Shown piece by piece: positions 1 to 64,000 of a stretch of 64,000 bases of DNA (position 1 is its first letter; each line of letters begins with the position of its first letter). The notes under the pieces are model-generated. The model did not search any database, had not been told where the DNA came from, and was given only the letters and a program-made list of their open reading frames with translations. The stretch is from Vulcanimicrobiota bacterium. GTDB taxonomy: Bacteria; Vulcanimicrobiota; Vulcanimicrobiia; Vulcanimicrobiales; Vulcanimicrobiaceae. Location: assembly GCA_027452165.1 (NCBI GenBank), contig DAIDGX010000018.1, forward strand, positions 1 through 64,000, written 5' to 3'. Both the position numbers and the translations under genes were made by a program.

Positions 1-1
1 C

Positions 2-760
2 GTCAAAGGCGGCGTGCTCGTGGATCTCGGCATGCGCGGGTTCGTCCCGGCCTCGCAGATTCGCCGCCAGCCCGTCGGCAATCTCGACGAGCTCATCGGT
101 CAGAAGCTGCGCTTGAAGGTGATCGATCTCGATCACAAGCGTCATCGCGTCGTGCTCTCGCAGCGCCTCGTACTCGAAGAAGAGCTGCAGGCCAAGAAGC
201 AAGAGCTGCTCGACACGATGGAAGTCGGTCAGATTCGCGAAGGCGTCGTCGTGCGTCTCGCGGACTTCGGTGCGTTCGTCGATCTCGGCGGCATCGATGG
301 CTTGATCCACAACAGCGAGCTCAGCTACGCGCGCATCAAGCATCCCTCGGAAGTGGTGAAAATCGGCGACGTCGTCAACGTCGAGATCATGAAGTTCGAT
401 GCGGAAGCAAAGAAGGTCAGCCTCTCGCTCAAGCACGCACTGCCCGATCCGTGGGACGAGCACGCGGATAAACTCTACGAAACGAACAAGCTCACGGCGC
501 AAGTCGTGAAGGTGACGCCGAACTATCTCCTCGTCGAGATCGTTCCGGGTATCCTCGCGATGGTGCCGAAGGGCGAGTTCGATCCGTCGGCCCAGTTCAA
601 TCCGGGTCAGGATGTGGAAGTGACGCTCCTCACGATCAATCACTCGACGCGCCGCATCACCGCGTCGATCCAGCATGTCGCCGATGTCTCGCCGGAAGAG
701 ATCGACGCGCTCGCGATCGACGAAGGACTCGGCACGATCGGAGACGCGATCCAAGGTTAG
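2..760 (+). CDS. rpsA: 30S ribosomal protein S1, C-terminal part (5' truncated by window edge)
   Basis: Ribosomal protein S1 binds mRNA on the 30S subunit and helps initiation on structured or weak-SD messages. The frame is open from the first base of the window, so the N-terminus lies upstream. The visible 252 residues hold the end of one S1 (OB-fold) repeat, a complete repeat with the typical GAFVDLGGIDGLIHNSELS signature, and a third more diverged repeat. The tail is acidic. An intrinsic terminator follows the stop codon, so this is the last gene of its transcript. Only the number of missing N-terminal repeats is unknown. Other multi-S1 proteins are possible, but the repeat spacing and KVSLSLK-type strand ends fit S1. 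Confidence 0.88.
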   Translation, partial: VKGGVLVDLGMRGFVPASQIRRQPVGNLDELIGQKLRLKVIDLDHKRHRVVLSQRLVLEEELQAKKQELLDTMEVGQIREGVVVRLADFGAFVDLGGIDGLIHNSELSYARIKHPSEVVKIGDVVNVEIMKFDAEAKKVSLSLKHALPDPWDEHADKLYETNKLTAQVVKVTPNYLLVEIVPGILAMVPKGEFDPSAQFNPGQDVEVTLLTINHSTRRITASIQHVADVSPEEIDALAIDEGLGTIGDAIQG

Positions 761-777
761 GCCATAGGGTCATCGTG

Positions 778-812
778 AAAACGGGCGCGGAGCACTCCGC
801 GCCCGTTTTTTT
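778..812 (+). terminator. Intrinsic terminator of rpsA
   Basis: Perfect GC-rich 11-bp stem (arms 781-791 and 796-806) with a 4-base GCAC loop, followed by a run of T to 812. It starts 20 bases after the rpsA stop and is a classic rho-independent terminator. Confidence 0.92.
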
Positions 813-860
813 CGTTGCGGCGCATAGGTGCCGCGCGCGGCTGTTTCCAAATGCTTGGAT

Positions 861-1445
861 ATGCGGGTAGGATTGACGGGCGGAATCGGATCGGGCAAGA
901 GTGAGGTTGCTCGAATACTCCACGATCTTGGCGCGTACGTGATCGACACCGACGTGCTTGCACGCCAGGCCGTCGCGCCGCGTTCCGACGGCCTCATGGA
1001 GATCGCGCGACAGTGGCCGCAGGTCGTGCCGCGCGGCGTGCTCAAGCGCGCCGCATTGGCGGAGATCGTATTCAACGACCCGTCTGCGCGCGAGCGACTC
1101 AACGCGATCGTACATCCGCACGTTCGCCGGTTAGCGGTCGAACGTGAGCAACACGCAAAGCCAGGGCAACTCATCGTTCACGTGGTACCGCTGCTCTTCG
1201 AGACCGGCTACGTGGACCTGGTCGAGAAGTCGATCGTGGTAATCGCACCCGACGACGAACGCGTTGCGCGCGTCGTGCAACGCGACCACGCGGATGAAGC
1301 GCACGTGCGTGCGCGCATGGCCGCGCAGATATCTCCGCAGGAGGCGCGCGAGCGCGCCGATTACGTGATCGAGAACGACGGCGACCTCGCGCATCTGCAC
1401 GAGCGCACCCAAGCCGTCTATGAGGCGCTTACGAAGGCTGCCTAA
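861..1445 (+). CDS. coaE: Dephospho-CoA kinase
   Basis: Phosphorylates the 3'-OH of dephospho-CoA, the last step of coenzyme A synthesis, in the cytoplasm. The 194 residues match the usual length. The P-loop GGIGSGKS lies at residues 7-14, right after the start, followed by the family's DTD motif (VIDTDVLAR) near 32. The LLFETG segment, typical of the CoA-binding domain, is near 112. I chose ATG 861 over the GTG at 828 because CoaE normally starts about six residues before the P-loop. No clear Shine-Dalgarno is visible. The stop codon overlaps the stop of the convergent BsuPI gene by 4 bases. Downstream of rpsA but separated from it by a terminator. Confidence 0.93.
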   Translation: MRVGLTGGIGSGKSEVARILHDLGAYVIDTDVLARQAVAPRSDGLMEIARQWPQVVPRGVLKRAALAEIVFNDPSARERLNAIVHPHVRRLAVEREQHAKPGQLIVHVVPLLFETGYVDLVEKSIVVIAPDDERVARVVQRDHADEAHVRARMAAQISPQEARERADYVIENDGDLAHLHERTQAVYEALTKAA

Positions 1446-2113
1446 TGGGGCGTCGCGCTCGGCGCCGTTGTCGGCACGGGTGGAGCGGAAGGTATCGGTT
1501 CGAGCGGGGCCCAGCGCTCGACGAAAAACATGGGCGAGCCGTCCGTGGGATTTTTGGTGAGATAGCCGCGCACCGCGATCGGCGCATTCGGTGCCGTCGC
1601 GAGTTTACGCCCGAGCGCGATTGTGCCCGTGCTATCGGTGATGTGTTGCTTCGTGAGATCGAGTCGCCCGGCGATCGTCACTTCATCCGAGGGTTTCAAT
1701 TTCGGTAAGGCGATGATGGGCGTCGGCGCGGCAAAGCGAATCGTCGTTGTCGCGGCGGGGGTTACTCTCGCCCCGAGCAGGCGTGCCCGCACGGTATAGG
1801 TGCCCGCCGCCGGTGTGGTTCCGTCGCTCTCGATGGTATTCCAGATATAGACGACGAGCACCGATGGTCCCGGTTGGAGCGCGCGCGTATGCGGCGGAAA
1901 TTTGACGTTCGACGGGAGCGGGCGTAGCGTGCTGAAGATCACGCGCGAGCCTTTGAGGATGTCGATCTCGTACTCGGAGGGTTGCGGGAAGCTGACATCC
2001 ACCGGATGCCGGCTCGAATTGTGCGCGGCAACCTCGATTGAAACGCCGTCGAGCGCATCGAGCGTCGTCCGCGCGATCTGCAGCGAGAGCGTAATGGCGG
2101 CAAGCGCGATCAT
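1442..2113 (-). CDS. Secreted protein with BsuPI-like domain
   Basis: A 223-residue protein with a short hydrophobic N-terminus (MIALAAITLSLQIA) that looks like an export signal. The first about 120 residues resemble the intracellular proteinase inhibitor BsuPI fold: an Ig-like beta sandwich with N/D-rich strands, a PGPSVLVVYIWN motif and AAGTYTVRARLLG near its end. The C-terminal part looks like a small OB-like beta domain and ends in a Pro/Ala/Thr tail. Despite the family name, no protease target can be inferred. The start ATG overlaps the stop of the upstream amidohydrolase gene (ATGA), so the two are translationally coupled. A longer in-frame extension upstream reads through the amidohydrolase gene and was discarded. 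Confidence 0.7.
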   Translation of the reverse strand: MIALAAITLSLQIARTTLDALDGVSIEVAAHNSSRHPVDVSFPQPSEYEIDILKGSRVIFSTLRPLPSNVKFPPHTRALQPGPSVLVVYIWNTIESDGTTPAAGTYTVRARLLGARVTPAATTTIRFAAPTPIIALPKLKPSDEVTIAGRLDLTKQHITDSTGTIALGRKLATAPNAPIAVRGYLTKNPTDGSPMFFVERWAPLEPIPSAPPVPTTAPSATPH

Positions 2114-3555
2114 CCCTTTCCTCCTCGCAAAACCCGCCCGGGATACCGCGCCTCGCGCGCTCCGGGGGAGACGAAGACTCCGTTCACGATGACGTGCGTG
2201 AGTCCCACCGGTAACGAAACCGGTTGTGCATAGGTTGCGGTATCGACGAACGCCCCCTCGTCGAATACGGCTACGTCGGCAAACACGCCGGGCGCGATCG
2301 TTCCGCGCTCTGCGATGCCGCAGATTGCGGCGGGTAAGCTCGTCATTCGGCGAATCGCCTCTTCCAGCGCAAGCGTTCGGCGTTGCCGCACGAAGCGTCC
2401 GATCGTGCGCGCGAACGCGCCGAACGCTCGCGGGTGCGGCCCGCCGAAGACGAGGCCGGCCGTCGCGTCGTAGCTGGCCGCGGCCGTGCCGATCGCGCAA
2501 AACGGCGCCGACAGCGCGGTTGCAAGATCGTCTTCGTGAACGCAAAAGAGAAACGCACGTGCGCCGGGTTCTTCGCGCACGAGCGTGACGATGGCGCGTA
2601 CCGGGCTCATGCGCCACGCAGCGCCGATCTCGTCAAAGCGCGAGCCGCACCACGACGCGTACTCCTCGTGCGGCACCTCGGCGAGCATGACCTCGTGCCC
2701 GATCTCCCCTAGGCGCGCTTGCATCTCGATCGTCGCTGCCGTCGCGATATCGGGAACGCGCAGCGCCGCGGGCGTAAGGCCAGGCGGCACAAGCGCGGTG
2801 AGGTCGATCCACGACGCAACATACGGAGCGATGTCGCAGGTCACGTCGATTCCGCGAGTTCGCGCGCGGTCGATGCGCTCGAGCGTACGGTGGACGGCAC
2901 CGGGATGCGGTGTGAACGCTACGTGATGATGTAAGACGTGCAGGCTTGTTTCGGCGAGCGTCGCCAGAGCCACGGCGTCGTCAAGCGCCTGAACGAAATC
3001 CGACCGATCGGCGGAAAGTTCGACGGTCGCGCGCGCTGCGCCGCCGTCACGCGCTGCGCGCATCGCGTCGAGCGCGGCATTGTGTGCGACGGTGCGAAGG
3101 TCGAGGCTGACGCCGAGTGCGCCGCTCTCGCACGCCGCGCGAATCGCGCTTGAGGCATCGCCGGTACGCGCGGCGTCGGCGTAATCGACGAACGACGCCA
3201 CGTTCGACGCGGTCGTCAGTCGTGCGATCTCGGCAAAGAGTTCGTCCGCATCGCGCCAGGCAGGGTCACCGAAAAACGCCGAGTCGCCGTGCCCGCCGAC
3301 GTCGGTTGTGATGCCCTGGCCGATCTTCGATGTGGCCGCCGGGTGCGCAAGCCACGATCGCGAGCTGCGCGACGAGACGTCGATGAAACCGGGCGCGACG
3401 ATGCAGCCTCGGCAGTTTACCCGGCGCGCGGCCTCGTGCCCGGCACAATCGCCCAGCAGGGCGATCCGGTCGCCCACGATGGCGACGTCGGTCGTGAACC
3501 GGGGTCGCCCGGTGCCGTCGACGATCGTGCCGCCCTCGAGCACCGTGTCGATCAT
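2110..3555 (-). CDS. D-aminoacylase/amidohydrolase-3 family protein lacking metal ligands
   Basis: 481 residues with the overall plan of N-acyl-D-amino-acid deacylases: N-terminal beta sandwich (IVDGTG, VAPGFIDV at 54-60), TIM barrel, the GGPHPRAFG and MTSLPAAICGIAERG signatures, and the C-terminal GxxADVAVFD strand. The residues that normally bind zinc are altered. The HxH expected after GFIDV is S61-S62-R63, the Cys-containing GNCG segment reads GGHG at 87-90, and the catalytic Asp of GSDG is replaced at 355-359 (IGTAA). Only the LHVLHHH histidines (205-211) remain. The reading frame is intact, so this is probably a non-hydrolytic or repurposed paralogue rather than a pseudogene. Coupled to the BsuPI gene; divergent from the KGG genes. 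Confidence 0.8.
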   Translation of the reverse strand: MIDTVLEGGTIVDGTGRPRFTTDVAIVGDRIALLGDCAGHEAARRVNCRGCIVAPGFIDVSSRSSRSWLAHPAATSKIGQGITTDVGGHGDSAFFGDPAWRDADELFAEIARLTTASNVASFVDYADAARTGDASSAIRAACESGALGVSLDLRTVAHNAALDAMRAARDGGAARATVELSADRSDFVQALDDAVALATLAETSLHVLHHHVAFTPHPGAVHRTLERIDRARTRGIDVTCDIAPYVASWIDLTALVPPGLTPAALRVPDIATAATIEMQARLGEIGHEVMLAEVPHEEYASWCGSRFDEIGAAWRMSPVRAIVTLVREEPGARAFLFCVHEDDLATALSAPFCAIGTAAASYDATAGLVFGGPHPRAFGAFARTIGRFVRQRRTLALEEAIRRMTSLPAAICGIAERGTIAPGVFADVAVFDEGAFVDTATYAQPVSLPVGLTHVIVNGVFVSPGAREARYPGRVLRGGKG

Positions 3556-3571
3556 GCTGGGAGAATCCTGG

Positions 3572-3596
3572 GTTTACGGCCCGGTTGGATGGGCAT
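3572..3596 (+). promoter_or_regulatory. Sigma-B-like promoter upstream of the KGG-repeat genes
   Basis: GTTTAC (3572-3577), a 13-base spacer, then GGGCAT (3591-3596). This is close to the sigma-B consensus GTTTAA-N13-15-GGGTAT. It would start transcription near 3603, about 36 bases before the first KGG gene, whose relatives (for example GsiB of Bacillus subtilis) are known sigma-B regulon members. Recognised by eye only. Confidence 0.55.
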
Positions 3597-3638
3597 AAAA
3601 GGAACCGATCCCTTTTCTCCGAGGTGAGTGATACAACG

Positions 3639-3860
3639 ATGGCTATGCAAGAAGAATCCAAGGGTGGCGGCATGAGCGTGCGCGAGGCCGGTCGTCGCGG
3701 CGGCGAGCGCGTGAAGGCGAAGTACGGCTCGGAATTTTACGAAGCGATCGGGCGTAAGGGTGGCGAGGCCACCAAAACCAAGTACGGTCCGTCATTTTAT
3801 GAAGTCATCGGCCAGAAAGGCGGGCAAAAGCCCAAACGCAAGCCGGATTCGTCTTCATAA
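3639..3860 (+). CDS. KGG-repeat general stress protein (short form)
   Basis: A 73-residue, highly charged protein built from about 20-residue repeats of the form YG-x-x-FYE-x-IG-x-KGG, the stress-induced KGG motif also found in GsiB of Bacillus and in plant LEA-like proteins. Such proteins are hydrophilic, predicted to be disordered, and accumulate under starvation or desiccation; their molecular role is unsettled. Two full repeats follow an opening MSVREAGRRGG block. I chose ATG 3639 because GAGGTGAG lies 10 bases upstream and the repeats begin soon after. An in-frame ATG at 3585 would lie inside the promoter region. The second KGG gene follows after 9 bases. Confidence 0.85.
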   Translation: MAMQEESKGGGMSVREAGRRGGERVKAKYGSEFYEAIGRKGGEATKTKYGPSFYEVIGQKGGQKPKRKPDSSS

Positions 3861-3869
3861 GACAAACTC

Positions 3870-4196
3870 ATGGCGCAGAAAAAATCCGGTGACGAGCCCG
3901 AACGAAAAGAGATGTCGGTGCGCGAAGCCGGCAAGAAGGGCGGAGATACCGTTCGCGATCGCTACGGCTCGACGTTTTACGAAGAGATTGGGCGTAAAGG
4001 CGGCAAAACGACGCGCGATCGTCACGGCGTGGAGTTCTACGAATCGATCGGTCAAAAAGGCGGTAAGGTCGTCAAGGAAAAATACGGCGCAGACTTTTAC
4101 GAAGAGATCGGTCACAAAGGCGGTCAGAAGGTCAAGAAGCTGATCGCCGACGCGAAGAAGAAGCTCGGCGACGCGGGCGACAAAACCGACGGTTAG
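3870..4196 (+). CDS. KGG-repeat general stress protein (long form)
   Basis: A 108-residue paralogue of the preceding gene with the same MSVREAGKKGG opening and three full YG/HG-x-x-FYE-x-IG-x-KGG repeats, then a lysine-rich tail (KKLIADAKKKLGDAGDK). It has no aromatic core and no membrane segment and is rich in Lys, Gly, Glu and Asp, so it is probably an intrinsically disordered protectant. It starts 9 bases after the first gene with no Shine-Dalgarno of its own, so it should be co-translated from the same sigma-B-like promoter. A hairpin just after its stop probably ends the transcript. The two genes look like a local duplication with a change in repeat number. Confidence 0.85.
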   Translation: MAQKKSGDEPERKEMSVREAGKKGGDTVRDRYGSTFYEEIGRKGGKTTRDRHGVEFYESIGQKGGKVVKEKYGADFYEEIGHKGGQKVKKLIADAKKKLGDAGDKTDG

Positions 4197-4693
4197 CGAC
4201 ATGCGCCGGCTGCAATCAGCCGGCGCGCTTCGTTTTCCACGGCCTTTGGTGACGCGGTGCCATCCGGCTGAAGCGTCATTGCGAGGTGTGAATGCGTCGT
4301 CCACGCCACGCCGTCGCTCTTGAAATGCACCACCTTGCATGGCGTGAACGTGATATCCGCGTTATGCGCGAAGATGAGTGTGAAGTTTTGCTGCGGCCAC
4401 TCCGAGAGCAGCATCGCGAGCCGGCCACGCTGATACTCGACCGCGATCCCGCGGTGCGCCGCCGTGTCGGCGCCACCCAGCGGCGGAATGACCGCCACCT
4501 TTAGCAGGTCGCCGGGGGGAATCCAGGCGTGATACGAGATCTTCGTGACCGCTTGATCGAGCGGCATAACGATGCCGCGGTCGTCGATCATCAACGGCGG
4601 TAAGGATGGCTCCGGTGCGGGCTGGGGCCGGTGGCTACAGGCCGCGAGCAAAGCGACGAACGCGCAGGCGAATATCCGGCGGGGAAGGCGCAT
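4193..4693 (-). CDS. Putative lipoprotein of unknown function
   Basis: 166 residues. The N-terminus MRLPRRIFACAFVALLAAC is a lipoprotein signal: two basic stretches, a hydrophobic core and a lipobox LAAC with the modified Cys at 19. A Pro-rich linker follows (HRPQPAPEPSLPP). The mature part is a small mixed alpha/beta domain with two later cysteines. I do not recognise the family. Being last in the minus-strand run lnt-lptC-this gene, it may be an envelope protein processed by Lnt. Its stop codon overlaps that of the convergent KGG gene by 3 bases. Confidence 0.7.
   Translation of the reverse strand: MRLPRRIFACAFVALLAACSHRPQPAPEPSLPPLMIDDRGIVMPLDQAVTKISYHAWIPPGDLLKVAVIPPLGGADTAAHRGIAVEYQRGRLAMLLSEWPQQNFTLIFAHNADITFTPCKVVHFKSDGVAWTTHSHLAMTLQPDGTASPKAVENEARRLIAAGACR
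4203..4238 (+). terminator. Hairpin terminator of the KGG operon
   Basis: Perfect 10-bp stem (4203-4212 with 4217-4226), loop CAAT, followed by GCTTCGTTTTCC, a weak T-rich stretch. It lies inside the 3' end of the convergent lipoprotein gene, so the same bases encode that protein's C-terminus. Confidence 0.65.
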
Positions 4694-4724
4694 GTTTTCT
4701 CTATCGGCTGCCGCCCCGAAGGGC

Positions 4725-5294
4725 TCAAGGCGACGGGAGCGCCACGCCGCCGACGATCCTGCTGATGTGAATCTGATCGGTCTTGAAGTTGATCGTCACA
4801 TCCTCGATCTTGAGCGTTTGATGGCCCGAGTGCAGGTAGCTCGGATGCGGCATGCTCAGTATCTTCGTGGCGTTGGTCCAGGTAATGAGGTCGGTGTCAA
4901 ACGAGCGATGCGCCGGATCGCCGATGAGCTCAACGTGTACCTTTCCGGTGGCGGTGAAATTCAGCATTTGCGTGTCGAGCGCGATGCTCTCCGCCGAGAC
5001 CAAGAGATGCGGCTTGCCCTTCTTATAGATGATGCCGTGCTTCACGCCGTTCACGACGCCCGTGGTCCCATCGGCCGAGAGGTGCGCGGTCGTGTAGTCG
5101 AAGCTCCACGACTTGGTGGTGATGCGATTTCCGCGTACGTGCCCGCCGGCAAGCGAGATACCCACCTGACCGGGCGGCATCGGAGGGAGATCGTGACCCG
5201 CAAGAATGATGCCGACGATGAGATAGACGGCGAGCACACCGATCGCAACGTATGCGATGCGTTTCCATGGAAGGCGTTTAAATCGTTTCACCAC
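4725..5294 (-). CDS. lptC: LptC-like LPS export protein
   Basis: 189 residues with one N-terminal membrane anchor (about 13-31, RIAYVAIGVLAVYLIVGIIL) and a periplasmic domain of repeated short beta strands of the YrbK/LptC or LptA type (for example LTxxGKVHVELIGDPAHRSFDTDLITW). In the Lpt system LptC takes LPS from LptB2FG and passes it to the periplasmic bridge leading to LptD. It overlaps the end of lnt by 17 bases, and lptD and lptF lie 2-5 kb away on the same strand, which supports the call. Two adjacent GTG codons can start it; the second (5291) is better spaced from GGAGG. LptA is the main alternative, but the anchor favours LptC. Confidence 0.72.
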   Translation of the reverse strand: MVKRFKRLPWKRIAYVAIGVLAVYLIVGIILAGHDLPPMPPGQVGISLAGGHVRGNRITTKSWSFDYTTAHLSADGTTGVVNGVKHGIIYKKGKPHLLVSAESIALDTQMLNFTATGKVHVELIGDPAHRSFDTDLITWTNATKILSMPHPSYLHSGHQTLKIEDVTINFKTDQIHISRIVGGVALPSP

Positions 5295-6774
5295 GCCTCC
5301 CGGGAACGAGCAGCAACACGAGATAGCACGCGATCGTGAGAATCCACACGGGCATCGGTCCGTATCGTGCGAAGAGCGATCCTACCGGCGGTCCCACCAT
5401 GCCTTCGGCAACGCCTTGCGTGTCGAGCGGAAGTTTCGTCTGCCAGACCCCGTTGGGTGCGATGATACCGCTGATTCCGGTTGCAGCCGCGCGTACCACG
5501 TATGTGCCGAATTCGATGGCGCGGAGCTGCGCGATCTGGGCATGCTGGTATGGACCCGATGTTGTGCCGAACCAGGCATCGTCAGTGCTGATGATGAGCA
5601 ACTGCCCACCGTTGCGCACCTGATCGTAGGCGAGATCGCCGAACGCGGACTCCCAACAGATGAGCGGCGCAGCGCGAAGGCCCGCCATCGTGGGATAAAC
5701 GCCCGGAATGCGCCCCGGCGTGAACCCGCCGCTCAACTCTCCAACGTACGGAAGCCACCACAAAAAGCGCCGGCCTGGAAACGATTCCGCAAACGGAACG
5801 AGTTGCCGCTTGTCGTAAATCGCCTCGAGACCGCCTGCGTTGATGAAAAAGAGGCCGTTGTACACGCCGCCCTGATGGATGTCGATGCTTCCGGCGACGA
5901 GCGTCGTGTGCGCTTTTGCTGCAAGCATAGTGAATCGCGCGAGCAGTTGCGGGTCGTTGTTGAGACCCTGGCGATCGGTGATGACGGTCTCGGGCCATAC
6001 GACGAGTGCCGGACGCTGCGCGTCGGTTGCGGTGGTCATGCGCGTGTAACGATCGATGGCTTCGCGCAGCGCACCTGGTTGCCACTTGAGCGTCTGCGCG
6101 ATGTTGCCTTGCACGGCGGCAACACGAATAGAGGGCGTCGCAAGCGATCGCGCGGGCCATGCGATCCATGCGATCAGCGTTACGAGCGCAACGCTTCCCG
6201 TGGCGATTGCGAATGCACGCCACGTGCGCCGTGCGAGCGCGTCGGCTGCGTACGCACCGATCGTGCACAGGGCAAGCGTGATGCCGCTCGTACCGAGGTA
6301 TGCGGCAAGCACCTTGAGCGGCATATCGGCTTGCGTCGTGCCCAACTGCGCAAAGGGCACGCCGAGCGTGCCGATCGAGCGCGCCCACTCGAGCGCCGAG
6401 TAGGCAAGCGCGGCCCCCAGCGGCGCAAGCGTAGCGGGCATGCGCTGCCTCGCAACGGTTGCGAGCGCCGCCGCGATGCCGAAGCTCAACGCCTCGAGCG
6501 CGGCTGCCGCAATGACCGCCACATAGGCGAAGATGCCGACGTCGGACTGGATGGTGTTGCTCCACCACCAAAAGCTGATCGAAAAGAAAATGAGGCCGGT
6601 GAACCAGCCGCGCCGGAAGGCGCGTCTCCAGGACGGGTCTTGCCAGCCCCAGAACAGCGCTGCTGCACCGAATGGAGCGCCCCAGGCTGCGCCGACCCGC
6701 GGAAATGCGGCGGCGAGAACGAGCGCTCCTACGACGCCGACGGCCGTGCGTCGTGCCCGTTCCGAGGAGAGCAT
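5278..6774 (-). CDS. lnt: Apolipoprotein N-acyltransferase
   Basis: Adds the third acyl chain to the N-terminal cysteine of lipoproteins at the periplasmic face of the inner membrane. The 498 residues hold several N-terminal membrane spans followed by a carbon-nitrogen-hydrolase domain. The three catalytic residues are readable: Glu in VVWPET, Lys in YDKRQLVPF and Cys in PLICWESAFGD. A last hydrophobic segment (YGPMPVWILTIACYLVLLLV) closes the protein. I chose ATG 6774, directly before the first hydrophobic stretch; in-frame ATGs at 6816 and 6927 are possible and none has a good ribosome site. The chosen start codon overlaps the start codon of the divergent lipoprotein gene. lptC follows, overlapping by 17 bases. 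Confidence 0.92.
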   Translation of the reverse strand: MLSSERARRTAVGVVGALVLAAAFPRVGAAWGAPFGAAALFWGWQDPSWRRAFRRGWFTGLIFFSISFWWWSNTIQSDVGIFAYVAVIAAAALEALSFGIAAALATVARQRMPATLAPLGAALAYSALEWARSIGTLGVPFAQLGTTQADMPLKVLAAYLGTSGITLALCTIGAYAADALARRTWRAFAIATGSVALVTLIAWIAWPARSLATPSIRVAAVQGNIAQTLKWQPGALREAIDRYTRMTTATDAQRPALVVWPETVITDRQGLNNDPQLLARFTMLAAKAHTTLVAGSIDIHQGGVYNGLFFINAGGLEAIYDKRQLVPFAESFPGRRFLWWLPYVGELSGGFTPGRIPGVYPTMAGLRAAPLICWESAFGDLAYDQVRNGGQLLIISTDDAWFGTTSGPYQHAQIAQLRAIEFGTYVVRAAATGISGIIAPNGVWQTKLPLDTQGVAEGMVGPPVGSLFARYGPMPVWILTIACYLVLLLVPGRRGETI

Positions 6775-7609
6775 GCTTCGTAGATCTGGTTTCTTAATGT
6801 CCGTTTCGGCGTTCATACTTGCGGCATGCGGCCGGCAAGTGACGCCGGATCGCGCTGGAACGAACCCAAGCTCGGGTTTATCCTCTGGTGAGATGCGGGT
6901 TAAGTTCACCATCGCGGCGCCATTCAACTTCCAGAAGTACGCCTATGCGGTGGTCTTTAACACCACGGGCGACGGAAACACGCCTCGCGCGAACGGAGCC
7001 ACCAACAACTATTTGGGCTATTCGTTTGCGATCATCGTGAGCGATCCGGGCTCCGGCCCCACCGCAAATGCCTATGCGTTCGTGCGGCCGAACGGGATTG
7101 CGAACCAAGAGCCGACGCTCCTATCGGTTAACCCGCCGCAGCAACTGCTCACGATCGAATCCCTCAACTCGAACGGGCAAAACACCCAGTTCTCGTTGCG
7201 CTTCTCGCGCCTGATTTTGAGCGCGTACATTACCCCGTCTCCGTCGCCAACGGCAAGCCCAACCGCTACGCCGTCTGCGAGCGCCTCCCCGACGGCGTCG
7301 CCCTCAGCAAATCCGAGCGCCTCGCCGAGCGCGAGTCCCACGCCCACGCCGACGCCTATACCCGGTCTTGCGACCGACTGGCAATACAACTTCTTCGTCG
7401 CCTCGGTGGGCACGGCCGTCAACCAGGGGCAGTTGCAGATTCTCGATTCACTTGGGTCGTTTGGAGCGAACGATTCTTCGTACGTGAATCCGTCGCCGCT
7501 CGACACCGCGACGTCGTTCGACATCACGATCAACGCGCAAACGCCATCGACCCCGTTTAGCGATCAAAGCGAGCAAATCGTCGGCGGAGAGATCGCCAAC
7601 TCGCCGTAA
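6773..7609 (+). CDS. Putative lipoprotein with Pro/Ser/Thr-rich linker
   Basis: 278 residues. MLRRSGFLMSVSAFILAAC is a lipoprotein signal with a positively charged start and the lipobox LAAC. Two beta-rich segments (about 40-140 and 195-278) are joined by a low-complexity linker of about 45 residues made of repeated (S/A)(S/N)P and TP units, like a surface-exposed spacer. The function is unknown. GAGGAG at 6764-6769 lies 3 bases before ATG 6773; starting at the next ATG (6797) would remove the charged n-region. The start lies inside the divergent lnt start and the gene ends 18 bases before the convergent lptD stop, so its promoter must lie within lnt. Confidence 0.75.
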   Translation: MLRRSGFLMSVSAFILAACGRQVTPDRAGTNPSSGLSSGEMRVKFTIAAPFNFQKYAYAVVFNTTGDGNTPRANGATNNYLGYSFAIIVSDPGSGPTANAYAFVRPNGIANQEPTLLSVNPPQQLLTIESLNSNGQNTQFSLRFSRLILSAYITPSPSPTASPTATPSASASPTASPSANPSASPSASPTPTPTPIPGLATDWQYNFFVASVGTAVNQGQLQILDSLGSFGANDSSYVNPSPLDTATSFDITINAQTPSTPFSDQSEQIVGGEIANSP

Positions 7610-7627
7610 CGCGTTCGTGCGGTGCGC

Positions 7628-10162
7628 TTAGAAATTGAACGTTGTCGGGACGAGCGGGCCGGATTGACCGACGTTAAAGGTTGCGCCGTGCGACGGGAAG
7701 GCGAGGATGTTCAGCGACACGGTTACAAGCTTCATCGACTGATTGTAGAGCGCTTGAATCTGGTAACAGTTGCCGATCGTGCGCGTGAAGTAGATGATCT
7801 TGTTTTCCATGCGCCCCTTATTCTTCCAATCGAGATCGGTAACGAGCTGTAATGCGGCGTTACGCCCGAACGGGGTGACCAACTGCAGGTTGGTCGATGG
7901 GAAGCCGAGCCCGCTCCCGGGAATGAACGAGCCTCCGAGCAACACCATCGACCGGGCCGAAGGCTGTGCGATGAACTGGTAGCTCACCGGCAGCGCATGG
8001 GCGTCGAACGTCGTCTGGAACCCGAGCGAAAGATTGTACGTGTTGCCGTTATATACACGCACGAGGTCCTGCGCGTTTTTCGTATTCGAGGTGGGCTGCT
8101 GATCGAGGTATTGGAACGGAACGAACGCCGGTCCGTTGTAGTTTGATTCGCTATATGAGAGCGTGTTGAGAAAATGGTGGTCAAGCGGCGTGGTGAGCGA
8201 TGCTTGTTGTTGGATCGCCGCCTTCAAGTCGCCGGTTCCGTAGGCATATTGCGTGAGATTCAGGTTGCCTTGGAAGTTGCTGCCGAAGATGTTCTCGATG
8301 AGCGGGCCGAATCCAAAGGTCATATCGGCGCGTTGGGTGCTAAAAGCGTTCGACGGCTCGCTGTATTCGCCAACGGTGAACGATGCGTTGGTTGGAATCG
8401 TGAAATGCGGAAGAAATTTGTACGGGCGTATCTGCAACTCGGGTAGCTTGTTGATGCCGTACGGCGTTTTTGCGAAGGTTTTGTCGAGCGTCATCTGATA
8501 GTCTGCGCCCGGCGTCGTGTAATGCACGAGATCTTGGAAGTGAGCCGTCGAGTTCGACGAACCGACGCCGGCAAAGTCGGATTGGCTCGAAGCTAAATTG
8601 AAGTTGATCCCGTTGCTCAGCTGTTGCGTGAATTGCCGATTGTCGGTGAAAGAAAGACTATTGCTGCTTGACTGCGAGCCGACGGCGCTGCGCGTGAAGC
8701 CGTAGGTCTGCGAGGTGTGCAATGACGTATGCGCGACCGTGCCGGTGAAGCTCGTGTTCGCGGGGAGGTTCGTGTAAGGTCCGTAGTTCGATTGGTAGGT
8801 CAAACCAAAATTTCCGCGCAGTGTCTGCGAGAAATTTTCGGTCTCGGTGACCGCGATGTTATCGTTGGTCGATTGGACTCGACGATCGTGGATCGTGTAA
8901 AAGTTTACGTTCGCGCTGCGGTGGCCACTTTTGCGCGCGAAATAGGCGACGTAGCCGAGGCCGAGTCCGACCTTGGTGTAATAGTTGAGAATGTAGTAGC
9001 CGTAATAGTACTGATTGCGGCCGAACGTCGTTCGGGTTTTGATCCAATACCCTTCGTATTGGTCGTATCCGACGTCGGGAAAGTACTTGGGCTTCTGCGC
9101 GTCGTTATCGACGGTGCGCAGTGGGATGACGACCTTCGGAAGGAAAAACACGGCGGCCGCTCCGAGCCACAAGATCGCTTTGTAGATGACGATCTTGTCG
9201 CCTGGATAGACAACGAAGTTCTTGCCCGTGATGTGGTAGCCACCGCGCGAGTTTTCGCAGGTTGTGAGGAAGGGCGCGGTGCCGTGTCCGATGCCGTTCG
9301 GATCGGTGTAGAGATTCTTCCCGGTGTAGTGGATGAGCCCGCGTTCGACGCCTTCCGAACTGGTGCCGCTCGCGCCGTCGAGCCGTGCGGTTTGATCGAT
9401 CGTGTCGAAGGTGATCTTCTTTGCGTCGAGGACGGAATCGCGCGCGTGATTGATGATGAACGGGTGTCCCGTGATGGTCACGGTGCGTAGCCCGTCGTAG
9501 TGCGCTCGCTGCCCTACGATCTCTTCGGCGCCATAGAGGATATGCACGTTGCCTTCGGCGTCGCCGGGTTCGCCTTGATGCGTGTTGCCGGAGACCTTGT
9601 CGGCGAGAATCGCGATCGAGTTGGGCGGAAGCGTCGGCAGGCCGGTGGGTTGCGGGGTCGGCGCGGGCGCCTGCACGCCCGCGGGCGTGATCGGCGGCGG
9701 CGTGCTGCCGCCGCGCTGCACGAAGACGGGCTGATTCTGATCGAAGGGGTTGGGCGTTGCCGTCGGGACCGGTGGCGGTACCGGCACGGTCGCGCTCGAG
9801 CCCGGTTGCGGCCGCGGCGTAGCGTAGAGCGTGGTCGTCGAATTGCCTTGCGGCGCGAAGCTTGCGGCCGGGACGGGGTTTTTTTGTGGTGGCGCCGTGG
9901 GCGAGGCGCTCGGCGACGGTGATGGCGATGGCAGAGCGAATTGCGCCACCCAGACGCTGCCGACGGGATCGTTAGCGCGTGCGCGATCTTTTGCCAGCGC
10001 GCGCGCTTCGTGGATTGCGCAACTCTGCCCGTTCATGAGCGCGAGCACATGCGCGTTTTCCGTAGCGAGCGGGGCGGCAGGCGTGGGAAGCGAGCCGCTC
10101 AACACCGCGCCGATGCAGATGCTCGCGACGATGCCGCGACGACGAAACGATGCAAAACTCAA
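7628..10162 (-). CDS. lptD: LptD/OstA-like outer-membrane LPS assembly protein
   Basis: 844 residues. A signal-like N-terminus (RRRGIVASICIGAVLSGSLPTPA) is followed by a Pro/Ser/Thr-rich low-complexity region (about 75-180). Next comes an OstA/LptA-type beta domain (NVHILYGAEEIVGQRAHYDG, about 200-300), and then a long tail of alternating aromatic strands typical of a 26-strand LptD barrel (YYYGYYILNYYTKVGLGLGY). LptD inserts LPS into the outer leaflet. The Pro-rich spacer between signal and OstA domain is unusual. It follows the lptF/G permease by 4 bases on the same strand. The protein ends in NF, a typical outer-membrane beta-signal terminus. Confidence 0.85.
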   Translation of the reverse strand: MSFASFRRRGIVASICIGAVLSGSLPTPAAPLATENAHVLALMNGQSCAIHEARALAKDRARANDPVGSVWVAQFALPSPSPSPSASPTAPPQKNPVPAASFAPQGNSTTTLYATPRPQPGSSATVPVPPPVPTATPNPFDQNQPVFVQRGGSTPPPITPAGVQAPAPTPQPTGLPTLPPNSIAILADKVSGNTHQGEPGDAEGNVHILYGAEEIVGQRAHYDGLRTVTITGHPFIINHARDSVLDAKKITFDTIDQTARLDGASGTSSEGVERGLIHYTGKNLYTDPNGIGHGTAPFLTTCENSRGGYHITGKNFVVYPGDKIVIYKAILWLGAAAVFFLPKVVIPLRTVDNDAQKPKYFPDVGYDQYEGYWIKTRTTFGRNQYYYGYYILNYYTKVGLGLGYVAYFARKSGHRSANVNFYTIHDRRVQSTNDNIAVTETENFSQTLRGNFGLTYQSNYGPYTNLPANTSFTGTVAHTSLHTSQTYGFTRSAVGSQSSSNSLSFTDNRQFTQQLSNGINFNLASSQSDFAGVGSSNSTAHFQDLVHYTTPGADYQMTLDKTFAKTPYGINKLPELQIRPYKFLPHFTIPTNASFTVGEYSEPSNAFSTQRADMTFGFGPLIENIFGSNFQGNLNLTQYAYGTGDLKAAIQQQASLTTPLDHHFLNTLSYSESNYNGPAFVPFQYLDQQPTSNTKNAQDLVRVYNGNTYNLSLGFQTTFDAHALPVSYQFIAQPSARSMVLLGGSFIPGSGLGFPSTNLQLVTPFGRNAALQLVTDLDWKNKGRMENKIIYFTRTIGNCYQIQALYNQSMKLVTVSLNILAFPSHGATFNVGQSGPLVPTTFNF

Positions 10163-10166
10163 CGGA

Positions 10167-11321
10167 TCAGTGTTCTTCCAGCCAGAGCAAAACGATGCCG
10201 GTGACGCCCATGATGATGTTCGGCAGCCACGCGGCGAGGTAGGGGTTCATCTGCCCGTTGCGCCCAAACGCTGCGGCCGCCGACGTAAGCAAGAAATAGA
10301 CAAAGAAGGCAAAGATGGAGAGCGCGATGCCGAGCGTGCGACCACGCTTGCCGAAACGCATCGCGAGTGGAACGGCGAGCACGATGCCGATGAAGCACGC
10401 AAACGGCCAGGCGAGCTTTTGCGCGAGGTTGATCTGCAGGCTGCCGAGTGTGGAACCGCCGATGCCTTCGTCCTGCAACGCGGTGACGCGTACTTTGAGG
10501 TCCTTGCTCGACATCGTCCACGGATCGGCACTCGTGTTCGCCATGAATTGCGCCGCAGTCTCTGCGAGCGGCAAACCCACGGTGACGCTCTTGACGTGTT
10601 GCTGGCTCGTCATGAAGCCGTTGGTGTTGTAGCGCGTGTCGATGACGTCGTGTAGCACCAGCGCGCCGTCTTTCACCGTTGCGGTCTTGGCCTGCAAGGT
10701 TTCGTTCCACGGCCCGTACCGCGCCGGCTTGAATACCTGCACGCCCTCCATCGTCTTGTTGTCGGGCAGTACCTGCGAGACGTAAAAGACGTTGCCGGTG
10801 TCGGGATCTTTGCGGAAGAACTGCGGCTCCACCGGCAGGGCGTTTGTGTGGTAGATGATTTGGTAAAACGTGCGCGTCGAGAGATCGACCGAGGCGGGCA
10901 CCAGGTGCTCGTTGATCATGTACGTGAGCACGAAGAGGCCGAAGCCGAAGACGAACGGTGCAAGGGCGATCCGCCACACCGGTATGCCGGCGGTGCGCAT
11001 CGCGGTAACCTCGTTGTCGCCCATCACGCGCCCCATGGCGAGTAGCGCTGCGAACAGGCACGCAAACGGAAACGCCATCGGCGTCGCCTGTGGAATGCGG
11101 AAGATGACGAATCGCAGCGCTAAGAAGAACGGTGCATGCTGATTGATGATGTAATCAGCCGCCAAAAAGAAGATGTTGAGCGCCCAGAAGATGAGATACG
11201 CGCCGACCGCAAAGAGAAACGGGCCGAGCATCTCGTTCAGCAGGTAGCGGTCGAGGATCGTAAGGCCGAACCCGCGAGCGAGAATGCTCTGGTGCGGCCG
11301 ACGTTCGGTGAGCGTCGCCAT
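10167..11321 (-). CDS. LptF/LptG family LPS export permease
   Basis: 384 residues with the YjgP/YjgQ layout: three N-terminal membrane helices (LDRYLLNEMLGPFLFAVGAYLIFW, then QATPMAFPFACLFAALLAMGR, then FVFGFGLFVLTYMINEHLVP), a periplasmic jellyroll of about 150 residues, and three C-terminal helices. The MGDNEVTAMRTAGIPVWRI coupling segment that contacts the LptB ATPase is well conserved. It extracts LPS from the inner membrane for delivery to LptC and LptD. One protein of this type is present here; a partner and lptB must be elsewhere, or it may act as a homodimer. It begins a run with lptD on the minus strand. Confidence 0.9.
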   Translation of the reverse strand: MATLTERRPHQSILARGFGLTILDRYLLNEMLGPFLFAVGAYLIFWALNIFFLAADYIINQHAPFFLALRFVIFRIPQATPMAFPFACLFAALLAMGRVMGDNEVTAMRTAGIPVWRIALAPFVFGFGLFVLTYMINEHLVPASVDLSTRTFYQIIYHTNALPVEPQFFRKDPDTGNVFYVSQVLPDNKTMEGVQVFKPARYGPWNETLQAKTATVKDGALVLHDVIDTRYNTNGFMTSQQHVKSVTVGLPLAETAAQFMANTSADPWTMSSKDLKVRVTALQDEGIGGSTLGSLQINLAQKLAWPFACFIGIVLAVPLAMRFGKRGRTLGIALSIFAFFVYFLLTSAAAAFGRNGQMNPYLAAWLPNIIMGVTGIVLLWLEEH

Positions 11322-11339
11322 CGTCGAACTATGCGAGCG

Positions 11340-11813
11340 TTAGTAGCTCCGGTACGCTGAAATGACACGCGCAACGTAGGCGCGCGTTTCGGCGTACGGC
11401 GGAACGCCGTGGTAACGATCGACCGCGCCCGGGCCGGCATTGTAGGCCGCGACAGCGAGCGTCACGTTTCCGTGGTAACGATCGAGCAGCGATTTGAGGT
11501 ACGAAGATCCGCACAGCACGTTCTCGGTGGGATCGAACGGGTTGTCGATCCCGCACGACTGCGACGTGCCGGGCATCAATTGCATCAGTCCCTGCGCGCC
11601 CGCCAGGCTTATCGCGGACGGATCGCCGGCCGATTCGGCCATGAGCACCGCGCGGATGAGACCGGCCGGGACGCTGCTATCGACCGAGGCCGTGGAGACG
11701 AGCGAGGAGATTTGCGCCGGGTTCAGGGCGTGCGGGGCATAGGGTAGGTAGCCCGTGCCTCCACATCCGTAGAGCAGGCTGAGGAGCAGCACCGTGCCGA
11801 GCAGGTTCCTCAT
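11340..11813 (-). CDS. Lipoprotein lytic transglycosylase (SLT domain)
   Basis: 157 residues. MRNLLGTVLLLSLLYGC is a lipoprotein signal with the Cys at 17. The rest is a compact SLT (family 1) goose-lysozyme-like domain: AVLMAESAGDPSAIS carries the catalytic Glu, followed by AGAQGLMQLMPGT, the NV..G..YL helix, and AVAAYNAGPGAVDRY. It cleaves the MurNAc-GlcNAc bond with formation of anhydro-MurNAc, anchored to a membrane facing the periplasm. I used ATG 11813, with AGAGG 8 bases upstream; ATG 11843 is also possible. It lies 18 bases upstream of lptF on the same strand, so cell-wall opening and LPS export may be co-expressed. Confidence 0.9.
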   Translation of the reverse strand: MRNLLGTVLLLSLLYGCGGTGYLPYAPHALNPAQISSLVSTASVDSSVPAGLIRAVLMAESAGDPSAISLAGAQGLMQLMPGTSQSCGIDNPFDPTENVLCGSSYLKSLLDRYHGNVTLAVAAYNAGPGAVDRYHGVPPYAETRAYVARVISAYRSY

Positions 11814-11872
11814 CAGGGATGCCTCTTCTCTTATTGGGAGCATCGGCCTCTCAGGCGAGCGGCCGGATACGA

Positions 11873-12607
11873 TTAGAAGGGGAGGAAGACGAAGATGGCA
11901 CCGAGTGCGGCGACGAGTAGCCCCGAGAGCAGCTCGCCGTAACGCTCGACCTTGCCGAGGTTCAAGCGCTCGAGCCCGGCAAGCGAGGCGCGCACCAGCA
12001 GGGCGTACGTGAGGATGGTCGAGGCGGCAAAGACGGCCGCCATCGCCGAGAGCTGCGCGAGCCCGTACTTACCGGCGGCGAAAAACGCTGGGATTCCTTC
12101 GACCATCGGGCTCGACCCGAGGATCAAGGCAAGCGAGGCGGCGCCTGCCGCCGCGTGGGTGTGTTCGTGGAGCACGAGGGTGCCGTCAGCTCCATGCCAG
12201 TCGTTGTCGTGATGCTCGTGCCAGTGGGCGTGAATCGTCCCGTCAGCGTGGCGGTGCTCGTGCGCGTGGCCGTGGTGGTGATGGTCGTGGCCATCGCGCA
12301 GTTCGCGTAGCGCACCAAAGGCTACGTAGCCGCCAAAGAGCACGAGCGCCGCGCTCGAGATGAGGACGAGCGCGTGGCCGATCGTCTTGGCTACGACGAC
12401 GCCCAGGAGCCACACGACGACCGCGATTGCCAGCGTGGAAAGCACGTGGCCCGCACCCGCGCGGACCGCGGTACGCATTGCGAACGCGCGGCTCCAGCCC
12501 GATTTACGCGCGAGCAACGCGATCGGGGCCCAGTGATCGGGCACCATCGTGTGCAGGATGCCGACCGCGCCGACGGCCGCAATGAGCGCGAGGTTCATGC
12601 TGCGCAT
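11873..12607 (-). CDS. NicO/RcnA-type nickel-cobalt transporter with His-rich loop
   Basis: About 244 residues with roughly six membrane helices. The first carries the HTMVPDHWAP motif, a variant of the H-x4-DH metal-entry motif of the NiCoT/NicO superfamily. Between helices 3 and 4 is a cytoplasmic loop packed with histidines (HDHHHHGHAHEHRHADGT, then HAHWHEHHDNDWHG and HEHTH, about 105-165), as in RcnA-type efflux pumps. A second family signature, GSSPMVEGIPAFFAA, follows the loop. Likely role: export or buffering of Ni, Co or a related metal at the inner membrane. Starts at 12607 and 12598 are both possible and neither has a strong ribosome site. Divergent from proline dehydrogenase. Confidence 0.75.
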   Translation of the reverse strand: MRSMNLALIAAVGAVGILHTMVPDHWAPIALLARKSGWSRAFAMRTAVRAGAGHVLSTLAIAVVVWLLGVVVAKTIGHALVLISSAALVLFGGYVAFGALRELRDGHDHHHHGHAHEHRHADGTIHAHWHEHHDNDWHGADGTLVLHEHTHAAAGAASLALILGSSPMVEGIPAFFAAGKYGLAQLSAMAAVFAASTILTYALLVRASLAGLERLNLGKVERYGELLSGLLVAALGAIFVFLPF

Positions 12608-12656
12608 GTTCGCGCAGTCGTGGGAATTTTCGTGCTGTGGGGTGTAACGAGCCGAG

Positions 12657-13592
12657 GTGGCGTCACTTCTCGAACGTCCCTTGCGCGCGGTGATCCTGGC
12701 TGCCGCGGAGAGTCCCGCCGTACAACGCGCGGTCAACCGCTATGGCATGCAACTTGGCGCGCGGCGCTTCGTTGCAGGTGAGACCGATGATGAGTTTCTG
12801 GCGGTAGCTCGCGCCCTGAACGCGCGTGGGTTTGCAGTGGCGTGCGGCATTCTTGGCGAGGGCGTGCGAGATGGCGCCGAAGCTCTTGTTGCCGCGGATC
12901 GGTACTGCGCGCTTCTGCGGACGTTTGCTGACCAAGGCATCGATGCAAACGTCGCGTTCAAACTTACCCACGTCGGGCTGGATATCGATCCCGAACTCGC
13001 GTTTCGCAACGCCTCCCGCATTGCGCGGGTCGCGCGGGAGTGCGGTAACACGATGCGTCTGGACATGGAGCAATCGCGGTACGTCGATGCCACCTTGGCC
13101 ATCTATCGCAGGCTTCGCGCAGAGTTCGACAACGTGGGATTCGTGCTGCAGTCCTATCTGTTGCGTAGCCTTGACGACCTGCGCTCTACGCTCGACCTTG
13201 AGCCGAACCTGCGCATCGTAAAGGGCGCCTATCTCGAACCGCCCTCGATTGCGTTTGCCCAGAAGAGCGACGTCGATGCGAACTATGTGCGGCTGGTCGA
13301 GACGGCGCTCGCGCATTCCGGCTACACGGCGATCGCGACCCACGATCCGGCGATCGTCGCTCATGTGGAGCGGCTCGTTGTCGAGGGACATCTTCCCCGG
13401 CGTGGCCGTTTCGAATTCCAACTACTTTACGGGATCAGCCCGCAACTCGCACAGACGCTCGTTGAGCGCGGCTATCGCGTGCGGCTCGCCGTGCCGTTCG
13501 GCGACTATTGGTTTCCTTACCTTATGCGACGATTGGCGGAACGTCCCGCAAATCTCGCGTTCTTTCTGCGAGGAGCGTTTTCCAAGCGATGA
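12657..13592 (+). CDS. Proline dehydrogenase
   Basis: 311 residues, the length of monofunctional bacterial proline dehydrogenases (PRODH, FAD-dependent TIM barrel). It oxidises L-proline to pyrroline-5-carboxylate and passes electrons to the membrane quinone pool. Visible family features are the N-terminal RRFVAGETDDE, the barrel strand ANVAFKLTHVGLDID, MRLDMEQSRYVDATLAIYR and VKGAYLEPPSIAF. The C-terminal part has FEFQLLYGISP and the substrate-binding RVRLAVPFGDYWFPYLMRRLAERPAN with its paired arginines. The GTG start sits behind GCCGAG. Its TGA overlaps the ATG of the next gene. No P5C dehydrogenase is adjacent. Confidence 0.92.
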   Translation: MASLLERPLRAVILAAAESPAVQRAVNRYGMQLGARRFVAGETDDEFLAVARALNARGFAVACGILGEGVRDGAEALVAADRYCALLRTFADQGIDANVAFKLTHVGLDIDPELAFRNASRIARVARECGNTMRLDMEQSRYVDATLAIYRRLRAEFDNVGFVLQSYLLRSLDDLRSTLDLEPNLRIVKGAYLEPPSIAFAQKSDVDANYVRLVETALAHSGYTAIATHDPAIVAHVERLVVEGHLPRRGRFEFQLLYGISPQLAQTLVERGYRVRLAVPFGDYWFPYLMRRLAERPANLAFFLRGAFSKR

Positions 13593-14467
13593 GCTTTGTA
13601 TGTGAGGGCGTGTGGTCGGCGGTCCTAACCCCGGTCGGTGAGGATATGCAGCCCGATGCGGCACGCGCGATTCCGTACTACCGTGAGTTGCTCGCGCAGG
13701 GTGTGCACGGCATCAACCTGCTCGGAACCACGGGCGAGGCGATGTCGTTCGGCGTCACCGATCGCCTGCGTTTGATGGAAGCGCTCGCGAACAGCGGCTT
13801 TCCGCTCGTACAAGCGATGGTTGGAACCGGCGCGGCCGCCTTGGAAGACTGCGCCGCCCTAACGCGCGAGGCGTTTGATTTGGGATACGTGGCCGCACTT
13901 GTAATGCCGCCTTTCTATTATCGCGATGTCGATGACGACGGCGTGTTACGGTACTTTGACGCGCTCCTCGCGCGCGCGCATCGGAACGGTAAGCGCGTGC
14001 TGCTCTACAACTTCCCGCGCATGAGCGGCGTGACGTTTCACGCTGCGCTCGTCGATCGGCTGCTTGCGGAGTTTCCCGAGGCGATCGCGGGCATGAAGGA
14101 CAGCTCCAACGATCGCGCGCTGCAAGCCGACGTGATCGCACGTCATCCCGGCTTCGCGGTGATGCCCGGAAGCGAGGCCGGACTCGCGGATCACCGCGCG
14201 CGCGGGCTCGCGGGCTGTATCTCCGGGAGCGTTGCGTTATGGGCGTCGCTCGCGCGCCGCGTGTACGACGCATGCGATCCGCAGGACGGGCGCGCATTGG
14301 ACGAACGGCGCTCGAGCATCGCCGGGATGCCGATGATTCCCGCGGTGCGCTATCTCGTCGCGCAACAGCGACGTGACGACGCATGGGAGCGCTCCGTGCC
14401 GCCGCTAGGTCCTCTCAGCGACGCGCACCGCCGCGCGCTCGAGGTGCATCGCGCGCTTCATGCCTAG
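13589..14467 (+). CDS. Dihydrodipicolinate synthase family (DapA-like) aldolase/lyase
   Basis: 292 residues of the class I aldolase DapA/NAL superfamily. Motifs in order: GVWSAVLTPV at the N-terminus, NLLGTTGEAMSF (GTTGE loop), the YNFPRMSG segment with the conserved Tyr, and the Schiff-base Lys in IAGMKDSSND near 170. The superfamily includes dihydrodipicolinate synthase, N-acetylneuraminate lyase, KDG aldolase and 4-hydroxy-pyrroline-carboxylate deaminase. Translational coupling (ATGA) to proline dehydrogenase hints at a role in proline or hydroxyproline breakdown rather than lysine synthesis, but the substrate cannot be read from the sequence. Confidence 0.82.
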   Translation: MSFVCEGVWSAVLTPVGEDMQPDAARAIPYYRELLAQGVHGINLLGTTGEAMSFGVTDRLRLMEALANSGFPLVQAMVGTGAAALEDCAALTREAFDLGYVAALVMPPFYYRDVDDDGVLRYFDALLARAHRNGKRVLLYNFPRMSGVTFHAALVDRLLAEFPEAIAGMKDSSNDRALQADVIARHPGFAVMPGSEAGLADHRARGLAGCISGSVALWASLARRVYDACDPQDGRALDERRSSIAGMPMIPAVRYLVAQQRRDDAWERSVPPLGPLSDAHRRALEVHRALHA

Positions 14468-15560
14468 CCCCGCGCGCGTCGCAATCGCGTTGATCGTCGC
14501 GTTGGTTACGCTCGGCAGCGCGCCCCACGGCGCGATGCCGTCGAAACCGGCGGTTGCGCGAGCCATCGCGCGCGACCTCTCCTATCACGAGCCCTGGACC
14601 GCGATCACGCTTCGCGACGCTGCCTATACGCCGTTCGTCGCACGGTTGGTGCGCGACGGCCTTTTTCGTGTGGTGGCGCGGTACGGGACGTATCACGCGG
14701 CGCTCGTTCCGACGGAGCGGGGGCGTGTGGTTCTTGCGCGCGAGGGGTGGGTGCTCGATGACGACGCGATGATTCAGACGGGTTTCGTCGCCCCCGTGAT
14801 GGGCTCAACCCACGTCACGATCTCGGGGAAGATTGCGACGATCGTCTATCGTTGGCGATTCGAAGAGGACGCGACGTTTGCGCGCCTCCAGGCGAGCGTT
14901 CCACTCGCGCTCTGGCCGCGATCGCTTGGCGCGGCCTGCAGCTTTGCGGCGCCGGCGACTTCGTTCGAGCGCCGCATCACCTTGTGGCGAGGGCCGGGCG
15001 GTACGTGGTCGTTTTATCCGTCGTCGCGTCGTCCGCTCGATGGCTGTCTTGCTCCGCGCACGCACTGCCGACGAGTTGCCGTTCCCCGGCGCCAGGATGC
15101 GAGCGGCGCGAGTCTTGCGATCGATCGATACCTCGCGGCGCAATCGACCACCGCGTTTGCCTACCTGGAAGGGCAACGGCAGAGCCGCTTTACCGATCAG
15201 CTCGTACACGACGGAATCGTGCGCCCGCGCTTTCAGTATGCAACGGCGTGCTGGGGTGAACGAACGGCGTTCGCGATGACGCAAACGGGAAATGCCGTCG
15301 CCGCGCAGCGCGGATGGCTGGTGACCGGATGGGGCCTTGAGGTGTCGCTTGGCCGCTACGAAGTCGTGCCGGGGTCGCGACGTATCGACCGTACGCCGGG
15401 CGCCGACCCAGCGGTGCGCTTCGAATATCGCTTCGTTCCCAATGCGAACGCACGACGCTTTCCGTGGCTTGCCCCAGTTGGTGCGAAGCACACGCATGTT
15501 CTCGTGTTCAGCGGCGGCGATGCGGTAACGGTTCACAACACGACGTCTTGGACGTGCTAA
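14460..15560 (+). CDS. Secreted protein of unknown function
   Basis: 366 residues. The N-terminus (SPARVAIALIVALVTLGSAPHGA) is a likely signal peptide. The body appears to contain two similar halves: each has an 'AFxxRLVRDGLF' or 'FTDQLVHDGIVRP' helix, then a strand-rich part with GREGW/QRGWLVTGWGLEVSLGRYEV, suggesting an internal duplication of an about 150-residue module. Four cysteines lie in the middle (near 157, 200, 207) and one at the very end. I recognise no family. It overlaps the DapA-like gene by 8 bases and is probably co-transcribed with it. Confidence 0.65.
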   Translation: MPSPARVAIALIVALVTLGSAPHGAMPSKPAVARAIARDLSYHEPWTAITLRDAAYTPFVARLVRDGLFRVVARYGTYHAALVPTERGRVVLAREGWVLDDDAMIQTGFVAPVMGSTHVTISGKIATIVYRWRFEEDATFARLQASVPLALWPRSLGAACSFAAPATSFERRITLWRGPGGTWSFYPSSRRPLDGCLAPRTHCRRVAVPRRQDASGASLAIDRYLAAQSTTAFAYLEGQRQSRFTDQLVHDGIVRPRFQYATACWGERTAFAMTQTGNAVAAQRGWLVTGWGLEVSLGRYEVVPGSRRIDRTPGADPAVRFEYRFVPNANARRFPWLAPVGAKHTHVLVFSGGDAVTVHNTTSWTC

Positions 15561-15564
15561 CGCG

Positions 15565-16269
15565 TTACAGGCCTTGAACCAGCTTGGCGAGGCTGAAGGC
15601 GACACCCGATGCGATGCCGCCGATCAACACGGTTTGCAACGCGGAACGTAGCCATGGAATACCGGTGAGCGCGCCTTTGACGCCGCCGAAGACGGCGAGT
15701 GCGAGCATGGTGAGCACCACCGAGACGAGCAAGGCTTCGTGCGCTTTTCCAACGAGTATATAGGGGAGCAGTGGGACGAGCCCGCCCGCGATGTACGATG
15801 CGCCGATCGTCGTGCCGCTGCGCAGAGCGCGTTTGGGATCGGGTTCGTCGAGACCGAGTTCGAGGCGCATCATGAAATTCACCCATTGGTCTGGATCGCG
15901 CGCGATCATCTCGACGGCGTCGCGTAGCGTGGAGTCACGGAGCCCGTACGATGCGAGAATCTGCGCTACCTCACCGCGCTCCGCATCGGGAATCGTCGCG
16001 ATTTCGCGGTGCTCGCGAGCGAGTTCGCTGCGGTAGTGCTCCTGATCGGTACGCGCGGCGAGATACCCGCCGAGCGCCATAGCGATCGCGCCTGCGGCGA
16101 CTTCGGCAATCCCTGCCGTCACGACGATCCTCGATGACGCGATCGCGCCAGAGATCCCGGCGGCGAGTGCGAACGGCACCGTGAGCCCGTCGGACATGCC
16201 GATGACGACATCGCGCACCGTTTCTGACGCGGTGAAATGCGCTTCATGGTGTTCGCTGAAGATCGGCAT
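15565..16269 (-). CDS. VIT1/CCC1 family iron/manganese transporter
   Basis: 234 residues. The N-terminal membrane part has the family signature RDVVIGMSDGLTVPFALAAGISGA and the VTAGIAEVAAGAIAMALGGYLAARTD segment. A cytoplasmic helical region with many acidic residues follows (about 75-150, REHREIATIPDAERGEVAQIL), the proposed metal-binding domain, then three C-terminal helices. VIT1/CCC1 proteins move Fe2+ or Mn2+ out of the cytoplasm. I chose ATG 16269 because AAGGAGG lies 10 bases upstream; a longer frame to 16344 reads through that ribosome site. It is divergent from the TonB receptor across a 130-bp AT-richer gap that probably holds both promoters. Confidence 0.88.
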   Translation of the reverse strand: MPIFSEHHEAHFTASETVRDVVIGMSDGLTVPFALAAGISGAIASSRIVVTAGIAEVAAGAIAMALGGYLAARTDQEHYRSELAREHREIATIPDAERGEVAQILASYGLRDSTLRDAVEMIARDPDQWVNFMMRLELGLDEPDPKRALRSGTTIGASYIAGGLVPLLPYILVGKAHEALLVSVVLTMLALAVFGGVKGALTGIPWLRSALQTVLIGGIASGVAFSLAKLVQGL

Positions 16270-16399
16270 ACCTGTTGAGCCTCCTTTATGTTGTTGATGG
16301 AGCGGTAAGACGTCATAAGTTGCCGATAAGTACGCCTTAATCATAGCAGGTTAGCGTTGCGTAAGAACGTCTCTTTGCTTTACGGATCGGTAGTACTGA
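16270..16399. promoter_or_regulatory. Divergent promoter region between VIT1-type gene and TonB receptor
   Basis: 130 bp, visibly richer in A+T than its surroundings, with the VIT1 ribosome site at its left edge. It must carry promoters for both flanking genes. I could not identify a convincing Fur, MntR or sigma-70 site by eye. Confidence 0.4.
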
Positions 16400-19060
16400 A
16401 TGCACGTCCTTCGCACTCGCGTCGCAGGAGCTCTCTTAGGCTGCGTCGCTGCCTTCGCGCTCGGCATCGCGCCGGCGCTCGCAACCCCAACCCTCTCACT
16501 TTCCGGCGTTTTTGTCACGAAGTCGACGCACGCGCGCATCCCGAATGCGCAAGTGCTGCTCGTGAGCGCTAACGGCCAGCGCATCTATCGCGCCACGACC
16601 GATGCAACCGGAAGTTTTCGCTTCGGTGCCGTGCCTGCGGGCGCGTACCGCGTGGAAACGCAGACGACGGCGTTCTACACGATGCCCCTGCCGGTCGAGC
16701 TGACGGCAAAAGATATTCGTTTGACGATCGAGGGCATTCGTACGATCGCGGCGATCGTGGTCTCGGCGCCGCGCCGGCTCGCCCCTGGAAAATCGGAGTT
16801 GTATCACACGGCGCAAACGCAAGTCGTACTCGACAAGAACATCATTCAGGCTCAGGCGCCGCTCGCCGGCTCGGAACAGCTGCTTGCGGCGGCCCCAGGC
16901 GTCATGCAGGCGAGCTACGGATCGACGGGCGCGGCCAAGGGCATGATCAGCCTTCGTGGCTTCAAGCAAGGCTGGGCGAATCAAGCGGGTGTAGTCGATG
17001 ACGGCCTCTTCGGCGTGACGCTCAACGGCGTGTACCTAAACAATCCGCAGACCGGTATTTGGGAACCCGATGAGGTTCCCGATCTCTCCATCATCTCCGG
17101 GTCACGTGTAACTTTCGGTCCGGGCGATGCCGCCACGCGCACGTTCGATAGCATGGGTGGAACGGTTGACTTTTACACGATTCTTCCGAGCAAGACGTCG
17201 AGCTTTCGCGCGAGCGGCACGACCGGAAGTTTCGGCGGCGAAGGTTATCACTTCGACTTCAGTCGCGCGCTCTCGTCGCACTGGAGCATGCTGGTTGCGC
17301 AGGGGCGAACCTTCACGCAAGGCTTCCGCGACATCGTGGGTTCGGGTCACAGCGCGCCCGGCTCGACGTATGGGAGCTTCGCGGAATTTCAGGATCTCTT
17401 TGCGCGCGGCTCGCTCCTCTTCTTTGGATATTCTGCGGCGGGCGTCGATTATCGCCCGAACCTCGTTCCGGTGACGCCGCTCGCCGGTCCCAACGGCCAG
17501 GTGGTCACGGTCAATGGCTTCGACAATCAAGGCAATCCGATTGCGGGTGCGGCGTACAGTCAGGCCACTACGGGGTTCTACTCGGCTCTGCCGATGTCGG
17601 TCTGGCAGAAGACCGATACCAACGCAACGCGTCTTGCTGCGGTCGATCTTACGTACGATACCGGCTATGGATCGTATCTGACCAATCAATTGTGGTATCG
17701 TCGAGGTGACCGCTTGCACGTCAAAAACTTCAATTTTGACCAAGCGAATAACACGTCACGCTACGAATACAACAACCCGTTCTCGACCGCGTTCGGCGAT
17801 ACGTTTACCTATCATCTCGCGCACGGGCCGCACGACTTTGCGTTCGGAGCGAACCTGCTTTACTCGCACTACAACACCCGTAATGCATTCTGGAACAGCG
17901 ACGTGACGCAGAGCGCGCCGAACCCACCCACCTCGATCGAGGCGCCGTCGAATTTCCGGAGCAACGATTTCTGGATGGCAGATGTAGCATTCTTCGCGCA
18001 GGACACCGTGCATCTGAATGAGCGCACGAACTTCGTCATGGGGGCGCGCGCGGTTGCGCTCAACACGAGCTTCGTCAACAATGGCCTCGTAGCGTTTTCG
18101 GCCTGCGCGAATCCCGCGTCGGTCTGCTACGGCAACAACCACACGACGCAACCGAACTCGGTCACCAGCTTCCATGCAATCGAACCGTCGTTCTCGCTGC
18201 GCTACGCCATCTCGCGCGATCTCGCCGGATACGTGTCGTATGGTCGCGGCATTCGTAACCCGCAGACCTCGCCGGGCGGCCCCTACCAGCGTGTCTCGGT
18301 CGAGGGATTGCAGCCCGAAGCGACCGACGATACCGAGGGCGGCGTGAAATACTACCATCGCATGGTCGGTAGCAATCTCGACGGATCGCCGCGTGAGGAC
18401 TCGGCAACGTTCGGATTGTTCCAGAGCACGCTCTTGAACCAGAATATTCCGATCACCACCGGTCAGGGCCTCAAGGTGTCGTCGGCTACGGGAAGTTCGC
18501 ACTATGCAGGGTTGACGTTCGCCTTTAACGCCGACGTCGCACCGGCGCTCCAAATGTTCGGCAGTTGGTCGGTCACCCACGCGATCTTCAGTAACTATAC
18601 CGTGCCGGGTGTGGGATCATATGCGGGTCTTCCGGTCACGCAGACGCCGACCAATACCGGAAACCTTGGCCTCGTGGCCTCGTTCCACGCGGGAAGTAAT
18701 CTGGTGACGGCGCGAGCGTGGGATCAGTACGTCGGCGCGCAGCCGCTCTGGGACAACTCGGGAACCTCGACGCTCAATCCCGGGTACCAAGGACCCGATC
18801 TGCTCGGGCGCACGATCCCGTCGTACAACCTCGTCAACGGTTCGCTCTCGTTCCATGTCGGTTCGAAGCGCGATCCGCTAACCTTGAGCCTGAGCTCAAC
18901 CAATCTGTTCAACCGCAAGTACAACGTGTTCGAATACCTGACGTCCGGTGCGTACTTTGCCGGCGGTGTCGGTCAGGGGACAAACTATGGCGCGGGTCAG
19001 CTCCTGGCTGATCCGGGCCCGCCGCGCGAAGTGCAGTTCACGATCTCTGTCGGGAGATAG
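16400..19060 (+). CDS. TonB-dependent outer-membrane receptor
   Basis: 886 residues: signal peptide (to about 27, ALGIAPALA), a carboxypeptidase-regulatory-like beta domain (about 30-110), a plug domain (about 130-250, with the GMISLRGF and VDDGLFGVTLNGVYLNN segments) and a long 22-strand-type barrel. The fold takes up large substrates such as siderophores, B12 or glycans with energy from TonB. No TonB box can be assigned with certainty. It sits opposite a VIT1-type iron or manganese transporter, which suggests but does not prove a metal-chelate substrate. No TonB/ExbBD genes are near. Confidence 0.9.
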   Translation: MHVLRTRVAGALLGCVAAFALGIAPALATPTLSLSGVFVTKSTHARIPNAQVLLVSANGQRIYRATTDATGSFRFGAVPAGAYRVETQTTAFYTMPLPVELTAKDIRLTIEGIRTIAAIVVSAPRRLAPGKSELYHTAQTQVVLDKNIIQAQAPLAGSEQLLAAAPGVMQASYGSTGAAKGMISLRGFKQGWANQAGVVDDGLFGVTLNGVYLNNPQTGIWEPDEVPDLSIISGSRVTFGPGDAATRTFDSMGGTVDFYTILPSKTSSFRASGTTGSFGGEGYHFDFSRALSSHWSMLVAQGRTFTQGFRDIVGSGHSAPGSTYGSFAEFQDLFARGSLLFFGYSAAGVDYRPNLVPVTPLAGPNGQVVTVNGFDNQGNPIAGAAYSQATTGFYSALPMSVWQKTDTNATRLAAVDLTYDTGYGSYLTNQLWYRRGDRLHVKNFNFDQANNTSRYEYNNPFSTAFGDTFTYHLAHGPHDFAFGANLLYSHYNTRNAFWNSDVTQSAPNPPTSIEAPSNFRSNDFWMADVAFFAQDTVHLNERTNFVMGARAVALNTSFVNNGLVAFSACANPASVCYGNNHTTQPNSVTSFHAIEPSFSLRYAISRDLAGYVSYGRGIRNPQTSPGGPYQRVSVEGLQPEATDDTEGGVKYYHRMVGSNLDGSPREDSATFGLFQSTLLNQNIPITTGQGLKVSSATGSSHYAGLTFAFNADVAPALQMFGSWSVTHAIFSNYTVPGVGSYAGLPVTQTPTNTGNLGLVASFHAGSNLVTARAWDQYVGAQPLWDNSGTSTLNPGYQGPDLLGRTIPSYNLVNGSLSFHVGSKRDPLTLSLSSTNLFNRKYNVFEYLTSGAYFAGGVGQGTNYGAGQLLADPGPPREVQFTISVGR

Positions 19061-19080
19061 ACACGGTGCTCGGCGTATGG

Positions 19081-19111
19081 CGGCTGCGCTCAATTCGATC
19101 GAGCGCAGCCG
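19081..19111. terminator. Hairpin between convergent genes
   Basis: Perfect 11-bp stem (19081-19091 with 19101-19111) with a 9-base loop, 20 bases after the TonB receptor stop and 39 bases before the arsC stop. It lacks a T-run, so it is either a weak bidirectional terminator or an mRNA 3'-end stabiliser. Confidence 0.5.
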
Positions 19112-19149
19112 TCATGCGCACGGCTTGCGATTGGTTTTCCGCCTCGCGC

Positions 19150-19551
19150 TCAGTTGGTCGTCAGTAAGCGCTCGGCGAGCGCGCGTGCTTTCGTTTTGAC
19201 GAGATCGCGAATCTCACGCACGCGTTCCGGCGGCTGTCCCTTGGGATCGGGAAGTCCCCAATCATCGTCGATGCGAGGTACGCCTTGCACGTCGCAGCCC
19301 ATCGTGATGATCAGATGCGCACGTGCGGCGAGCGACGGATCGATCAGCTTCGGGCGTGCGGCCAAGATATCGATTCCATCCTCGGCCATCGCGGCGACGA
19401 CTCCGGCGTTCGGCACGTCGGCCGCCTCGGTTCCGGCCGATGCGATCTCGAGCACGTCGCCCGCGAAATGGCGCAGATAGGCTTCGGCCATTTGGCTGCG
19501 TCCGGTGTTGTGACGGCAGACGAAGAGCACGAGCGGTTTAGCTGATGTCAT
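19150..19551 (-). CDS. arsC: Arsenate reductase, LMW-phosphatase-like (thioredoxin type)
   Basis: 133 residues of the low-molecular-weight protein tyrosine phosphatase fold. The CX5R loop is CRHNTGR at 12-18, followed by S-Q-M-AEAY typical of ArsC. The later DDWGLPDPKGQ provides the Asp-Pro loop, and a second Cys (TMGCDVQ) fits the redox relay of thioredoxin-coupled ArsC. It reduces arsenate to arsenite in the cytoplasm. There is no arsR, arsB or acr3 in the adjacent genes, so export must be encoded elsewhere. Inverted repeats directly upstream look like an ArsR operator. A protein tyrosine phosphatase role is less likely given the CRHNTGRS loop. Confidence 0.87.
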   Translation of the reverse strand: MTSAKPLVLFVCRHNTGRSQMAEAYLRHFAGDVLEIASAGTEAADVPNAGVVAAMAEDGIDILAARPKLIDPSLAARAHLIITMGCDVQGVPRIDDDWGLPDPKGQPPERVREIRDLVKTKARALAERLLTTN

Positions 19552-19578
19552 GTGAGGCTCCCGGCAGGGTGGCGATGC

Positions 19579-19614
19579 ATCGATACTAGTCGATATTATG
19601 CGCCTGTATCGATG
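19579..19614 (-). promoter_or_regulatory. Candidate ArsR-type operator upstream of arsC
   Basis: Two nested inverted repeats lie 28 bases before the arsC start: ATCGA-TACTAG-TCGAT at 19579-19594, and CATCGATAC (19578-19586) with GTATCGATG (19606-19614). ATCGA/TCGAT dyads resemble known ArsR/SmtB operators. The regulator itself is not in this window. Confidence 0.45.
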
Positions 19615-19623
19615 TCTGTCAAT

Positions 19624-21759
19624 CTATGGGCCCGTGCTTGTGGTGTTGCTCGCGATGAGGCGCGCGTAGTGGGCGCTTGCCTCGGTGGGCTTGCGGGCGA
19701 GGGCGGGATCGGTGTCGAGATCGATGTGAAAGAGCCCGAAGTCGCTGTTGTCATCGAAGGCAAGCCCCCATTCACGATTCGACGTGATGCTCCAACACAG
19801 GTATGCCGCAATAGGGACGCCATGCTCGGCCGCGCGCCGTACCTCGCGGACATGCGCTTCCAGATACGCTGCGCGCGTGAAGCCGTCGGCCTCGGTAACG
19901 CAGCCGTTTTCGATCACGATGATCGGCTTGTCCGGAAATTCTTGCGACTGTTCGCGCAAGATCATCTCGAGCGCGCTCGGCCACACGGGCGCGCTCGAAT
20001 ATTTGAATTGTGATGCGGCGCTCAAACGATGCAATTCGTCGGGCCAGAATGAGGGAACGCCCCAATAGTAGTCGAGTCCGACGTAGTCGAGCGTTCCCAC
20101 GCATTCGGGCGGGCACAAGAAGGCGGGGAGCTTTCCGGCCATGCCAAGATTCCACCAATTCGTGCCGAGCAGCGTGCCGAAAATCGCAATCGACTTGCGT
20201 AGGGCGAACAGCGCTTGCAGCCACGAACGCGTTGCTTGGAAGCGCTTGTCGCCATGGAGCGGCACAAATTCCACGCGGCTTGAATCGCCAAAGATGCGCT
20301 GCGCTATGCGACGCGCGATCTCGGCCTCGAGTCCCGTGTAACGCTGTGCGTCGTTCGTTGCCTCGCACAACGTTGCGACGCCCGGATGCACGCCGACGCG
20401 CAGCTTGCCGCGCTTGCGAATGCGGATCACCGAGCGGTCCATATGCGGCACGTCGTCCGGAACATCGTTCTCTTCGGCGCGTCCGATATCGGCGAGGGTC
20501 CGGCGATTGGCAACCTGCGGAAGGTCGGGCCGCTCGCGTTTGAGCTCGCGCAGGACGTGATCGACGACGTTGAGCAACGTTCGCGCGCCGAATGGCATCG
20601 CCACGGCAAAGTGCTGCTCGGGTGCAGGCAGCCGTTCGAGCGTGAAACCATCTCGAACAAGCGGCTGCAAAACTACGTCGTCGTCAAAGATCGCGTCGAT
20701 GTCGCCTGCACGCAGCGCTTGTGCAGCGTGGGTGGCATCGGCAAAGAACTGCAATCGTGCATCCGGGAAGAACGCGCTCGCGATGCGGGCCGGTAACATA
20801 TCGGAAACCACGCCGATGCGCCCGTCCCACGCCGTATGGTTCTCAGGCATCGGCTTCGCCGCATTGCGTAGAAGACAGAGGTGAGCAGTGAAATATGGTT
20901 CCGAGAACATCGTCGTTGCTTCGCGCTCTGGCGTCATCGTGAGCTGCGCGATCGAACAATCGACGCGTCCGCCTTCGAGCAGCCAGGTTTGCGAGAGGCG
21001 CGCTGCGTGACGCCGGATCTGCTCTGGCGAGGTAACGTGGGTCGCTTGCCGATCGACGATGCGCTGTAACCATCGCGGCAAACCGAGCACAAGCGGATTC
21101 GCTCCAACGCGCGCGTCGGGTCGTCGCTTGCGGATCGCCTCGCGCGATTGCGCGTGCGCGCGGAAGAGGTTCGGTATGAGTGCGAGCACGTCGTCCATCT
21201 GGCGATCGCTCGTCATGTAGGGCGGCTGTCCGGGCGGCATGGCATAGCTGCGCATCCAGAAGCCGCGAATCCAGCCGTACACAAGTTGGTTGGGCTCATT
21301 GAGGGTTACATAGTAGTCGATCAGATCGCCCAAGCGATCGGCGACGATCGCCGCGAACGCCGCCATGCGCTGCGGATATGCGGGATCGAGCAGGCTTGCT
21401 CCGTTGCCGGCGCTTTGAACGTGTAGCGGCCAGGTGTTGTGCACAAGGGTGACCACGGTCTGCATTCCGGCGCCGCGTATCGCTTGCAATACCTCGCGGT
21501 AGTGCGTGAACGCATCGTCATCCCAGCGACCCGGCTCGGGCTCCAGGCGTGCCCACGACAATGAGAGCCGAAAGATCGTGCAACCGAGCGAGCGCGCAAG
21601 TTCCACGTCTTCAGGGTAGCGGTTCCAAAAGTCCGTCGCTCGTCCACGCGGCACGAGGCCGCGAACCCGCTCCCACGCGTCGCGAACGTCGTCGCGCCCG
21701 TCATACGCTTCGCATTGGTGGTCGGCTGTAGCAACGCCGAAACGAATCGAATCGCCCAT
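19624..21759 (-). CDS. GH1 glycosidase with inserted, circularly permuted solute-binding (SBP_bac_3) domain
   Basis: 711 residues in one open frame. GH1 part 1 (1-258) has GVATADHQCEA, RLSLSWARLEPEPG and the acid/base TLNEP at 152-156. GH1 part 2 (515-711) has LDYVGLDYYWG, the nucleophile motif VIENG (Glu617) and WSITSNREWG near 656. Between them lies a type-3 solute-binding domain in the wrong order: its C-terminal portion first (260-408, LEGGRVDCSIAQLTMTPERE and FSEPYFTA), then an acidic linker, then its N-terminal portion (440-514, IRKRGKLRVGV and YTGLEAEIARRIAQRIFGD). Both GH1 catalytic residues are intact. No signal peptide is seen, so it is probably cytoplasmic. I chose ATG 21759 directly before the first barrel strand. 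Likely a beta-glycosidase, possibly gated by a small ligand. Confidence 0.85.
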   Translation of the reverse strand: MGDSIRFGVATADHQCEAYDGRDDVRDAWERVRGLVPRGRATDFWNRYPEDVELARSLGCTIFRLSLSWARLEPEPGRWDDDAFTHYREVLQAIRGAGMQTVVTLVHNTWPLHVQSAGNGASLLDPAYPQRMAAFAAIVADRLGDLIDYYVTLNEPNQLVYGWIRGFWMRSYAMPPGQPPYMTSDRQMDDVLALIPNLFRAHAQSREAIRKRRPDARVGANPLVLGLPRWLQRIVDRQATHVTSPEQIRRHAARLSQTWLLEGGRVDCSIAQLTMTPEREATTMFSEPYFTAHLCLLRNAAKPMPENHTAWDGRIGVVSDMLPARIASAFFPDARLQFFADATHAAQALRAGDIDAIFDDDVVLQPLVRDGFTLERLPAPEQHFAVAMPFGARTLLNVVDHVLRELKRERPDLPQVANRRTLADIGRAEENDVPDDVPHMDRSVIRIRKRGKLRVGVHPGVATLCEATNDAQRYTGLEAEIARRIAQRIFGDSSRVEFVPLHGDKRFQATRSWLQALFALRKSIAIFGTLLGTNWWNLGMAGKLPAFLCPPECVGTLDYVGLDYYWGVPSFWPDELHRLSAASQFKYSSAPVWPSALEMILREQSQEFPDKPIIVIENGCVTEADGFTRAAYLEAHVREVRRAAEHGVPIAAYLCWSITSNREWGLAFDDNSDFGLFHIDLDTDPALARKPTEASAHYARLIASNTTSTGP

Positions 21760-21817
21760 CCTCGCGCAATGCGGTGCGCGCAGGGAGCATACCTTCGCTG
21801 GAGCGAACGCGCCTGCT

Positions 21818-22552
21818 ATGAGATTTGCGAAGAAAACGTGCGTCGTAACGGGTGGCGGCTCGGGCATCGGCCGCGCAACGTGCTTGCAGATGGCGCGCGA
21901 GGGTGCGCAGGTGGTGGTGGCCGATTTGCAACTCGCCGCGGCGCAAGCAACCGTCGCAACGATCGAAGCCGCAGCGGGCGTCGCGATCGCCGTGCAGGTG
22001 GACGTGGGCAATTCGGATCAGGTGCAGGCCGTGATCAACGCCGCCGTCGCGCGTTTCGGATCGATCGACGCGATCGTGAACGATGCCGCGATGATGAGCT
22101 TTACGCCGATTGTGGACATTGCCGAAGCCGATTTCTTCCACGTGATCGGTACCAATCTCGGATCGGTCTTTCTCTTCACGAAGTATGGCGTTCCGCATAT
22201 GCCCGCAGGTGGCGCGATCGTGAACCTGAGTTCGGTGCACGCCCACGCCACCACAGCGAACGTGGTGCCCTACGCCTCGTCGAAAGGCGCGATCGAAGCC
22301 TTCACCCGCGGCGCCGCAATCGAACTGGCATCGCGCAAGATCCGCATCAACGCGATCGCACCGGGCGCCGTGGATACCCCGATGCTATGGAACAATCCAA
22401 ACGTCAAGAGCGGCGTGGAAAAGGTGCAGGGAGCGATCGGCAAGCCCGAAGAGCTTGCTGCGGCGATCTGCTTCCTTGCCTCCGATGAGTCCTCGTTCGT
22501 CAACGGCACGACGCTCGTTGTCGACGGCGGGCGCCTGGATGCTTTAGCCTAA
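21818..22552 (+). CDS. SDR family NAD(P)-dependent oxidoreductase
   Basis: 244 residues, a classical short-chain dehydrogenase/reductase with a Rossmann fold. Cofactor motif TGGGSGIG at 11-18; Asp at the end of the second strand (VVVADLQ) suggests NAD rather than NADP. The usual NNAG is NDAA here. Catalytic Ser in NLSSVHAH, and YASSK (Tyr/Lys) near 148-152. C-terminal PGAVDTPM and the ending NGTTLVVDGGR are typical of 3-oxoacyl-ACP reductase/sugar dehydrogenase-like members. The substrate is unknown. It is divergent from the GH1-SBP gene (58 bp between starts), so a role in sugar metabolism is possible but unproven. Confidence 0.88.
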   Translation: MRFAKKTCVVTGGGSGIGRATCLQMAREGAQVVVADLQLAAAQATVATIEAAAGVAIAVQVDVGNSDQVQAVINAAVARFGSIDAIVNDAAMMSFTPIVDIAEADFFHVIGTNLGSVFLFTKYGVPHMPAGGAIVNLSSVHAHATTANVVPYASSKGAIEAFTRGAAIELASRKIRINAIAPGAVDTPMLWNNPNVKSGVEKVQGAIGKPEELAAAICFLASDESSFVNGTTLVVDGGRLDALA

Positions 22553-22558
22553 CGTCCC

Positions 22559-22996
22559 TCAGCGCGCGCGAACGATCGTACCATCGTCGTACCGGATGGC
22601 GTTCACCGCGCAGGTGATACGCGTGGGTGGACTGTCTTGGCTCCACTCGGAGAGGTTAATCGAGCTTGAGCTTGCGCCCGGTGCCAAGTTCACGTCCGCG
22701 ATGTTCGTGTGGACCGACGCCACTTCGTTGAACGCGTCGTAGAAGGTGAACGTGAAACGCAGCGCGGTGATCGGGCGTGAGGCGGTATTGGTGACGTTGA
22801 GCGCATGGTGTACGAGCGTGAGCCCGTGCGACGCCCGTCCGTCGGAGTAGCAGCCATCGATCAGCACGGGAAGCGACGACTTTACCGGAATCGACGTAAT
22901 GTGTGACGCCGAACTGAGATCGAGGTCGCCATCTCCCGCAAGCGCCGGTGCGGCGAGCGAAACGAGTAACGTTGATACCAGGAATATACGGTACAT
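22559..22996 (-). CDS. Small secreted protein of unknown function
   Basis: 145 residues. MYRIFLVSTLLVSLAAPALAGDGD is a clear signal peptide cleaved near 20. The mature part is a beta-rich, possibly Ig-like domain (LVHHALNVTNTASRPITALRFTFTFYDAFNEV) with two cysteines (near 49 and 131) that could form a disulphide. The strand pattern resembles extracytoplasmic proteins that modulate membrane or wall interactions, but I recognise no family. ATG 22996 has GGAGGGG 5 bases upstream. It is convergent with the SDR gene (6-base gap) and lies downstream of nrtR on the same strand. Confidence 0.7.
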   Translation of the reverse strand: MYRIFLVSTLLVSLAAPALAGDGDLDLSSASHITSIPVKSSLPVLIDGCYSDGRASHGLTLVHHALNVTNTASRPITALRFTFTFYDAFNEVASVHTNIADVNLAPGASSSSINLSEWSQDSPPTRITCAVNAIRYDDGTIVRAR

Positions 22997-23077
22997 CCAA
23001 GCCCCTCCTCGCCGTATGAACGTATATGGGTGTTGAAGCGTTCCAACGCATCTGCCGGTACCGCTTCCCAAAACGAG

Positions 23078-23788
23078 TTAGCGTTCCGCCTTCTTAAAGC
23101 AATAGAGCGCAGCGGGACGATACGCCGTGCCACTGCGGCGCTGGCCGGTGTCCTCGATAAGGCCCGACGCGAGCATTTTGCGGCGGAACGAGTCTTTATT
23201 GAGTTTGCGCCCGAGTACGGCTTCGTGAATGTGTTGGAGTTCGAAAAGCGTGAATTCATCGGCAAGGAGCTCGAAGCCAATTGGTGCGTAGTTCAGCTTG
23301 CCGCGAATTCGCTGAAGCGCCATCCCGATTATGCGGCCGTGATCGAATCCGAGCTTGAGCGCCTTTCCGGCTTCGTTTCGCACGGCAATACCGTCGTCGG
23401 TAGCTGAGGCGTCGATCCGTGCGATCACTGCATCCTTGTTTCGCGCGACCGCGGTGGCAAAGCGACCTTCGGGAACGAGGGCGTAGTAGGCGACGCTCAC
23501 GATGCGGCCTCGCGGGTCGCGGTTGAGATCACCGAACGTGAAGAGTTGCTCGACGAATACGTCTCCTACTATGGCAGCTTTTGTTCTTAGCGCACGCGCC
23601 GCCGCCGCGTCGAGCGTTTCATCGCGTCCAACAAAGACACCGGGGAGCGCCCAGGTATCTTTGAACGGCTCCTCGTCTCGTTGTGCTAGCAAAGTGACCA
23701 ACGATCCGTCGGATCTAATCGAAAGTAGTACGACGTCCACCGTAACCTCGGGAAGAAACGTCTTCGCGAAATCCTGGCTGTCCATCAA
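23078..23788 (-). CDS. nrtR: NrtR-type transcriptional regulator of NAD metabolism (degenerate Nudix + winged helix)
   Basis: 236 residues. An N-terminal Nudix fold (about 15-145) is followed by a C-terminal winged-helix domain (about 165-236, LADEFTLFELQHIHEAVLGRKLNKDSFRRKML). The Nudix box is broken: where active enzymes have REL-x-EE the sequence has RALRTK, so it should bind but not hydrolyse ADP-ribose-type ligands, as in known NrtR repressors. NrtR proteins repress NAD synthesis and salvage genes and are released by ADP-ribose. Its ATG overlaps the nadV stop, making nadM-nadV-nrtR an autoregulated operon. Confidence rests on both the fold order and the gene context. Confidence 0.88.
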   Translation of the reverse strand: MMDSQDFAKTFLPEVTVDVVLLSIRSDGSLVTLLAQRDEEPFKDTWALPGVFVGRDETLDAAAARALRTKAAIVGDVFVEQLFTFGDLNRDPRGRIVSVAYYALVPEGRFATAVARNKDAVIARIDASATDDGIAVRNEAGKALKLGFDHGRIIGMALQRIRGKLNYAPIGFELLADEFTLFELQHIHEAVLGRKLNKDSFRRKMLASGLIEDTGQRRSGTAYRPAALYCFKKAER

Positions 23789-25167
23789 GCGTATTGAAGG
23801 CGAGCGGCGCGCTCGCGGATCGTTACAAGCGACTCATCGATGAGCAACTCGCCGTTACGATAGACCGGGCGCATCAGGTTTTTGCGGCCTGCGAGCGTTT
23901 CGAGTCGTACCGTCTCAAGGTCGGCGGTGAGGGCGAGGCGACCCGCCTTTGAGCGTTTGGTTGCATCGCCCTTTGGCGATTTGAAAACGTCGACCCACTC
24001 GCCATCGATCATCGCAGCCGAGGTTTTCATCGCAAACTTCATCGAATCGCGATTGACTTTTTGCAGAAGGCCACCGCCCATTCCGTAGGCACAGTTCTCC
24101 GCGCTGAAGCCTGCTTTGAGTATCGCCTCGCCCGTCGAACGAATCGTCGCCAGTTCCATTCCGTCGCCTTGGATGACACGAACGCACGGGGCGAGGACGA
24201 GATAGCCCTTGCTGTTTGTCGTGGATCCGAAACTGCGCGCGAGGGAAGTCATGATACGCGGAACCACCTCGGCCGGATCTCCGGAGTCGGGCCGTACGAC
24301 CAGCGTCGCTCCGCTATTGATAATCTTCTCACGAAGTTGTCGCCCGATGATGACGTCGACCGCGTAGTCGATATCATAGCTGTCAGCGACCATCGCGAAG
24401 AGCTTTCCTGGCTTTGCAAAATGCTCGATCATATTTTCGAAAGAATGCACCTCGCCGTCGCGCCCCCACGACGTCACTGTTGAGTGCTCCATCGCCGGAA
24501 TCGAATACCCGGCCATCGGCTCATGATAGTAGTCCGCTGCGTACGTGAGTGCCGCAGTTGTGTCGGTTCCCAAAAAATTCACGAGATGTGCGGCTCCACC
24601 GATCGCGGCACTTTCATATGACGATACTCCGCGTGCGCCGAAGTCGTGTAATCGGAACGGGAGCACGGAAGCCGGGTCATCGCACGAGCATTCCAGTTGC
24701 TCCAGGATTGTTTGTTGTGCGATGGCGCTAAGCGTGCAGACGGTGGTTGGGTACCAAAGGCGCAGCAGTGCCGTTTCTACGAAGGCGGTCAGCCACGGAA
24801 GCTCGGGATCGGTATTGACGATCTGAACGAGCACATTGCCGGTTGGAACATCGAGCCCTTCGGGAACGGCTTCAATCTCGATGGGAAGCCGGCCGGCGTG
24901 CGTTTCAGCAATGCGCATCCAGCCACGACGATTGAAGGGTAGTCCGTGTGCGGCCACAAGACGTTCGGCTTCTTCGACTTGGGATACCGTTATCGGTGTC
25001 AGGAAATGCTGCTTGAGCAGTCCTTGGAGTCCGAAGAAACGAGCGTATGAAAATGCGCCTCCCCGCGACTCGATGTAGGAACTGACATGCGTCGTTCCCG
25101 GCGGGAGTTGTGCGTAGTGGGAATATTTATAGCTGTCGGTGTCGAGAAGAAGATTGTACTCGTTCAT
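23785..25167 (-). CDS. nadV: Nicotinamide phosphoribosyltransferase
   Basis: 460 residues of the NAMPT/NadV type, which makes nicotinamide mononucleotide from nicotinamide and PRPP. Characteristic features are NLLLDTDSYKYSHYAQ at the start, LHDFGARGVSSYESAAIGGAAHLVNFLGTDT, the SIPAMEHSTVTSWG segment with the catalytic His, LVVRPDSGDP (phosphoribose binding) and YGMGGGLLQKVNRDS. The length and the GSTTNSKGY segment separate it from nicotinate phosphoribosyltransferase PncB. The product NMN is the substrate of the upstream nadM gene, 11 bases away. The third codon position is less GC-rich than in neighbouring regions, consistent with acquisition by transfer. Confidence 0.93.
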   Translation of the reverse strand: MNEYNLLLDTDSYKYSHYAQLPPGTTHVSSYIESRGGAFSYARFFGLQGLLKQHFLTPITVSQVEEAERLVAAHGLPFNRRGWMRIAETHAGRLPIEIEAVPEGLDVPTGNVLVQIVNTDPELPWLTAFVETALLRLWYPTTVCTLSAIAQQTILEQLECSCDDPASVLPFRLHDFGARGVSSYESAAIGGAAHLVNFLGTDTTAALTYAADYYHEPMAGYSIPAMEHSTVTSWGRDGEVHSFENMIEHFAKPGKLFAMVADSYDIDYAVDVIIGRQLREKIINSGATLVVRPDSGDPAEVVPRIMTSLARSFGSTTNSKGYLVLAPCVRVIQGDGMELATIRSTGEAILKAGFSAENCAYGMGGGLLQKVNRDSMKFAMKTSAAMIDGEWVDVFKSPKGDATKRSKAGRLALTADLETVRLETLAGRKNLMRPVYRNGELLIDESLVTIRERAARLQYA

Positions 25168-25178
25168 ATTCGATTTCC

Positions 25179-26342
25179 TTATGCGATGCCCATCATCGTC
25201 CGGATAATGTGCGCGTGATCCTCAAACGTGCGGTCGGCGCGAAGCTCGGAAAGCGGCATCCAAAACGCTTCGGCGGCATCGTCGCCACCGCGAACAGCCG
25301 GCTGCGTTACCTCATTGAGGTCGAAACGGAAAACATGGGTGATTGTCCGTCCGCGGTCCGAGCGATACGGATCGTCGAAGGTTGTCGCACGTGCAGAGAC
25401 AAGAGAGGCGCGTAATCTTTCGATAGATGTGTCGAGGTGCGTCTCTTCGGTGAGTTCGCGGATACACGCGTCGAGAAGTGTCTCGTCTTGCTCGATAAAG
25501 CCGCCAGGAAGCGCCAGCTGTCCCTTTCCGGGCGATGCTTTGCGGCGCACCATGAGTACGTGTCCCGCGTTGACGACCACGGCGTCTACCGTCGTGAATG
25601 TAGGGGGAAACGGCGAGTTGTTCCAGGCTTCTTTATAGCTGCGGACGTGACGCACGTCGTCAAGGAGAGCTTGAAACGGTGCCGTGTGCCAGATGCGCTC
25701 GAGGTGCCCCCGAACCGTGGGTGGCATCGCGCCGGCCAATTCATGAAGTGGCGTTGAGTCATCGCCGCCATAAAGCGCGTGGTCATATATACGCTCGCGA
25801 ATTCGTGTTGCGGACAGGGGATGATTCTGCGCATCGTGTTCGAGCAAATTATCGAGCCGATCCGGATACGGCTCAACATCCACAGCCGGATATCCCGGGA
25901 ACAGTCGCAAATAATAGCAAGAGCGATCTTTAGAAAAGCCAATGATGCCCACGCGTGGCCGACCATCGCGAACCGGAAGATCGCCGTCAACAGTCTCGGC
26001 GACTTTTCGCTGAACTTCTTCTATCCAGGCCGCGTCGTTGTAGAGGTGGTCATTCAGCGGTTTTACGATGACACGCGACGATGCACTGAGTCCGCGCCCT
26101 GGCGAGAAGTGCGCGCCTGAGTCCTCAACGACCGCATCCACGATCATCCGCTGCCGCTCGTCGAATGTGAACGGGTTGCGGGCGCTGCGCGCCGAGTTTG
26201 CGGACCCTACGAGCAAGAGCACATAATCGGAGATCTCAAGGGCCCGGCGCACGACCTTCGCGTGGCCGAAGTGAAATGGCTGAAACCGGCCCACGAAGAC
26301 CAGGCAGTCGAAGTGTTCAGGGACGGGCGCGTCGGTCATCAT
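25179..26342 (-). CDS. nadM: Bifunctional NMN adenylyltransferase / Nudix hydrolase (NadM-Nudix)
   Basis: 387 residues with two domains. The N-terminal nucleotidyltransferase (about 8-180) has FVGRFQPFHFGH, the HxGH nucleotide-binding motif, and makes NAD from NMN and ATP. The C-terminal Nudix domain (about 235-387) has an intact box (GGFIEQDETLLDACIRELTEE), expected to hydrolyse ADP-ribose or similar. This fusion is the slr0787 type known from cyanobacteria and others. I start at ATG 26342 (26339 is equally possible), because the frame upstream opens at a TTG inside the promoter. It is the first gene of the nadM-nadV-nrtR operon. Confidence 0.92.
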   Translation of the reverse strand: MMTDAPVPEHFDCLVFVGRFQPFHFGHAKVVRRALEISDYVLLLVGSANSARSARNPFTFDERQRMIVDAVVEDSGAHFSPGRGLSASSRVIVKPLNDHLYNDAAWIEEVQRKVAETVDGDLPVRDGRPRVGIIGFSKDRSCYYLRLFPGYPAVDVEPYPDRLDNLLEHDAQNHPLSATRIRERIYDHALYGGDDSTPLHELAGAMPPTVRGHLERIWHTAPFQALLDDVRHVRSYKEAWNNSPFPPTFTTVDAVVVNAGHVLMVRRKASPGKGQLALPGGFIEQDETLLDACIRELTEETHLDTSIERLRASLVSARATTFDDPYRSDRGRTITHVFRFDLNEVTQPAVRGGDDAAEAFWMPLSELRADRTFEDHAHIIRTMMGIA

Positions 26343-26381
26343 ATCTGCATTCAACATATATGCTAGATGTAGATATGTCAA
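26340..26381 (-). promoter_or_regulatory. nadM promoter and candidate NrtR operator
   Basis: On the minus strand a perfect -35 TTGACA (26376-26381), a 17-base spacer, and -10 TATGTT (26353-26358). Transcription would start a few bases before the ATG at 26342, so the mRNA is nearly or fully leaderless. Overlapping it are a dyad CATATCT (26340-26346)/AGATATG (26371-26377) and the palindrome CATATATG (26355-26362), candidate NrtR sites. Confidence 0.55.
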
Positions 26382-26485
26382 CTGGTATGTCTGAGGTGAC
26401 CTATTCGGTACCAGGTGACCATAGGGCCGCGCGAGCTCTGCTAGGCCGATGGGCGTTTGCTAGACCCGGAGCCGCCAGCTTTTCC

Positions 26486-26538
26486 TTGCCTGGTGATAGG
26501 GAAGGGCGTATAGTGGTGCAAAGTGGTGCTAGGTGGTG
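26486..26538 (+). promoter_or_regulatory. dcw-cluster promoter with three MraZ boxes
   Basis: -35 TTGCCT (26486-26491), 17-base spacer, -10 TATAGT (26509-26514). Overlapping and following the -10 are three direct repeats of GTGGTGC at 26513, 26523 and 26533, spaced exactly 10 bp. MraZ is known to bind arrays of TGGG or AAAGTGG repeats spaced about one helical turn in front of its own operon, and the middle repeat here reads AAAGTGGTGC. Confidence 0.75.
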
Positions 26539-26553
26539 CCGCAGGGAGGGGCT

Positions 26554-26997
26554 TTGCAGGCAGAGCTGCCGCGCTTTACGGGTTCGGTCGAGCATGCCCT
26601 GGATGAAAAGGGGCGGCTCATCGTCCCCGCGCGCTATCGGGAACGGCTAGGAGCGGGCTTCGTTATCACGATTGCCCTTCCCGACCCATGCCTGGCCCTC
26701 TACCCGAGCGTCACGTGGGCCGGCGTCTGTGCCAAGCTTGAGGCCGTCCCCCGCAAGGACGACAAGTTCCGTGGCTACGTGCGCCAGGTCTTCGCCAATA
26801 CAGAAGAGGTCGCGTGCGATGCGCAGGGCCGCCTGCTGATTCCCTCCGCCCTGCGCGCCTACGCTGGGATCGACCGCGAGGTCGTCTCGATCGGCGCCCT
26901 GACCCGGGTCGAGATCTGGGCCAAGGAGCGCTACGCCGCGCAGACCGCTCCCGACGGCGAGGTCGCCGAGTTCATGGCCGACCTTGGGCTCTATTGA
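26554..26997 (+). CDS. mraZ: Transcriptional regulator MraZ
   Basis: 147 residues, two SpoVT/AbrB-like half-domains, the first with FTGSVEHALDEKGRLIVPARYRE and the second with VACDAQGRLLIPSALRAYAGI; each holds the (D)xxGRLxxP motif of MraZ. MraZ forms a ring and binds repeats before the dcw cluster, repressing cell-wall and division genes. I prefer TTG 26554, 4 bases after GGGAGG and seven residues before the first strand. GTG 26533 is possible but lies within the third MraZ box. First gene of the cluster, 18 bases before rsmH. Confidence 0.93.
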   Translation: MQAELPRFTGSVEHALDEKGRLIVPARYRERLGAGFVITIALPDPCLALYPSVTWAGVCAKLEAVPRKDDKFRGYVRQVFANTEEVACDAQGRLLIPSALRAYAGIDREVVSIGALTRVEIWAKERYAAQTAPDGEVAEFMADLGLY

Positions 26998-27015
26998 TGT
27001 GGTGCGGCGATAGCA

Positions 27016-27885
27016 ATGCACGTTTCGGTGTTGCTCGAGCCGTCGCTCGAGTATCTGGCGATCCAGCCGGATGGGATCTACGTCGATGCGACCTTTGGCG
27101 CAGGCGGCCATTCGCTTGCGATTTTGGAGCGTTTGCGTGGTGGCCGGCTGATCGCGCTCGATGCGGATCCGAACGCGCGCGCGCGCGCAGCAGCAATCGA
27201 GCATCCGTCGTTTACCTTCGTCCATGCCAATTTCTCGGAACTCCGTCGCGTCCTCGACGCGTGCGGGGTGGAGTCGGTGGACGGAGTGCTCTTCGATTTG
27301 GGGGTTTCATCGATGCAGTTAGATGAGGCAACGCGCGGCTTTTCGTTCCGTGAACGCGCTCCGCTCGACATGCGCATGAATCCGAACGAGGGGCAGAGCG
27401 CCTACGACGTGCTCGCGACAGCGAGCGAACGCGAACTCGCCGATATCTTTTTTCAATACGGTGAAGAGCGCGCGGCGCGTCGCATCGCGCACGTCATCGT
27501 CGAACGTCGCGCGCAAGGCGCGTTGCCCAAGACCACGACCGAGTTTGCGCAACTCGTCGCAGGCGTGGTACATCGTCCCGGCAAGCGCGAACGTACCCAT
27601 CCGGCTACCCGCGTGTTTCAAGCGCTGCGTATCGCCGTTAACGATGAACTTGGCGTGCTTCGCGAAGGGCTACACGCTGCGGTCGATCGGCTGCGTGGCG
27701 CTGGGCGCGTCGTGGCGATCAGCTTTCACTCGCTCGAAGATCGCATCGTGAAACACACGTTCCGCGACGACGAGCGTCTCCAGGTTCTCACGAAGAAGCC
27801 CGTCTCACCCGCCGAGGACGAGATGGCTGATAATCCTCGCGCGCGTAGCGCGAAGCTGCGCGCGGCGCAACGGAAGGCAAGTTAG
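27016..27885 (+). CDS. rsmH: 16S rRNA (cytosine1402-N4)-methyltransferase
   Basis: 289 residues, the MraW/RsmH family, which methylates N4 of C1402 in the ribosomal P site using S-adenosylmethionine. The N-terminal HVSVLLEPSLEYL and DATFGAGGHS (SAM-binding GAGGHS) are typical. So are VLFDLGVSSMQLDEATRGFSF, PLDMRMNP and, near the C-terminus, ATRVFQALRIAVNDEL and SFHSLEDRIVK. Its position second in the dcw cluster after mraZ is conserved across bacteria. The small inserted helical domain between strands is present. Confidence 0.96.
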   Translation: MHVSVLLEPSLEYLAIQPDGIYVDATFGAGGHSLAILERLRGGRLIALDADPNARARAAAIEHPSFTFVHANFSELRRVLDACGVESVDGVLFDLGVSSMQLDEATRGFSFRERAPLDMRMNPNEGQSAYDVLATASERELADIFFQYGEERAARRIAHVIVERRAQGALPKTTTEFAQLVAGVVHRPGKRERTHPATRVFQALRIAVNDELGVLREGLHAAVDRLRGAGRVVAISFHSLEDRIVKHTFRDDERLQVLTKKPVSPAEDEMADNPRARSAKLRAAQRKAS

Positions 27886-27890
27886 TCGTC

Positions 27891-28346
27891 ATGGCCATGG
27901 TTGCGCCGAAGCCGGCCGATCGCCCGCGGATCCAAAACCCGCGCAGCGCCCGCACGGCTACTCAAACCCGCATCGTGAAGAACAACCGCGCGCGTTACGG
28001 TAGCCTCGTACGTGCGGGTGCGGTTTTGACGTTGCTCATCATCGGGCTGATGAGTTACGTCATGCTCACCTCCAATTTGACGAGTTTGAACTACGCCGTC
28101 GCGCAAGCGCACGAGCGCCGCGCGAAGCTCCAAGAGCAAAGTTCGCGTCTTGATGACCGTATCGCGATGCTCGAATCAGACGATCGTCTTGCGGCGATCG
28201 CGGCCAAACTCGGTATGGGACCGCCCGAACATCTTGCGCTCGTCAAACTCAATCAACCCACCCGCGTCGCCGTCCAAGGCTTACCGGTGCTCGACTCGAT
28301 CGCCGGCTGGTTTGGACACGACGTGCACCGGCCGCATACGCGGTAG
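27891..28346 (+). CDS. FtsL/DivIC-like septum protein
   Basis: 151 residues with a basic cytoplasmic N-terminus (about 45 residues), one membrane helix (GAVLTLLIIGLMSYVMLTSNL, about 43-64) and a periplasmic coiled-coil (AQAHERRAKLQEQSSRLDDRIAMLE). This is the bitopic coiled-coil design of FtsL, which pairs with FtsB and recruits FtsQ and FtsWI to the septum. Sequence identity in the family is low, so the call rests on topology and on the position between rsmH and ftsI. It starts 5 bases after rsmH. An internal ATG at 27897 is equally usable. Confidence 0.8.
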   Translation: MAMVAPKPADRPRIQNPRSARTATQTRIVKNNRARYGSLVRAGAVLTLLIIGLMSYVMLTSNLTSLNYAVAQAHERRAKLQEQSSRLDDRIAMLESDDRLAAIAAKLGMGPPEHLALVKLNQPTRVAVQGLPVLDSIAGWFGHDVHRPHTR

Positions 28347-28370
28347 GAGCCGATTACGGCACGCCCGCCG

Positions 28371-30122
28371 ATGGAAAAACGCTCCTTCGCGCGCATCGCT
28401 CCGATGCGCGCGAAAGTGTTTTTTTACATCTGTCTCGCCATCGCAAGTTTCCTCGCGTTTCGCTTGTACAAGGTGCAGGTGCTCGACGGTCCGGTGCTTG
28501 CGCGCGCCGCGCGTGCCGAGCGCTCCGATACGGTTGAGGTCTTCGCGCGGCGTGGTGCGATCATGGATCGTAACGGCAACGTGCTCGTGCGTTCGCTCCC
28601 TTCGCAGAGCGTCTATGCCGTACCGCACGACATCGTCGATCCCGATACCACGGCGGCAAAGCTCGCAACGGTTGTCGGCAAGCTCGATCCCGCCACGATC
28701 GCCGAGTTGCACGACAAGTCGCTCTGGTTCGTCTGGATCGCACGAAAGATTCCGACGGAGGAAGCTGATCGCGTGCGCGCGCTCAACCTCGTCGGTATTC
28801 AACTCAAGCAAGAGAACACTGGGCGGCGGATCGACATGGTGGGGCGCACCGCATCCACCCTGATCGGTTTCGTTGGCACCGACGAGAACGGACTCGACGG
28901 CCTCGAATACTCGCTCGATCCCATTCTCAAGGGTGTATCGGGTAAGGTGACGCTCGAAACCGACGAATTCGGCCGGCCGATTCCCTTTGGGCACGATACC
29001 GTCGTCAAACCCGCAAAGCCAGGCATGAACGTCGAACTGACGATCGACTCGTATCTGCAATACGTCACCGAACAAGCTCTGCGCAAACAGGTCAAAGCGT
29101 ATCACGCGCTCAGCGGAACGGCGATCGTGATGGATCCCTATACCGGCGGTATCCTCGCGATGGCGAACCTTCCCGATTTTGATCCGAATCACTTTTGGCG
29201 TTACACCGATGCGCAGCGTCGCGATCGTGCGGTGACTAATGCCTACGAGCCCGGCTCAACCTACAAACTCATCACCGCGGCCGCCGCTCTCACGTCGGGC
29301 AAGGTTACGCTCAATTCACGCTTTCCCGCGCGCAACGAACTCGAAGTCGGCGGTCGCACGATCCATAATGCCGATGACGATATGCCGACGATCGGAACGA
29401 GCGAGACGCTCGGACAGATCATCGAGTACTCGCACAACGTCGGAGCGGCCGAAGTTGCGCTCTCGATCGGCCCGAAGACGTTTTACGATATGGAACGCAA
29501 AGCCGGGTTCGGATCGCTCACCGAGATCGAGCTGCCCGGCGAGAACCCTGGCATCGTTCCACCACCCTCGCAGTGGAGCGGCTCATCGCTTGCGACGATG
29601 GCCTTTGGTCAAGGTGTCTCGGTAACGCCGATCGCGATGGCGCGCTATTACTGCGCGATCGCAAACGGCGGTGTCTTGCTCCGCCCGCGTATCGTGCATG
29701 CGATTTTGGATCAGCAGGGTCACGTGATCTATTCGTACCCGCCAGAGGTTGAGCGGCGTGTCTTCTCTCCGAAGATCGCGGCTGAGTTACGCTCGTTTTT
29801 ACGTCTCGTGGTGCTCGGCGGAACCGGCGATCCGTCGGCACAGATTCCCGGCTACACGACCGCCGGAAAGACCGGCACGGCGCAGGTTGCCGTCGATGGG
29901 GTGTACCGTCCGGGCGACTACGTGGCGTCGTTCATCGGCATGATTCCGGCAGGCCACCCGCGCTACGTCATCTTCGTGAAACTCACCCGGCCCGAAGGTT
30001 CGTATTACGGCGGTACGGTCGCCGCCCCGGCGTTTGACGCAATTGCGCGAGCCGCGATGTTGCACGCGAACATCCTGCCAAATCCTAAGCTGATGGCGAA
30101 AGGGAGCACGGGTAGCCCGTGA
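28371..30122 (+). CDS. ftsI: Penicillin-binding protein 2/3, septal peptidoglycan transpeptidase
   Basis: 583 residues, a class B penicillin-binding protein: short cytoplasmic tail, one membrane helix (about 14-34), the pedestal domain starting at RRGAIMDRNGNVL, and a transpeptidase domain. The active-site triad motifs are S296-T-Y-K299, S354-H-N356 and K500-T-G-T. It cross-links septal peptidoglycan together with FtsW, encoded about 6 kb downstream. There are no C-terminal PASTA repeats, unlike SpoVD and PBP2x of Gram-positive bacteria. The stop overlaps the GTG start of murE by 4 bases. Confidence 0.95.
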   Translation: MEKRSFARIAPMRAKVFFYICLAIASFLAFRLYKVQVLDGPVLARAARAERSDTVEVFARRGAIMDRNGNVLVRSLPSQSVYAVPHDIVDPDTTAAKLATVVGKLDPATIAELHDKSLWFVWIARKIPTEEADRVRALNLVGIQLKQENTGRRIDMVGRTASTLIGFVGTDENGLDGLEYSLDPILKGVSGKVTLETDEFGRPIPFGHDTVVKPAKPGMNVELTIDSYLQYVTEQALRKQVKAYHALSGTAIVMDPYTGGILAMANLPDFDPNHFWRYTDAQRRDRAVTNAYEPGSTYKLITAAAALTSGKVTLNSRFPARNELEVGGRTIHNADDDMPTIGTSETLGQIIEYSHNVGAAEVALSIGPKTFYDMERKAGFGSLTEIELPGENPGIVPPPSQWSGSSLATMAFGQGVSVTPIAMARYYCAIANGGVLLRPRIVHAILDQQGHVIYSYPPEVERRVFSPKIAAELRSFLRLVVLGGTGDPSAQIPGYTTAGKTGTAQVAVDGVYRPGDYVASFIGMIPAGHPRYVIFVKLTRPEGSYYGGTVAAPAFDAIARAAMLHANILPNPKLMAKGSTGSP

Positions 30123-31585
30123 GTCGCAGCGTCGCGCTCGAAACGCTGCTCGCACGCCTTCCGGCTAGCGCTACCGTCGTCGGCAATCGTGATCGCGTGC
30201 TTTCGAGCCTCACCATCGATTCGCGTCAGGTGACGCCGGGTGCGATTTTCGTTGCGCTTCGCGGCGAGCAGAGTGACGGTCACGCGTTTCTCGCGCAAGC
30301 CGTGGCAAACGGTGCGACGGCGGTCGTGGTGGAAGCGGCTCGCGGCCTCGCGCTGCATGACGATCTGGCGGTGGTGCACGTACCCGATACGCGCCGAGCG
30401 CTCTCGGCGTTGGCGGCAGCTTTCTATGGCGATCCCTCGCGCGCGCTCGACGTGATCGGCGTCACCGGAACCAACGGCAAGACGACCACCACGCGCATGA
30501 TTGCCGCGATTCTCAACGCTGCCGGCCGGCCATGCGGGGTTATCGGGACGGTGGGCGCCGAGTTCGGCGAGCGCACCTGGCCGCTCGGCAACACCACGCC
30601 ACTACCAAGCGAACTCCACGCGCTGCTTGCGCAGATGCGTGACGCCGGCGCGCGCGCGGTCGCGATGGAGGTCAGTTCGCACGCGCTCGTGCTGGACCGC
30701 GTGGAAGACGTGCACTTTCGCGCCGCCGTACTCACCAACGTCACGCGTGACCATCTGGATTTTCACCGCTCGCTCGAAGCGTATGCTGCCGCCAAGCGCC
30801 GCCTCTTTACGATGAGCGATAACATCGTTCTGAATCTCGAAGACGAGCACGGCGCGCATTGGGCGCGAGAACTTGCGCCTCGCGTACACACGCTCGTCAC
30901 CTACGGTGACGTCGATGGCGCCACCCTGCGCGCGCGCGAGGTGGAGACGACGCCGCAAGGCTCCACGTTTACCCTCGACGGCACGCGCATGCGCGTGCAT
31001 CTTCCCGCCCGTTTCAACGTGGCCAATGCGCTTGCGGCGATCGGCGTCGCGCGCGTGCTCGGCATCGACGATGCGGTGAGCGCGCGGGGCCTCGAGTCGC
31101 TCGTGCGCGTGCCCGGTCGCATGGAACACGTCGGCGCCGGTGAGGTCGATGTGGTCGTCGATTACGCACATACACCCGACGCGCTCGAACAAGCGCTGCG
31201 AGCGCTTCGCGCCACGACGGGCGGAGCGCTCTCGGTCGTGTTTGGATGCGGCGGCGATCGCGATCGGGGCAAGCGTCCCGAGATGGGCCGCGTAGCGGCG
31301 GCGCATGCCGATCGCGTGTATGTTACGAGCGACAACCCACGTTCCGAGGACCCGCTCGCGATCATCACCGAGATCGAGAGCGGGTTGGGCACGTTCGCGC
31401 ATGTGGTCGAACCCGATCGTCGCCGCGCGATCGAACGCGCGGTGCACGAGGCGCAACCCGGCGACGTGGTGCTGATTGCCGGAAAGGGTCACGAAAGCTA
31501 CCAAATCGTTGGTACGCAGACGCTGCCTTTCGACGACGTGCTGATCGCGCGTGAAGCGCTCGCGCATCGCGGGGGTGCGCGATGA
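30119..31585 (+). CDS. murE: UDP-MurNAc-L-Ala-D-Glu:meso-diaminopimelate ligase
   Basis: 488 residues, a Mur ligase with three domains: N-terminal UDP-binding (TIDSRQVTPGAIFVALRG), central ATPase with TGTNGKTTTTRM near 116, and C-terminal domain. The DNPR motif at 405-408 (SDNPRSEDP) is the hallmark of enzymes that add meso-diaminopimelate rather than lysine, so the peptidoglycan of this organism is probably DAP-type. The GTG start overlaps the ftsI stop and its stop overlaps the murF start, so the three proteins are coupled. Confidence 0.96.
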   Translation: MSRSVALETLLARLPASATVVGNRDRVLSSLTIDSRQVTPGAIFVALRGEQSDGHAFLAQAVANGATAVVVEAARGLALHDDLAVVHVPDTRRALSALAAAFYGDPSRALDVIGVTGTNGKTTTTRMIAAILNAAGRPCGVIGTVGAEFGERTWPLGNTTPLPSELHALLAQMRDAGARAVAMEVSSHALVLDRVEDVHFRAAVLTNVTRDHLDFHRSLEAYAAAKRRLFTMSDNIVLNLEDEHGAHWARELAPRVHTLVTYGDVDGATLRAREVETTPQGSTFTLDGTRMRVHLPARFNVANALAAIGVARVLGIDDAVSARGLESLVRVPGRMEHVGAGEVDVVVDYAHTPDALEQALRALRATTGGALSVVFGCGGDRDRGKRPEMGRVAAAHADRVYVTSDNPRSEDPLAIITEIESGLGTFAHVVEPDRRRAIERAVHEAQPGDVVLIAGKGHESYQIVGTQTLPFDDVLIAREALAHRGGAR

Positions 31586-32961
31586 AGATACCATTCGGCG
31601 CGGCCGTTGCGGCAACCGGTGCGGCGGTATTCGGCTACGAACGCGCGCCTGCGGCGTTGCGTGTGGTGACCGACACGCGATCGTTGCAGCCCGGTGATAC
31701 GTTCCTGGCGCTGCGCGGCGAGAACTTCGACGGGCATCTCTTCGTCAGCGAAGCGGTGGCGAAGGGCGCGGTTGCGGTGATCGTCGATGACTCCGATGCG
31801 CGCCCGCCTTCGCGCGCCACGCTCGTGGTCCACGACACACTCCAAGCGTATCTGGCACTCGCCGGGGAGGCGCGTAGCCGATTTCGCGGGCGGGTGCTCG
31901 CCGTTACGGGAAGCGCGGGGAAAACGACGACGAAGGTGCTCGCCGCGCAATTGCTCGCGCTCCGGTATGGCGCCCGCGTGCTCGTCGCGCCTGCCAACGA
32001 GAACAACGAAATCGGCGTGAGCAAGTTGTTGCTCAACGCCGAGAACGACGAGCACGATGTGATCGTTGCCGAGATGGGCGCGCGTCATTACGGCGACATC
32101 GTGACACTCGTGGCCGCCGTCAAACCGCATCTGGGGATCCTCACGAACGTGGGCGACGCGCATCTCGAAATCATGGGCTCGCGCGAGCGCCTCGAGGAAA
32201 CGAAATGGGGGCTTTTCGCGGGCGGTGCGCGCGCGATATTGAACGCGGGTGACGAAGCCTCAATTCGGCGCGCGCCCGCGCTCGATGCGTCCCCGCATTG
32301 GTTCTTCGCCGGCGAGTCACCGCAGCATCCACCAACGCACAGGCGTGTCACCGCCCTGATCGGTACCGGCAGTTTGCTTGAGATCGACGGAGCGCACGAA
32401 CGCGCGTACCAGGTGGACGTGCGCCTCCCGGGCTTGCACAACCGCGCGAATCTAGCGGCGGCGATCGCTGCCGCCGGCGCGCTCGACGTCGCCATCGAAA
32501 CGATCGTCGAGGCGATTCCGACGCTCGAATTGCCGCCGGGCCGCTACGAACGCCTTGCGCTCGCTAACGGCGTGGTGCTGATCTACGACGCCTACAACGC
32601 GAACGCGGCGGGAATGACGGCCGCACTCGACGCGTTTGCTCGCGAGCAGGCGACTCACCGCATCGCCGTGCTTGGTAGCATGGCAGAGCTCGGCGAGCAA
32701 GCGGCCGAATTGCATGCGCTCGTCGGCGCGCACGCCGCTGCGACCAAGGTCGATACGATGCTCGTGGGCGGCGAATTTGCCGCGGAACTTGCGAACGGCG
32801 CCATGCGCGCAGGTTTCCCCTCGGAGCGCATCGTGCCGTTCGCGACGAATGCTCAGGCAGCGCAATGGGTCCGAGAGCACGCGCGCGCCGGTGACGTGGT
32901 GCTCCTCAAGGGATCGCGCAGATATCGACTCGAGGAAATCGTTCAGGAGCTCACACCGTGA
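31582..32961 (+). CDS. murF: UDP-MurNAc-tripeptide:D-Ala-D-Ala ligase
   Basis: 459 residues, adds the D-Ala-D-Ala dipeptide made by Ddl to the UDP-MurNAc tripeptide in the cytoplasm. N-terminal VTDTRSLQPGDTFLALRGENFDGH, ATPase P-loop TGSAGKTTTK near 112, NENNEIGVSKLLL and the strand VIVAEMGARHYGDI are all typical. Next come ILTNVGDAHLE and, in the last domain, YDAYNANAAGMTAAL and AVLGSMAELGE. Overlaps murE upstream and a CofE-family gene downstream, each by 4 bases. Confidence 0.96.
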   Translation: MKIPFGAAVAATGAAVFGYERAPAALRVVTDTRSLQPGDTFLALRGENFDGHLFVSEAVAKGAVAVIVDDSDARPPSRATLVVHDTLQAYLALAGEARSRFRGRVLAVTGSAGKTTTKVLAAQLLALRYGARVLVAPANENNEIGVSKLLLNAENDEHDVIVAEMGARHYGDIVTLVAAVKPHLGILTNVGDAHLEIMGSRERLEETKWGLFAGGARAILNAGDEASIRRAPALDASPHWFFAGESPQHPPTHRRVTALIGTGSLLEIDGAHERAYQVDVRLPGLHNRANLAAAIAAAGALDVAIETIVEAIPTLELPPGRYERLALANGVVLIYDAYNANAAGMTAALDAFAREQATHRIAVLGSMAELGEQAAELHALVGAHAAATKVDTMLVGGEFAAELANGAMRAGFPSERIVPFATNAQAAQWVREHARAGDVVLLKGSRRYRLEEIVQELTP

Positions 32962-33662
32962 CACGCGCGCTCGCCGTTACCCGCCCCGACGTTCCCACCG
33001 GCGTCATCGCCATTCCGGTGCGCACGCGATTGGTGCATCGCGACGACGACTTGGTCGCTCTCGTTGCAGATGCCGTACACGGCATCGCGCGCACCGGCGA
33101 CGTGCTTGCGATCTCCGAAACTGCCGTTGCGATCGCACAAGGCGAATTCGTGCCGGCCGAATACGTGCGACCATCGCGCCTAGCCTATACACTTGCACGG
33201 CGAGCCGGTGCACTCGCCACGATCAACCAGCCGGAGTCGCTGCAACTCGTCATCGATCAGGTTGGGCCGTGGCGCGTCCTCTATGCCGCGGCGATGCACG
33301 TGCTCGGACGCCTGCGCGGCAAACGCGGCGTATTCTATGAGATCATGGGTGAAGCAATCACCGCGATCGACGGCTACACGGGAACGCTTCCGCCCTACGA
33401 GCGCGCGATCGTCTTTGCACCGCGCGATCCCGATGCATTTTGCGAGTCGGTGCGCGAACGCAGCGGGATCGACTGCGCGGTCGTCGATGCGAACGACCTG
33501 GAGAAAGCCAAGGTGCTTGGCGCATCGCGGCCGGTCGATCGCGCCGCAGTCGAGAGCGCGTTGCTCGACAACCCGCACGGCAATGCCGATGAACAGACGC
33601 CGATCGTCGTGCTGAAGTGGCGCGGCGAGGGTGCAAACCCGCTTGTGGGGAGCGTGGCATGA
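32958..33662 (+). CDS. CofE/FbiB-family (F420-0:gamma-glutamyl ligase-like) protein within the dcw cluster
   Basis: 234 residues resembling the CofE fold: an opening beta strand IPVRTRLVHRDDDLVALVADAV, then GIARTGDVLAISETAVAIAQGEFVP, the classic strand-helix in which CofE reads 'GDVLVVAQKIVSKAEGR'. The family joins glutamate to coenzyme F420-0 by a GTP-dependent amide ligation. The C-terminal half (YERAIVFAPRDPDAFCESVRERSGIDCAVVDANDL) also fits. It is wedged between murF and mraY with 4-base overlaps on both sides, so it is part of the cell-wall operon. Its substrate may therefore be a wall precursor rather than F420; no other F420 gene is present here. Confidence 0.7.
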   Translation: MTRALAVTRPDVPTGVIAIPVRTRLVHRDDDLVALVADAVHGIARTGDVLAISETAVAIAQGEFVPAEYVRPSRLAYTLARRAGALATINQPESLQLVIDQVGPWRVLYAAAMHVLGRLRGKRGVFYEIMGEAITAIDGYTGTLPPYERAIVFAPRDPDAFCESVRERSGIDCAVVDANDLEKAKVLGASRPVDRAAVESALLDNPHGNADEQTPIVVLKWRGEGANPLVGSVA

Positions 33663-34663
33663 CCGGGCTGATCTACTTTGACCGCGTGCCGTTCGGCCGC
33701 GACCTTTTGGAGATGATCGCCGCGTGCGTGGGTGCGGGATTGGTGATCGTGCTTCTTGGCGGCGCGATCGTATTGCCGTTGTTGCGGCGATTCCAATTCC
33801 GTCAAACGGCGTACGAAGACGCACCGGAGACCCATCAGAAGAAGACGGGTACGCCGACGATGGGCGGGTTACTCTTCGTGCTTGCGATGCTGCCGATGTA
33901 CACGAGCTGGGGCGTGCCGTTCGTCGGCGAGATGCTCGCGCTCGTCGGCCTGTGTGCCCTTGTCGGCTTTATCGACGACATTCTCGGAATCACGCGCGGA
34001 CGGAACCTGGGCTTGCGCGCGCGTACGAAATACCTTGCGACAGCGCTCGTTGCGATCGTATTCTTGCGTGCGGCCGACAATTCGTACGGCTTCTTCCCGC
34101 GCGACGTGATCTTCCATGCCGGAACCTACGCGCTGATGGTGCCGCATTGGCTGTGGCTGTTGCTCGGAATTCTCGCCGTGACCGGAACGATTCACGCGGT
34201 GAACCTGACCGACGGACTCGACGGGCTCGCGACCGGAACGATGATTCCTCCGCTCGTGGTGCTTGCCGGTGTCGGCTTCTCGATGCCGCTCTCCGCTCCG
34301 ACCGAAGCGGCGCTCTTGGGCATCGGTGCGTGCATCGGCTTTCTCGTGTTCAACCGGCATCCGGCGAAGATGTTCATGGGCGATACCGGATCGCTTGCGC
34401 TCGGCGCGTTGCTCTCCGGCGTCGCCATTCTCGAGGGTGAGATGCTGCTGCTGCTCTTGATCGGCGGGGTCTTCGTGGCCGAGGCGCTCTCGGTGATTCT
34501 CCAGGTGGGCTACTTCAAGGCGACGGGCGGCAAACGGATATTCCGCATGAGCCCGCTCCATCATCACTTCGAACTCGGCGGAATGCGCGAGACCGCCGTT
34601 ACTACCATGTTCTGGATTGCGTCGTGCGTACTCGCGTTGCTCGGCGCGGTGATCGTGCGATGA
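33659..34663 (+). CDS. mraY: Phospho-N-acetylmuramoyl-pentapeptide transferase
   Basis: 334 residues, a ten-helix membrane enzyme that transfers phospho-MurNAc-pentapeptide to undecaprenyl phosphate, making lipid I. Signatures: HQKKTGTPTMGGLLF, LVGFIDDILGI with the DD metal pair, HAVNLTDGLDGLATGT, the MFMGDTGSLALGALL motif, and MSPLHHHFEL near the C-terminus. It is somewhat shorter than the 360 residues of E. coli. ATG 33659 overlaps the preceding stop (ATGA); a longer in-frame start would run into the CofE-like gene. Its stop overlaps the murD start. Confidence 0.95.
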   Translation: MTGLIYFDRVPFGRDLLEMIAACVGAGLVIVLLGGAIVLPLLRRFQFRQTAYEDAPETHQKKTGTPTMGGLLFVLAMLPMYTSWGVPFVGEMLALVGLCALVGFIDDILGITRGRNLGLRARTKYLATALVAIVFLRAADNSYGFFPRDVIFHAGTYALMVPHWLWLLLGILAVTGTIHAVNLTDGLDGLATGTMIPPLVVLAGVGFSMPLSAPTEAALLGIGACIGFLVFNRHPAKMFMGDTGSLALGALLSGVAILEGEMLLLLLIGGVFVAEALSVILQVGYFKATGGKRIFRMSPLHHHFELGGMRETAVTTMFWIASCVLALLGAVIVR

Positions 34664-36060
34664 GCGATTTTACCTTCGATACCCAAGCGACCGTGCTCGT
34701 CATTGGCCTCGGCAAGAGCGGCTTGGCCGTTGCCGAGGTGCTGCGCGCACGCGGAGCGATCGTGTACGCTACCGACGAAAAGCCGCGCGACGAGATTCCC
34801 GGCGCGATCGCGGCGGTCGAGACGTTTGGTGCGCGCTTCGTAGCGCCTGAGGAAATCGCCGGCGTCGCCGCCTCGCTGAGCTCGGCAATTCTGTCGCCCG
34901 GTGTGCCGCTCACCTCGCCGGTAGTGCGCTCGGTGCAACGTGCGAACGTTCCGGTGCTGGGCGAGATTGAGCTTGCGTTCCGGCTGTGCAAGGCGCCGGT
35001 GATCGCGGTGACCGGAACCAAAGGGAAATCGACCACGACCGCGCTGATCGGACATCTGCTGCGGGCGTGCGGACGTTCGGTGCACGTGGGCGGCAACATC
35101 GGCAACCCGCTCATCAAGGAAGTTCTAAACCTCACCGCCGCCGATTGGGTGGTTGCCGAGGTTTCGTCGTTCCAACTCGAGACGATACGTGCGTTCAAAC
35201 CACGTGTGTCGGTGCTGTTGAACCTCGCGCCGGATCACCTCGACCGCTATCATTCGATGGACGAGTATGCCGAAGCGAAATTCCGCATCTTCGCCAATCA
35301 AGCCCCGAGCGACTTTTTCGTGGGCAACCTCGACGATACGCGCATCGCCGCGCTCGACGTCGAACTCGGTGAGCCGCGCATGCGCGCACGCCAGGTATGG
35401 TTTACGCTCGGCACGCGCCACGATAACGCCACCATCTATCTGCGCGACGATGCGATCATCTATGCGCCGATCGCCGGCGACCCGCGTCCGGTTACGGTGT
35501 TGCACCGCAGCGATATTCCGCTCGCGGGCGAGCATAACGTGCAAAATGTGATGGCCGCCCTGCTCGCGGCGCTCGCGGTGGGCTGCGACGTCGAGCCGCT
35601 GCGCGCGGCGGTGCGCACGTTCCGCCCGATGCCGCATCGCCTCGAGCCCGTTGCCGAGATCGACGGTGTGCTGTACGTTGACGATTCGAAATCGACGAAT
35701 CCAGGCTCGGTCGTTGCCGCGTTGCACGCATACGAGCGCCCGGTCGTGTTGATCGCGGGCGGCCGTTCGAAGGGGACCGGATTTGCCGAACTATCCGAGG
35801 CGCTAAGCGCGCGTGCAAAGGCACTCGTCGTCATCGGCGAAGCGGCCGGCGAGATCGCCGCGCACGCGGGCGAGGTGCACACCGAACGAGCCGGATCGAT
35901 GGAAGAGGCGGTGACGACGGCGCGCGCGCTCGCGTCGCCGGGCGACGTCGTGCTGCTCTCGCCGGGTTGTGCGTCGTTCGACATGTTCCGTTCCGCCGAA
36001 CATCGCGGTGAATGTTTTGCGGCTGCCGTCAACGCGTTGCGGGAGACCGCGGGTGCGTAA
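34660..36060 (+). CDS. murD: UDP-MurNAc-L-alanine:D-glutamate ligase
   Basis: 466 residues. N-terminal Rossmann-like domain with TVLVIGLGKSGLA, ATPase domain with P-loop TGTKGKSTTTALIG (near 122), the GGNIGNPL and VVAEVSSFQLE motifs that are specific to MurD, LAPDHLDRYHSM, and the C-terminal MPHRLEPVAEIDGVLYVDDSKSTNPGSV. It adds D-glutamate to UDP-MurNAc-L-alanine. ATG 34660 overlaps the mraY TGA. It overlaps the next gene, ftsW, by 8 bases. Confidence 0.96.
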   Translation: MSDFTFDTQATVLVIGLGKSGLAVAEVLRARGAIVYATDEKPRDEIPGAIAAVETFGARFVAPEEIAGVAASLSSAILSPGVPLTSPVVRSVQRANVPVLGEIELAFRLCKAPVIAVTGTKGKSTTTALIGHLLRACGRSVHVGGNIGNPLIKEVLNLTAADWVVAEVSSFQLETIRAFKPRVSVLLNLAPDHLDRYHSMDEYAEAKFRIFANQAPSDFFVGNLDDTRIAALDVELGEPRMRARQVWFTLGTRHDNATIYLRDDAIIYAPIAGDPRPVTVLHRSDIPLAGEHNVQNVMAALLAALAVGCDVEPLRAAVRTFRPMPHRLEPVAEIDGVLYVDDSKSTNPGSVVAALHAYERPVVLIAGGRSKGTGFAELSEALSARAKALVVIGEAAGEIAAHAGEVHTERAGSMEEAVTTARALASPGDVVLLSPGCASFDMFRSAEHRGECFAAAVNALRETAGA

Positions 36061-37216
36061 CGCACAGCGCATCGAGCGGCCACGTCTAGACGAGCGCGAG
36101 CGCACGGGACCCCGCGCGTTCGTCGCCATACCGCCCGATACGGTGCTCTTCACCGTCGTGGCGGCGCTCGTGGGCATCGGCCTCGTCATGATCTTCTCGG
36201 CTTCCAGTGCAACGGCGTATGCCGAGCACCACGACGTCGCGTTCTACGTGAAGCGCCAATTCATGTGGCTCGTGGTGGGCCTTGGCGTAGCCTATGTGGC
36301 GTATCGCATGGAGTATCAGCGACTACGCCGGGCCGCTCCGTATCTGCTCGCGGCCTCGATGTTCGCGCTGCTTGCCGTGCTCGTGCCGCATGTCGGCATC
36401 TCGGTGAACGGGGCGCGGCGGTGGATCGGCGTTTCTGCGCTCAGCTTGCAGCCGTCGGAGTTTGCGAAACTCGCGCTCGTGATCTATCTCGCGGCGATGC
36501 TGGCATCGCGTGGTGAACGGATCACCTCGCTTGTCAAGGGCCTCATACCACTATGCGTACCGGTATTTTTGTGTGCGCTGCTCGTGCTCAAAGAGCCCGA
36601 TATGGGAACGGCAAGCCTCTATGTGATGCTGGCATTTGCGATGTTCTTCGCCGCGGGCGCTCGCATTCCACACATGCTCGCGGTCATTCTCTCGACGCTT
36701 CCGGTCGCGGTGATCTCGATCGTGGCGAGTCCGTACAAGCGCGCGCGCATCTTTGCCTTTATCGATCCCTGGAAGGACCCGCTCAACACCGGCTTTCACA
36801 TCGTGCAGTCGTTGCTCGCACTCGGCAGCGGCGGAATATTCGGCGTTGGGCTGGGCGCGTCGCGTTCGAAGTTCTTTTATCTCCCCGAACAGTATACCGA
36901 CTTCATCTTTTCGATCCTGGGTGAAGAGCTTGGCTTGATCGGCGCGCTGGTCGTGGTGGCGCTTTTCGTCGTGCTCGCGTATCGCGCCGTGCGAATCGCG
37001 ATGGAAGCACCCGACCGCTTTGGTTTCTTCCTCGCGGTTGGATGCGCGTCGCTCATCGTCATTCAGGCCTTCATCAACATCGGCGTGGTTACGTCGTCGT
37101 GGCCGGTGACAGGTGTTCCGCTACCCTTCATCTCGTTTGGCGGAAGCTCGCTCATCGTCAATCTGACAGCCGTCGCCTTGATCCTCAACGTCGGCCGCCA
37201 TCGTAAAGTCCATTGA
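36053..37216 (+). CDS. ftsW: Septal SEDS peptidoglycan glycosyltransferase FtsW
   Basis: 387 residues with about ten membrane helices. FtsW polymerises lipid II at the septum together with the FtsI transpeptidase. Typical segments: MIFSASSATAYAEHHDVAFYVKRQ, the conserved acidic loop VNGARRWIGVSALSLQPSEFAKLALVIYLA, LKEPDMGTASLYV, and the SEDS signature near the end, GVPLPFISFGGSSLIVNL. I chose GTG 36053, which overlaps the end of murD by 8 bases and is followed by a basic cytoplasmic tail. The TGA overlaps the TTG start of murG. Confidence 0.95.
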   Translation: MRNAQRIERPRLDERERTGPRAFVAIPPDTVLFTVVAALVGIGLVMIFSASSATAYAEHHDVAFYVKRQFMWLVVGLGVAYVAYRMEYQRLRRAAPYLLAASMFALLAVLVPHVGISVNGARRWIGVSALSLQPSEFAKLALVIYLAAMLASRGERITSLVKGLIPLCVPVFLCALLVLKEPDMGTASLYVMLAFAMFFAAGARIPHMLAVILSTLPVAVISIVASPYKRARIFAFIDPWKDPLNTGFHIVQSLLALGSGGIFGVGLGASRSKFFYLPEQYTDFIFSILGEELGLIGALVVVALFVVLAYRAVRIAMEAPDRFGFFLAVGCASLIVIQAFINIGVVTSSWPVTGVPLPFISFGGSSLIVNLTAVALILNVGRHRKVH

Positions 37217-38325
37217 ACGTCCTGTTCGCGGGCGGTGGAACCGGCGGGCATCTCTATCCGGCGATCGCCATAGCCGATGCATTACAGGCGCGCGACGGCG
37301 CGAACGTACTCTTTGTCGGTACGGCCGATCGCATCGAATCGACGATCGTGCCGAAGGCCGGGTACCCACTTGCCACCGTGCCGAGCCGTCCGCTCACGCG
37401 TACGATCTCGTTCGAGCTTTTGCGCACGGTGCTTGCCAACGCACGCGGTACGTTTGCAGCGCTTCGCGTGATCTCGCGCGCGAAACCCGATATTGTCATC
37501 GCGACGGGTGGATACGTGTGTTTTCCGGTGGTGCTTGCGGCGCGAATCCTACGCGCGCTGCGGCGTACGCGCGCACCGATCGCGCTCCTGGAACCGAATG
37601 CGCGCCCCGGTCTCACGAACCGGCTGCTCGCGCCGCTCGTCGATGAGATATGGGGAGCGTTCGCGGACGGGGACGCGCGCTTTGCCGGACGCTACGTGCA
37701 CACCGGTATTCCGGTGCGCGCCGGACTTCGGGCGCTGCCGTCGCGGGAGGAGGCCAAAGCGCGGCTTGGGCTCGCGCTCGCGCGCCGCACGCTGCTCGCG
37801 ATGGGCGGAAGCCAGGGTGCGCGTTCGATCAACGATGCGTTGACGGCGCTGCTGCGTGGTGCTGGACTTCCCGAGGGCTGGCAACTGCTCCACGTGACGG
37901 GCGAGCACGAGTACGATCGCGTTCGCCGCGCGCTCGAGCGTGACGAAGGTGCGGTACGCCCCTACCTGCACGACATGACCGACGCGTTTGCCGCGGCGGA
38001 TCTGGTGCTCGCGCGGGCTGGAGCATCGACGCTTGGCGAACTCGTGGCCACCGGCCGGCCGGCGATCCTCGTGCCCTACCCGCACGCGGCCGACGATCAT
38101 CAGCGCGCGAACGCGGAGCGGATGGCGCAGGCCGGTGCGGCGCTCGTGCTCGACGATCGTGACTTGGCGGCGGGGCGATTGCGCCTCACCCTCGACGAAG
38201 CAACGGCGCCTGCCCGTTTGGCGGCGCTCGAAGGCGCCGCTCGGCGCATGCGGGCCGCCGATCCCATTGCGACTATTCTCGCCCGGATTGACGCGCTCGT
38301 GGCGCGAAAGAGCGCATCGTCATGA
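37213..38325 (+). CDS. murG: Lipid II synthase MurG (GlcNAc transferase)
   Basis: 370 residues, a peripheral GT-B glycosyltransferase that adds GlcNAc from UDP-GlcNAc to lipid I. N-terminal LFAGGGTGGHLYPAIAIADAL is the glycine-rich loop of MurG; VIATGGYVCFPVVLAA, LLEPNARPGLTNRLL (usually NAVPGLTNR), AMGGSQGARSIND, DMTDAFAAADLVLARAGASTLGEL and LVPYPHAADDHQRANAERM follow in the usual order. The start is TTG 37213, inside the ftsW stop (TTGA). murC follows with a 4-base overlap. Confidence 0.95.
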   Translation: MNVLFAGGGTGGHLYPAIAIADALQARDGANVLFVGTADRIESTIVPKAGYPLATVPSRPLTRTISFELLRTVLANARGTFAALRVISRAKPDIVIATGGYVCFPVVLAARILRALRRTRAPIALLEPNARPGLTNRLLAPLVDEIWGAFADGDARFAGRYVHTGIPVRAGLRALPSREEAKARLGLALARRTLLAMGGSQGARSINDALTALLRGAGLPEGWQLLHVTGEHEYDRVRRALERDEGAVRPYLHDMTDAFAAADLVLARAGASTLGELVATGRPAILVPYPHAADDHQRANAERMAQAGAALVLDDRDLAAGRLRLTLDEATAPARLAALEGAARRMRAADPIATILARIDALVARKSASS

Positions 38326-39698
38326 AAGGCTCCACGACGTGGCACTTCGTCGGTATCGGCGGCATCGGGATGAGCGCGATCGCGCGCATCCTGCTCGCGC
38401 GCGGCGAACGCGTCTCGGGGTCCGACGTACGCGAGACGCCGCTCGTGCTGCGCTTGCGCGACGAGGGCGCGACGATTACGATCGGCCACGACGCGGCCAA
38501 CGTGGCCGGCGCGACGGCGGTCGTGGTGAGCTCGGCGATCGATCGGCGTAATCCCGAGTACGTCGCCGCGCAGCGGGCCGGTATTCCGGTACTGCATCGC
38601 GGCGAACTGCTCGCGCGTTTGGTCGCGGAGCGTGCCGGCATCGCGGTCTGCGGCACGCATGGGAAGACAACGAGCACGTCGATGGTGCATACGGCGCTAC
38701 GCGCCGGGAACATCGATGCAAGCCTGGTGCTCGGAGGCATCGACGGCGTACTTGGCACGAACGCGCATGATGGAAGCTCGCCGTGGTTTGTGACCGAGGC
38801 CGATGAATCCGACGGATCGTTTGCGCTGCTCGACCCGCGCATTGCAATTGTCACCAATATCGAGAACGATCATCTCAAGAGCGACGACGAACTTCCGCAG
38901 TTGGTGCGCGCGTTCGACGAGTTCTTAGCTAAACTCCCGGTCGACGGTGTCGCGGTGATCGGCGTCGATGACGCGCTTGCGGCATCGCTCGCCGATCGTC
39001 CACGCGCGGCACGCACGGTGACGTTCGGATTCGGCCCGCGCGCCGACCTGCGCGCGAGCTCAATGCGCTGTGACGGTCTCGGCATGTCGTTCGACGTACT
39101 CGCAGGCGGCGTGTGTTTGGGAACGATCGAACTTGGCGTACCTGGCGCGATCAACGTGGCGAATGCGCTCGCCGCGATCGCGGTCGCGCGCGCGCTCGAG
39201 GTTCCCTTTGCGCGCATCGCCGATGGGTTGCGTGCTTTTCGCGCGGTGCGTCGCCGTTTCGATATCCTTACGCGTGGCGAGCGCATGATCGTCGTCGATG
39301 ACTACGCCCATCATCCCACCGCCGTGCGCGCGACCATCGCCGCCGCGCGGCAATATCACCGTGGGCCGGTGATCGTGGCGTTTCAGCCGCACCGCTATTC
39401 GCGCACTGCATATCTTGCCCGCGATTTTGCCGACGCGCTACGAAATGCGGATTATGTGTACCTGACGGCGGTGTATGCCGCCTCGGAAGCGCCGATTCCG
39501 GGCGTGAGCGAGCGCTCGATCGGCGAGCCGCTTTCCGCGAGCGGAACGCGCGTGTCGTACGTGCCGCGCGTCGATGATTTGGAAGAGCGAATCTTCGACG
39601 AAGCGCCGCATGGGGCGCTGGTTCTCATGCTCGGCGCCGGGAATATTACCGACGTTGCGGCGCGTTTGGCGCGCCGCGTTGACGCTCTGCACGTATGA
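38322..39698 (+). CDS. murC: UDP-N-acetylmuramate:L-alanine ligase
   Basis: 458 residues. The first Mur ligase of the pathway, adding L-alanine to UDP-MurNAc. N-terminal WHFVGIGGIGMSAIARILL, P-loop CGTHGKTTSTSMV (near 110), FVTEADESDGSFALL (the EADESD motif specific to MurC), VTNIENDHL, and C-terminal VVDDYAHHPTAVRATIAAARQ with VAFQPHRYSRT. Length is typical. It overlaps murG and murB by 4 bases each, keeping the cluster translationally coupled. Confidence 0.96.
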   Translation: MKGSTTWHFVGIGGIGMSAIARILLARGERVSGSDVRETPLVLRLRDEGATITIGHDAANVAGATAVVVSSAIDRRNPEYVAAQRAGIPVLHRGELLARLVAERAGIAVCGTHGKTTSTSMVHTALRAGNIDASLVLGGIDGVLGTNAHDGSSPWFVTEADESDGSFALLDPRIAIVTNIENDHLKSDDELPQLVRAFDEFLAKLPVDGVAVIGVDDALAASLADRPRAARTVTFGFGPRADLRASSMRCDGLGMSFDVLAGGVCLGTIELGVPGAINVANALAAIAVARALEVPFARIADGLRAFRAVRRRFDILTRGERMIVVDDYAHHPTAVRATIAAARQYHRGPVIVAFQPHRYSRTAYLARDFADALRNADYVYLTAVYAASEAPIPGVSERSIGEPLSASGTRVSYVPRVDDLEERIFDEAPHGALVLMLGAGNITDVAARLARRVDALHV

Positions 39699-40660
39699 GC
39701 CTTACGACCGCGCAAGCCTGTGCATCGCTGCTGAACGACGGCGATCGCGATGCGCTGCGCGCGATCGCCGGCGCCCGCGCGCGTTTCGACGAGCCGCTTG
39801 CGCCGTACACCTCGTGGAAGATCGGCGGCCCGGCGGATGCGTTCGTAACGGTCGAACGTGAGTCGGAGCTTGCGGCTCTACTCGCGCATTGCTTCTGCCG
39901 CAGGCTGCCCTGGTTCGTTCTCGGGAGCGGAAGCAACGTGCTCGTCGGCGACGGCGGTATGCGCGGCGTCGTGGTGCGCCTGGCAGGCGAGTTCGCCGAG
40001 ATTCGCGCGCGCGTCGAGGGCGATCGCGTCATCGTGGAGGCGGGTGCCTCGGCCGGAATGGCCGCGCTCACCGCCAAGGCCGCATCGCTTGGAGCGATCG
40101 GGATCGGTTCGCTTGCGGGCATTCCGGGCACGGTGGGCGGCTCGCTACGCATGAATGCCGGTACCGATCGCGAGATGGGCGATTTCGTGCGCGAGGTCTG
40201 GGTGCAGAGCTCGACCAAGCCCGAGCCGCATGCGATCGCGGTGCAATACTATTACCGCCACACGACGCTCGCGCGTGACGCGGTGGTGGCGCGTGTGACC
40301 CTCGAGTTCGAGCGGGGTGACGCTAAGGTCGTGCGTGAGGAGATGCAAGCACGCCTCGTGCGACGCAAGGGCACGCAGCCCATCGCGTTGCCGAACGCGG
40401 GCTCGTGCTTTCGCAATCCCGAGGGCGACAAGGCCGCGCGACTGATCGAGGCGGCCGGCGCTAAGGGATGGCGGGTAGGCGGCGCGGAAGTCTCCCCCCT
40501 ACACGCCAACTTCATCAATAACGTCGGCGGTGCCACCGCAGCGGACGTCGCGAGTTTACTCGCGCGCGTTCGACGCGTGGTATTCGATCGTTTCGGCGTT
40601 GAGTTGCAGTTGGAAGTCCACCTTGTCGGCGTCTTCGTCGATGAAGCGCAATCGAGATGA
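39695..40660 (+). CDS. murB: UDP-N-acetylenolpyruvoylglucosamine reductase
   Basis: 321 residues, an FAD enzyme that reduces UDP-GlcNAc-enolpyruvate to UDP-MurNAc with NADPH. PYTSWKIGGPADAFV and LGSGSNVLVGDGGMRGVV are the FAD-binding motifs; GIPGTVGGSLRMNAGT is followed by a YYYRHTTL motif, PNAGSCFRNPEGDKAARLIEAAG with the catalytic Ser, and the HANFINN segment near the end. It belongs to the shorter type seen in Firmicutes and many other phyla. Start overlaps the murC stop; ddl follows with a 4-base overlap. Confidence 0.95.
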   Translation: MSLTTAQACASLLNDGDRDALRAIAGARARFDEPLAPYTSWKIGGPADAFVTVERESELAALLAHCFCRRLPWFVLGSGSNVLVGDGGMRGVVVRLAGEFAEIRARVEGDRVIVEAGASAGMAALTAKAASLGAIGIGSLAGIPGTVGGSLRMNAGTDREMGDFVREVWVQSSTKPEPHAIAVQYYYRHTTLARDAVVARVTLEFERGDAKVVREEMQARLVRRKGTQPIALPNAGSCFRNPEGDKAARLIEAAGAKGWRVGGAEVSPLHANFINNVGGATAADVASLLARVRRVVFDRFGVELQLEVHLVGVFVDEAQSR

Positions 40661-41601
40661 GCAAGAGAAATAAGAAGATCGCCGTCGTCATGGGCGGTAG
40701 CAGCGCGGAACGTGAGATTTCGATCCAATCTGGATCGGGCGTGATGCGCGCGCTGCAGTCGCTCGGCTACGACGCGCAATCGCTCGATTTCGATGCGCGC
40801 TTCGTCGATGCGATTCGCGAGATCGCGCCCGACGCGGTTTTCAACGCGTTGCACGGGCCCGGCGGCGAAGATGGGCACGTCCAGGCGCTACTCGAGGTTC
40901 TGGGCATTCCCTACACCGGAAGCGGCGTCGAATCGTCGGCCCTCGCGATGGACAAACACCTCACGAAGAAGCTGCTGGCCGCCGAGGGTCTGCCGACCGC
41001 CGCCTGGGATGTGTTCGATCTCTCCGGCGGAACGCTGCCGCTATTGCCAGGCTCGCTTGATCTGCCGCTCGTAATCAAGCCGCGTTACGAAGGAAGCTCG
41101 CAGGGCGTCACGATCGTCCATACCCACGAACAATGGACGAGTGCCATGATCGCGGCCGCAAAGAACTACCCGCAGATCATGGCCGAGGAATATCTGGAAG
41201 GGCGCGAGTTTACGTGCGGGATTCTCGGTGAAGAAGCGCTCCCGGTCATCGAAATAGTATCAAACGTCGGTAATTTTTATACTTTTGATGCCAAATATGC
41301 GGCAGGCGGCAGCACGCACATCGTGCCCGCCAAGATCGACGAGGATCTTGCGGCCCGCCTGCAGATGCTCGCGCTCTCGCTGCATCGGCTGCTTGGCCTG
41401 CGCGACTACTCGCGCGCCGACTTCATCGTAACGAAGGAAGGCCGTCCGCACATCCTCGAGATCAACACGCTTCCGGGGCTCACGCCGACGAGTCTTTTAC
41501 CCGACGCGTGCGCGTCGGTCGGCATTTCGTACGAAGCATTGATCGATCGCCTCGTCGGCTACGCGCTCTCGCGCACCGACGCTCGCGAAGGAGTTTTCTA
41601 A
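40657..41601 (+). CDS. ddl: D-alanine:D-alanine ligase
   Basis: 314 residues, an ATP-grasp enzyme that makes the D-Ala-D-Ala dipeptide used by murF. N-terminal VVMGGSSAEREISIQSG, ALHGPGGEDGHVQALLEVLGIPYTGSGVESSALAMDK, LVIKPRYEGSSQGVTIV (ATP-grasp Lys and Ser-Ser loop), and C-terminal SRADFIVTKEGRPHILEINTLPGLTPTSLLP are all in place. It is the last gene of the tightly overlapping cluster that starts at mraZ. ftsQ, ftsA and ftsZ, which commonly follow, are absent here. Confidence 0.96.
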   Translation: MSKRNKKIAVVMGGSSAEREISIQSGSGVMRALQSLGYDAQSLDFDARFVDAIREIAPDAVFNALHGPGGEDGHVQALLEVLGIPYTGSGVESSALAMDKHLTKKLLAAEGLPTAAWDVFDLSGGTLPLLPGSLDLPLVIKPRYEGSSQGVTIVHTHEQWTSAMIAAAKNYPQIMAEEYLEGREFTCGILGEEALPVIEIVSNVGNFYTFDAKYAAGGSTHIVPAKIDEDLAARLQMLALSLHRLLGLRDYSRADFIVTKEGRPHILEINTLPGLTPTSLLPDACASVGISYEALIDRLVGYALSRTDAREGVF

Positions 41602-41646
41602 AGCCGAAGCCTACTCGTGCTGATAGGACTGCACGTGGAGGCATCG

Positions 41647-43590
41647 ATGAATCTTTTCCCGAGGCTGCGCCGGACTGTTCCGGTTGCGCTTCTCGCCGTA
41701 TGTATGGCCGGCGCCGGATCGTTGCGGGCACAAGCCGCAACCGATGACGGACTCGCCGTTTCTCTCGCGACGCAAAACAATCCGATGACGGTGGTGCTCG
41801 ACGAGCGCACCGCACCGCGCGGCTTTGCGTATTCGCATATGACGATTCCGGTGAAGCCGGGACCGTTTACGATCGACTATCCGGAATGGATTCCGGGTGA
41901 ACATGGCCCGACCGGTCCGCTGCATGACGTTTCTCAACTCGTCGTCACGGGGAACGGCCAAACGATTCCATGGCATCGCGATCAGGTGGATATGTACGCA
42001 TTCCATCTGAACATTCCGCAAGGCGTCAGCACGATCGACGTTAACTTCACCGTGTTGCTGAACACGACGAACAACTTCACCGACGGCGTGATGGCGACGC
42101 GTAACATCATGGTTGGTAACTGGAACCGCTATATTTTCTACCAGCGCAACATCGACAACACGAAGTACTTCGTGAAGGCGACGCTGATTCTGCCGAACCG
42201 CTGGGATTATGCAAGCGCTCTACCGGTGGAGTCGCGCAGCGGGCAAGAGATCAAATTCAAGACCGTGTCGCTGGAGACGCTGGTCGATTCGCCGACCGAT
42301 TCCGGCCGCTATTATCGCCACATCCTCACCTGGCAGCAGGGCAAATATAAGACGTGGCTCGATCTCTTTGCCGACCACCCCGAAGATCTGAAGGTTCCGC
42401 CAAAACTGCTCGCGGCGTACAAGCGTCTCACGCCCGAAGCAATCGCCCTCTACGGTGGGCACCATTGGAACGTCTATCACTCGGAACTCACCCTGAGCGA
42501 TTTGATTCCCGGACAAGGTATCGAACATCATCAGTCGAGCGATGACCGCGCCGGCGATGACTTCATGACCAATCCGCTCAAGCAGCTCGTCGGCGGTGAT
42601 CTGCTGCCGCATGAGTTTTCGCACTCGTGGAACGGAAAGTATCGTCGCCCGTTCGATCTGCAACAGCCGAACTTCAATCAGCCGCACCCCGAGCACACCG
42701 AGCTGCTCTGGCAGTATGAAGGCATGAACCAGTACATGGGCGACCTGCTCGCCTTCCGTACCGGAATCAAGGGAACGGCGAAGGATTACCCCGAGTATCT
42801 TGCCGCGATCTACTCGCAGATGGCGAACGAACCCGGCCGCAAGACCGAGCCGATCATCGATCTGACGACCGGCGCGCCGTACTTCTACGCCACGGGCGGA
42901 GCCTACGGCTCGCTGCGCCGAAGCGCCGGTGATTTCTACACCGAAGGCGAGTTGATGTGGCTCGACGTCGATACGATCATCCGTACGCTGACCCACGGTA
43001 AGAAATCGATCGACACCTACACCAAGCTCTTCGCCGGCGGGGTTTCGTCGCCGAAGGTGGTTACCTACACGCGTGCCGACATCGAGCACTATCTGAACGA
43101 AGTCGTTCCGTACAACTGGCACGGCTTCTTCCAGAAATACGTGTACTCCATCGCGCCGAAGCCGCCCACGGGCGAACTCGCGCGTGCCGGCTATCGCCTG
43201 GTGTACAACGACAAACCCAACAAGTACGTAAGTGCCTACGAGACGCTCAGGCACTTCATTGACTCATGGAACGATGTGGGTCTCGATCTCTCTGACGCCG
43301 GCAACGTCGGCGACGTGCGTGAGGGTTCGGCTGCGTGGAACGCGGGCTTCGGTGTCGGCATGAAGATCGTCGCGGTGAACAACCGCGCGTTCTCGCCCGC
43401 CATCTGGAATGCCGCGGTGAAAGCGACATCGGCGAGCACGACGCCGATGGACCTCTTGGTCAATCAAGATGGTCACTACAGCGATCTGATCGTGCACTAC
43501 ACCGGTGGCCAGAAAATTCCGCATCTCGTGCGTATCAAGGGCACGCACGACATGCTGATGGACATCATGCGCCCGCACGCGAAGAAATAA
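41647..43590 (+). CDS. M61 (glycyl aminopeptidase-like) metallopeptidase with PDZ domain, first copy
   Basis: 647 residues, signal peptide (VALLAVCMAGAGSLRAQA) then the N-terminal beta domain, catalytic domain and a C-terminal PDZ. The zinc motif H322-E-F-S-H326 is followed by WNGKYRRP and the third ligand Glu358 in LLWQYEGMNQYMG. The PDZ domain (about 535-625) has NVGDVREGSAAWNAGFGVGMKIVAVNN. M61 peptidases of this design are periplasmic or secreted and cut short peptides. ATG 41647 has GGAGG 8 bases upstream. The gene lies 45 bases after ddl and may read on from the wall operon. The next gene is a close paralogue. Confidence 0.88.
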   Translation: MNLFPRLRRTVPVALLAVCMAGAGSLRAQAATDDGLAVSLATQNNPMTVVLDERTAPRGFAYSHMTIPVKPGPFTIDYPEWIPGEHGPTGPLHDVSQLVVTGNGQTIPWHRDQVDMYAFHLNIPQGVSTIDVNFTVLLNTTNNFTDGVMATRNIMVGNWNRYIFYQRNIDNTKYFVKATLILPNRWDYASALPVESRSGQEIKFKTVSLETLVDSPTDSGRYYRHILTWQQGKYKTWLDLFADHPEDLKVPPKLLAAYKRLTPEAIALYGGHHWNVYHSELTLSDLIPGQGIEHHQSSDDRAGDDFMTNPLKQLVGGDLLPHEFSHSWNGKYRRPFDLQQPNFNQPHPEHTELLWQYEGMNQYMGDLLAFRTGIKGTAKDYPEYLAAIYSQMANEPGRKTEPIIDLTTGAPYFYATGGAYGSLRRSAGDFYTEGELMWLDVDTIIRTLTHGKKSIDTYTKLFAGGVSSPKVVTYTRADIEHYLNEVVPYNWHGFFQKYVYSIAPKPPTGELARAGYRLVYNDKPNKYVSAYETLRHFIDSWNDVGLDLSDAGNVGDVREGSAAWNAGFGVGMKIVAVNNRAFSPAIWNAAVKATSASTTPMDLLVNQDGHYSDLIVHYTGGQKIPHLVRIKGTHDMLMDIMRPHAKK

Positions 43591-43603
43591 CATGGGAGCC
43601 ACG

Positions 43604-45514
43604 ATGAAAAATCTCTTGCTGGGGGCCGTGGCGGCGCTCGCCGTCACGCTCATGGGCGCCGATTCGCTCGATGCACCGCTCGCGACGCAAGCCAATCCGA
43701 TGACGATCGTGCTCGATGCGACGAAGGCTCCGCTCGGTCTCGCGACGACACGCATGACCATTCCGGTGAAACCGGGACCGTTCACGCTGGATTTCCCAGA
43801 GTGGATTCCTGGAGAACACAGCGCGAGTGGCCCGCTCAACGTTATCTCCGAACTGCGCATGAGCGCGAACGGAAAGCCGATCGAATGGCATCGCGATCAA
43901 GTTGATCTCTATGCCTTCCACATCGACGTGCCGCAAGGCGTCTCGACGGTGAACGTGGAGTTTCGCGCCCTGCTCAACGGGCCGGCCAGCGGCACGATGG
44001 CGACGCGAAACATCATGGTTGGAAACTGGAACCGTTTCCTGTTCTACCAGCGCAACATCAACAACGAAGATTACTACGTCAAGGCGAGCATGATCATGCC
44101 GCACGGCTGGGATTTCGCCTCAGCGCTCCCGGTGGTGTCGCGCAACGGCGACCGCGTCGATTTCGGCGAGGTGACGCTTGAAACGCTCGTGGATTCCCCG
44201 ACCGACATCGGCCGTTACGTCAAGCATTACACGCTCTACAAGACGCCGCACGGCGCGACGATGTATCTCGACCTATTTGCGGATTCACCCGACGATCTGA
44301 AGATCAAGCCCAAGGTGATCGACGCCTACAAGCGCCTCGCGCCCGAGGCCATCGCGCTCTACGGCGGACATCATTGGAACGTCTATCACGCCGAACTCAC
44401 CTTGAGCGACGCGATCGGTTTCGAGGGTATCGAGCACCATCAGTCGAGCGACGATCGCGCGCCGGGCAATTTCATGACCTCGCCACTCATGCAAAAGCTC
44501 GACGGCGACTTGATCCCGCACGAGTTCTCGCACTCGTGGAACGGCAAATATCGCCGGCCCTTCGATCTGCAGCAGCCGAACTTCAACCTGCCCTACCCCG
44601 AACACACGGAGCTCTTGTGGCAGTACGAGGGCATGAATCAATACATGGGCGACCTGCTCTCGTTCCGTTCGGGCATTCGTAATCCGAAGGAATATCCGGA
44701 GTTCTTGGCCGCGCTGTATGCAAACCTGGCATACGAACCCGGTCGCGACACGACGCCGATCATCGACGTGACGACCGGCGCGCCATACTACTACACCGAC
44801 GGGCGTGGAGTGTATCCGAGCCTGCGGCGCAACGCCGGCGATTTCTACACCGAAGGCGAACTCATGTGGCTCGATGCGGATACGATCATCCGCACGCTCT
44901 CGCACGGCAAGAAGTCGCTCGACGACTACACCAAGCTCTTTGCGGGCGGCGTTTCGTCGCCGAAGGTGGTAACCTACACGCGGGCCGACATCGAGCACTA
45001 CCTGAACGAAGTCGTTCCGTACGATTGGCACGCGTTCTTCCAACGCTGGGTGTACTCGATCGCTCCGCAACCGCCCACGAACGAACTTGCGCGCGCGGGA
45101 TTCAAGCTCGTCTTCACCGATAAGCCCAACATCTTCGCGTCGGGTCGCGGTGGCGCGTCGCGTTCGGTCAACGCCTGGTTTGACGTCGGTACACGTTTAG
45201 CCGGCAACGGCAACGTGTTCGACGTGCGCGAAGGCTCAGCGGCATGGAAGGCCGGGCTCGCACCCGGCATGCAGATCGTTGCCGTCGATGCGCGTGCGTT
45301 CTCACCAAAGGCGTGGAACGACGCGGTCACGGCGGCAAAGGGATCGACGGCGCCGATCGAGTTGATCGTGAAGCAGGCGGGATACTTCTCGCGCATGCAG
45401 ATCGACTACCACGACGGCATCAAGTTCCCGCATCTGGTGCGCATCAAGGGCACGCCCAACATGCTTGCCAAGATCATGGCGCCGCACGGGCCGGAGGCGC
45501 ACGCGACGAAGTAG
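43604..45514 (+). CDS. M61 metallopeptidase with PDZ domain, second copy
   Basis: 636 residues, co-linear with the previous gene over its whole length and sharing long identical stretches around the active site (HEFSHSWNGKYRRPFDLQQP, starting at H306) and FAGGVSSPKVVTYTRADIEH. Signal peptide MKNLLLGAVAALAVTLMGADS. PDZ near 525-615 (NVFDVREGSAAWKAGLAPGM). All zinc ligands are kept, so both copies should be active. It differs mainly in the N-terminal beta domain and the GAPYYYTDGRGVYPS loop, suggesting split substrate preference after tandem duplication. ATG 43604 has GGGAG 6 bases upstream; the spacing to copy one is 13 bases. Confidence 0.88.
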   Translation: MKNLLLGAVAALAVTLMGADSLDAPLATQANPMTIVLDATKAPLGLATTRMTIPVKPGPFTLDFPEWIPGEHSASGPLNVISELRMSANGKPIEWHRDQVDLYAFHIDVPQGVSTVNVEFRALLNGPASGTMATRNIMVGNWNRFLFYQRNINNEDYYVKASMIMPHGWDFASALPVVSRNGDRVDFGEVTLETLVDSPTDIGRYVKHYTLYKTPHGATMYLDLFADSPDDLKIKPKVIDAYKRLAPEAIALYGGHHWNVYHAELTLSDAIGFEGIEHHQSSDDRAPGNFMTSPLMQKLDGDLIPHEFSHSWNGKYRRPFDLQQPNFNLPYPEHTELLWQYEGMNQYMGDLLSFRSGIRNPKEYPEFLAALYANLAYEPGRDTTPIIDVTTGAPYYYTDGRGVYPSLRRNAGDFYTEGELMWLDADTIIRTLSHGKKSLDDYTKLFAGGVSSPKVVTYTRADIEHYLNEVVPYDWHAFFQRWVYSIAPQPPTNELARAGFKLVFTDKPNIFASGRGGASRSVNAWFDVGTRLAGNGNVFDVREGSAAWKAGLAPGMQIVAVDARAFSPKAWNDAVTAAKGSTAPIELIVKQAGYFSRMQIDYHDGIKFPHLVRIKGTPNMLAKIMAPHGPEAHATK

Positions 45515-45534
45515 CGCGTTAGCACCCGAAGCAG

Positions 45535-45568
45535 AAAGGGGCGCCGGCCGTAATGGTCGGCGCCCTTT
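45535..45568 (+). terminator. Hairpin after the M61 pair
   Basis: Long GC-rich stem (AAAGGGGCGCCGGCC against GGTCGGCGCCCTTT with one mismatch or bulge), 21 bases after the second M61 stop. There is no T-run, so it is a probable but atypical terminator and closes the region that begins with the dcw cluster. Confidence 0.6.
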
Positions 45569-45631
45569 GCCATCTTGGCGGGCTTTGAAATCGGGTTTCT
45601 ACATGTCCGCAGGGGGGTACAAAAGTCGGAG

Positions 45632-45685
45632 GGAGGCGCGTTCCGGCGCCTCCTCAAACTTCTACTAGCCGCCGCTGCACGGCGG
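45632..45685 (+). promoter_or_regulatory. Two hairpins in the leader of the citrate synthase gene
   Basis: An 8-bp perfect stem (45632-45639 with 45646-45653, GGAGGCGC/GCGCCTCC) is followed by a 6-bp stem (45669-45674 with 45680-45685, CCGCCG/CGGCGG). The second ends 7 bases before the ribosome site GGAGG (45693). The first stem contains its own GGAGG. Role unknown. Confidence 0.4.
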
Positions 45686-45702
45686 ATATGTTGGAGGAAC
45701 AC

Positions 45703-46872
45703 TTGTCTAGTTTGGTTGTCGATCGTGGACTCGAGGGCGTCGTCGTCGGGTCAACGGTTCTGAGTAACGTTGAAGGCAACGTCGGCCGTCTTACCTACCG
45801 TGGCTACGATATTGACGACCTCGCGCCGAACGCGTCGTTCGAAGAGACCGCGCATCTGCTATTGTACGGACACCTCCCCACGCAGGATGAACTCGACGCC
45901 TTCAAGCGCGAACTCGCGTCGCGACGTGCGCTTCCCGAGCCGCTGATCGCTGCGATGCAGAACGTGCCGAAGACGGCGTGGCCAATGGACGTGTTACGCA
46001 CGATCGTGAGCGGCCTGGCTCTCTTCGTTCCCGTGAACAACAAGGGCGAGCACGTTTCCGACGTACACAGTGCGATCGAACTGATCGCGAAGATGACGAC
46101 GATTTTGTCGGCGTGGGATCGCATTCGCCGCGGGCTCGATCCGGTCGAGCCGCGCGCCGACCTCTCGCACGCGGCAAACTTCTTGTACATGCGAACCGGC
46201 AAGGTGCCAAGCGAGATCGAGGAGGATGCGATCGATACCTATCTGGTGTTGCTCGCCGACCACTCGTATAACGCATCGACGTTCTCCGCGCGCGTCACGG
46301 CATCGACCCGTGCCGATATCTACGCTGCCGCGACGTCGGCACTCGCGACGCTCACCGGCGATCTGCACGGCGGCGCTGCGAGCGCGTCGTACAATAATCT
46401 GGTGGCGATCGGCAAACCCGAAAAAGCTGAACAGTTCGTGCGCGACGAACTAGCCAAGGGCAACCGCATCATGGGGATGGGGCATCGCGAGTATCGCGTG
46501 CGCGATCCGCGCGCGAAGCATCTCGAAGCCATCGCGAAACGTTTGTCCGAACACGTCGGCAACAGCGTATGGTATCCGATCGCGCGCGAACTCGAAGATG
46601 CGAGCCAGCGAATTCTTCAAGAGGCAAAGCCCGATCGCAAGATCTACGCGAACGTCGATTTCTACACGGCGCCGGTGCTCGCCGATCTCGGTATGCCGGG
46701 CGATGAGTTCACATGTCTCTTTGCGTGCGGACGCATCGCGGGCTGGAGCGCGCACATCCTCGAGCAATTGCATGACAACCGGCTGATTCGACCGCAGGCA
46801 ACCTACGTGGGGCCGCCGCCGGGGCCGTTCGTTCCGATCGAAGCGCGCACCGCAACCGCTGTCGGCGCGTAG
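45703..46872 (+). CDS. gltA: Citrate synthase
   Basis: About 389 residues of the shorter citrate/2-methylcitrate synthase type, condensing acetyl-CoA and oxaloacetate. Catalytic motifs: LHGGAASASYNN (first His), GMGHREYRVRDPRAKHL (second His), and YANVDFYTAPVLADLGMP with the catalytic Asp. N-terminal GRLTYRGYDIDDLA and substrate loop residues are typical. I favour TTG 45703, which has GGAGG 5 bases upstream; ATG 45688 in the same frame has no ribosome site and would overlap it. 2-methylcitrate synthase activity cannot be excluded, but no prp genes are adjacent. Confidence 0.93.
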   Translation: MSSLVVDRGLEGVVVGSTVLSNVEGNVGRLTYRGYDIDDLAPNASFEETAHLLLYGHLPTQDELDAFKRELASRRALPEPLIAAMQNVPKTAWPMDVLRTIVSGLALFVPVNNKGEHVSDVHSAIELIAKMTTILSAWDRIRRGLDPVEPRADLSHAANFLYMRTGKVPSEIEEDAIDTYLVLLADHSYNASTFSARVTASTRADIYAAATSALATLTGDLHGGAASASYNNLVAIGKPEKAEQFVRDELAKGNRIMGMGHREYRVRDPRAKHLEAIAKRLSEHVGNSVWYPIARELEDASQRILQEAKPDRKIYANVDFYTAPVLADLGMPGDEFTCLFACGRIAGWSAHILEQLHDNRLIRPQATYVGPPPGPFVPIEARTATAVGA

Positions 46873-46887
46873 CGCGCCTCCGCGTTC

Positions 46888-48141
46888 TTACGGAGCCGAC
46901 GTCGCCTTCGGGTGCGGCGTCGGCTTCGGCGTTTCATGATGCGTTGCGCGCGGCACCGGTCGCGGTACGACGATGGGTCGCGGTACGACGATGGGTCTCG
47001 GTATGACGATGGGTCGCGGTATGCGCGGAGGCGTGGCCGTGGGATGCGGGAACGGCGTGCGGCGCGGACCGGGGAACGGCGGCACGGTAGGGTGCGGATG
47101 AGGTGGCGCGGGTGTGCGGCGTGGTCCCGGCGGTAGCGGAATGCGCGTTGGCGTCGCTGTTGGGTAGGGCGTCGGAGTTGGCTGTGGCGCCGGCGTCGGT
47201 TGCGGCTCCCGGTACCGGCGGTGATCAGGCAGAATCGTCACGAAGGTGGGATATTGCGTGTAGGTCACGCTTCCGTCGGGCGCCACGAACATCGCACTCA
47301 CCGGGCACGAGTAGCGTTCGTCCGTCTCTTGCGTGGGAAGCGTGCCGCTATAGAACGGGGATTGCGGTACCGACCAGAGCTCGTACTGCCACGGTGACGA
47401 GCAGATGAATGCGTAGGCCGTGCCGTTCGGCGGCGCAACGAGTTGTACGTTGAGCGCGTTCCCGCCGCGAATCCAGTCTTGCCATACGTTCAACTGCAAT
47501 GGCGAGAGCGTGTTGTATCCGGGATACGATGCACCGTAGCCGAGATCGGGGCTTGGTGGCTGCGTCGTTTCGAATTGCCAGGCTTCGTGGAATGGCGTGC
47601 CATCGCTCGCGGTACCGTCGATGACGACGTCGTGGGGGCCGGGCTGCAAGCCGCGGCGCGGGATGAACGTCACGTATACGCCGTCATAGTTCGCAAGCGA
47701 CGAATAATCGATGCCATCGAGGCGCAGATGCAGCGTTTGAATGAAGACGTCGGGAGCGAGGGAGATGCTCGCGGCTATTGTGGGATAGGCGCTTGCAACG
47801 CGCGAGTTCGGCAACGGGCGCAAGCCCGTCACGGGGATCGGGCTCGACGATGGTAGCGGTGCGACGGCGCCATGCCGCGGCGTGTACACGCTCACCACAT
47901 GGTCGTGGCCGTCGTAATATACCGACGCCCCGAGAATTCCGGCGGCCGTGCGAATCGGCACGAAGGTACGGCCCGCGACGATGCGCGAGTCCTTGAGGTG
48001 CCCTTGCGGCAGCGGTACGTGCACCGCATCGAAGATGGCGCGCATCGGTACGAGAACGTGGCCGCGCTCGTTGAGCGCGATCGTCTGTAGAACGCGATCG
48101 TTGACGGTAACGCGGATGGCCGGTGGCGCTGCGCTTATCAT
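46888..48141 (-). CDS. Stalk-domain (copper amine oxidase N-like) protein with long Pro-rich tail
   Basis: 417 residues. The N-terminus is a stalk domain: IRVTVNDRVLQTIALNERGHVLVPMRAIFDAV, then GRTFVPIRTAAGILGASVYYD. A beta-rich middle region (about 110-310) has a single Cys pair (CSS and SCPV). The last about 100 residues are low-complexity Pro/Arg/Thr with runs such as RPIVVPRPIVIP, encoded by an 18-bp tandem repeat. Such proteins are usually exported and wall-associated, yet no signal peptide is visible from ATG 48141 or any upstream in-frame start. It follows alr on the same strand after 42 bases. Confidence 0.7.
   Translation of the reverse strand: MISAAPPAIRVTVNDRVLQTIALNERGHVLVPMRAIFDAVHVPLPQGHLKDSRIVAGRTFVPIRTAAGILGASVYYDGHDHVVSVYTPRHGAVAPLPSSSPIPVTGLRPLPNSRVASAYPTIAASISLAPDVFIQTLHLRLDGIDYSSLANYDGVYVTFIPRRGLQPGPHDVVIDGTASDGTPFHEAWQFETTQPPSPDLGYGASYPGYNTLSPLQLNVWQDWIRGGNALNVQLVAPPNGTAYAFICSSPWQYELWSVPQSPFYSGTLPTQETDERYSCPVSAMFVAPDGSVTYTQYPTFVTILPDHRRYREPQPTPAPQPTPTPYPTATPTRIPLPPGPRRTPAPPHPHPTVPPFPGPRRTPFPHPTATPPRIPRPIVIPRPIVVPRPIVVPRPVPRATHHETPKPTPHPKATSAP
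46958..47023. repeat. 18-bp tandem repeat inside the stalk-protein gene
   Basis: Three full units (46958-46975, 46976-46993, 46994-47011) and a partial fourth. Units 1 and 2 are identical, GGTCGCGGTACGACGATG; unit 3 differs at two positions. Being a multiple of three, copy-number change keeps the frame and only lengthens the Pro-Ile/Val-Val-Pro-Arg tail. Confidence 0.9.
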
Positions 48142-48183
48142 GTCCCTCGATCGAGCAACGCGAGCGCGTGCCGATTGGTTCCT

Positions 48184-49317
48184 TCAGGCGTCTTCGCTGA
48201 TGCGGGTGAGGGTGCTTGGGAGGCGCGTGACGATCTCGTAGTTGATCGTGTCGGCCCAGAGCGCCCAATCGTCGGCGCTCAGCTCGGCTGCTCCGTCGCG
48301 GCCGATCAGCGTCACGAGCGATCCCGCGCGCGCCTGTGGTGCGGCGCTCACGTCGAGCACGCACATGTTCATGGCGACGCGGCCCACGATCGGCGCGCGC
48401 ACGCCATCGACGAGAAATGCGCCGCGGTTGGAAAACGCGCGTGGAATGCCATCCGCATAGCCGAGCGGTATCACGCCGACGCGCATCGCGCGCGGCGCAT
48501 GGAAGGTGGTGCCATAACCAATTGCCGCGCCAGCCTCGACGATGCGCGTGGCGATGAGCTTCGTCTCGTAGCGCAGCGCCGGTTGGAGATCGAGCGCGCC
48601 GCCGTTGAGGGCTGCGCGCGTTTGGGCCGAGGGCCACAGGCCGTAGAGCGCGATGCCGAAGCGGCACATGTCGAGTCGCGTCTGCGGCCACAGCATCGCC
48701 GCCGCCGATGCCGCGATATGACGAATCGGGCGCGCGCCGTGGGAGGCGAGAATCGGCTCGGCGTGGGTGTAGGCTTTGGTAAAGCGCTCGAGTTGGTAGG
48801 TGGTGTAGGGCGAGTCGATCTCTTCGGCGGCAGCGAGATGCGAGAAGATGCCCGCCATCTCGAGCTCCCCGACGTGCGCGTAGGTCTCCACGGCATCGGG
48901 AAGATCGGCCGCCTCGAGCCCGAGGCGATGCAGACCCGTGTTGACCTTCACGTGCACCCGCACGCGCGTGTGGTGCCGGCGGGCAGCCGCGGCGAGATCG
49001 CGCAGGTATGCGTTCGTGTTCCAAAGAGCGAGCTCGGCTTTGGCGTCGAGCGCGGCGTCGAGCATCTCGGGTTCAACAGGCCCGAGCACGAGGATCGGCG
49101 CCGTGATGCCGCCCGCGCGCAACTCGCACGCCTCCCCGGCGGAGTACACGCAGAGCATCGCGGCGTACGGCTCGACAGCGCGCGCCGTGGCCACGCTGCC
49201 GTGGCCGTAGGCGTTGCCCTTCACGACGAAGGCCGCGCGCGCGCCGCCCGCAAGCGTGCGCAGGATCTGCGCGTTCGCGCGCAGGGCGGGCAGCGAGATA
49301 CGAAGTGAGCCGATCAC
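48184..49317 (-). CDS. alr: Alanine racemase
   Basis: 377 residues, PLP enzyme that makes D-alanine for Ddl and peptidoglycan. The PLP Lys is in AFVVKGNAYGHG (near 33). The conserved barrel segments VHVKVNTGLHRLGL and MAGIFSHLAAAEE are present. So are CRFGIALYGLWPS, RVGVIPLGYADGI, and, in the C-terminal beta domain, the catalytic Tyr region GAAIGYGTTF and VAMNMCVLDVS. It complements the wall-precursor genes although it lies 7 kb from ddl. It is divergent from the sarcosine-oxidase-like gene with 62 bases between start codons. Confidence 0.95.
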   Translation of the reverse strand: MIGSLRISLPALRANAQILRTLAGGARAAFVVKGNAYGHGSVATARAVEPYAAMLCVYSAGEACELRAGGITAPILVLGPVEPEMLDAALDAKAELALWNTNAYLRDLAAAARRHHTRVRVHVKVNTGLHRLGLEAADLPDAVETYAHVGELEMAGIFSHLAAAEEIDSPYTTYQLERFTKAYTHAEPILASHGARPIRHIAASAAAMLWPQTRLDMCRFGIALYGLWPSAQTRAALNGGALDLQPALRYETKLIATRIVEAGAAIGYGTTFHAPRAMRVGVIPLGYADGIPRAFSNRGAFLVDGVRAPIVGRVAMNMCVLDVSAAPQARAGSLVTLIGRDGAAELSADDWALWADTINYEIVTRLPSTLTRISEDA

Positions 49318-49379
49318 GTGTGCGCAGTTCGGCGGCGCCTTGGCGGGTCCCGGCGCGCCGGAGCGAGGAAGAGTACGGC

Positions 49380-50525
49380 ATGATCGAGGTTCCGGTGCTG
49401 ATTTGCGGCCTCGGCGGCATGGGGAGCGCGGCGCTTGCGCGCGTCGCGCTGCGAGGCTCTGCGGTGCTCGGCATCGAGCAGTTCGCGCCGGGACACGCGC
49501 TCGGTTCCTCGAGCGGACGATCGCGCCTCATCCGGCGCGCGTACTTCGAAGATGTGGCCTACGTGCCGCTGCTCGATCGCGCATATGTGCTCTGGCGCGA
49601 ACTCGACGCCCGCACGCGCGCCAACGTCCTCCACACCGTCGGCTTGCTGACGCTCGGGTCGCAGGGAAGTTCCATGCTTGCGGGCGCGCAGCACGCGGCG
49701 CGTATGTACGCGCTTGACGTCGCGTTCTGGGACGCGCACGATATCCGCGCGCGCTACCCGGCGCTACGCCCGCGCGACGACGAAGTGGGTGTGTATGAGC
49801 CCGATGGCGGCTACGTTGTGCCTGAACTCGCGATCGCTGCGCATCTGGCGCTCGCTCGCGAGCACGGTGCGCAAACGCGTTTTGGCGTAGGCATGCGAGC
49901 GTGGGAGAGCGCACGCGACGGCGTTCACGTTACGCTCACCGACGGCGAGACGATTCGCTGCGAACGGCTGATCTTGACGCTCGGCGCATGGTTCACGGCG
50001 ACGCTCGCCGAGATCGGTGTTCCGCTTGTGATCCAACGCAACGTGCTCGCATGGTTTACGCCGTCACATCCGCTCACGCCGCAAGAGATGCCGTGCTTCT
50101 TGATGGACCGGCACGGCGCGCCCGCCGAGTTTTACGGCTTTCCCGACGTTGGCGACGGCGTCAAGGTGGCGTTTCACGGCTATGGCGAGACAACCGATGC
50201 CGATCATCTGGATCGCGACATTCGCGAAAGCGATATCGCGCCGCTCGCGCGCGAACTCGAGTCGTTGATTCCCGGAGCGGCGGGTGCCTATCGCGAGGGC
50301 AAAGCCTGCATGTACGCGCTCACGCCCGATCGACACTTCGTGCTGGACCAGCATCCGCGCGATGCGCGCGTCGTCGTGTGTGGCGGCTTCTCGGGGCACG
50401 GGTTCAAGTTCGCAAGCGTGATCGGTGAGATCGCATCGCAACTCGCGCTTGACGGGGGTTCGCCGCTGCCGGCCGCGTTTCTCTCGCTCGCCCGCTTTAA
50501 GCGGAACGATCCAGCCGCGCGATGA
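49380..50525 (+). CDS. Monomeric sarcosine oxidase/N-methyl amino acid oxidase family flavoenzyme
   Basis: 381 residues of the MSOX/SolA family. FAD-binding GxGxxG is ICGLGGMGSA near 8-17, followed by the family's GSSSGRSRLIRRAYFED. The Cys that carries covalent FAD is in KACMYALTPDRHF (C near 310), and CGGFSGHGFKFASVIG closes the flavin site. These enzymes oxidise N-methyl or cyclic secondary amino acids (sarcosine, N-methyltryptophan, pipecolate, proline) with oxygen, releasing hydrogen peroxide. The exact substrate cannot be assigned. I start at ATG 49380 directly before the Rossmann strand. The 3' end overlaps the convergent membrane-protein gene by 29 bases. Confidence 0.85.
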   Translation: MIEVPVLICGLGGMGSAALARVALRGSAVLGIEQFAPGHALGSSSGRSRLIRRAYFEDVAYVPLLDRAYVLWRELDARTRANVLHTVGLLTLGSQGSSMLAGAQHAARMYALDVAFWDAHDIRARYPALRPRDDEVGVYEPDGGYVVPELAIAAHLALAREHGAQTRFGVGMRAWESARDGVHVTLTDGETIRCERLILTLGAWFTATLAEIGVPLVIQRNVLAWFTPSHPLTPQEMPCFLMDRHGAPAEFYGFPDVGDGVKVAFHGYGETTDADHLDRDIRESDIAPLARELESLIPGAAGAYREGKACMYALTPDRHFVLDQHPRDARVVVCGGFSGHGFKFASVIGEIASQLALDGGSPLPAAFLSLARFKRNDPAAR

Positions 50526-50979
50526 CGTAGGCAACGGGCAGCCCGTAGAAGACGCAGTGCGCGATCACTTGGGTGATGATCGCGAGCGGTGCGGAAACGT
50601 CGTAGAGTTTGCCCGCGCCGAGCAGTGCTAAATCCATGAAGACGTACACCATCGCGCCGTACATTGGGCCCGAGATGTACCAGCGTTCGTTCATGAAGGG
50701 GCGCGTGCGCGCGAGAAACGCGTACCCGCCGGCCCAGCCGATGCTCACGAGGAGATGCACGAGCACGCCGAGCCACGCATAGCTCGTACTCGTCATCGCG
50801 CTTGGACCGATCGCTGCCGAGGCGACCCATTGCCAGAGCGCGACCATGCTGCCGTGCTGCGGCAGTACCGAGGCAAGCCAAAGAAAGAGATCGATCGTGA
50901 TCGCGCCGGTGAGGCCGGCGACGAACGCCTGCCGTACGACGAGCGGCCAGTCGGTACGCTGTGATTGCTCTTGTGCCAT
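50497..50979 (-). CDS. Four-helix membrane protein of unknown function
   Basis: 160 residues with about four membrane helices (about 14-36, 62-84, 96-113, 125-150) and a short cytoplasmic N-terminus. Motifs such as RQAFVAGLTGAITIDLFLWLA and GWAGGYAFLA with PMYGAMVYVFMDL recur in small DUF-type membrane proteins with a Gly-rich helix packing, but I cannot name the family. ATG 50979 begins just before the first helix; an in-frame ATG at 51048 would overlap the divergent Lgt-like gene start. Its end overlaps the flavoenzyme gene's end on the other strand. Confidence 0.65.
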   Translation of the reverse strand: MAQEQSQRTDWPLVVRQAFVAGLTGAITIDLFLWLASVLPQHGSMVALWQWVASAAIGPSAMTSTSYAWLGVLVHLLVSIGWAGGYAFLARTRPFMNERWYISGPMYGAMVYVFMDLALLGAGKLYDVSAPLAIITQVIAHCVFYGLPVAYVIARLDRSA

Positions 50980-51034
50980 AGCCCCAGGGCATTCGGCTAG
51001 GTAGCGTCGGCGCCTTGATGGAAACGTCGCACCA

Positions 51035-51733
51035 ATGGGACATCTCAACGAACATCTACGTTGGCTGATCGCCGCGCCGGTCTACGTGTGTGCCTATGCG
51101 GCGGCGTGCGCGGTGTTTTGGTGGATGGCACGCCGGCGCGGCATGGCCGACGAGACCACGCTAAGGGTGATGCTGGCCGGGCTCATCGGCGGGCTCGTGG
51201 GCGCGAATCTGGTGCAAATCCTCGCCACGGGGCTACCCGGAAAAACGATCGAAGGGGGCATCATCGGCGGCTGGCTTGCGGTGGAGCTGATGAAACGCTA
51301 CGTCGGCATGACCCGATCGACCGGCGACCTCTTCGCGTTCGCGATCCCAGCGGGTGAGGCGATCGGGCGCGTGGCCTGCTTCATCGGCGGATGTTGCTAC
51401 GGCAAACTGGCCCCCACGCTGCCGTGGGCCGTATACGACCACGGCGCTCTGCGCCATCCCACGCAGCTTTATTTGTCGGCCGGCGCACTCTGCTGTCTTG
51501 GCGTGCTCTACGTGCTCGAACGGAGGGGTACGCTGCCCGAGCGCGCCCTCTTTGCAATCGGCGGCATGCTCTTTTGCGTCGATCGGTTTGTGGTGGAGTT
51601 CTTTCGCGCGGGAGCGACCATGTTGGGTCCGATCACGCTCGCGCAGGCCGGCTGCCTGATCGGCTTTGCGGTGTTTGCGGTGCTCTACGTGCGCGTTAGC
51701 ACCGCGCAACGTATGCTTGCGTGCGCCGCGTGA
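51035..51733 (+). CDS. Lgt-like prolipoprotein diacylglyceryl transferase family protein (short)
   Basis: 232 residues and about seven membrane helices. The Lgt signature region is present in a variant form: AGEAIGRVACFIGGCCYGK followed by LPWAVYD and RHPTQLYLSAG. Canonical Lgt reads GRIGNFINGE and RHPSQLYE. Lgt attaches diacylglycerol to the lipobox Cys of prelipoproteins in the inner membrane. The protein is about 50 residues shorter than the E. coli enzyme and has the Cys-rich signature seen in Lgt paralogues, so it may be the main enzyme or a second copy with another thiol target. It is followed directly by a small membrane protein and the radical SAM gene. Confidence 0.75.
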   Translation: MGHLNEHLRWLIAAPVYVCAYAAACAVFWWMARRRGMADETTLRVMLAGLIGGLVGANLVQILATGLPGKTIEGGIIGGWLAVELMKRYVGMTRSTGDLFAFAIPAGEAIGRVACFIGGCCYGKLAPTLPWAVYDHGALRHPTQLYLSAGALCCLGVLYVLERRGTLPERALFAIGGMLFCVDRFVVEFFRAGATMLGPITLAQAGCLIGFAVFAVLYVRVSTAQRMLACAA

Positions 51734-52017
51734 TCGATCGTAAGGCGTTTTGGTTGACCTTTATACTGAGCGCGCTTCTCGGCGGCTCCGTGCTCTTTGC
51801 GAGCACGGCGCTTGGAACACTCGCGGTTGGGAGCACCACCAACAATATGGTCGCGACGGCGCTGATGCCCGTCATCGTCGTGCTCGGCCTCATTCTTGCG
51901 AGCCGCTTTTGGAAAACGCTCGATGTCCGCGCGGGCATCTGTCTTGGACTCGCCGTTGGCCTCGCCGGCGCGTTTGCAATCTGTTTGGGCATTCTCGGCG
52001 GCCTTAAGGTCGCTTGA
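51721..52017 (+). CDS. Small membrane protein of unknown function
   Basis: 98 residues with three predicted membrane helices (about 10-32, 42-62, 70-95) rich in Gly, Ala and Leu, and a basic start. GTG 51721 overlaps the end of the Lgt-like gene by 13 bases, implying coupling; GTG 51730 is an alternative. No family recognised. It lies between the Lgt-like gene and a Tes-like radical SAM gene, so a role in membrane lipid chemistry is suggested by position only. Confidence 0.6.
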   Translation: MRRVIDRKAFWLTFILSALLGGSVLFASTALGTLAVGSTTNNMVATALMPVIVVLGLILASRFWKTLDVRAGICLGLAVGLAGAFAICLGILGGLKVA

Positions 52018-52026
52018 ATCCCGCCG

Positions 52027-53559
52027 ATGCTCGATAGTCACGACTACACCATCGTCAAGAGCGTACGCGCGCTCTGTCCGCGCTGCTTTGCGGAAAACGA
52101 CGACTTCGATCCCGAGTATCCGGCCGACATCTGCGACGGTCATTTGCTAGAGCGCGAGGGAAAAATTTATCTGCGCCGGTTTTGCCGGCGCGGACACGGT
52201 GAAGTGTGGTCGCTCTACGAAGAGCGTGCCGATCTGTGGCGCTATCTGCAGCAGTGGCGCGTGCCGACGAAGATCATCAATCCCGACACGCAGGCGATCT
52301 ATCCCGTACCGATGGGCTACGAGTACGGCCTTGGTCCGTCTCACCTGCAACACTCGTGCATCTTCTTGCTCGACATTACGACGCAGTGCAATCTGAGCTG
52401 CCCTGCCTGCTACGCGCATTCGGGCCCGGAAAATGCGTCGTACTTGCCGCTCGACCAGGCGCTCCATGCGATCGAGACCGCGGTCGCGCGCGAAAACGGG
52501 CGCTTGGATGTGGTGATGCTTTCGGGCGGCGAGCCGACCGTTCACCCGCAGTTCCGCGAGGTGCTCGATGCGCTCGTGGAATTTCCCGTGACGCGCATTC
52601 TTGTGAACACCAACGGCATTCGTCTGGCCAACGACGACGCGTTTCTCGAGCTGTTGCGCGGTCACCGCGATCGTGTCGAGGTATATCTGCAGTACGACGG
52701 GCAACGTGCGAGTACGCAGCGGACGTTGCGCGGCATGGATCTGACCGCGATGAAGGCGCGCGCGGTGGAGCGTCTCTCGGCCGCCAAGATCTTCACCACG
52801 CTTGTCATGACGGTGACCCACGAGAACGCCGATCAGGTTGGAGAAGTGCTCGATACGTGCTTCGCCTTGCCGTTCGTGGGTGGCGCGATGTTTCAACCCG
52901 TCTTCGCGTCGGGGCGCGCGCCGGCGTTCGACCCGATGGCGCGCGTCACCACGACGGGGGTGCTCGCGCGCATGGAAGAGCAGTCGCGCCACGGCGTGCG
53001 CGCGCACGATCTGATCGCGCTGCCCTGCAGTCATCCGGATTGTTGCTCGATCGGCTATTGGCTCAAGAACAAGGACGGTAGCATCCGTAGCATCGCGTCG
53101 ATCGTGGGTGAGGATGCGCTCAAAGCAAACTTGAGCATCTTCGGCAACTCGATTGCATTCTCGGATGGCCTCTCGCAGGTACACAACGCATTGCTCGGCT
53201 TGATGTCGGAGACGATGACACTCTCGCGACCCGAACTCGTAAAGCACCTGAAGGACCTGTGTGCTGCCTGCGATCTTGGCGGTCTCACCGGGCTTCTGAA
53301 GCTCGCTTTCGGACGCGATGCGACGACGGCGTTCGTGGGCGAGCGCGTGAAACGCGTGACCGTGAAGCACTTTATGGATGCCGATACGCTGATTACGGAG
53401 CGTCTGGAGCAGTGCTGCGTGCACGTTGGCGGCGCTGGAAGCGATCCGGTGCGCATGCCGTTTTGTGCCGCGCGACTCTTTCCGAAGGTCCGCGAGCGCG
53501 CCGCGCAAGGCATGGCGACCCGGGCGGCGATCGCTCATGCAGATGCGACGCATGAATAG
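52027..53559 (+). CDS. Radical SAM protein of the tetraether-synthase (MJ0619/Tes) type
   Basis: 510 residues. An N-terminal zinc-ribbon-like part has C17-x2-C20, C36 and C53 (RFCRRGHGE). The radical SAM cluster motif C-x3-C-x2-C is C121, C125, C128 in TQCNLSCPACYA, followed by VMLSGGEPTVHP and the strand ILVNTNGIRLA. YLQYDG, FQPV.ASGR and the C-terminal CCVHVGG with MPFCAARLFP closely match the layout of Tes proteins, which join lipid tails carbon-to-carbon to build tetraether lipids. The auxiliary-cluster motif of Tes, DCGLC, is EYGLG here (99-103), so one iron-sulphur site is missing and the reaction may differ. It lies among small membrane proteins and an Lgt-like gene, consistent with a membrane-lipid substrate. 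Confidence 0.78.
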   Translation: MLDSHDYTIVKSVRALCPRCFAENDDFDPEYPADICDGHLLEREGKIYLRRFCRRGHGEVWSLYEERADLWRYLQQWRVPTKIINPDTQAIYPVPMGYEYGLGPSHLQHSCIFLLDITTQCNLSCPACYAHSGPENASYLPLDQALHAIETAVARENGRLDVVMLSGGEPTVHPQFREVLDALVEFPVTRILVNTNGIRLANDDAFLELLRGHRDRVEVYLQYDGQRASTQRTLRGMDLTAMKARAVERLSAAKIFTTLVMTVTHENADQVGEVLDTCFALPFVGGAMFQPVFASGRAPAFDPMARVTTTGVLARMEEQSRHGVRAHDLIALPCSHPDCCSIGYWLKNKDGSIRSIASIVGEDALKANLSIFGNSIAFSDGLSQVHNALLGLMSETMTLSRPELVKHLKDLCAACDLGGLTGLLKLAFGRDATTAFVGERVKRVTVKHFMDADTLITERLEQCCVHVGGAGSDPVRMPFCAARLFPKVRERAAQGMATRAAIAHADATHE

Positions 53560-53899
53560 CGCTCGTGTGGGGGCAATCGTCGCGGCGGCGATTGGAGGCT
53601 TGGCCTTCGGCGTTGCGTTCGCGTACGGGTTCATGTTTCTACTCGCGAACACCAGCCTCTGGTTTGCGCGCATTCATCCGCCGGTACAAACCGAAGATTT
53701 CCTGGGGTCGATGGGCCAGAGCATCTATTATCTCTGCGTGACCGCAGGGCTCGGAATCGGATTCTTTGCGCTCGTTCGACGTTCGATGCCGGTGGCGGTA
53801 CGCGTGTTCCTCGTGTGCAGCGCGCTTCCGCTGCTGGGCATCATGGCGCTCTGCTCGGGTTTTTCGATCGATGCGTTGACGACCACGCGGTATCAATAA
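53552..53899 (+). CDS. Small membrane protein of unknown function
   Basis: 115 residues with three predicted membrane helices (about 5-30, 52-72, 80-103). It overlaps the end of the radical SAM gene by 8 bases and is therefore co-translated with it. In-frame ATGs at 53537 and 53543 are also possible and would only lengthen the overlap. No family recognised. The loop after helix 1 (SLWFARIHPPVQTEDF) faces the periplasm if the basic N-terminus stays inside. Confidence 0.6.
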   Translation: MNSARVGAIVAAAIGGLAFGVAFAYGFMFLLANTSLWFARIHPPVQTEDFLGSMGQSIYYLCVTAGLGIGFFALVRRSMPVAVRVFLVCSALPLLGIMALCSGFSIDALTTTRYQ

Positions 53900-53913
53900 G
53901 GACGGTAACGGTG

Positions 53914-54177
53914 ATGAACGATAGTGCTGAACGCGGCCGAGAGGTAGAGGGCTGGGCGTTTACCTTTTGCAAGGCTGCGTTTCTTGCGATCCTTTGCGGC
54001 AAGTACGCAGTGCTCGTGCTCAGCGTTGCTGCGGTGGTGCTCTACGGTGCCGCGTATGCGATGGGCGTGCGCCAGTGGCGCTGTTGGGCCAAACCGCCCT
54101 GGACGGTGATTTTCTTTGCGGCCGTCGCAGCGGTGCAGATCGTGCTCATGGTACGCGGTTCGGGTTTGGTGATCTAG
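53914..54177 (+). CDS. Small membrane protein of unknown function
   Basis: 87 residues with two membrane helices (about 19-46 and 62-82) separated by a basic, Trp-rich loop (RQWRCWAKPPW). It begins 14 bases after the preceding small membrane gene, with AAGGACGG upstream. No family recognised. Likely the last gene of the Lgt-like/radical SAM run. Confidence 0.55.
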   Translation: MNDSAERGREVEGWAFTFCKAAFLAILCGKYAVLVLSVAAVVLYGAAYAMGVRQWRCWAKPPWTVIFFAAVAAVQIVLMVRGSGLVI

Positions 54178-54238
54178 GTTCTCGCGTTACGCAAGCCTTA
54201 ATCTGGTTCCAAGCATCCTGTCAGCTGGGGTGAGTACC

Positions 54239-54541
54239 ATGACGGGCATGATGCGTGAACGCCCCCTCCAGGAGCCCTCGGAGCTGGTCATTTGGAGCGC
54301 GACGACGTTGCTCGGCGCCCTGATCGGCCTTACCGCCGCCTTCATGCTCTGGACGCAGCTACACCGGACCGGCGAGCCCGCGATGCTCGATGGCGCCGTC
54401 TTCTCGCTCGGCCTCGGCTTCGGCCTTATGGGCATCGCCCTGCCCGGGCTCACCCGGCGCCTCTTTCTGGTGGTGCTGGGCTGCGCGTTGCTGGCCGGCT
54501 ATTTCACCCTCGGGGGCGCCTTTTCGGCCATCGCCGGCTAG
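54239..54541 (+). CDS. Small membrane protein of unknown function
   Basis: 100 residues with a charged N-terminus (MTGMMRERPLQEPSE) and three predicted helices (about 18-40, 51-70, 76-97) rich in Gly and Leu. An in-frame GTG at 54230 would add three residues. It lies directly before the groESL promoter, whose -35 begins 13 bases after its stop. No recognised family. Confidence 0.55.
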   Translation: MTGMMRERPLQEPSELVIWSATTLLGALIGLTAAFMLWTQLHRTGEPAMLDGAVFSLGLGFGLMGIALPGLTRRLFLVVLGCALLAGYFTLGGAFSAIAG

Positions 54542-54553
54542 CCCCAAAGGCGC

Positions 54554-54615
54554 TTGCACTCTCCCAGGTTGTCTGCTAATATCCGAGGGCTGGCACTCAG
54601 CTGCTTAGAGTGCCA
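54554..54615 (+). promoter_or_regulatory. groESL promoter with CIRCE element
   Basis: -35 TTGCAC (54554-54559), 17-base spacer, -10 TAATAT (54577-54582). Just after it is TGGCACTC-N9-GAGTGCCA (54591-54615), a CIRCE element differing from the consensus TTAGCACTC/GAGTGCTAA only at the outer bases. CIRCE is the binding site of the heat-shock repressor HrcA, whose activity is itself tuned by GroEL. hrcA is not in the window. Confidence 0.92.
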
Positions 54616-54652
54616 ACATCCAAATCAAGCAGATTTAACCTGGAGGTTTTAC

Positions 54653-56643
<1,991 letters not shown>

Positions 56644-56666
56644 TTCCCGCACGGGAATGCATTGAT

Positions 56667-56705
56667 GAACGGCTCCCGCAGCGATGCGGGAGCCGTTCGT
56701 TTTTC
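56667..56705 (+). terminator. Intrinsic terminator of groESL
   Basis: Perfect 14-bp stem (56667-56680 with 56685-56698), tetraloop GCGA, then GTTTTTC. It lies 24 bases after the groEL stop. Confidence 0.93.
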
Positions 56706-56787
56706 TCCGTCGCTGCGATGCGCAGGCTGGCGACGAACGAACGCATAACTAGTCGATCTCACGGTCGAGTTATCAGCGGAGAGGGTA

Positions 56788-58980
56788 GTGCTGGTACCAA
56801 GCTCGTCGGCGGCGCGTTTTCTGCGCAGTGCCACTATTTCGGTCGCATATCTCGTTGCGTGGATCGGCTTCGACGTGCTCGCGGCTGCCTACGGCCGGAA
56901 CAGCGGGGCGCTCTTTCCCTGGTACTTCCGCGCGGCGCTAACGTTTTATCTCGTCTACACGTTCCGCTTGCGCTATGCGGTGCTCGCGGTGGTGGCGGAA
57001 GTGCTGCGGCCGCTCGTGTTTCCGCCGCCCGGCGGGCACGTCGATCTGCTCTTCTACGTCGCCTTCGGCACGATCGTCGCGATCGGGTATACCGCGACGG
57101 CATGGTTCCTGCGCGACGTCTCGCGCGTGCGCCTGCCGATCGTCGGGTTCCGCGACGCGTCGTACTACTGCGCGACGGTCACCTGGGTTCCGCTCGTGCT
57201 GAGCTTTCCGCTCGTCGCGCTCGTGTGTGCGTTCGGGCGCGCGCCGTGGTCGCATTTTCTTTCGCAGGTCGTGATCTTTTGGGTCGGCGACTGCGTTGGG
57301 CTGATCGTCGCGGTGCCGGTACTCGCGCTCTACCTCACGCGGTACGTCGCGCCGTGGCGCGCATCACCCGACGCCGTCGACTCGGCGACGCCCGTCAAGC
57401 CGGCGCTGAGCTTCTGGCTCTTCGTCTTTCTCGTGACCGCGATTCTGCTCGGCTACGGCGCGGTGCCGCTCGGCGTCACGAACGATCCGATTCTCTTCTT
57501 CACGTTCATTCCGCTGATGATGCTCGCGGCGACCGGCGGTCTGCGCTTGGCGATTCCCGGCATCCTCGTGGCCGACGCGGCGACGACCGCGATCAACTTT
57601 CTCGTCCCGGTCAACGCTCTGCATCCGATCTCGCTGCAGAGCTACATCATCGTGAGCGCCATGGCATCGATCCTTACCGGGGCCATCGTCGATTCACGAT
57701 ACCGCAAGGAGCGCAAGAACCGCCGGCTCGCATCGACTGACCCGCTTACCGGCCTTCCGAATCGCGCGAGTTTGGAACGTTGGATCGCGCAGGCGCCGAC
57801 GCCGCTCGCGGTCGTCATGATCGACGTCGATCGCTTCCGTCTCACGAACGAAGGGTTGAGCCGCGCGGCGGGCGATACGCTGCTGCGCGCGATCGCGACG
57901 CGGCTCTCGAACGTGCAGGCCGCGTATCTCGCGCATGTGAGCGCGGATGAGTTCGTCTGCGCATTCGTCGATCCCGATCTCGATCTTACGGCGCTCGGCA
58001 AACGCATCGCCGGGTATTTCGAGCAGCCGCTCGACGCGGGCGAAGCGCACGTCTACGTGTCGGTCTCGCTCGGCGTGGCCGAGACGATCGATCCGAAGGA
58101 GCGCTCGCTCTTGCTGCGGCAGGCGAGCATCGCCATGTATCGTGCCAAGCAAGCGGGACGCGGACGAACCGCAATCTACTCCGACGAGATGGCCAACGCC
58201 GTGCAGAGCATCTCGCTCGCCTCGGAACTCTTCGCGGCGCTGCAAGAAGGCGAGCTCGAACTCTTTTACCAGCCGATCTTCGATCTGACCGGCGGCGGGC
58301 GCCGCTGTATCGGCGCGGAGGCGCTGCTGCGCTGGAACCATCCGCGCCTGGGATTGTTGACGCCGAGTCAGTTTCTCGATCTGCTCGAGAGCCTCACGCT
58401 CGCCGATCGCGTCGGGGCGTGGGTTATCGAAGAGGCCGCGCGGCAAGTGCGCGTGTGGCGCGATCGCGGGCTCGATCTGCAGGTGTGGGTGAACCTCTTT
58501 CCGCGTCAGGCCCTCGACCGTGAAACGGCGACGCTCATCACCGAGGCGCTCGCGCGCTACGACGTGCAGCCGGATCTCTTCGTCGTCGAGATCATCGAAC
58601 GCGTCTTCGCCGAAGACGAAGAGCAGATTGCCGCGGCGATTCGCGCGCTCGCGGAGCGCGGCATCCGCACCGCGATCGACGACTTCGGCACCGGGCACTC
58701 GTCGCTCGGACGCCTGCGCGAGATTCCGGCGCATTTCTTGAAGATCGACCGCTCGTTCATCAACGACAGCGAGTTGAACGCCAAGTCGCGCAGCATGGTT
58801 CAGACGGTGCTGCACCTCGCGGGTGAGCTGCAGATCGCACCGCTCGCCGAGGGCATCGAGAACCACAGCCAGCTCGAACTCGTGCGCGCGCTCGGGTGCC
58901 GTCTCGCCCAAGGGTACTATCTCGGCCTGCCGATGCGCGCCTCCGAACTCCAGGAATGGCTTAGCAGCGTCGCCGTCTGA
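56788..58980 (+). CDS. Membrane-bound c-di-GMP phosphodiesterase (MASE1-like + degenerate GGDEF + EAL)
   Basis: 730 residues. The first about 290 form eight or so membrane helices of MASE1 type. A GGDEF domain follows (about 305-465; DPLTGLPNRASLERW, IDVDRF), but its active site reads SADEF, so it should not make c-di-GMP. It could bind GTP and regulate. The EAL domain (about 480-730) keeps EALLRW, the DDFGTGHSSL metal loop and APLAEGIEN, so hydrolysis of c-di-GMP is likely. GTG 56788 has GGAGAGGG just upstream. The gene stands alone after the groEL terminator. Confidence 0.88.
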   Translation: MLVPSSSAARFLRSATISVAYLVAWIGFDVLAAAYGRNSGALFPWYFRAALTFYLVYTFRLRYAVLAVVAEVLRPLVFPPPGGHVDLLFYVAFGTIVAIGYTATAWFLRDVSRVRLPIVGFRDASYYCATVTWVPLVLSFPLVALVCAFGRAPWSHFLSQVVIFWVGDCVGLIVAVPVLALYLTRYVAPWRASPDAVDSATPVKPALSFWLFVFLVTAILLGYGAVPLGVTNDPILFFTFIPLMMLAATGGLRLAIPGILVADAATTAINFLVPVNALHPISLQSYIIVSAMASILTGAIVDSRYRKERKNRRLASTDPLTGLPNRASLERWIAQAPTPLAVVMIDVDRFRLTNEGLSRAAGDTLLRAIATRLSNVQAAYLAHVSADEFVCAFVDPDLDLTALGKRIAGYFEQPLDAGEAHVYVSVSLGVAETIDPKERSLLLRQASIAMYRAKQAGRGRTAIYSDEMANAVQSISLASELFAALQEGELELFYQPIFDLTGGGRRCIGAEALLRWNHPRLGLLTPSQFLDLLESLTLADRVGAWVIEEAARQVRVWRDRGLDLQVWVNLFPRQALDRETATLITEALARYDVQPDLFVVEIIERVFAEDEEQIAAAIRALAERGIRTAIDDFGTGHSSLGRLREIPAHFLKIDRSFINDSELNAKSRSMVQTVLHLAGELQIAPLAEGIENHSQLELVRALGCRLAQGYYLGLPMRASELQEWLSSVAV

Positions 58981-59138
58981 ACGACGGCGCAGAAGGCGAC
59001 TCTGCCGTACAGTGCAACGTGCCGCTTCGTTCGTCAAGCTAACGGGCGCAGGGCCGTACTATTCTTTCGCACTTCACGATTCGGACTTAGAATTGAGTCC
59101 CCAACACAACGACGTCGAAGTGGAGTGCAGTGTTTGTT

Positions 59139-60683
59139 ATGACGGCAACCATCGATCGCACCACGACGCTCTTCGATCTGAGCAAACTCGGGATCGAATC
59201 GCCGTTCCAGAAGCGGTACGACAACTACATCGGCGGCAAGTTCGTGCCGCCGGTCAAAGGTGAATATTTCCAGAACGTGAGTCCGGTCGTCGGCGCGCCG
59301 TATTGCGAGATCGCGCGCTCGACCGCGGAAGACATCGAGCTTGCGCTCGACGCGGCGCATGCCGCGCGCGAATCATGGGGGCACACGTCGGCGGCGGAAC
59401 GTTCGGTGATCCTCAACCGCATCGCCGACCGCATGGAAGGCAACCTCGCGCGCCTGGCGCTCGCCGAGACGATCGACAACGGCAAACCGATTCGCGAAAC
59501 GACCGCGGCGGATATCCCGCTCGCGATCGATCATTTCCGCTACTTCGCGGGCGTGATCCGCGCGCAGGAAGGCGGCATCAGCGAAGTCGATCGCGACACG
59601 GTCGCCTATCACTTCCACGAACCCCTCGGCGTCGTCGGGCAAATCATTCCCTGGAACTTCCCGATTCTGATGGCCACGTGGAAACTCGCGCCGGCGCTTG
59701 CGGCCGGAAACTGCGTTGTCATCAAACCGGCCGAGCAGACGCCCGCGTCGATCATGGTCTGGCTCGATCTGATCGCCGATCTGCTGCCGCCCGGCGTGCT
59801 CAACATCGTCAACGGCTTCGGGCTCGAAGCGGGCAAACCGCTCGCCTCGAACAAACGCATCGCGAAGATCGCGTTCACGGGCGAGACGACAACGGGCCGC
59901 TTGATCATGCAATACGCGTCGCAAAACTTGATTCCGGTCACGCTCGAGTTGGGCGGCAAATCGCCCAACATCTTCTTTAGCGACGTGATGGTGCACGATG
60001 ACGAGTTCCTCGATAAGGCACTCGAGGGCTTCGCGATGTTCGCGCTCAATCAGGGCGAGGTCTGCACCTGCCCGTCGCGCGCGCTCGTGCAGGAGTCGAT
60101 CTACGAAAAATTCATGGAGAGGGCCGTCGCGCGCGTAAAAAAGATTCGCCAGGGCAATCCGCTCGATCCGAGCACGATGATCGGCGCGCAAGCCTCGAGC
60201 GAGCAGATGGAAAAAATTCTCTCGTATCTCGATATCGGCCGCCAAGAGGGCGCCGAAGTGTTGACCGGCGGCAAACGCGCGTCGATCGACGGGCTCTTGA
60301 AAGACGGCTACTACATCGAGCCGACGGTCTTTGCGGGCCACAACAAGATGCGCGTCTTCCAAGAAGAGATCTTCGGGCCGGTCGTCTCGGTGACCACGTT
60401 CAAAGACGAAGCCGAAGCGCTCGCGATCGCGAACGACACGCTCTACGGCTTAGGCGCGGGCGTGTGGAGCCGCGACATCAACACGGCCTATCGCATGGGA
60501 CGCGGCATCGAAGCGGGTCGCGTGTGGACCAACTGCTATCATGCCTATCCCGCGCACGCGGCGTTCGGCGGATACAAGCACTCGGGTATCGGCCGCGAGA
60601 ATCACAAGATGATGCTCGATCATTATCAGCACACGAAGAACATGCTCGTGAGCTACAGCCCGAAGGCGTTAGGGTTCTTCTAA
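59139..60683 (+). CDS. Aldehyde dehydrogenase (acetaldehyde dehydrogenase ExaC/AldB type)
   Basis: 514 residues, NAD-dependent aldehyde dehydrogenase. Rossmann motifs [23 protein letters not shown] and FTGETTTGR, catalytic Glu in [12 protein letters not shown], catalytic Cys in [11 protein letters not shown] (near 311), and [10 protein letters not shown] are all present. The N-terminal [20 protein letters not shown] and the DUF779 gene immediately downstream place it in the ExaC/AldB/AcoD subfamily that oxidises acetaldehyde or other short aldehydes. ATG 59139 or GTG 59130; only the latter has GGAG at short distance, so three residues are uncertain. Confidence 0.92.
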
Positions 60684-60686
60684 CCG

Positions 60687-61067
60687 ATGGAGACGCGCAC
60701 GACGCGCGTGGAGGCGACGCCCGCGGCGCTCGAGTTGATCGAGCGCCTGCGGGCAAAGCACGGACCGCTGATGTTTCACCAGTCTGGCGGATGTTGCGAC
60801 GGGTCGTCGCCGATGTGCTATCCGCTCGGTGAATTCATGGTCGGCGGATCCGACGTGAAGCTCGGCGAGATCGGGGGCGCGCCGTTCTACATGAGCGAGG
60901 CGCAATTCGAGTATTGGCAGCACACCAAACTCGCGATCGACGTCGTCCCCGGCCGCGGCGGCATGTTCTCGCTCGAAAACCCCGAGGGCGTGCGCTTTCT
61001 CACGCGTTCGCGCCTCTACACCGAAGAGGAACGCGCGAATCTCGTCCCTATCGAGATTCCGACATGA
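60687..61067 (+). CDS. DUF779 protein associated with aldehyde dehydrogenase
   Basis: 126 residues of the DUF779 family, with HQSGGCCDGSSPMCYP near 29-44 holding three cysteines and one His, a possible metal or redox site, and the acidic FYMSEAQFEYWQHTKLAIDVVPGRGG typical of the family. DUF779 genes are nearly always next to exaC/aldB-type aldehyde dehydrogenases, as here (3-base gap); the biochemical role is unknown. Its end overlaps the convergent DJ-1/PfpI gene by 20 bases. Confidence 0.88.
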   Translation: METRTTRVEATPAALELIERLRAKHGPLMFHQSGGCCDGSSPMCYPLGEFMVGGSDVKLGEIGGAPFYMSEAQFEYWQHTKLAIDVVPGRGGMFSLENPEGVRFLTRSRLYTEEERANLVPIEIPT

Positions 61068-61728
61068 TGCTGCGAAGCAGCGCCGCGCGTTCGTCGTAGC
61101 GCGCCTGCGACGCGGCGCGCTGCCGATCCACGATCTCCGCGGGTGCCCCGCTCGGTTCTCCCGCGTCGAACGGCGGCGCCGGCGCGTATTGCAGCTTCAG
61201 CTGCGCCGCCTTCGCACGATCCTCGCCGACGAGCTCCGCCGCGAGCGCGAGACCGAAATCCATGCCGGCGGTCACACCGCCGCTCGTGATGCGATTGCGG
61301 TCGCGCACGTACCGCGCCTCGATCGGAATCGCGCCGACGATCGGCAGCAGATCCATGTAGCGCCAGTACGTCGCGGCGCGATAGCCGCGCAATAATCCCG
61401 CCGCGCCGATCACGAGCGCGCCGGTGCAGACCGACGTCACGTATGCGGCGCGCTCGCCGCGTTCGCGCAGAAAGCGCAGCGTCGCGGCGTCGCGCAGCGC
61501 GTGGCGAATGCCGTCGCCGCCCGGCACGAAGAGCACGTCGAACTCCGGGGCCGTCGCGAGATCGGCATCGGGCGTGAAGCGCACCTGCGGCCAGCCGTCG
61601 GGCGCGAGGGGCTCGCGCGAAGCCGCGATCGACATCGGCTCGAGCCCCTCGGTAGCGCCGAAAATTTCCAGGGGTCCGGCCACGTCGAGCAGCTGGAAGC
61701 CGGGAAAGATCAGCATTCCGATCCGCAT
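61048..61728 (-). CDS. DJ-1/PfpI family protein (isonitrile hydratase-like)
   Basis: 226 residues. GMLIFPGFQLLDVAGPLEIFG, FDVLFVPGGDGIRHAL and the nucleophile elbow VTSVCTGALVIGAAGLLRG (Cys near 101) match the class I glutamine-amidotransferase-like DJ-1/PfpI fold, closest to isonitrile hydratase InhA and the sensory half of AraC/GlpxA regulators. ATYWRYMDLLPIVGA and RITSGGVTAGMDFGLALAAELVG are the companion motifs. There is no DNA-binding domain, so it is a stand-alone enzyme. Its substrate could be an isonitrile, a thioester or an aldehyde adduct. It is convergent with the DUF779 gene. Confidence 0.85.
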   Translation of the reverse strand: MRIGMLIFPGFQLLDVAGPLEIFGATEGLEPMSIAASREPLAPDGWPQVRFTPDADLATAPEFDVLFVPGGDGIRHALRDAATLRFLRERGERAAYVTSVCTGALVIGAAGLLRGYRAATYWRYMDLLPIVGAIPIEARYVRDRNRITSGGVTAGMDFGLALAAELVGEDRAKAAQLKLQYAPAPPFDAGEPSGAPAEIVDRQRAASQARYDERAALLRSIMSESR

Positions 61729-61741
61729 GGCGCGTGTGCCG

Positions 61742-62392
61742 TTAGTTGCTGCTCGTCGTCGCCTGTGCTGCGGGCGAACTCTGCGCTGCGGCGTCTTTGA
61801 GGAACTTCACTTCGAGCGTGGTGCCGGGCTTCACGTCGATGTCGGTCTTCATCTCCTGCGAGAGGGCGTAGCCGCCGACCGCGCCCATCAGGCCGCCGTG
61901 CTTCTTGCCCGCTGCTTTTGCCGCGGCGTGACCCGCGATCGCTCCGCCGACCATCATGCCGACCGTGCGCAGCTTGTGCGACTTCGCGTCGAACGCTCCG
62001 AGCGAGACCAGCTGCACGTCGATCGGCGCGGTCGTGCCGTCGGGCATCTTGATGTCGTCGAAAACGATCGTCATTGCAGGCTTCTTCGCGAGCCCCGCCG
62101 CGGAGACGCCCTCGAGGTGGCCGTCGATCACGGCGCCGTGCAGCGCCGCATCCTTGTGCAGCAGCGTGTCGGTCTCGGTGAGTTGGAACGTCGTTCCGTC
62201 GGTGCTCTTCTTCGAGCTGAGCTCTTGCTGGAGTTTGCCGTAGAAGACGGTGCCCGCTTTGACGAGCACCGGGCCGTTTGCGGCGGTGGTCTCGCTTGCG
62301 GCGCTCTGCGTCGCGACGTTCGAGCTCTTACCGCAGGCGGCTAACGAGAGTCCGCAGAGCGCTGCCAGCGCCGCGCAGGTGAGTCGCTTCAT
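61742..62392 (-). CDS. Putative lipoprotein with glycine-rich segment
   Basis: 216 residues. MKRLTCAALAALCGLSLAAC is a lipoprotein signal with Cys at 20. A beta-rich domain follows (about 45-140, VFYGKLQQELSSKKSTDGTTFQL), then a Gly/Ala-rich stretch (TVGMMVGGAIAGHAAAKAAGKKHGGLMGAVGGYALSQ, about 143-180) resembling a glycine zipper, and a final beta strand with a Ser/Ala/Thr tail. GGAGGGACTT precedes the ATG. Glycine zippers often insert in or pack against membranes. I do not recognise a named family. It is divergent from korA. Confidence 0.72.
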   Translation of the reverse strand: MKRLTCAALAALCGLSLAACGKSSNVATQSAASETTAANGPVLVKAGTVFYGKLQQELSSKKSTDGTTFQLTETDTLLHKDAALHGAVIDGHLEGVSAAGLAKKPAMTIVFDDIKMPDGTTAPIDVQLVSLGAFDAKSHKLRTVGMMVGGAIAGHAAAKAAGKKHGGLMGAVGGYALSQEMKTDIDVKPGTTLEVKFLKDAAAQSSPAAQATTSSN

Positions 62393-62466
62393 AAGTCCCT
62401 CCGAGTATGCAAAAAATGTCGTAGCCCGTTATAACTCGGCCGGTTCGAAAGGGCTGCGGGCGGCAC

Positions 62467-62483
62467 CCCCTAAGCATTAGGGG
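62467..62483 (+). promoter_or_regulatory. Hairpin over the korA ribosome-binding site
   Basis: Perfect inverted repeat CCCCTAA-GCA-TTAGGGG, ending 2 bases before the korA ATG at 62486. The right arm contains the only Shine-Dalgarno-like run (AGGGG), so in RNA the hairpin would hide it. Confidence 0.55.
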
Positions 62484-62485
62484 TC

Positions 62486-64000
62486 ATGCAGCGCGTCATC
62501 AACGATTTCACGATCCGGGTTGCCACGGTCAACGGGTCGGGGAGCCAGTCCTCGAACCTCGTGCTGACCAACGCGATCTTCTCGCTCGGGGTCCCCGTCG
62601 CGCCTAAAAACGTCTTCCCCTCGAACATCGAGGGTCTGCCCACGTGGTTCGACGTGCGCGTCACGTCGAAGGGCTACCAGTGCCGCACGCGCGACATCGA
62701 CGTGCTCGTCGGGTTGAACGCGGCAACGTGGCGCACCGACGTCGCGAGCGTCAAGGCCGGCGGCACGATCGTCCACGAGGCGACCTATCCGGTCGCGGGC
62801 GAGACGCTGCGCGAAGATCTGACGTACTATGCCGTGCCGTTCAACGAACTCGCGAAAGCGAACTTCACCGACGGCAACCTGCGCAAGTATCTGTTGAACA
62901 TGATCTACGTCGGCGTGCTCGCGGAACTGCTCGGCATCGACGAAGCGACCATCGAGGCGGCAATCGGCAAGCAATTCAAGAGCAAGCCGAAGGCGCTCGC
63001 GACGAACATGGAAGCGGCGCGCATCGGCTTCGTATACGCGCGCGAACACCTCAAGAAGAACGATCCGTTTGCGATCGAGCGCATGAGCGGGAAGACCGAG
63101 GGCCGGCTCTTTATGGACGGCAATCGCGCCGCCGCGCTCGGCTGCATCATGGGCGGCTGCACCGTCGTCGCGTGGTACCCGATCACGCCGTCGTCGTCGC
63201 TCTGCGAGAACTTCATCGCGCTCGCCGAAAAGTATCGCGTCGACAAGGCGACGGGCGAAAAGAACGTCGCGATCGTGCAGGCCGAGGATGAACTCGCTGC
63301 GATCGGCATGGTGCTCGGCGCCGGCTGGGCCGGTGCGCGCTCGATGACCTCGACGTCGGGCCCGGGGCTCTCGCTGATGGCGGAGTGGGCGGGCTACGGA
63401 TACTATGCGGAGCTTCCCGCGGTGATCTTCGACGTGCAGCGCGCGGGCCCGTCCACCGGATTGCCGACGCGCACGATGCAGGGTGACGTGAGTTTTGCCT
63501 ACCATCTCTCGCACGGCGACACGAAGCACATCGTGCTGCTGCCCGCAACGGTCGCCGATGCCTACGAGATGGCGATGGAGGCGTTCGATTTGGCGGATCG
63601 CTTCCAAACGCCGGTCTTCGTGCTCTCCGATCTCGACCTCGGCATGAATTCGTGGATCACGGAACCGCTCGCGTATCCCGAGCAACCGTTCGATCGCGGC
63701 AAAGTGCTCTCGGCCGACGACCTCGCGAAAATCGACGCGTGGGGCCGCTATCGCGACGTCGATCACGACGGCATTCCCTATCGCACGCTCCCCGGAACCA
63801 ATCACGCGAACGCGGGCTATTTCACGCGCGGCACGGGGCACGACGAACAGGCGCGCTACTCGGAACTCCCCGACGTGTGGGAGCGCGGACTCGATCGCCT
63901 GATCCGCAAGCACGACACCGCGCGCACCGTGGTGCCGAAACCGGCGATCGAAGAGAGCGGAGCTCCCGTCGCGCTCCTCGCGTACGGCACGACCCACCAT
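62486..64000 (+). CDS. korA: 2-oxoacid:ferredoxin oxidoreductase, fused gamma-alpha subunit (3' truncated)
   Basis: The first 505 residues run to the window edge without a stop. N-terminal gamma domain (about 1-200) has IRVATVNGSGSQSSNLVLTNA and FPSNIEGLPTWFDVRVTSKGY. The alpha domain has AAALGCIMGGCTVVAWYPITPSSS (YPITPSS at 231), QAEDELAAIGMVLGAGWAGARSMTSTSGPGLSLM, and RAGPSTGLPTRTMQGD, close to 2-oxoglutarate:ferredoxin oxidoreductase KorA. It makes succinyl-CoA from 2-oxoglutarate, reducing ferredoxin, with a beta subunit expected next. It would pair with the citrate synthase seen at 45.7 kb in the TCA cycle. The start ATG is the first in frame after the hairpin. Confidence 0.92.
   Translation, partial: MQRVINDFTIRVATVNGSGSQSSNLVLTNAIFSLGVPVAPKNVFPSNIEGLPTWFDVRVTSKGYQCRTRDIDVLVGLNAATWRTDVASVKAGGTIVHEATYPVAGETLREDLTYYAVPFNELAKANFTDGNLRKYLLNMIYVGVLAELLGIDEATIEAAIGKQFKSKPKALATNMEAARIGFVYAREHLKKNDPFAIERMSGKTEGRLFMDGNRAAALGCIMGGCTVVAWYPITPSSSLCENFIALAEKYRVDKATGEKNVAIVQAEDELAAIGMVLGAGWAGARSMTSTSGPGLSLMAEWAGYGYYAELPAVIFDVQRAGPSTGLPTRTMQGDVSFAYHLSHGDTKHIVLLPATVADAYEMAMEAFDLADRFQTPVFVLSDLDLGMNSWITEPLAYPEQPFDRGKVLSADDLAKIDAWGRYRDVDHDGIPYRTLPGTNHANAGYFTRGTGHDEQARYSELPDVWERGLDRLIRKHDTARTVVPKPAIEESGAPVALLAYGTTHH

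Follow-up and report, generated by a model that had tools for sequence, protein, structure and literature searches.

Sugar-cleaving enzymes governed by a solute-binding protein (SBP) are known from nature and from engineering. In Pseudomonas aeruginosa, the lytic transglycosylase MltF is activated by muropeptides via its N-terminal regulatory domain (PMC10746161); MltF, found in P. aeruginosa and E. coli, is a natural glycan-cleaving enzyme with an SBP_bac_3-type domain. The engineered xylanase-XBP271, on the other hand, is a binding-protein-controlled glycosidase with ligand-dependent output (PMC4896006) and, as in iGluSnFR-type switches, a Venus-flytrap domain and an output domain are united by insertion.

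The window analysed here, a stretch of 64,000 nucleotides, contains a gene (19624..21759, minus strand) encoding a 711-residue protein that resembles these systems, as well as both of its parent families, while differing from each. With glycoside hydrolase family 1 (GH1; PF00232, TIGR03356) it shares the barrel fold, the NEP acid/base, the ENG nucleophile and the residues of the -1 subsite, yet it belongs to a clade separate from the sampled Chloroflexota outgroups and is interrupted between beta5 and beta6 of the barrel by a 254-residue insert. This insert is like the GlnH/GluB-like SBP_bac_3 proteins in sequence, fold and Arg/Asp ligand signature, but it is permuted, has neither signal peptide nor lipobox, and lies inside an enzyme instead of serving a transporter. 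In MltF, an unpermuted SBP is joined end to end to the N-terminal side of a lytic transglycosylase domain of another catalytic fold, in a periplasmic, membrane-bound protein, whereas the window protein has a GH1 barrel with an internal permuted SBP. In contrast to the man-made XynA-XBP271, which has its enzyme within the binding protein, the window protein has a permuted binding protein within its enzyme, and the coupling of the two is putative. Both parent families, GH1 and SBP_bac_3, are already known; no report of their combination, a natural GH1 into which a permuted SBP is inserted, was found in openly searchable papers, although databases may list the architecture automatically.

Domain layout, permutation and catalytic signature

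The gene runs on the minus strand from an ATG at 21759 to a stop at 19624-19626, giving 711 codons plus stop with zero internal stops. Pfam places two Glyco_hydro_1 stretches (E 3e-40) either side of two SBP_bac_3 stretches (E 3e-12), both families scoring above their cut-offs (138.5 bits against 22.6 for Glyco_hydro_1, covering residues 7-221 and the C-terminal part; 46.9 bits against 26.4 for SBP_bac_3). Frame and Pfam thus agree with the original prediction of a single open frame in which the two halves of a GH1 barrel enclose two SBP pieces and a linker, with an insert of 254 codons open throughout. Given the frame, Pfam, the relatives and an AlphaFold model, the protein is confirmed as a GH1 barrel broken by an amino-acid-binding SBP_bac_3 domain in circularly permuted order.

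According to Pfam, the structure model and structural alignment, the first half of the barrel (residues 1-257, 20989..21759, minus strand) comprises beta1-beta5 and the acid/base Glu155, and the second half (residues 513-711, 19627..20223, minus strand) comprises beta6-beta8 and the nucleophile Glu617. Between them, also on the minus strand, Pfam and alignments delimit the piece corresponding to the C-terminal part of native SBPs (residues 260-411, 20527..20982), which contains lobe 2 (residues ~298-378, 20626..20868), delimited by comparison with nine relatives from which it is missing. It is followed by a linker joining the native SBP ends (residues ~412-441, 20437..20526), placed by models and alignment, and by the piece corresponding to the N-terminal part of native SBPs (residues 442-512, 20224..20436), which forms the remainder of lobe 1 and was delimited by rejoining and alignments.

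The first SBP_bac_3 stretch begins at profile position 53 of 132. When residues 441-513 were written ahead of 260-411, restoring the native SBP order, a single continuous SBP_bac_3 match was obtained (profile 1-119 of 132, E 2.2e-15), with the score increasing to 57.0 bits. The rejoined sequence also yielded one continuous match in the PDB, to the ancestral amino-acid-binding protein AncCDT-1 (query 6-223, 218 residues, E ~1e-13). These values bear out the earlier claim of a reversed SBP order. Unpermuted SBPs of Chloroflexota align with the two halves of a related protein (L063) separately and in swapped order, at 37-49% identity.

Modelled alone (pLDDT 88, pTM 0.87), the insert is predicted to adopt a two-lobed Venus-flytrap fold, whose structural matches include SBPs for glutamate and amino acids, with Z reaching 13.6 across ~155 residues, the glucopine/deoxyfructosylglutamine SBP SocA with Z ~13.5, and iGluSnFR structures; MltF appears among the matches to the SBP portion in sequence and profile searches. 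Sequential structure aligners take in only the unpermuted part of the model, whose residue 5 onward pairs with native SBP residue ~60-100 onward, as is expected of a permuted copy under such aligners.

The junctions had been predicted to coincide exactly at barrel break and permutation point. They are indeed shared by relatives, yet the exact residues blur in the alignments, since in native SBP coordinates the ends of the two pieces share ~3-5 residues. The linker is poorly defined in the model, yet real. In L063 it reads by eye as a proline-rich native SBP tail followed by a native post-lipobox head (EGT..LRKIQDRG), hence the natural ends appear to have been joined without the signal peptide. 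Both connections enter lobe 1 inside one split helix region. Since the protein starts directly with the barrel, with no signal peptide visible at the N-terminus on inspection, it is likely cytoplasmic. No ABC permease was found among the adjacent ORFs examined.

The AlphaFold model of the full 711 residues, built with 33 relatives as alignment, has a mean pLDDT of 83.9 and a pTM of 0.86, and is predicted to contain a closed GH1 barrel together with the two-lobed SBP. Such a pTM seems too high for two domains of undefined mutual placement. Structural alignment of the model barrel with GH1 structures covers ~380 residues across model residues 1-708 with Z ~35, which indicates that the barrel closes in the predicted model. 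Both catalytic glutamates survive, as had been claimed: the predicted acid/base Glu155 (codon 21295..21297, minus strand; NEP motif, TLNEP) and the predicted nucleophile Glu617 (codon 19909..19911, minus strand; ENG motif, IENG) are each invariant in 41/41 complete forms. Across complete and insert-free forms alike, Gln15, His107, Asn154, Glu155, Glu617, Trp656, Glu663 and Trp664 are invariant, and they include the GH1 -1 subsite residues (Gln15, His107, Trp656, Glu663 and Trp664). One lobe-2-less relative on a low-coverage contig (L067) has Ala in place of Glu155, in a sequence containing a run of X.

Against TIGR03356, the GH1 beta-glucosidase equivalog, the window protein scores 151.6 bits, far below the curated cut-off of 478.5. 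As an insert-free relative also falls below it, with 190.8 bits, the protein is a divergent GH1. By fold and catalytic residues, the protein is predicted to be a retaining-type GH1 beta-glycosidase. In the beta5-alpha5 region the sequence alignment is ambiguous as to which barrel face bears the SBP; the insert follows beta5, and the SBP is plausibly on the catalytic side.

Distribution, natural states and gene neighbourhood

Full-length relatives, at 42-78% identity, come from dozens of Eremiobacterota genomes, as well as from isolates of cyanobacteria and from Chloroflexota, and have the same domain order and shared junctions. Of 60 relatives sampled, 32 genomes gave matches, full-length at 48-78% identity, and the gene is present in 52 of the 149 Eremiobacterota-phylum genomes searched (E <= 1e-60, complete and lobe-2-less forms counted). 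A species-genome scan found the same order in the cyanobacterial isolates Fischerella, Nostoc and Chlorogloeopsis (~42% identity), where the gene is rare (4/386 sampled genomes). It also occurs in Chloroflexota and in a metagenome-assembled genome labelled Proteobacteria, the source of L063; that label was set aside and the genome counted as Chloroflexota, since it shares its phylum set with the Chloroflexota genome G065. The layout recurs in at least three bacterial phyla. A plasmid search returned just ordinary GH1 or SBP matches, none spanning 80% of the query.

Some loci depart from a single intact copy. In Westiellopsis (L069, 4953-7174) the gene is split near the SBP linker into two frames that overlap, and in L057 the frame is broken near residues 144-376; either break may reflect a sequencing error or a pseudogene. 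Genome G860 has two complete copies (L142 and L121), and G690 has a complete and an insert-free copy together (L085 and L138), useful for paralogue comparison.

One might suspect that an error of assembly or sequencing has joined a GH1 gene to a separate SBP gene, given the window genome is in 27 contigs and the 7-bp string TGGCTGC is common to both window junctions (20970-20995 and 20205-20225). However, the domain order and junctions of the window gene are found again in dozens of independent assemblies, some of them from cyanobacterial isolates, the string is missing from most relatives, and purifying selection acts on the insert. As full-length open orthologues in so many independent assemblies rule out chance or misassembly, we consider an artefact extremely improbable. 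The same string was considered as a trace of site-specific or microhomology-driven integration of circular SBP DNA; given its absence from most relatives, this origin was rejected, and chance is the likelier explanation of the string for so old an insertion.

The family exists in three states: without insert (in Chloroflexota), with a complete SBP, and with an SBP devoid of lobe 2. The insert-free Chloroflexota GH1 relatives (L072-L074, L086, L088-L090 and L138) carry just a short loop, or else unrelated sequence, where the insert would lie. In a tree built from the barrel alone, with sampled Chloroflexota GH1 outgroups, the subfamily stands apart from these outgroups with support 100/100, and three insert-free Chloroflexota sequences are deepest. 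The AU test does not reject that the insert arose once (p 0.33), and the insert-free L072-L074 and L088 may be either primitive or secondary losses.

Nine Eremiobacterota relatives lack lobe 2 (~residues 298-378) and keep both lobe-1 pieces. A single loss was rejected (AU p 0.0002) given these nine forms are not one clade. Hence, lobe 2 was lost more than once, with regain being less likely. Lobe 1 is equally conserved with and without its partner, at 0.65-0.70 in the lobe-2-less and 0.61-0.63 in the complete forms.

In Eremiobacterota, a short-chain dehydrogenase/reductase gene (21818..22552, plus strand in the window) is a conserved head-to-head neighbour, for which no NCBI family was above cut-off among the best 25 matches. 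The 58-bp divergent intergenic region (21760..21817) is probably a shared promoter region, given its head-to-head spacing is kept in relatives: 23 of the fetched Eremiobacterota loci, some of them with lobe-2-less forms, have the dehydrogenase in this head-to-head position, the starts of the matches lying 42-95 bp apart. In some cyanobacteria the gene has as its neighbours alpha/beta hydrolase, patatin, acetoacetate-decarboxylase-like and epimerase/3-beta-HSD-like genes, which weakly suggests lipid-linked or secondary-metabolite glycosides as substrates. Elsewhere in the window, a low-molecular-weight phosphatase/arsenate-reductase-like gene (LMWPc; 19150-19551) lies immediately downstream of the GH1-SBP gene. 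Judged by translations, there is a large outer-membrane-receptor-like protein of TonB-dependent type at 16400-19060 and an apparent NAD-salvage cluster at 23078-26381 (minus strand), with Nudix/NrtR-like, nicotinamide phosphoribosyltransferase-like and bifunctional NMN adenylyltransferase-Nudix-like proteins.

Predicted ligand pocket and possible function of the insert

Two residues of the insert align with the arginine (in TPER) and the aspartate of AncCDT-1, residues that in this SBP family hold the carboxylate and the amine of the ligand, respectively. These are Arg279 (codon 20923..20925, minus strand), the predicted carboxylate-binding residue, present in 41/41 complete forms, and Asp360 (codon 20680..20682, minus strand), the predicted amine-binding residue, present in 37/41 and ranking 7 of 81 in conservation among lobe-2 residues. 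A Ser/Thr of lobe 2 contributes to ligand binding in many SBPs; the window protein deviates at this site (SDMLPA). The amino-acid recognition signature is mostly preserved in complete forms. In the lobe-2-less forms, Arg279 is lost in one of nine, and the pocket residue Thr274, present in 32/41 complete forms, is lost in 9/9.

In comparison with three relatives, dN/dS is ~0.19-0.28 for the SBP insert and 0.07-0.13 for the barrel, values that are approximate given dS is near 1. These ratios show purifying selection on the insert. Of the folded parts, lobe 2 is conserved least, with a mean of 0.46 versus 0.75 for the barrel.

The original prediction proposed a natural allosteric glycosidase. The permuted insertion, the catalytic residues, Arg279 and Asp360, and the purifying selection all agree with this idea, whereas its ligand switching stays at the level of a proposal. 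None of the outcomes named as refuting it was seen: the barrel closes in the model, two SBP lobes are predicted, and relatives carry the same junctions. MltF offers a natural precedent. We regard as somewhat probable a cytoplasmic GH1 glycosidase whose activity would depend on an amino acid bound to the Venus flytrap inside it, and which would be uncoupled in the lobe-2-less forms. A GlnH/GluB-like SBP, permuted and lacking its lipoprotein signal, occupies the beta5-beta6 loop of the GH1 barrel. An alpha-amino acid or related compound would bind between the lobes through Arg279 and Asp360, and lobe closure, relayed via the lobe 1 that both junctions enter, would alter how the GH1 active site is shaped or reached. 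In several descendants, deletion of lobe 2, with lobe 1 kept in the enzyme body, would have left a constitutive, uncoupled enzyme, with which the decayed pocket residue and intact catalytic site of the lobe-2-less forms are consistent. For the fuller evolutionary account, in which evolution, much like protein engineers, placed a permuted Venus-flytrap sensor in a TIM-barrel enzyme, a cytoplasmic amino acid switches sugar release and some lineages were later uncoupled by lobe-2 deletion, we see an even chance.

Some observations speak against such a sensor. As both junctions are in one lobe, closure would not obviously strain the barrel. Ligand closure hence need not pull on it, unlike in hinge-inserted engineered switches, and coupling, if real, differs from hinge-strain mechanisms. 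The repeated loss of lobe 2 shows regulation to be dispensable in some lineages, and such dispensability, together with pocket drift, is also expected of a decaying domain. A rival reading is a structural or interaction role, in which a frozen SBP with lost or vestigial ligand binding would serve stability, oligomerisation or partner docking. The retention of lobe 1 through repeated losses of lobe 2, the faster evolution of the SBP relative to the barrel, and the dehydrogenase, a possible docking partner fixed head-to-head in Eremiobacterota even beside lobe-2-less forms, all agree with this role, but it leaves the conservation of Arg279 and Asp360 across three phyla unexplained. We consider it rather unlikely.

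We deem it unlikelier still that the SBP would act in substrate capture, holding the amino-acid moiety of a glycosylated peptide or amino acid, or of an opine-like conjugate, and presenting its sugar to the adjoining GH1 active site, as a specificity module and not an allosteric one. The preserved amino-acid signature and the plausible position of the insert on the catalytic side would suit such a role, as would the match to SocA, an SBP for sugar-amino-acid conjugates, although ordinary amino-acid SBPs match at least as well as SocA. Moreover, amino-acid SBPs normally close their cleft around the ligand, so that there is hardly any space to pass it on, and the lobe-2-less forms retain a full GH1 active site, hence the core reaction can do without the SBP.

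The family is a natural, widely conserved instance of a design mainly thought of as laboratory engineering, a permuted binding protein in an enzyme. Given the insert-free ancestor-like, complete and lobe-2-less forms are all natural, gain and loss of an allosteric switch by domain insertion become directly testable. The family may supply enzyme engineers with ready-made parts, and in soil bacteria and cyanobacteria it may tie the breakdown of glycosides to amino-acid status.
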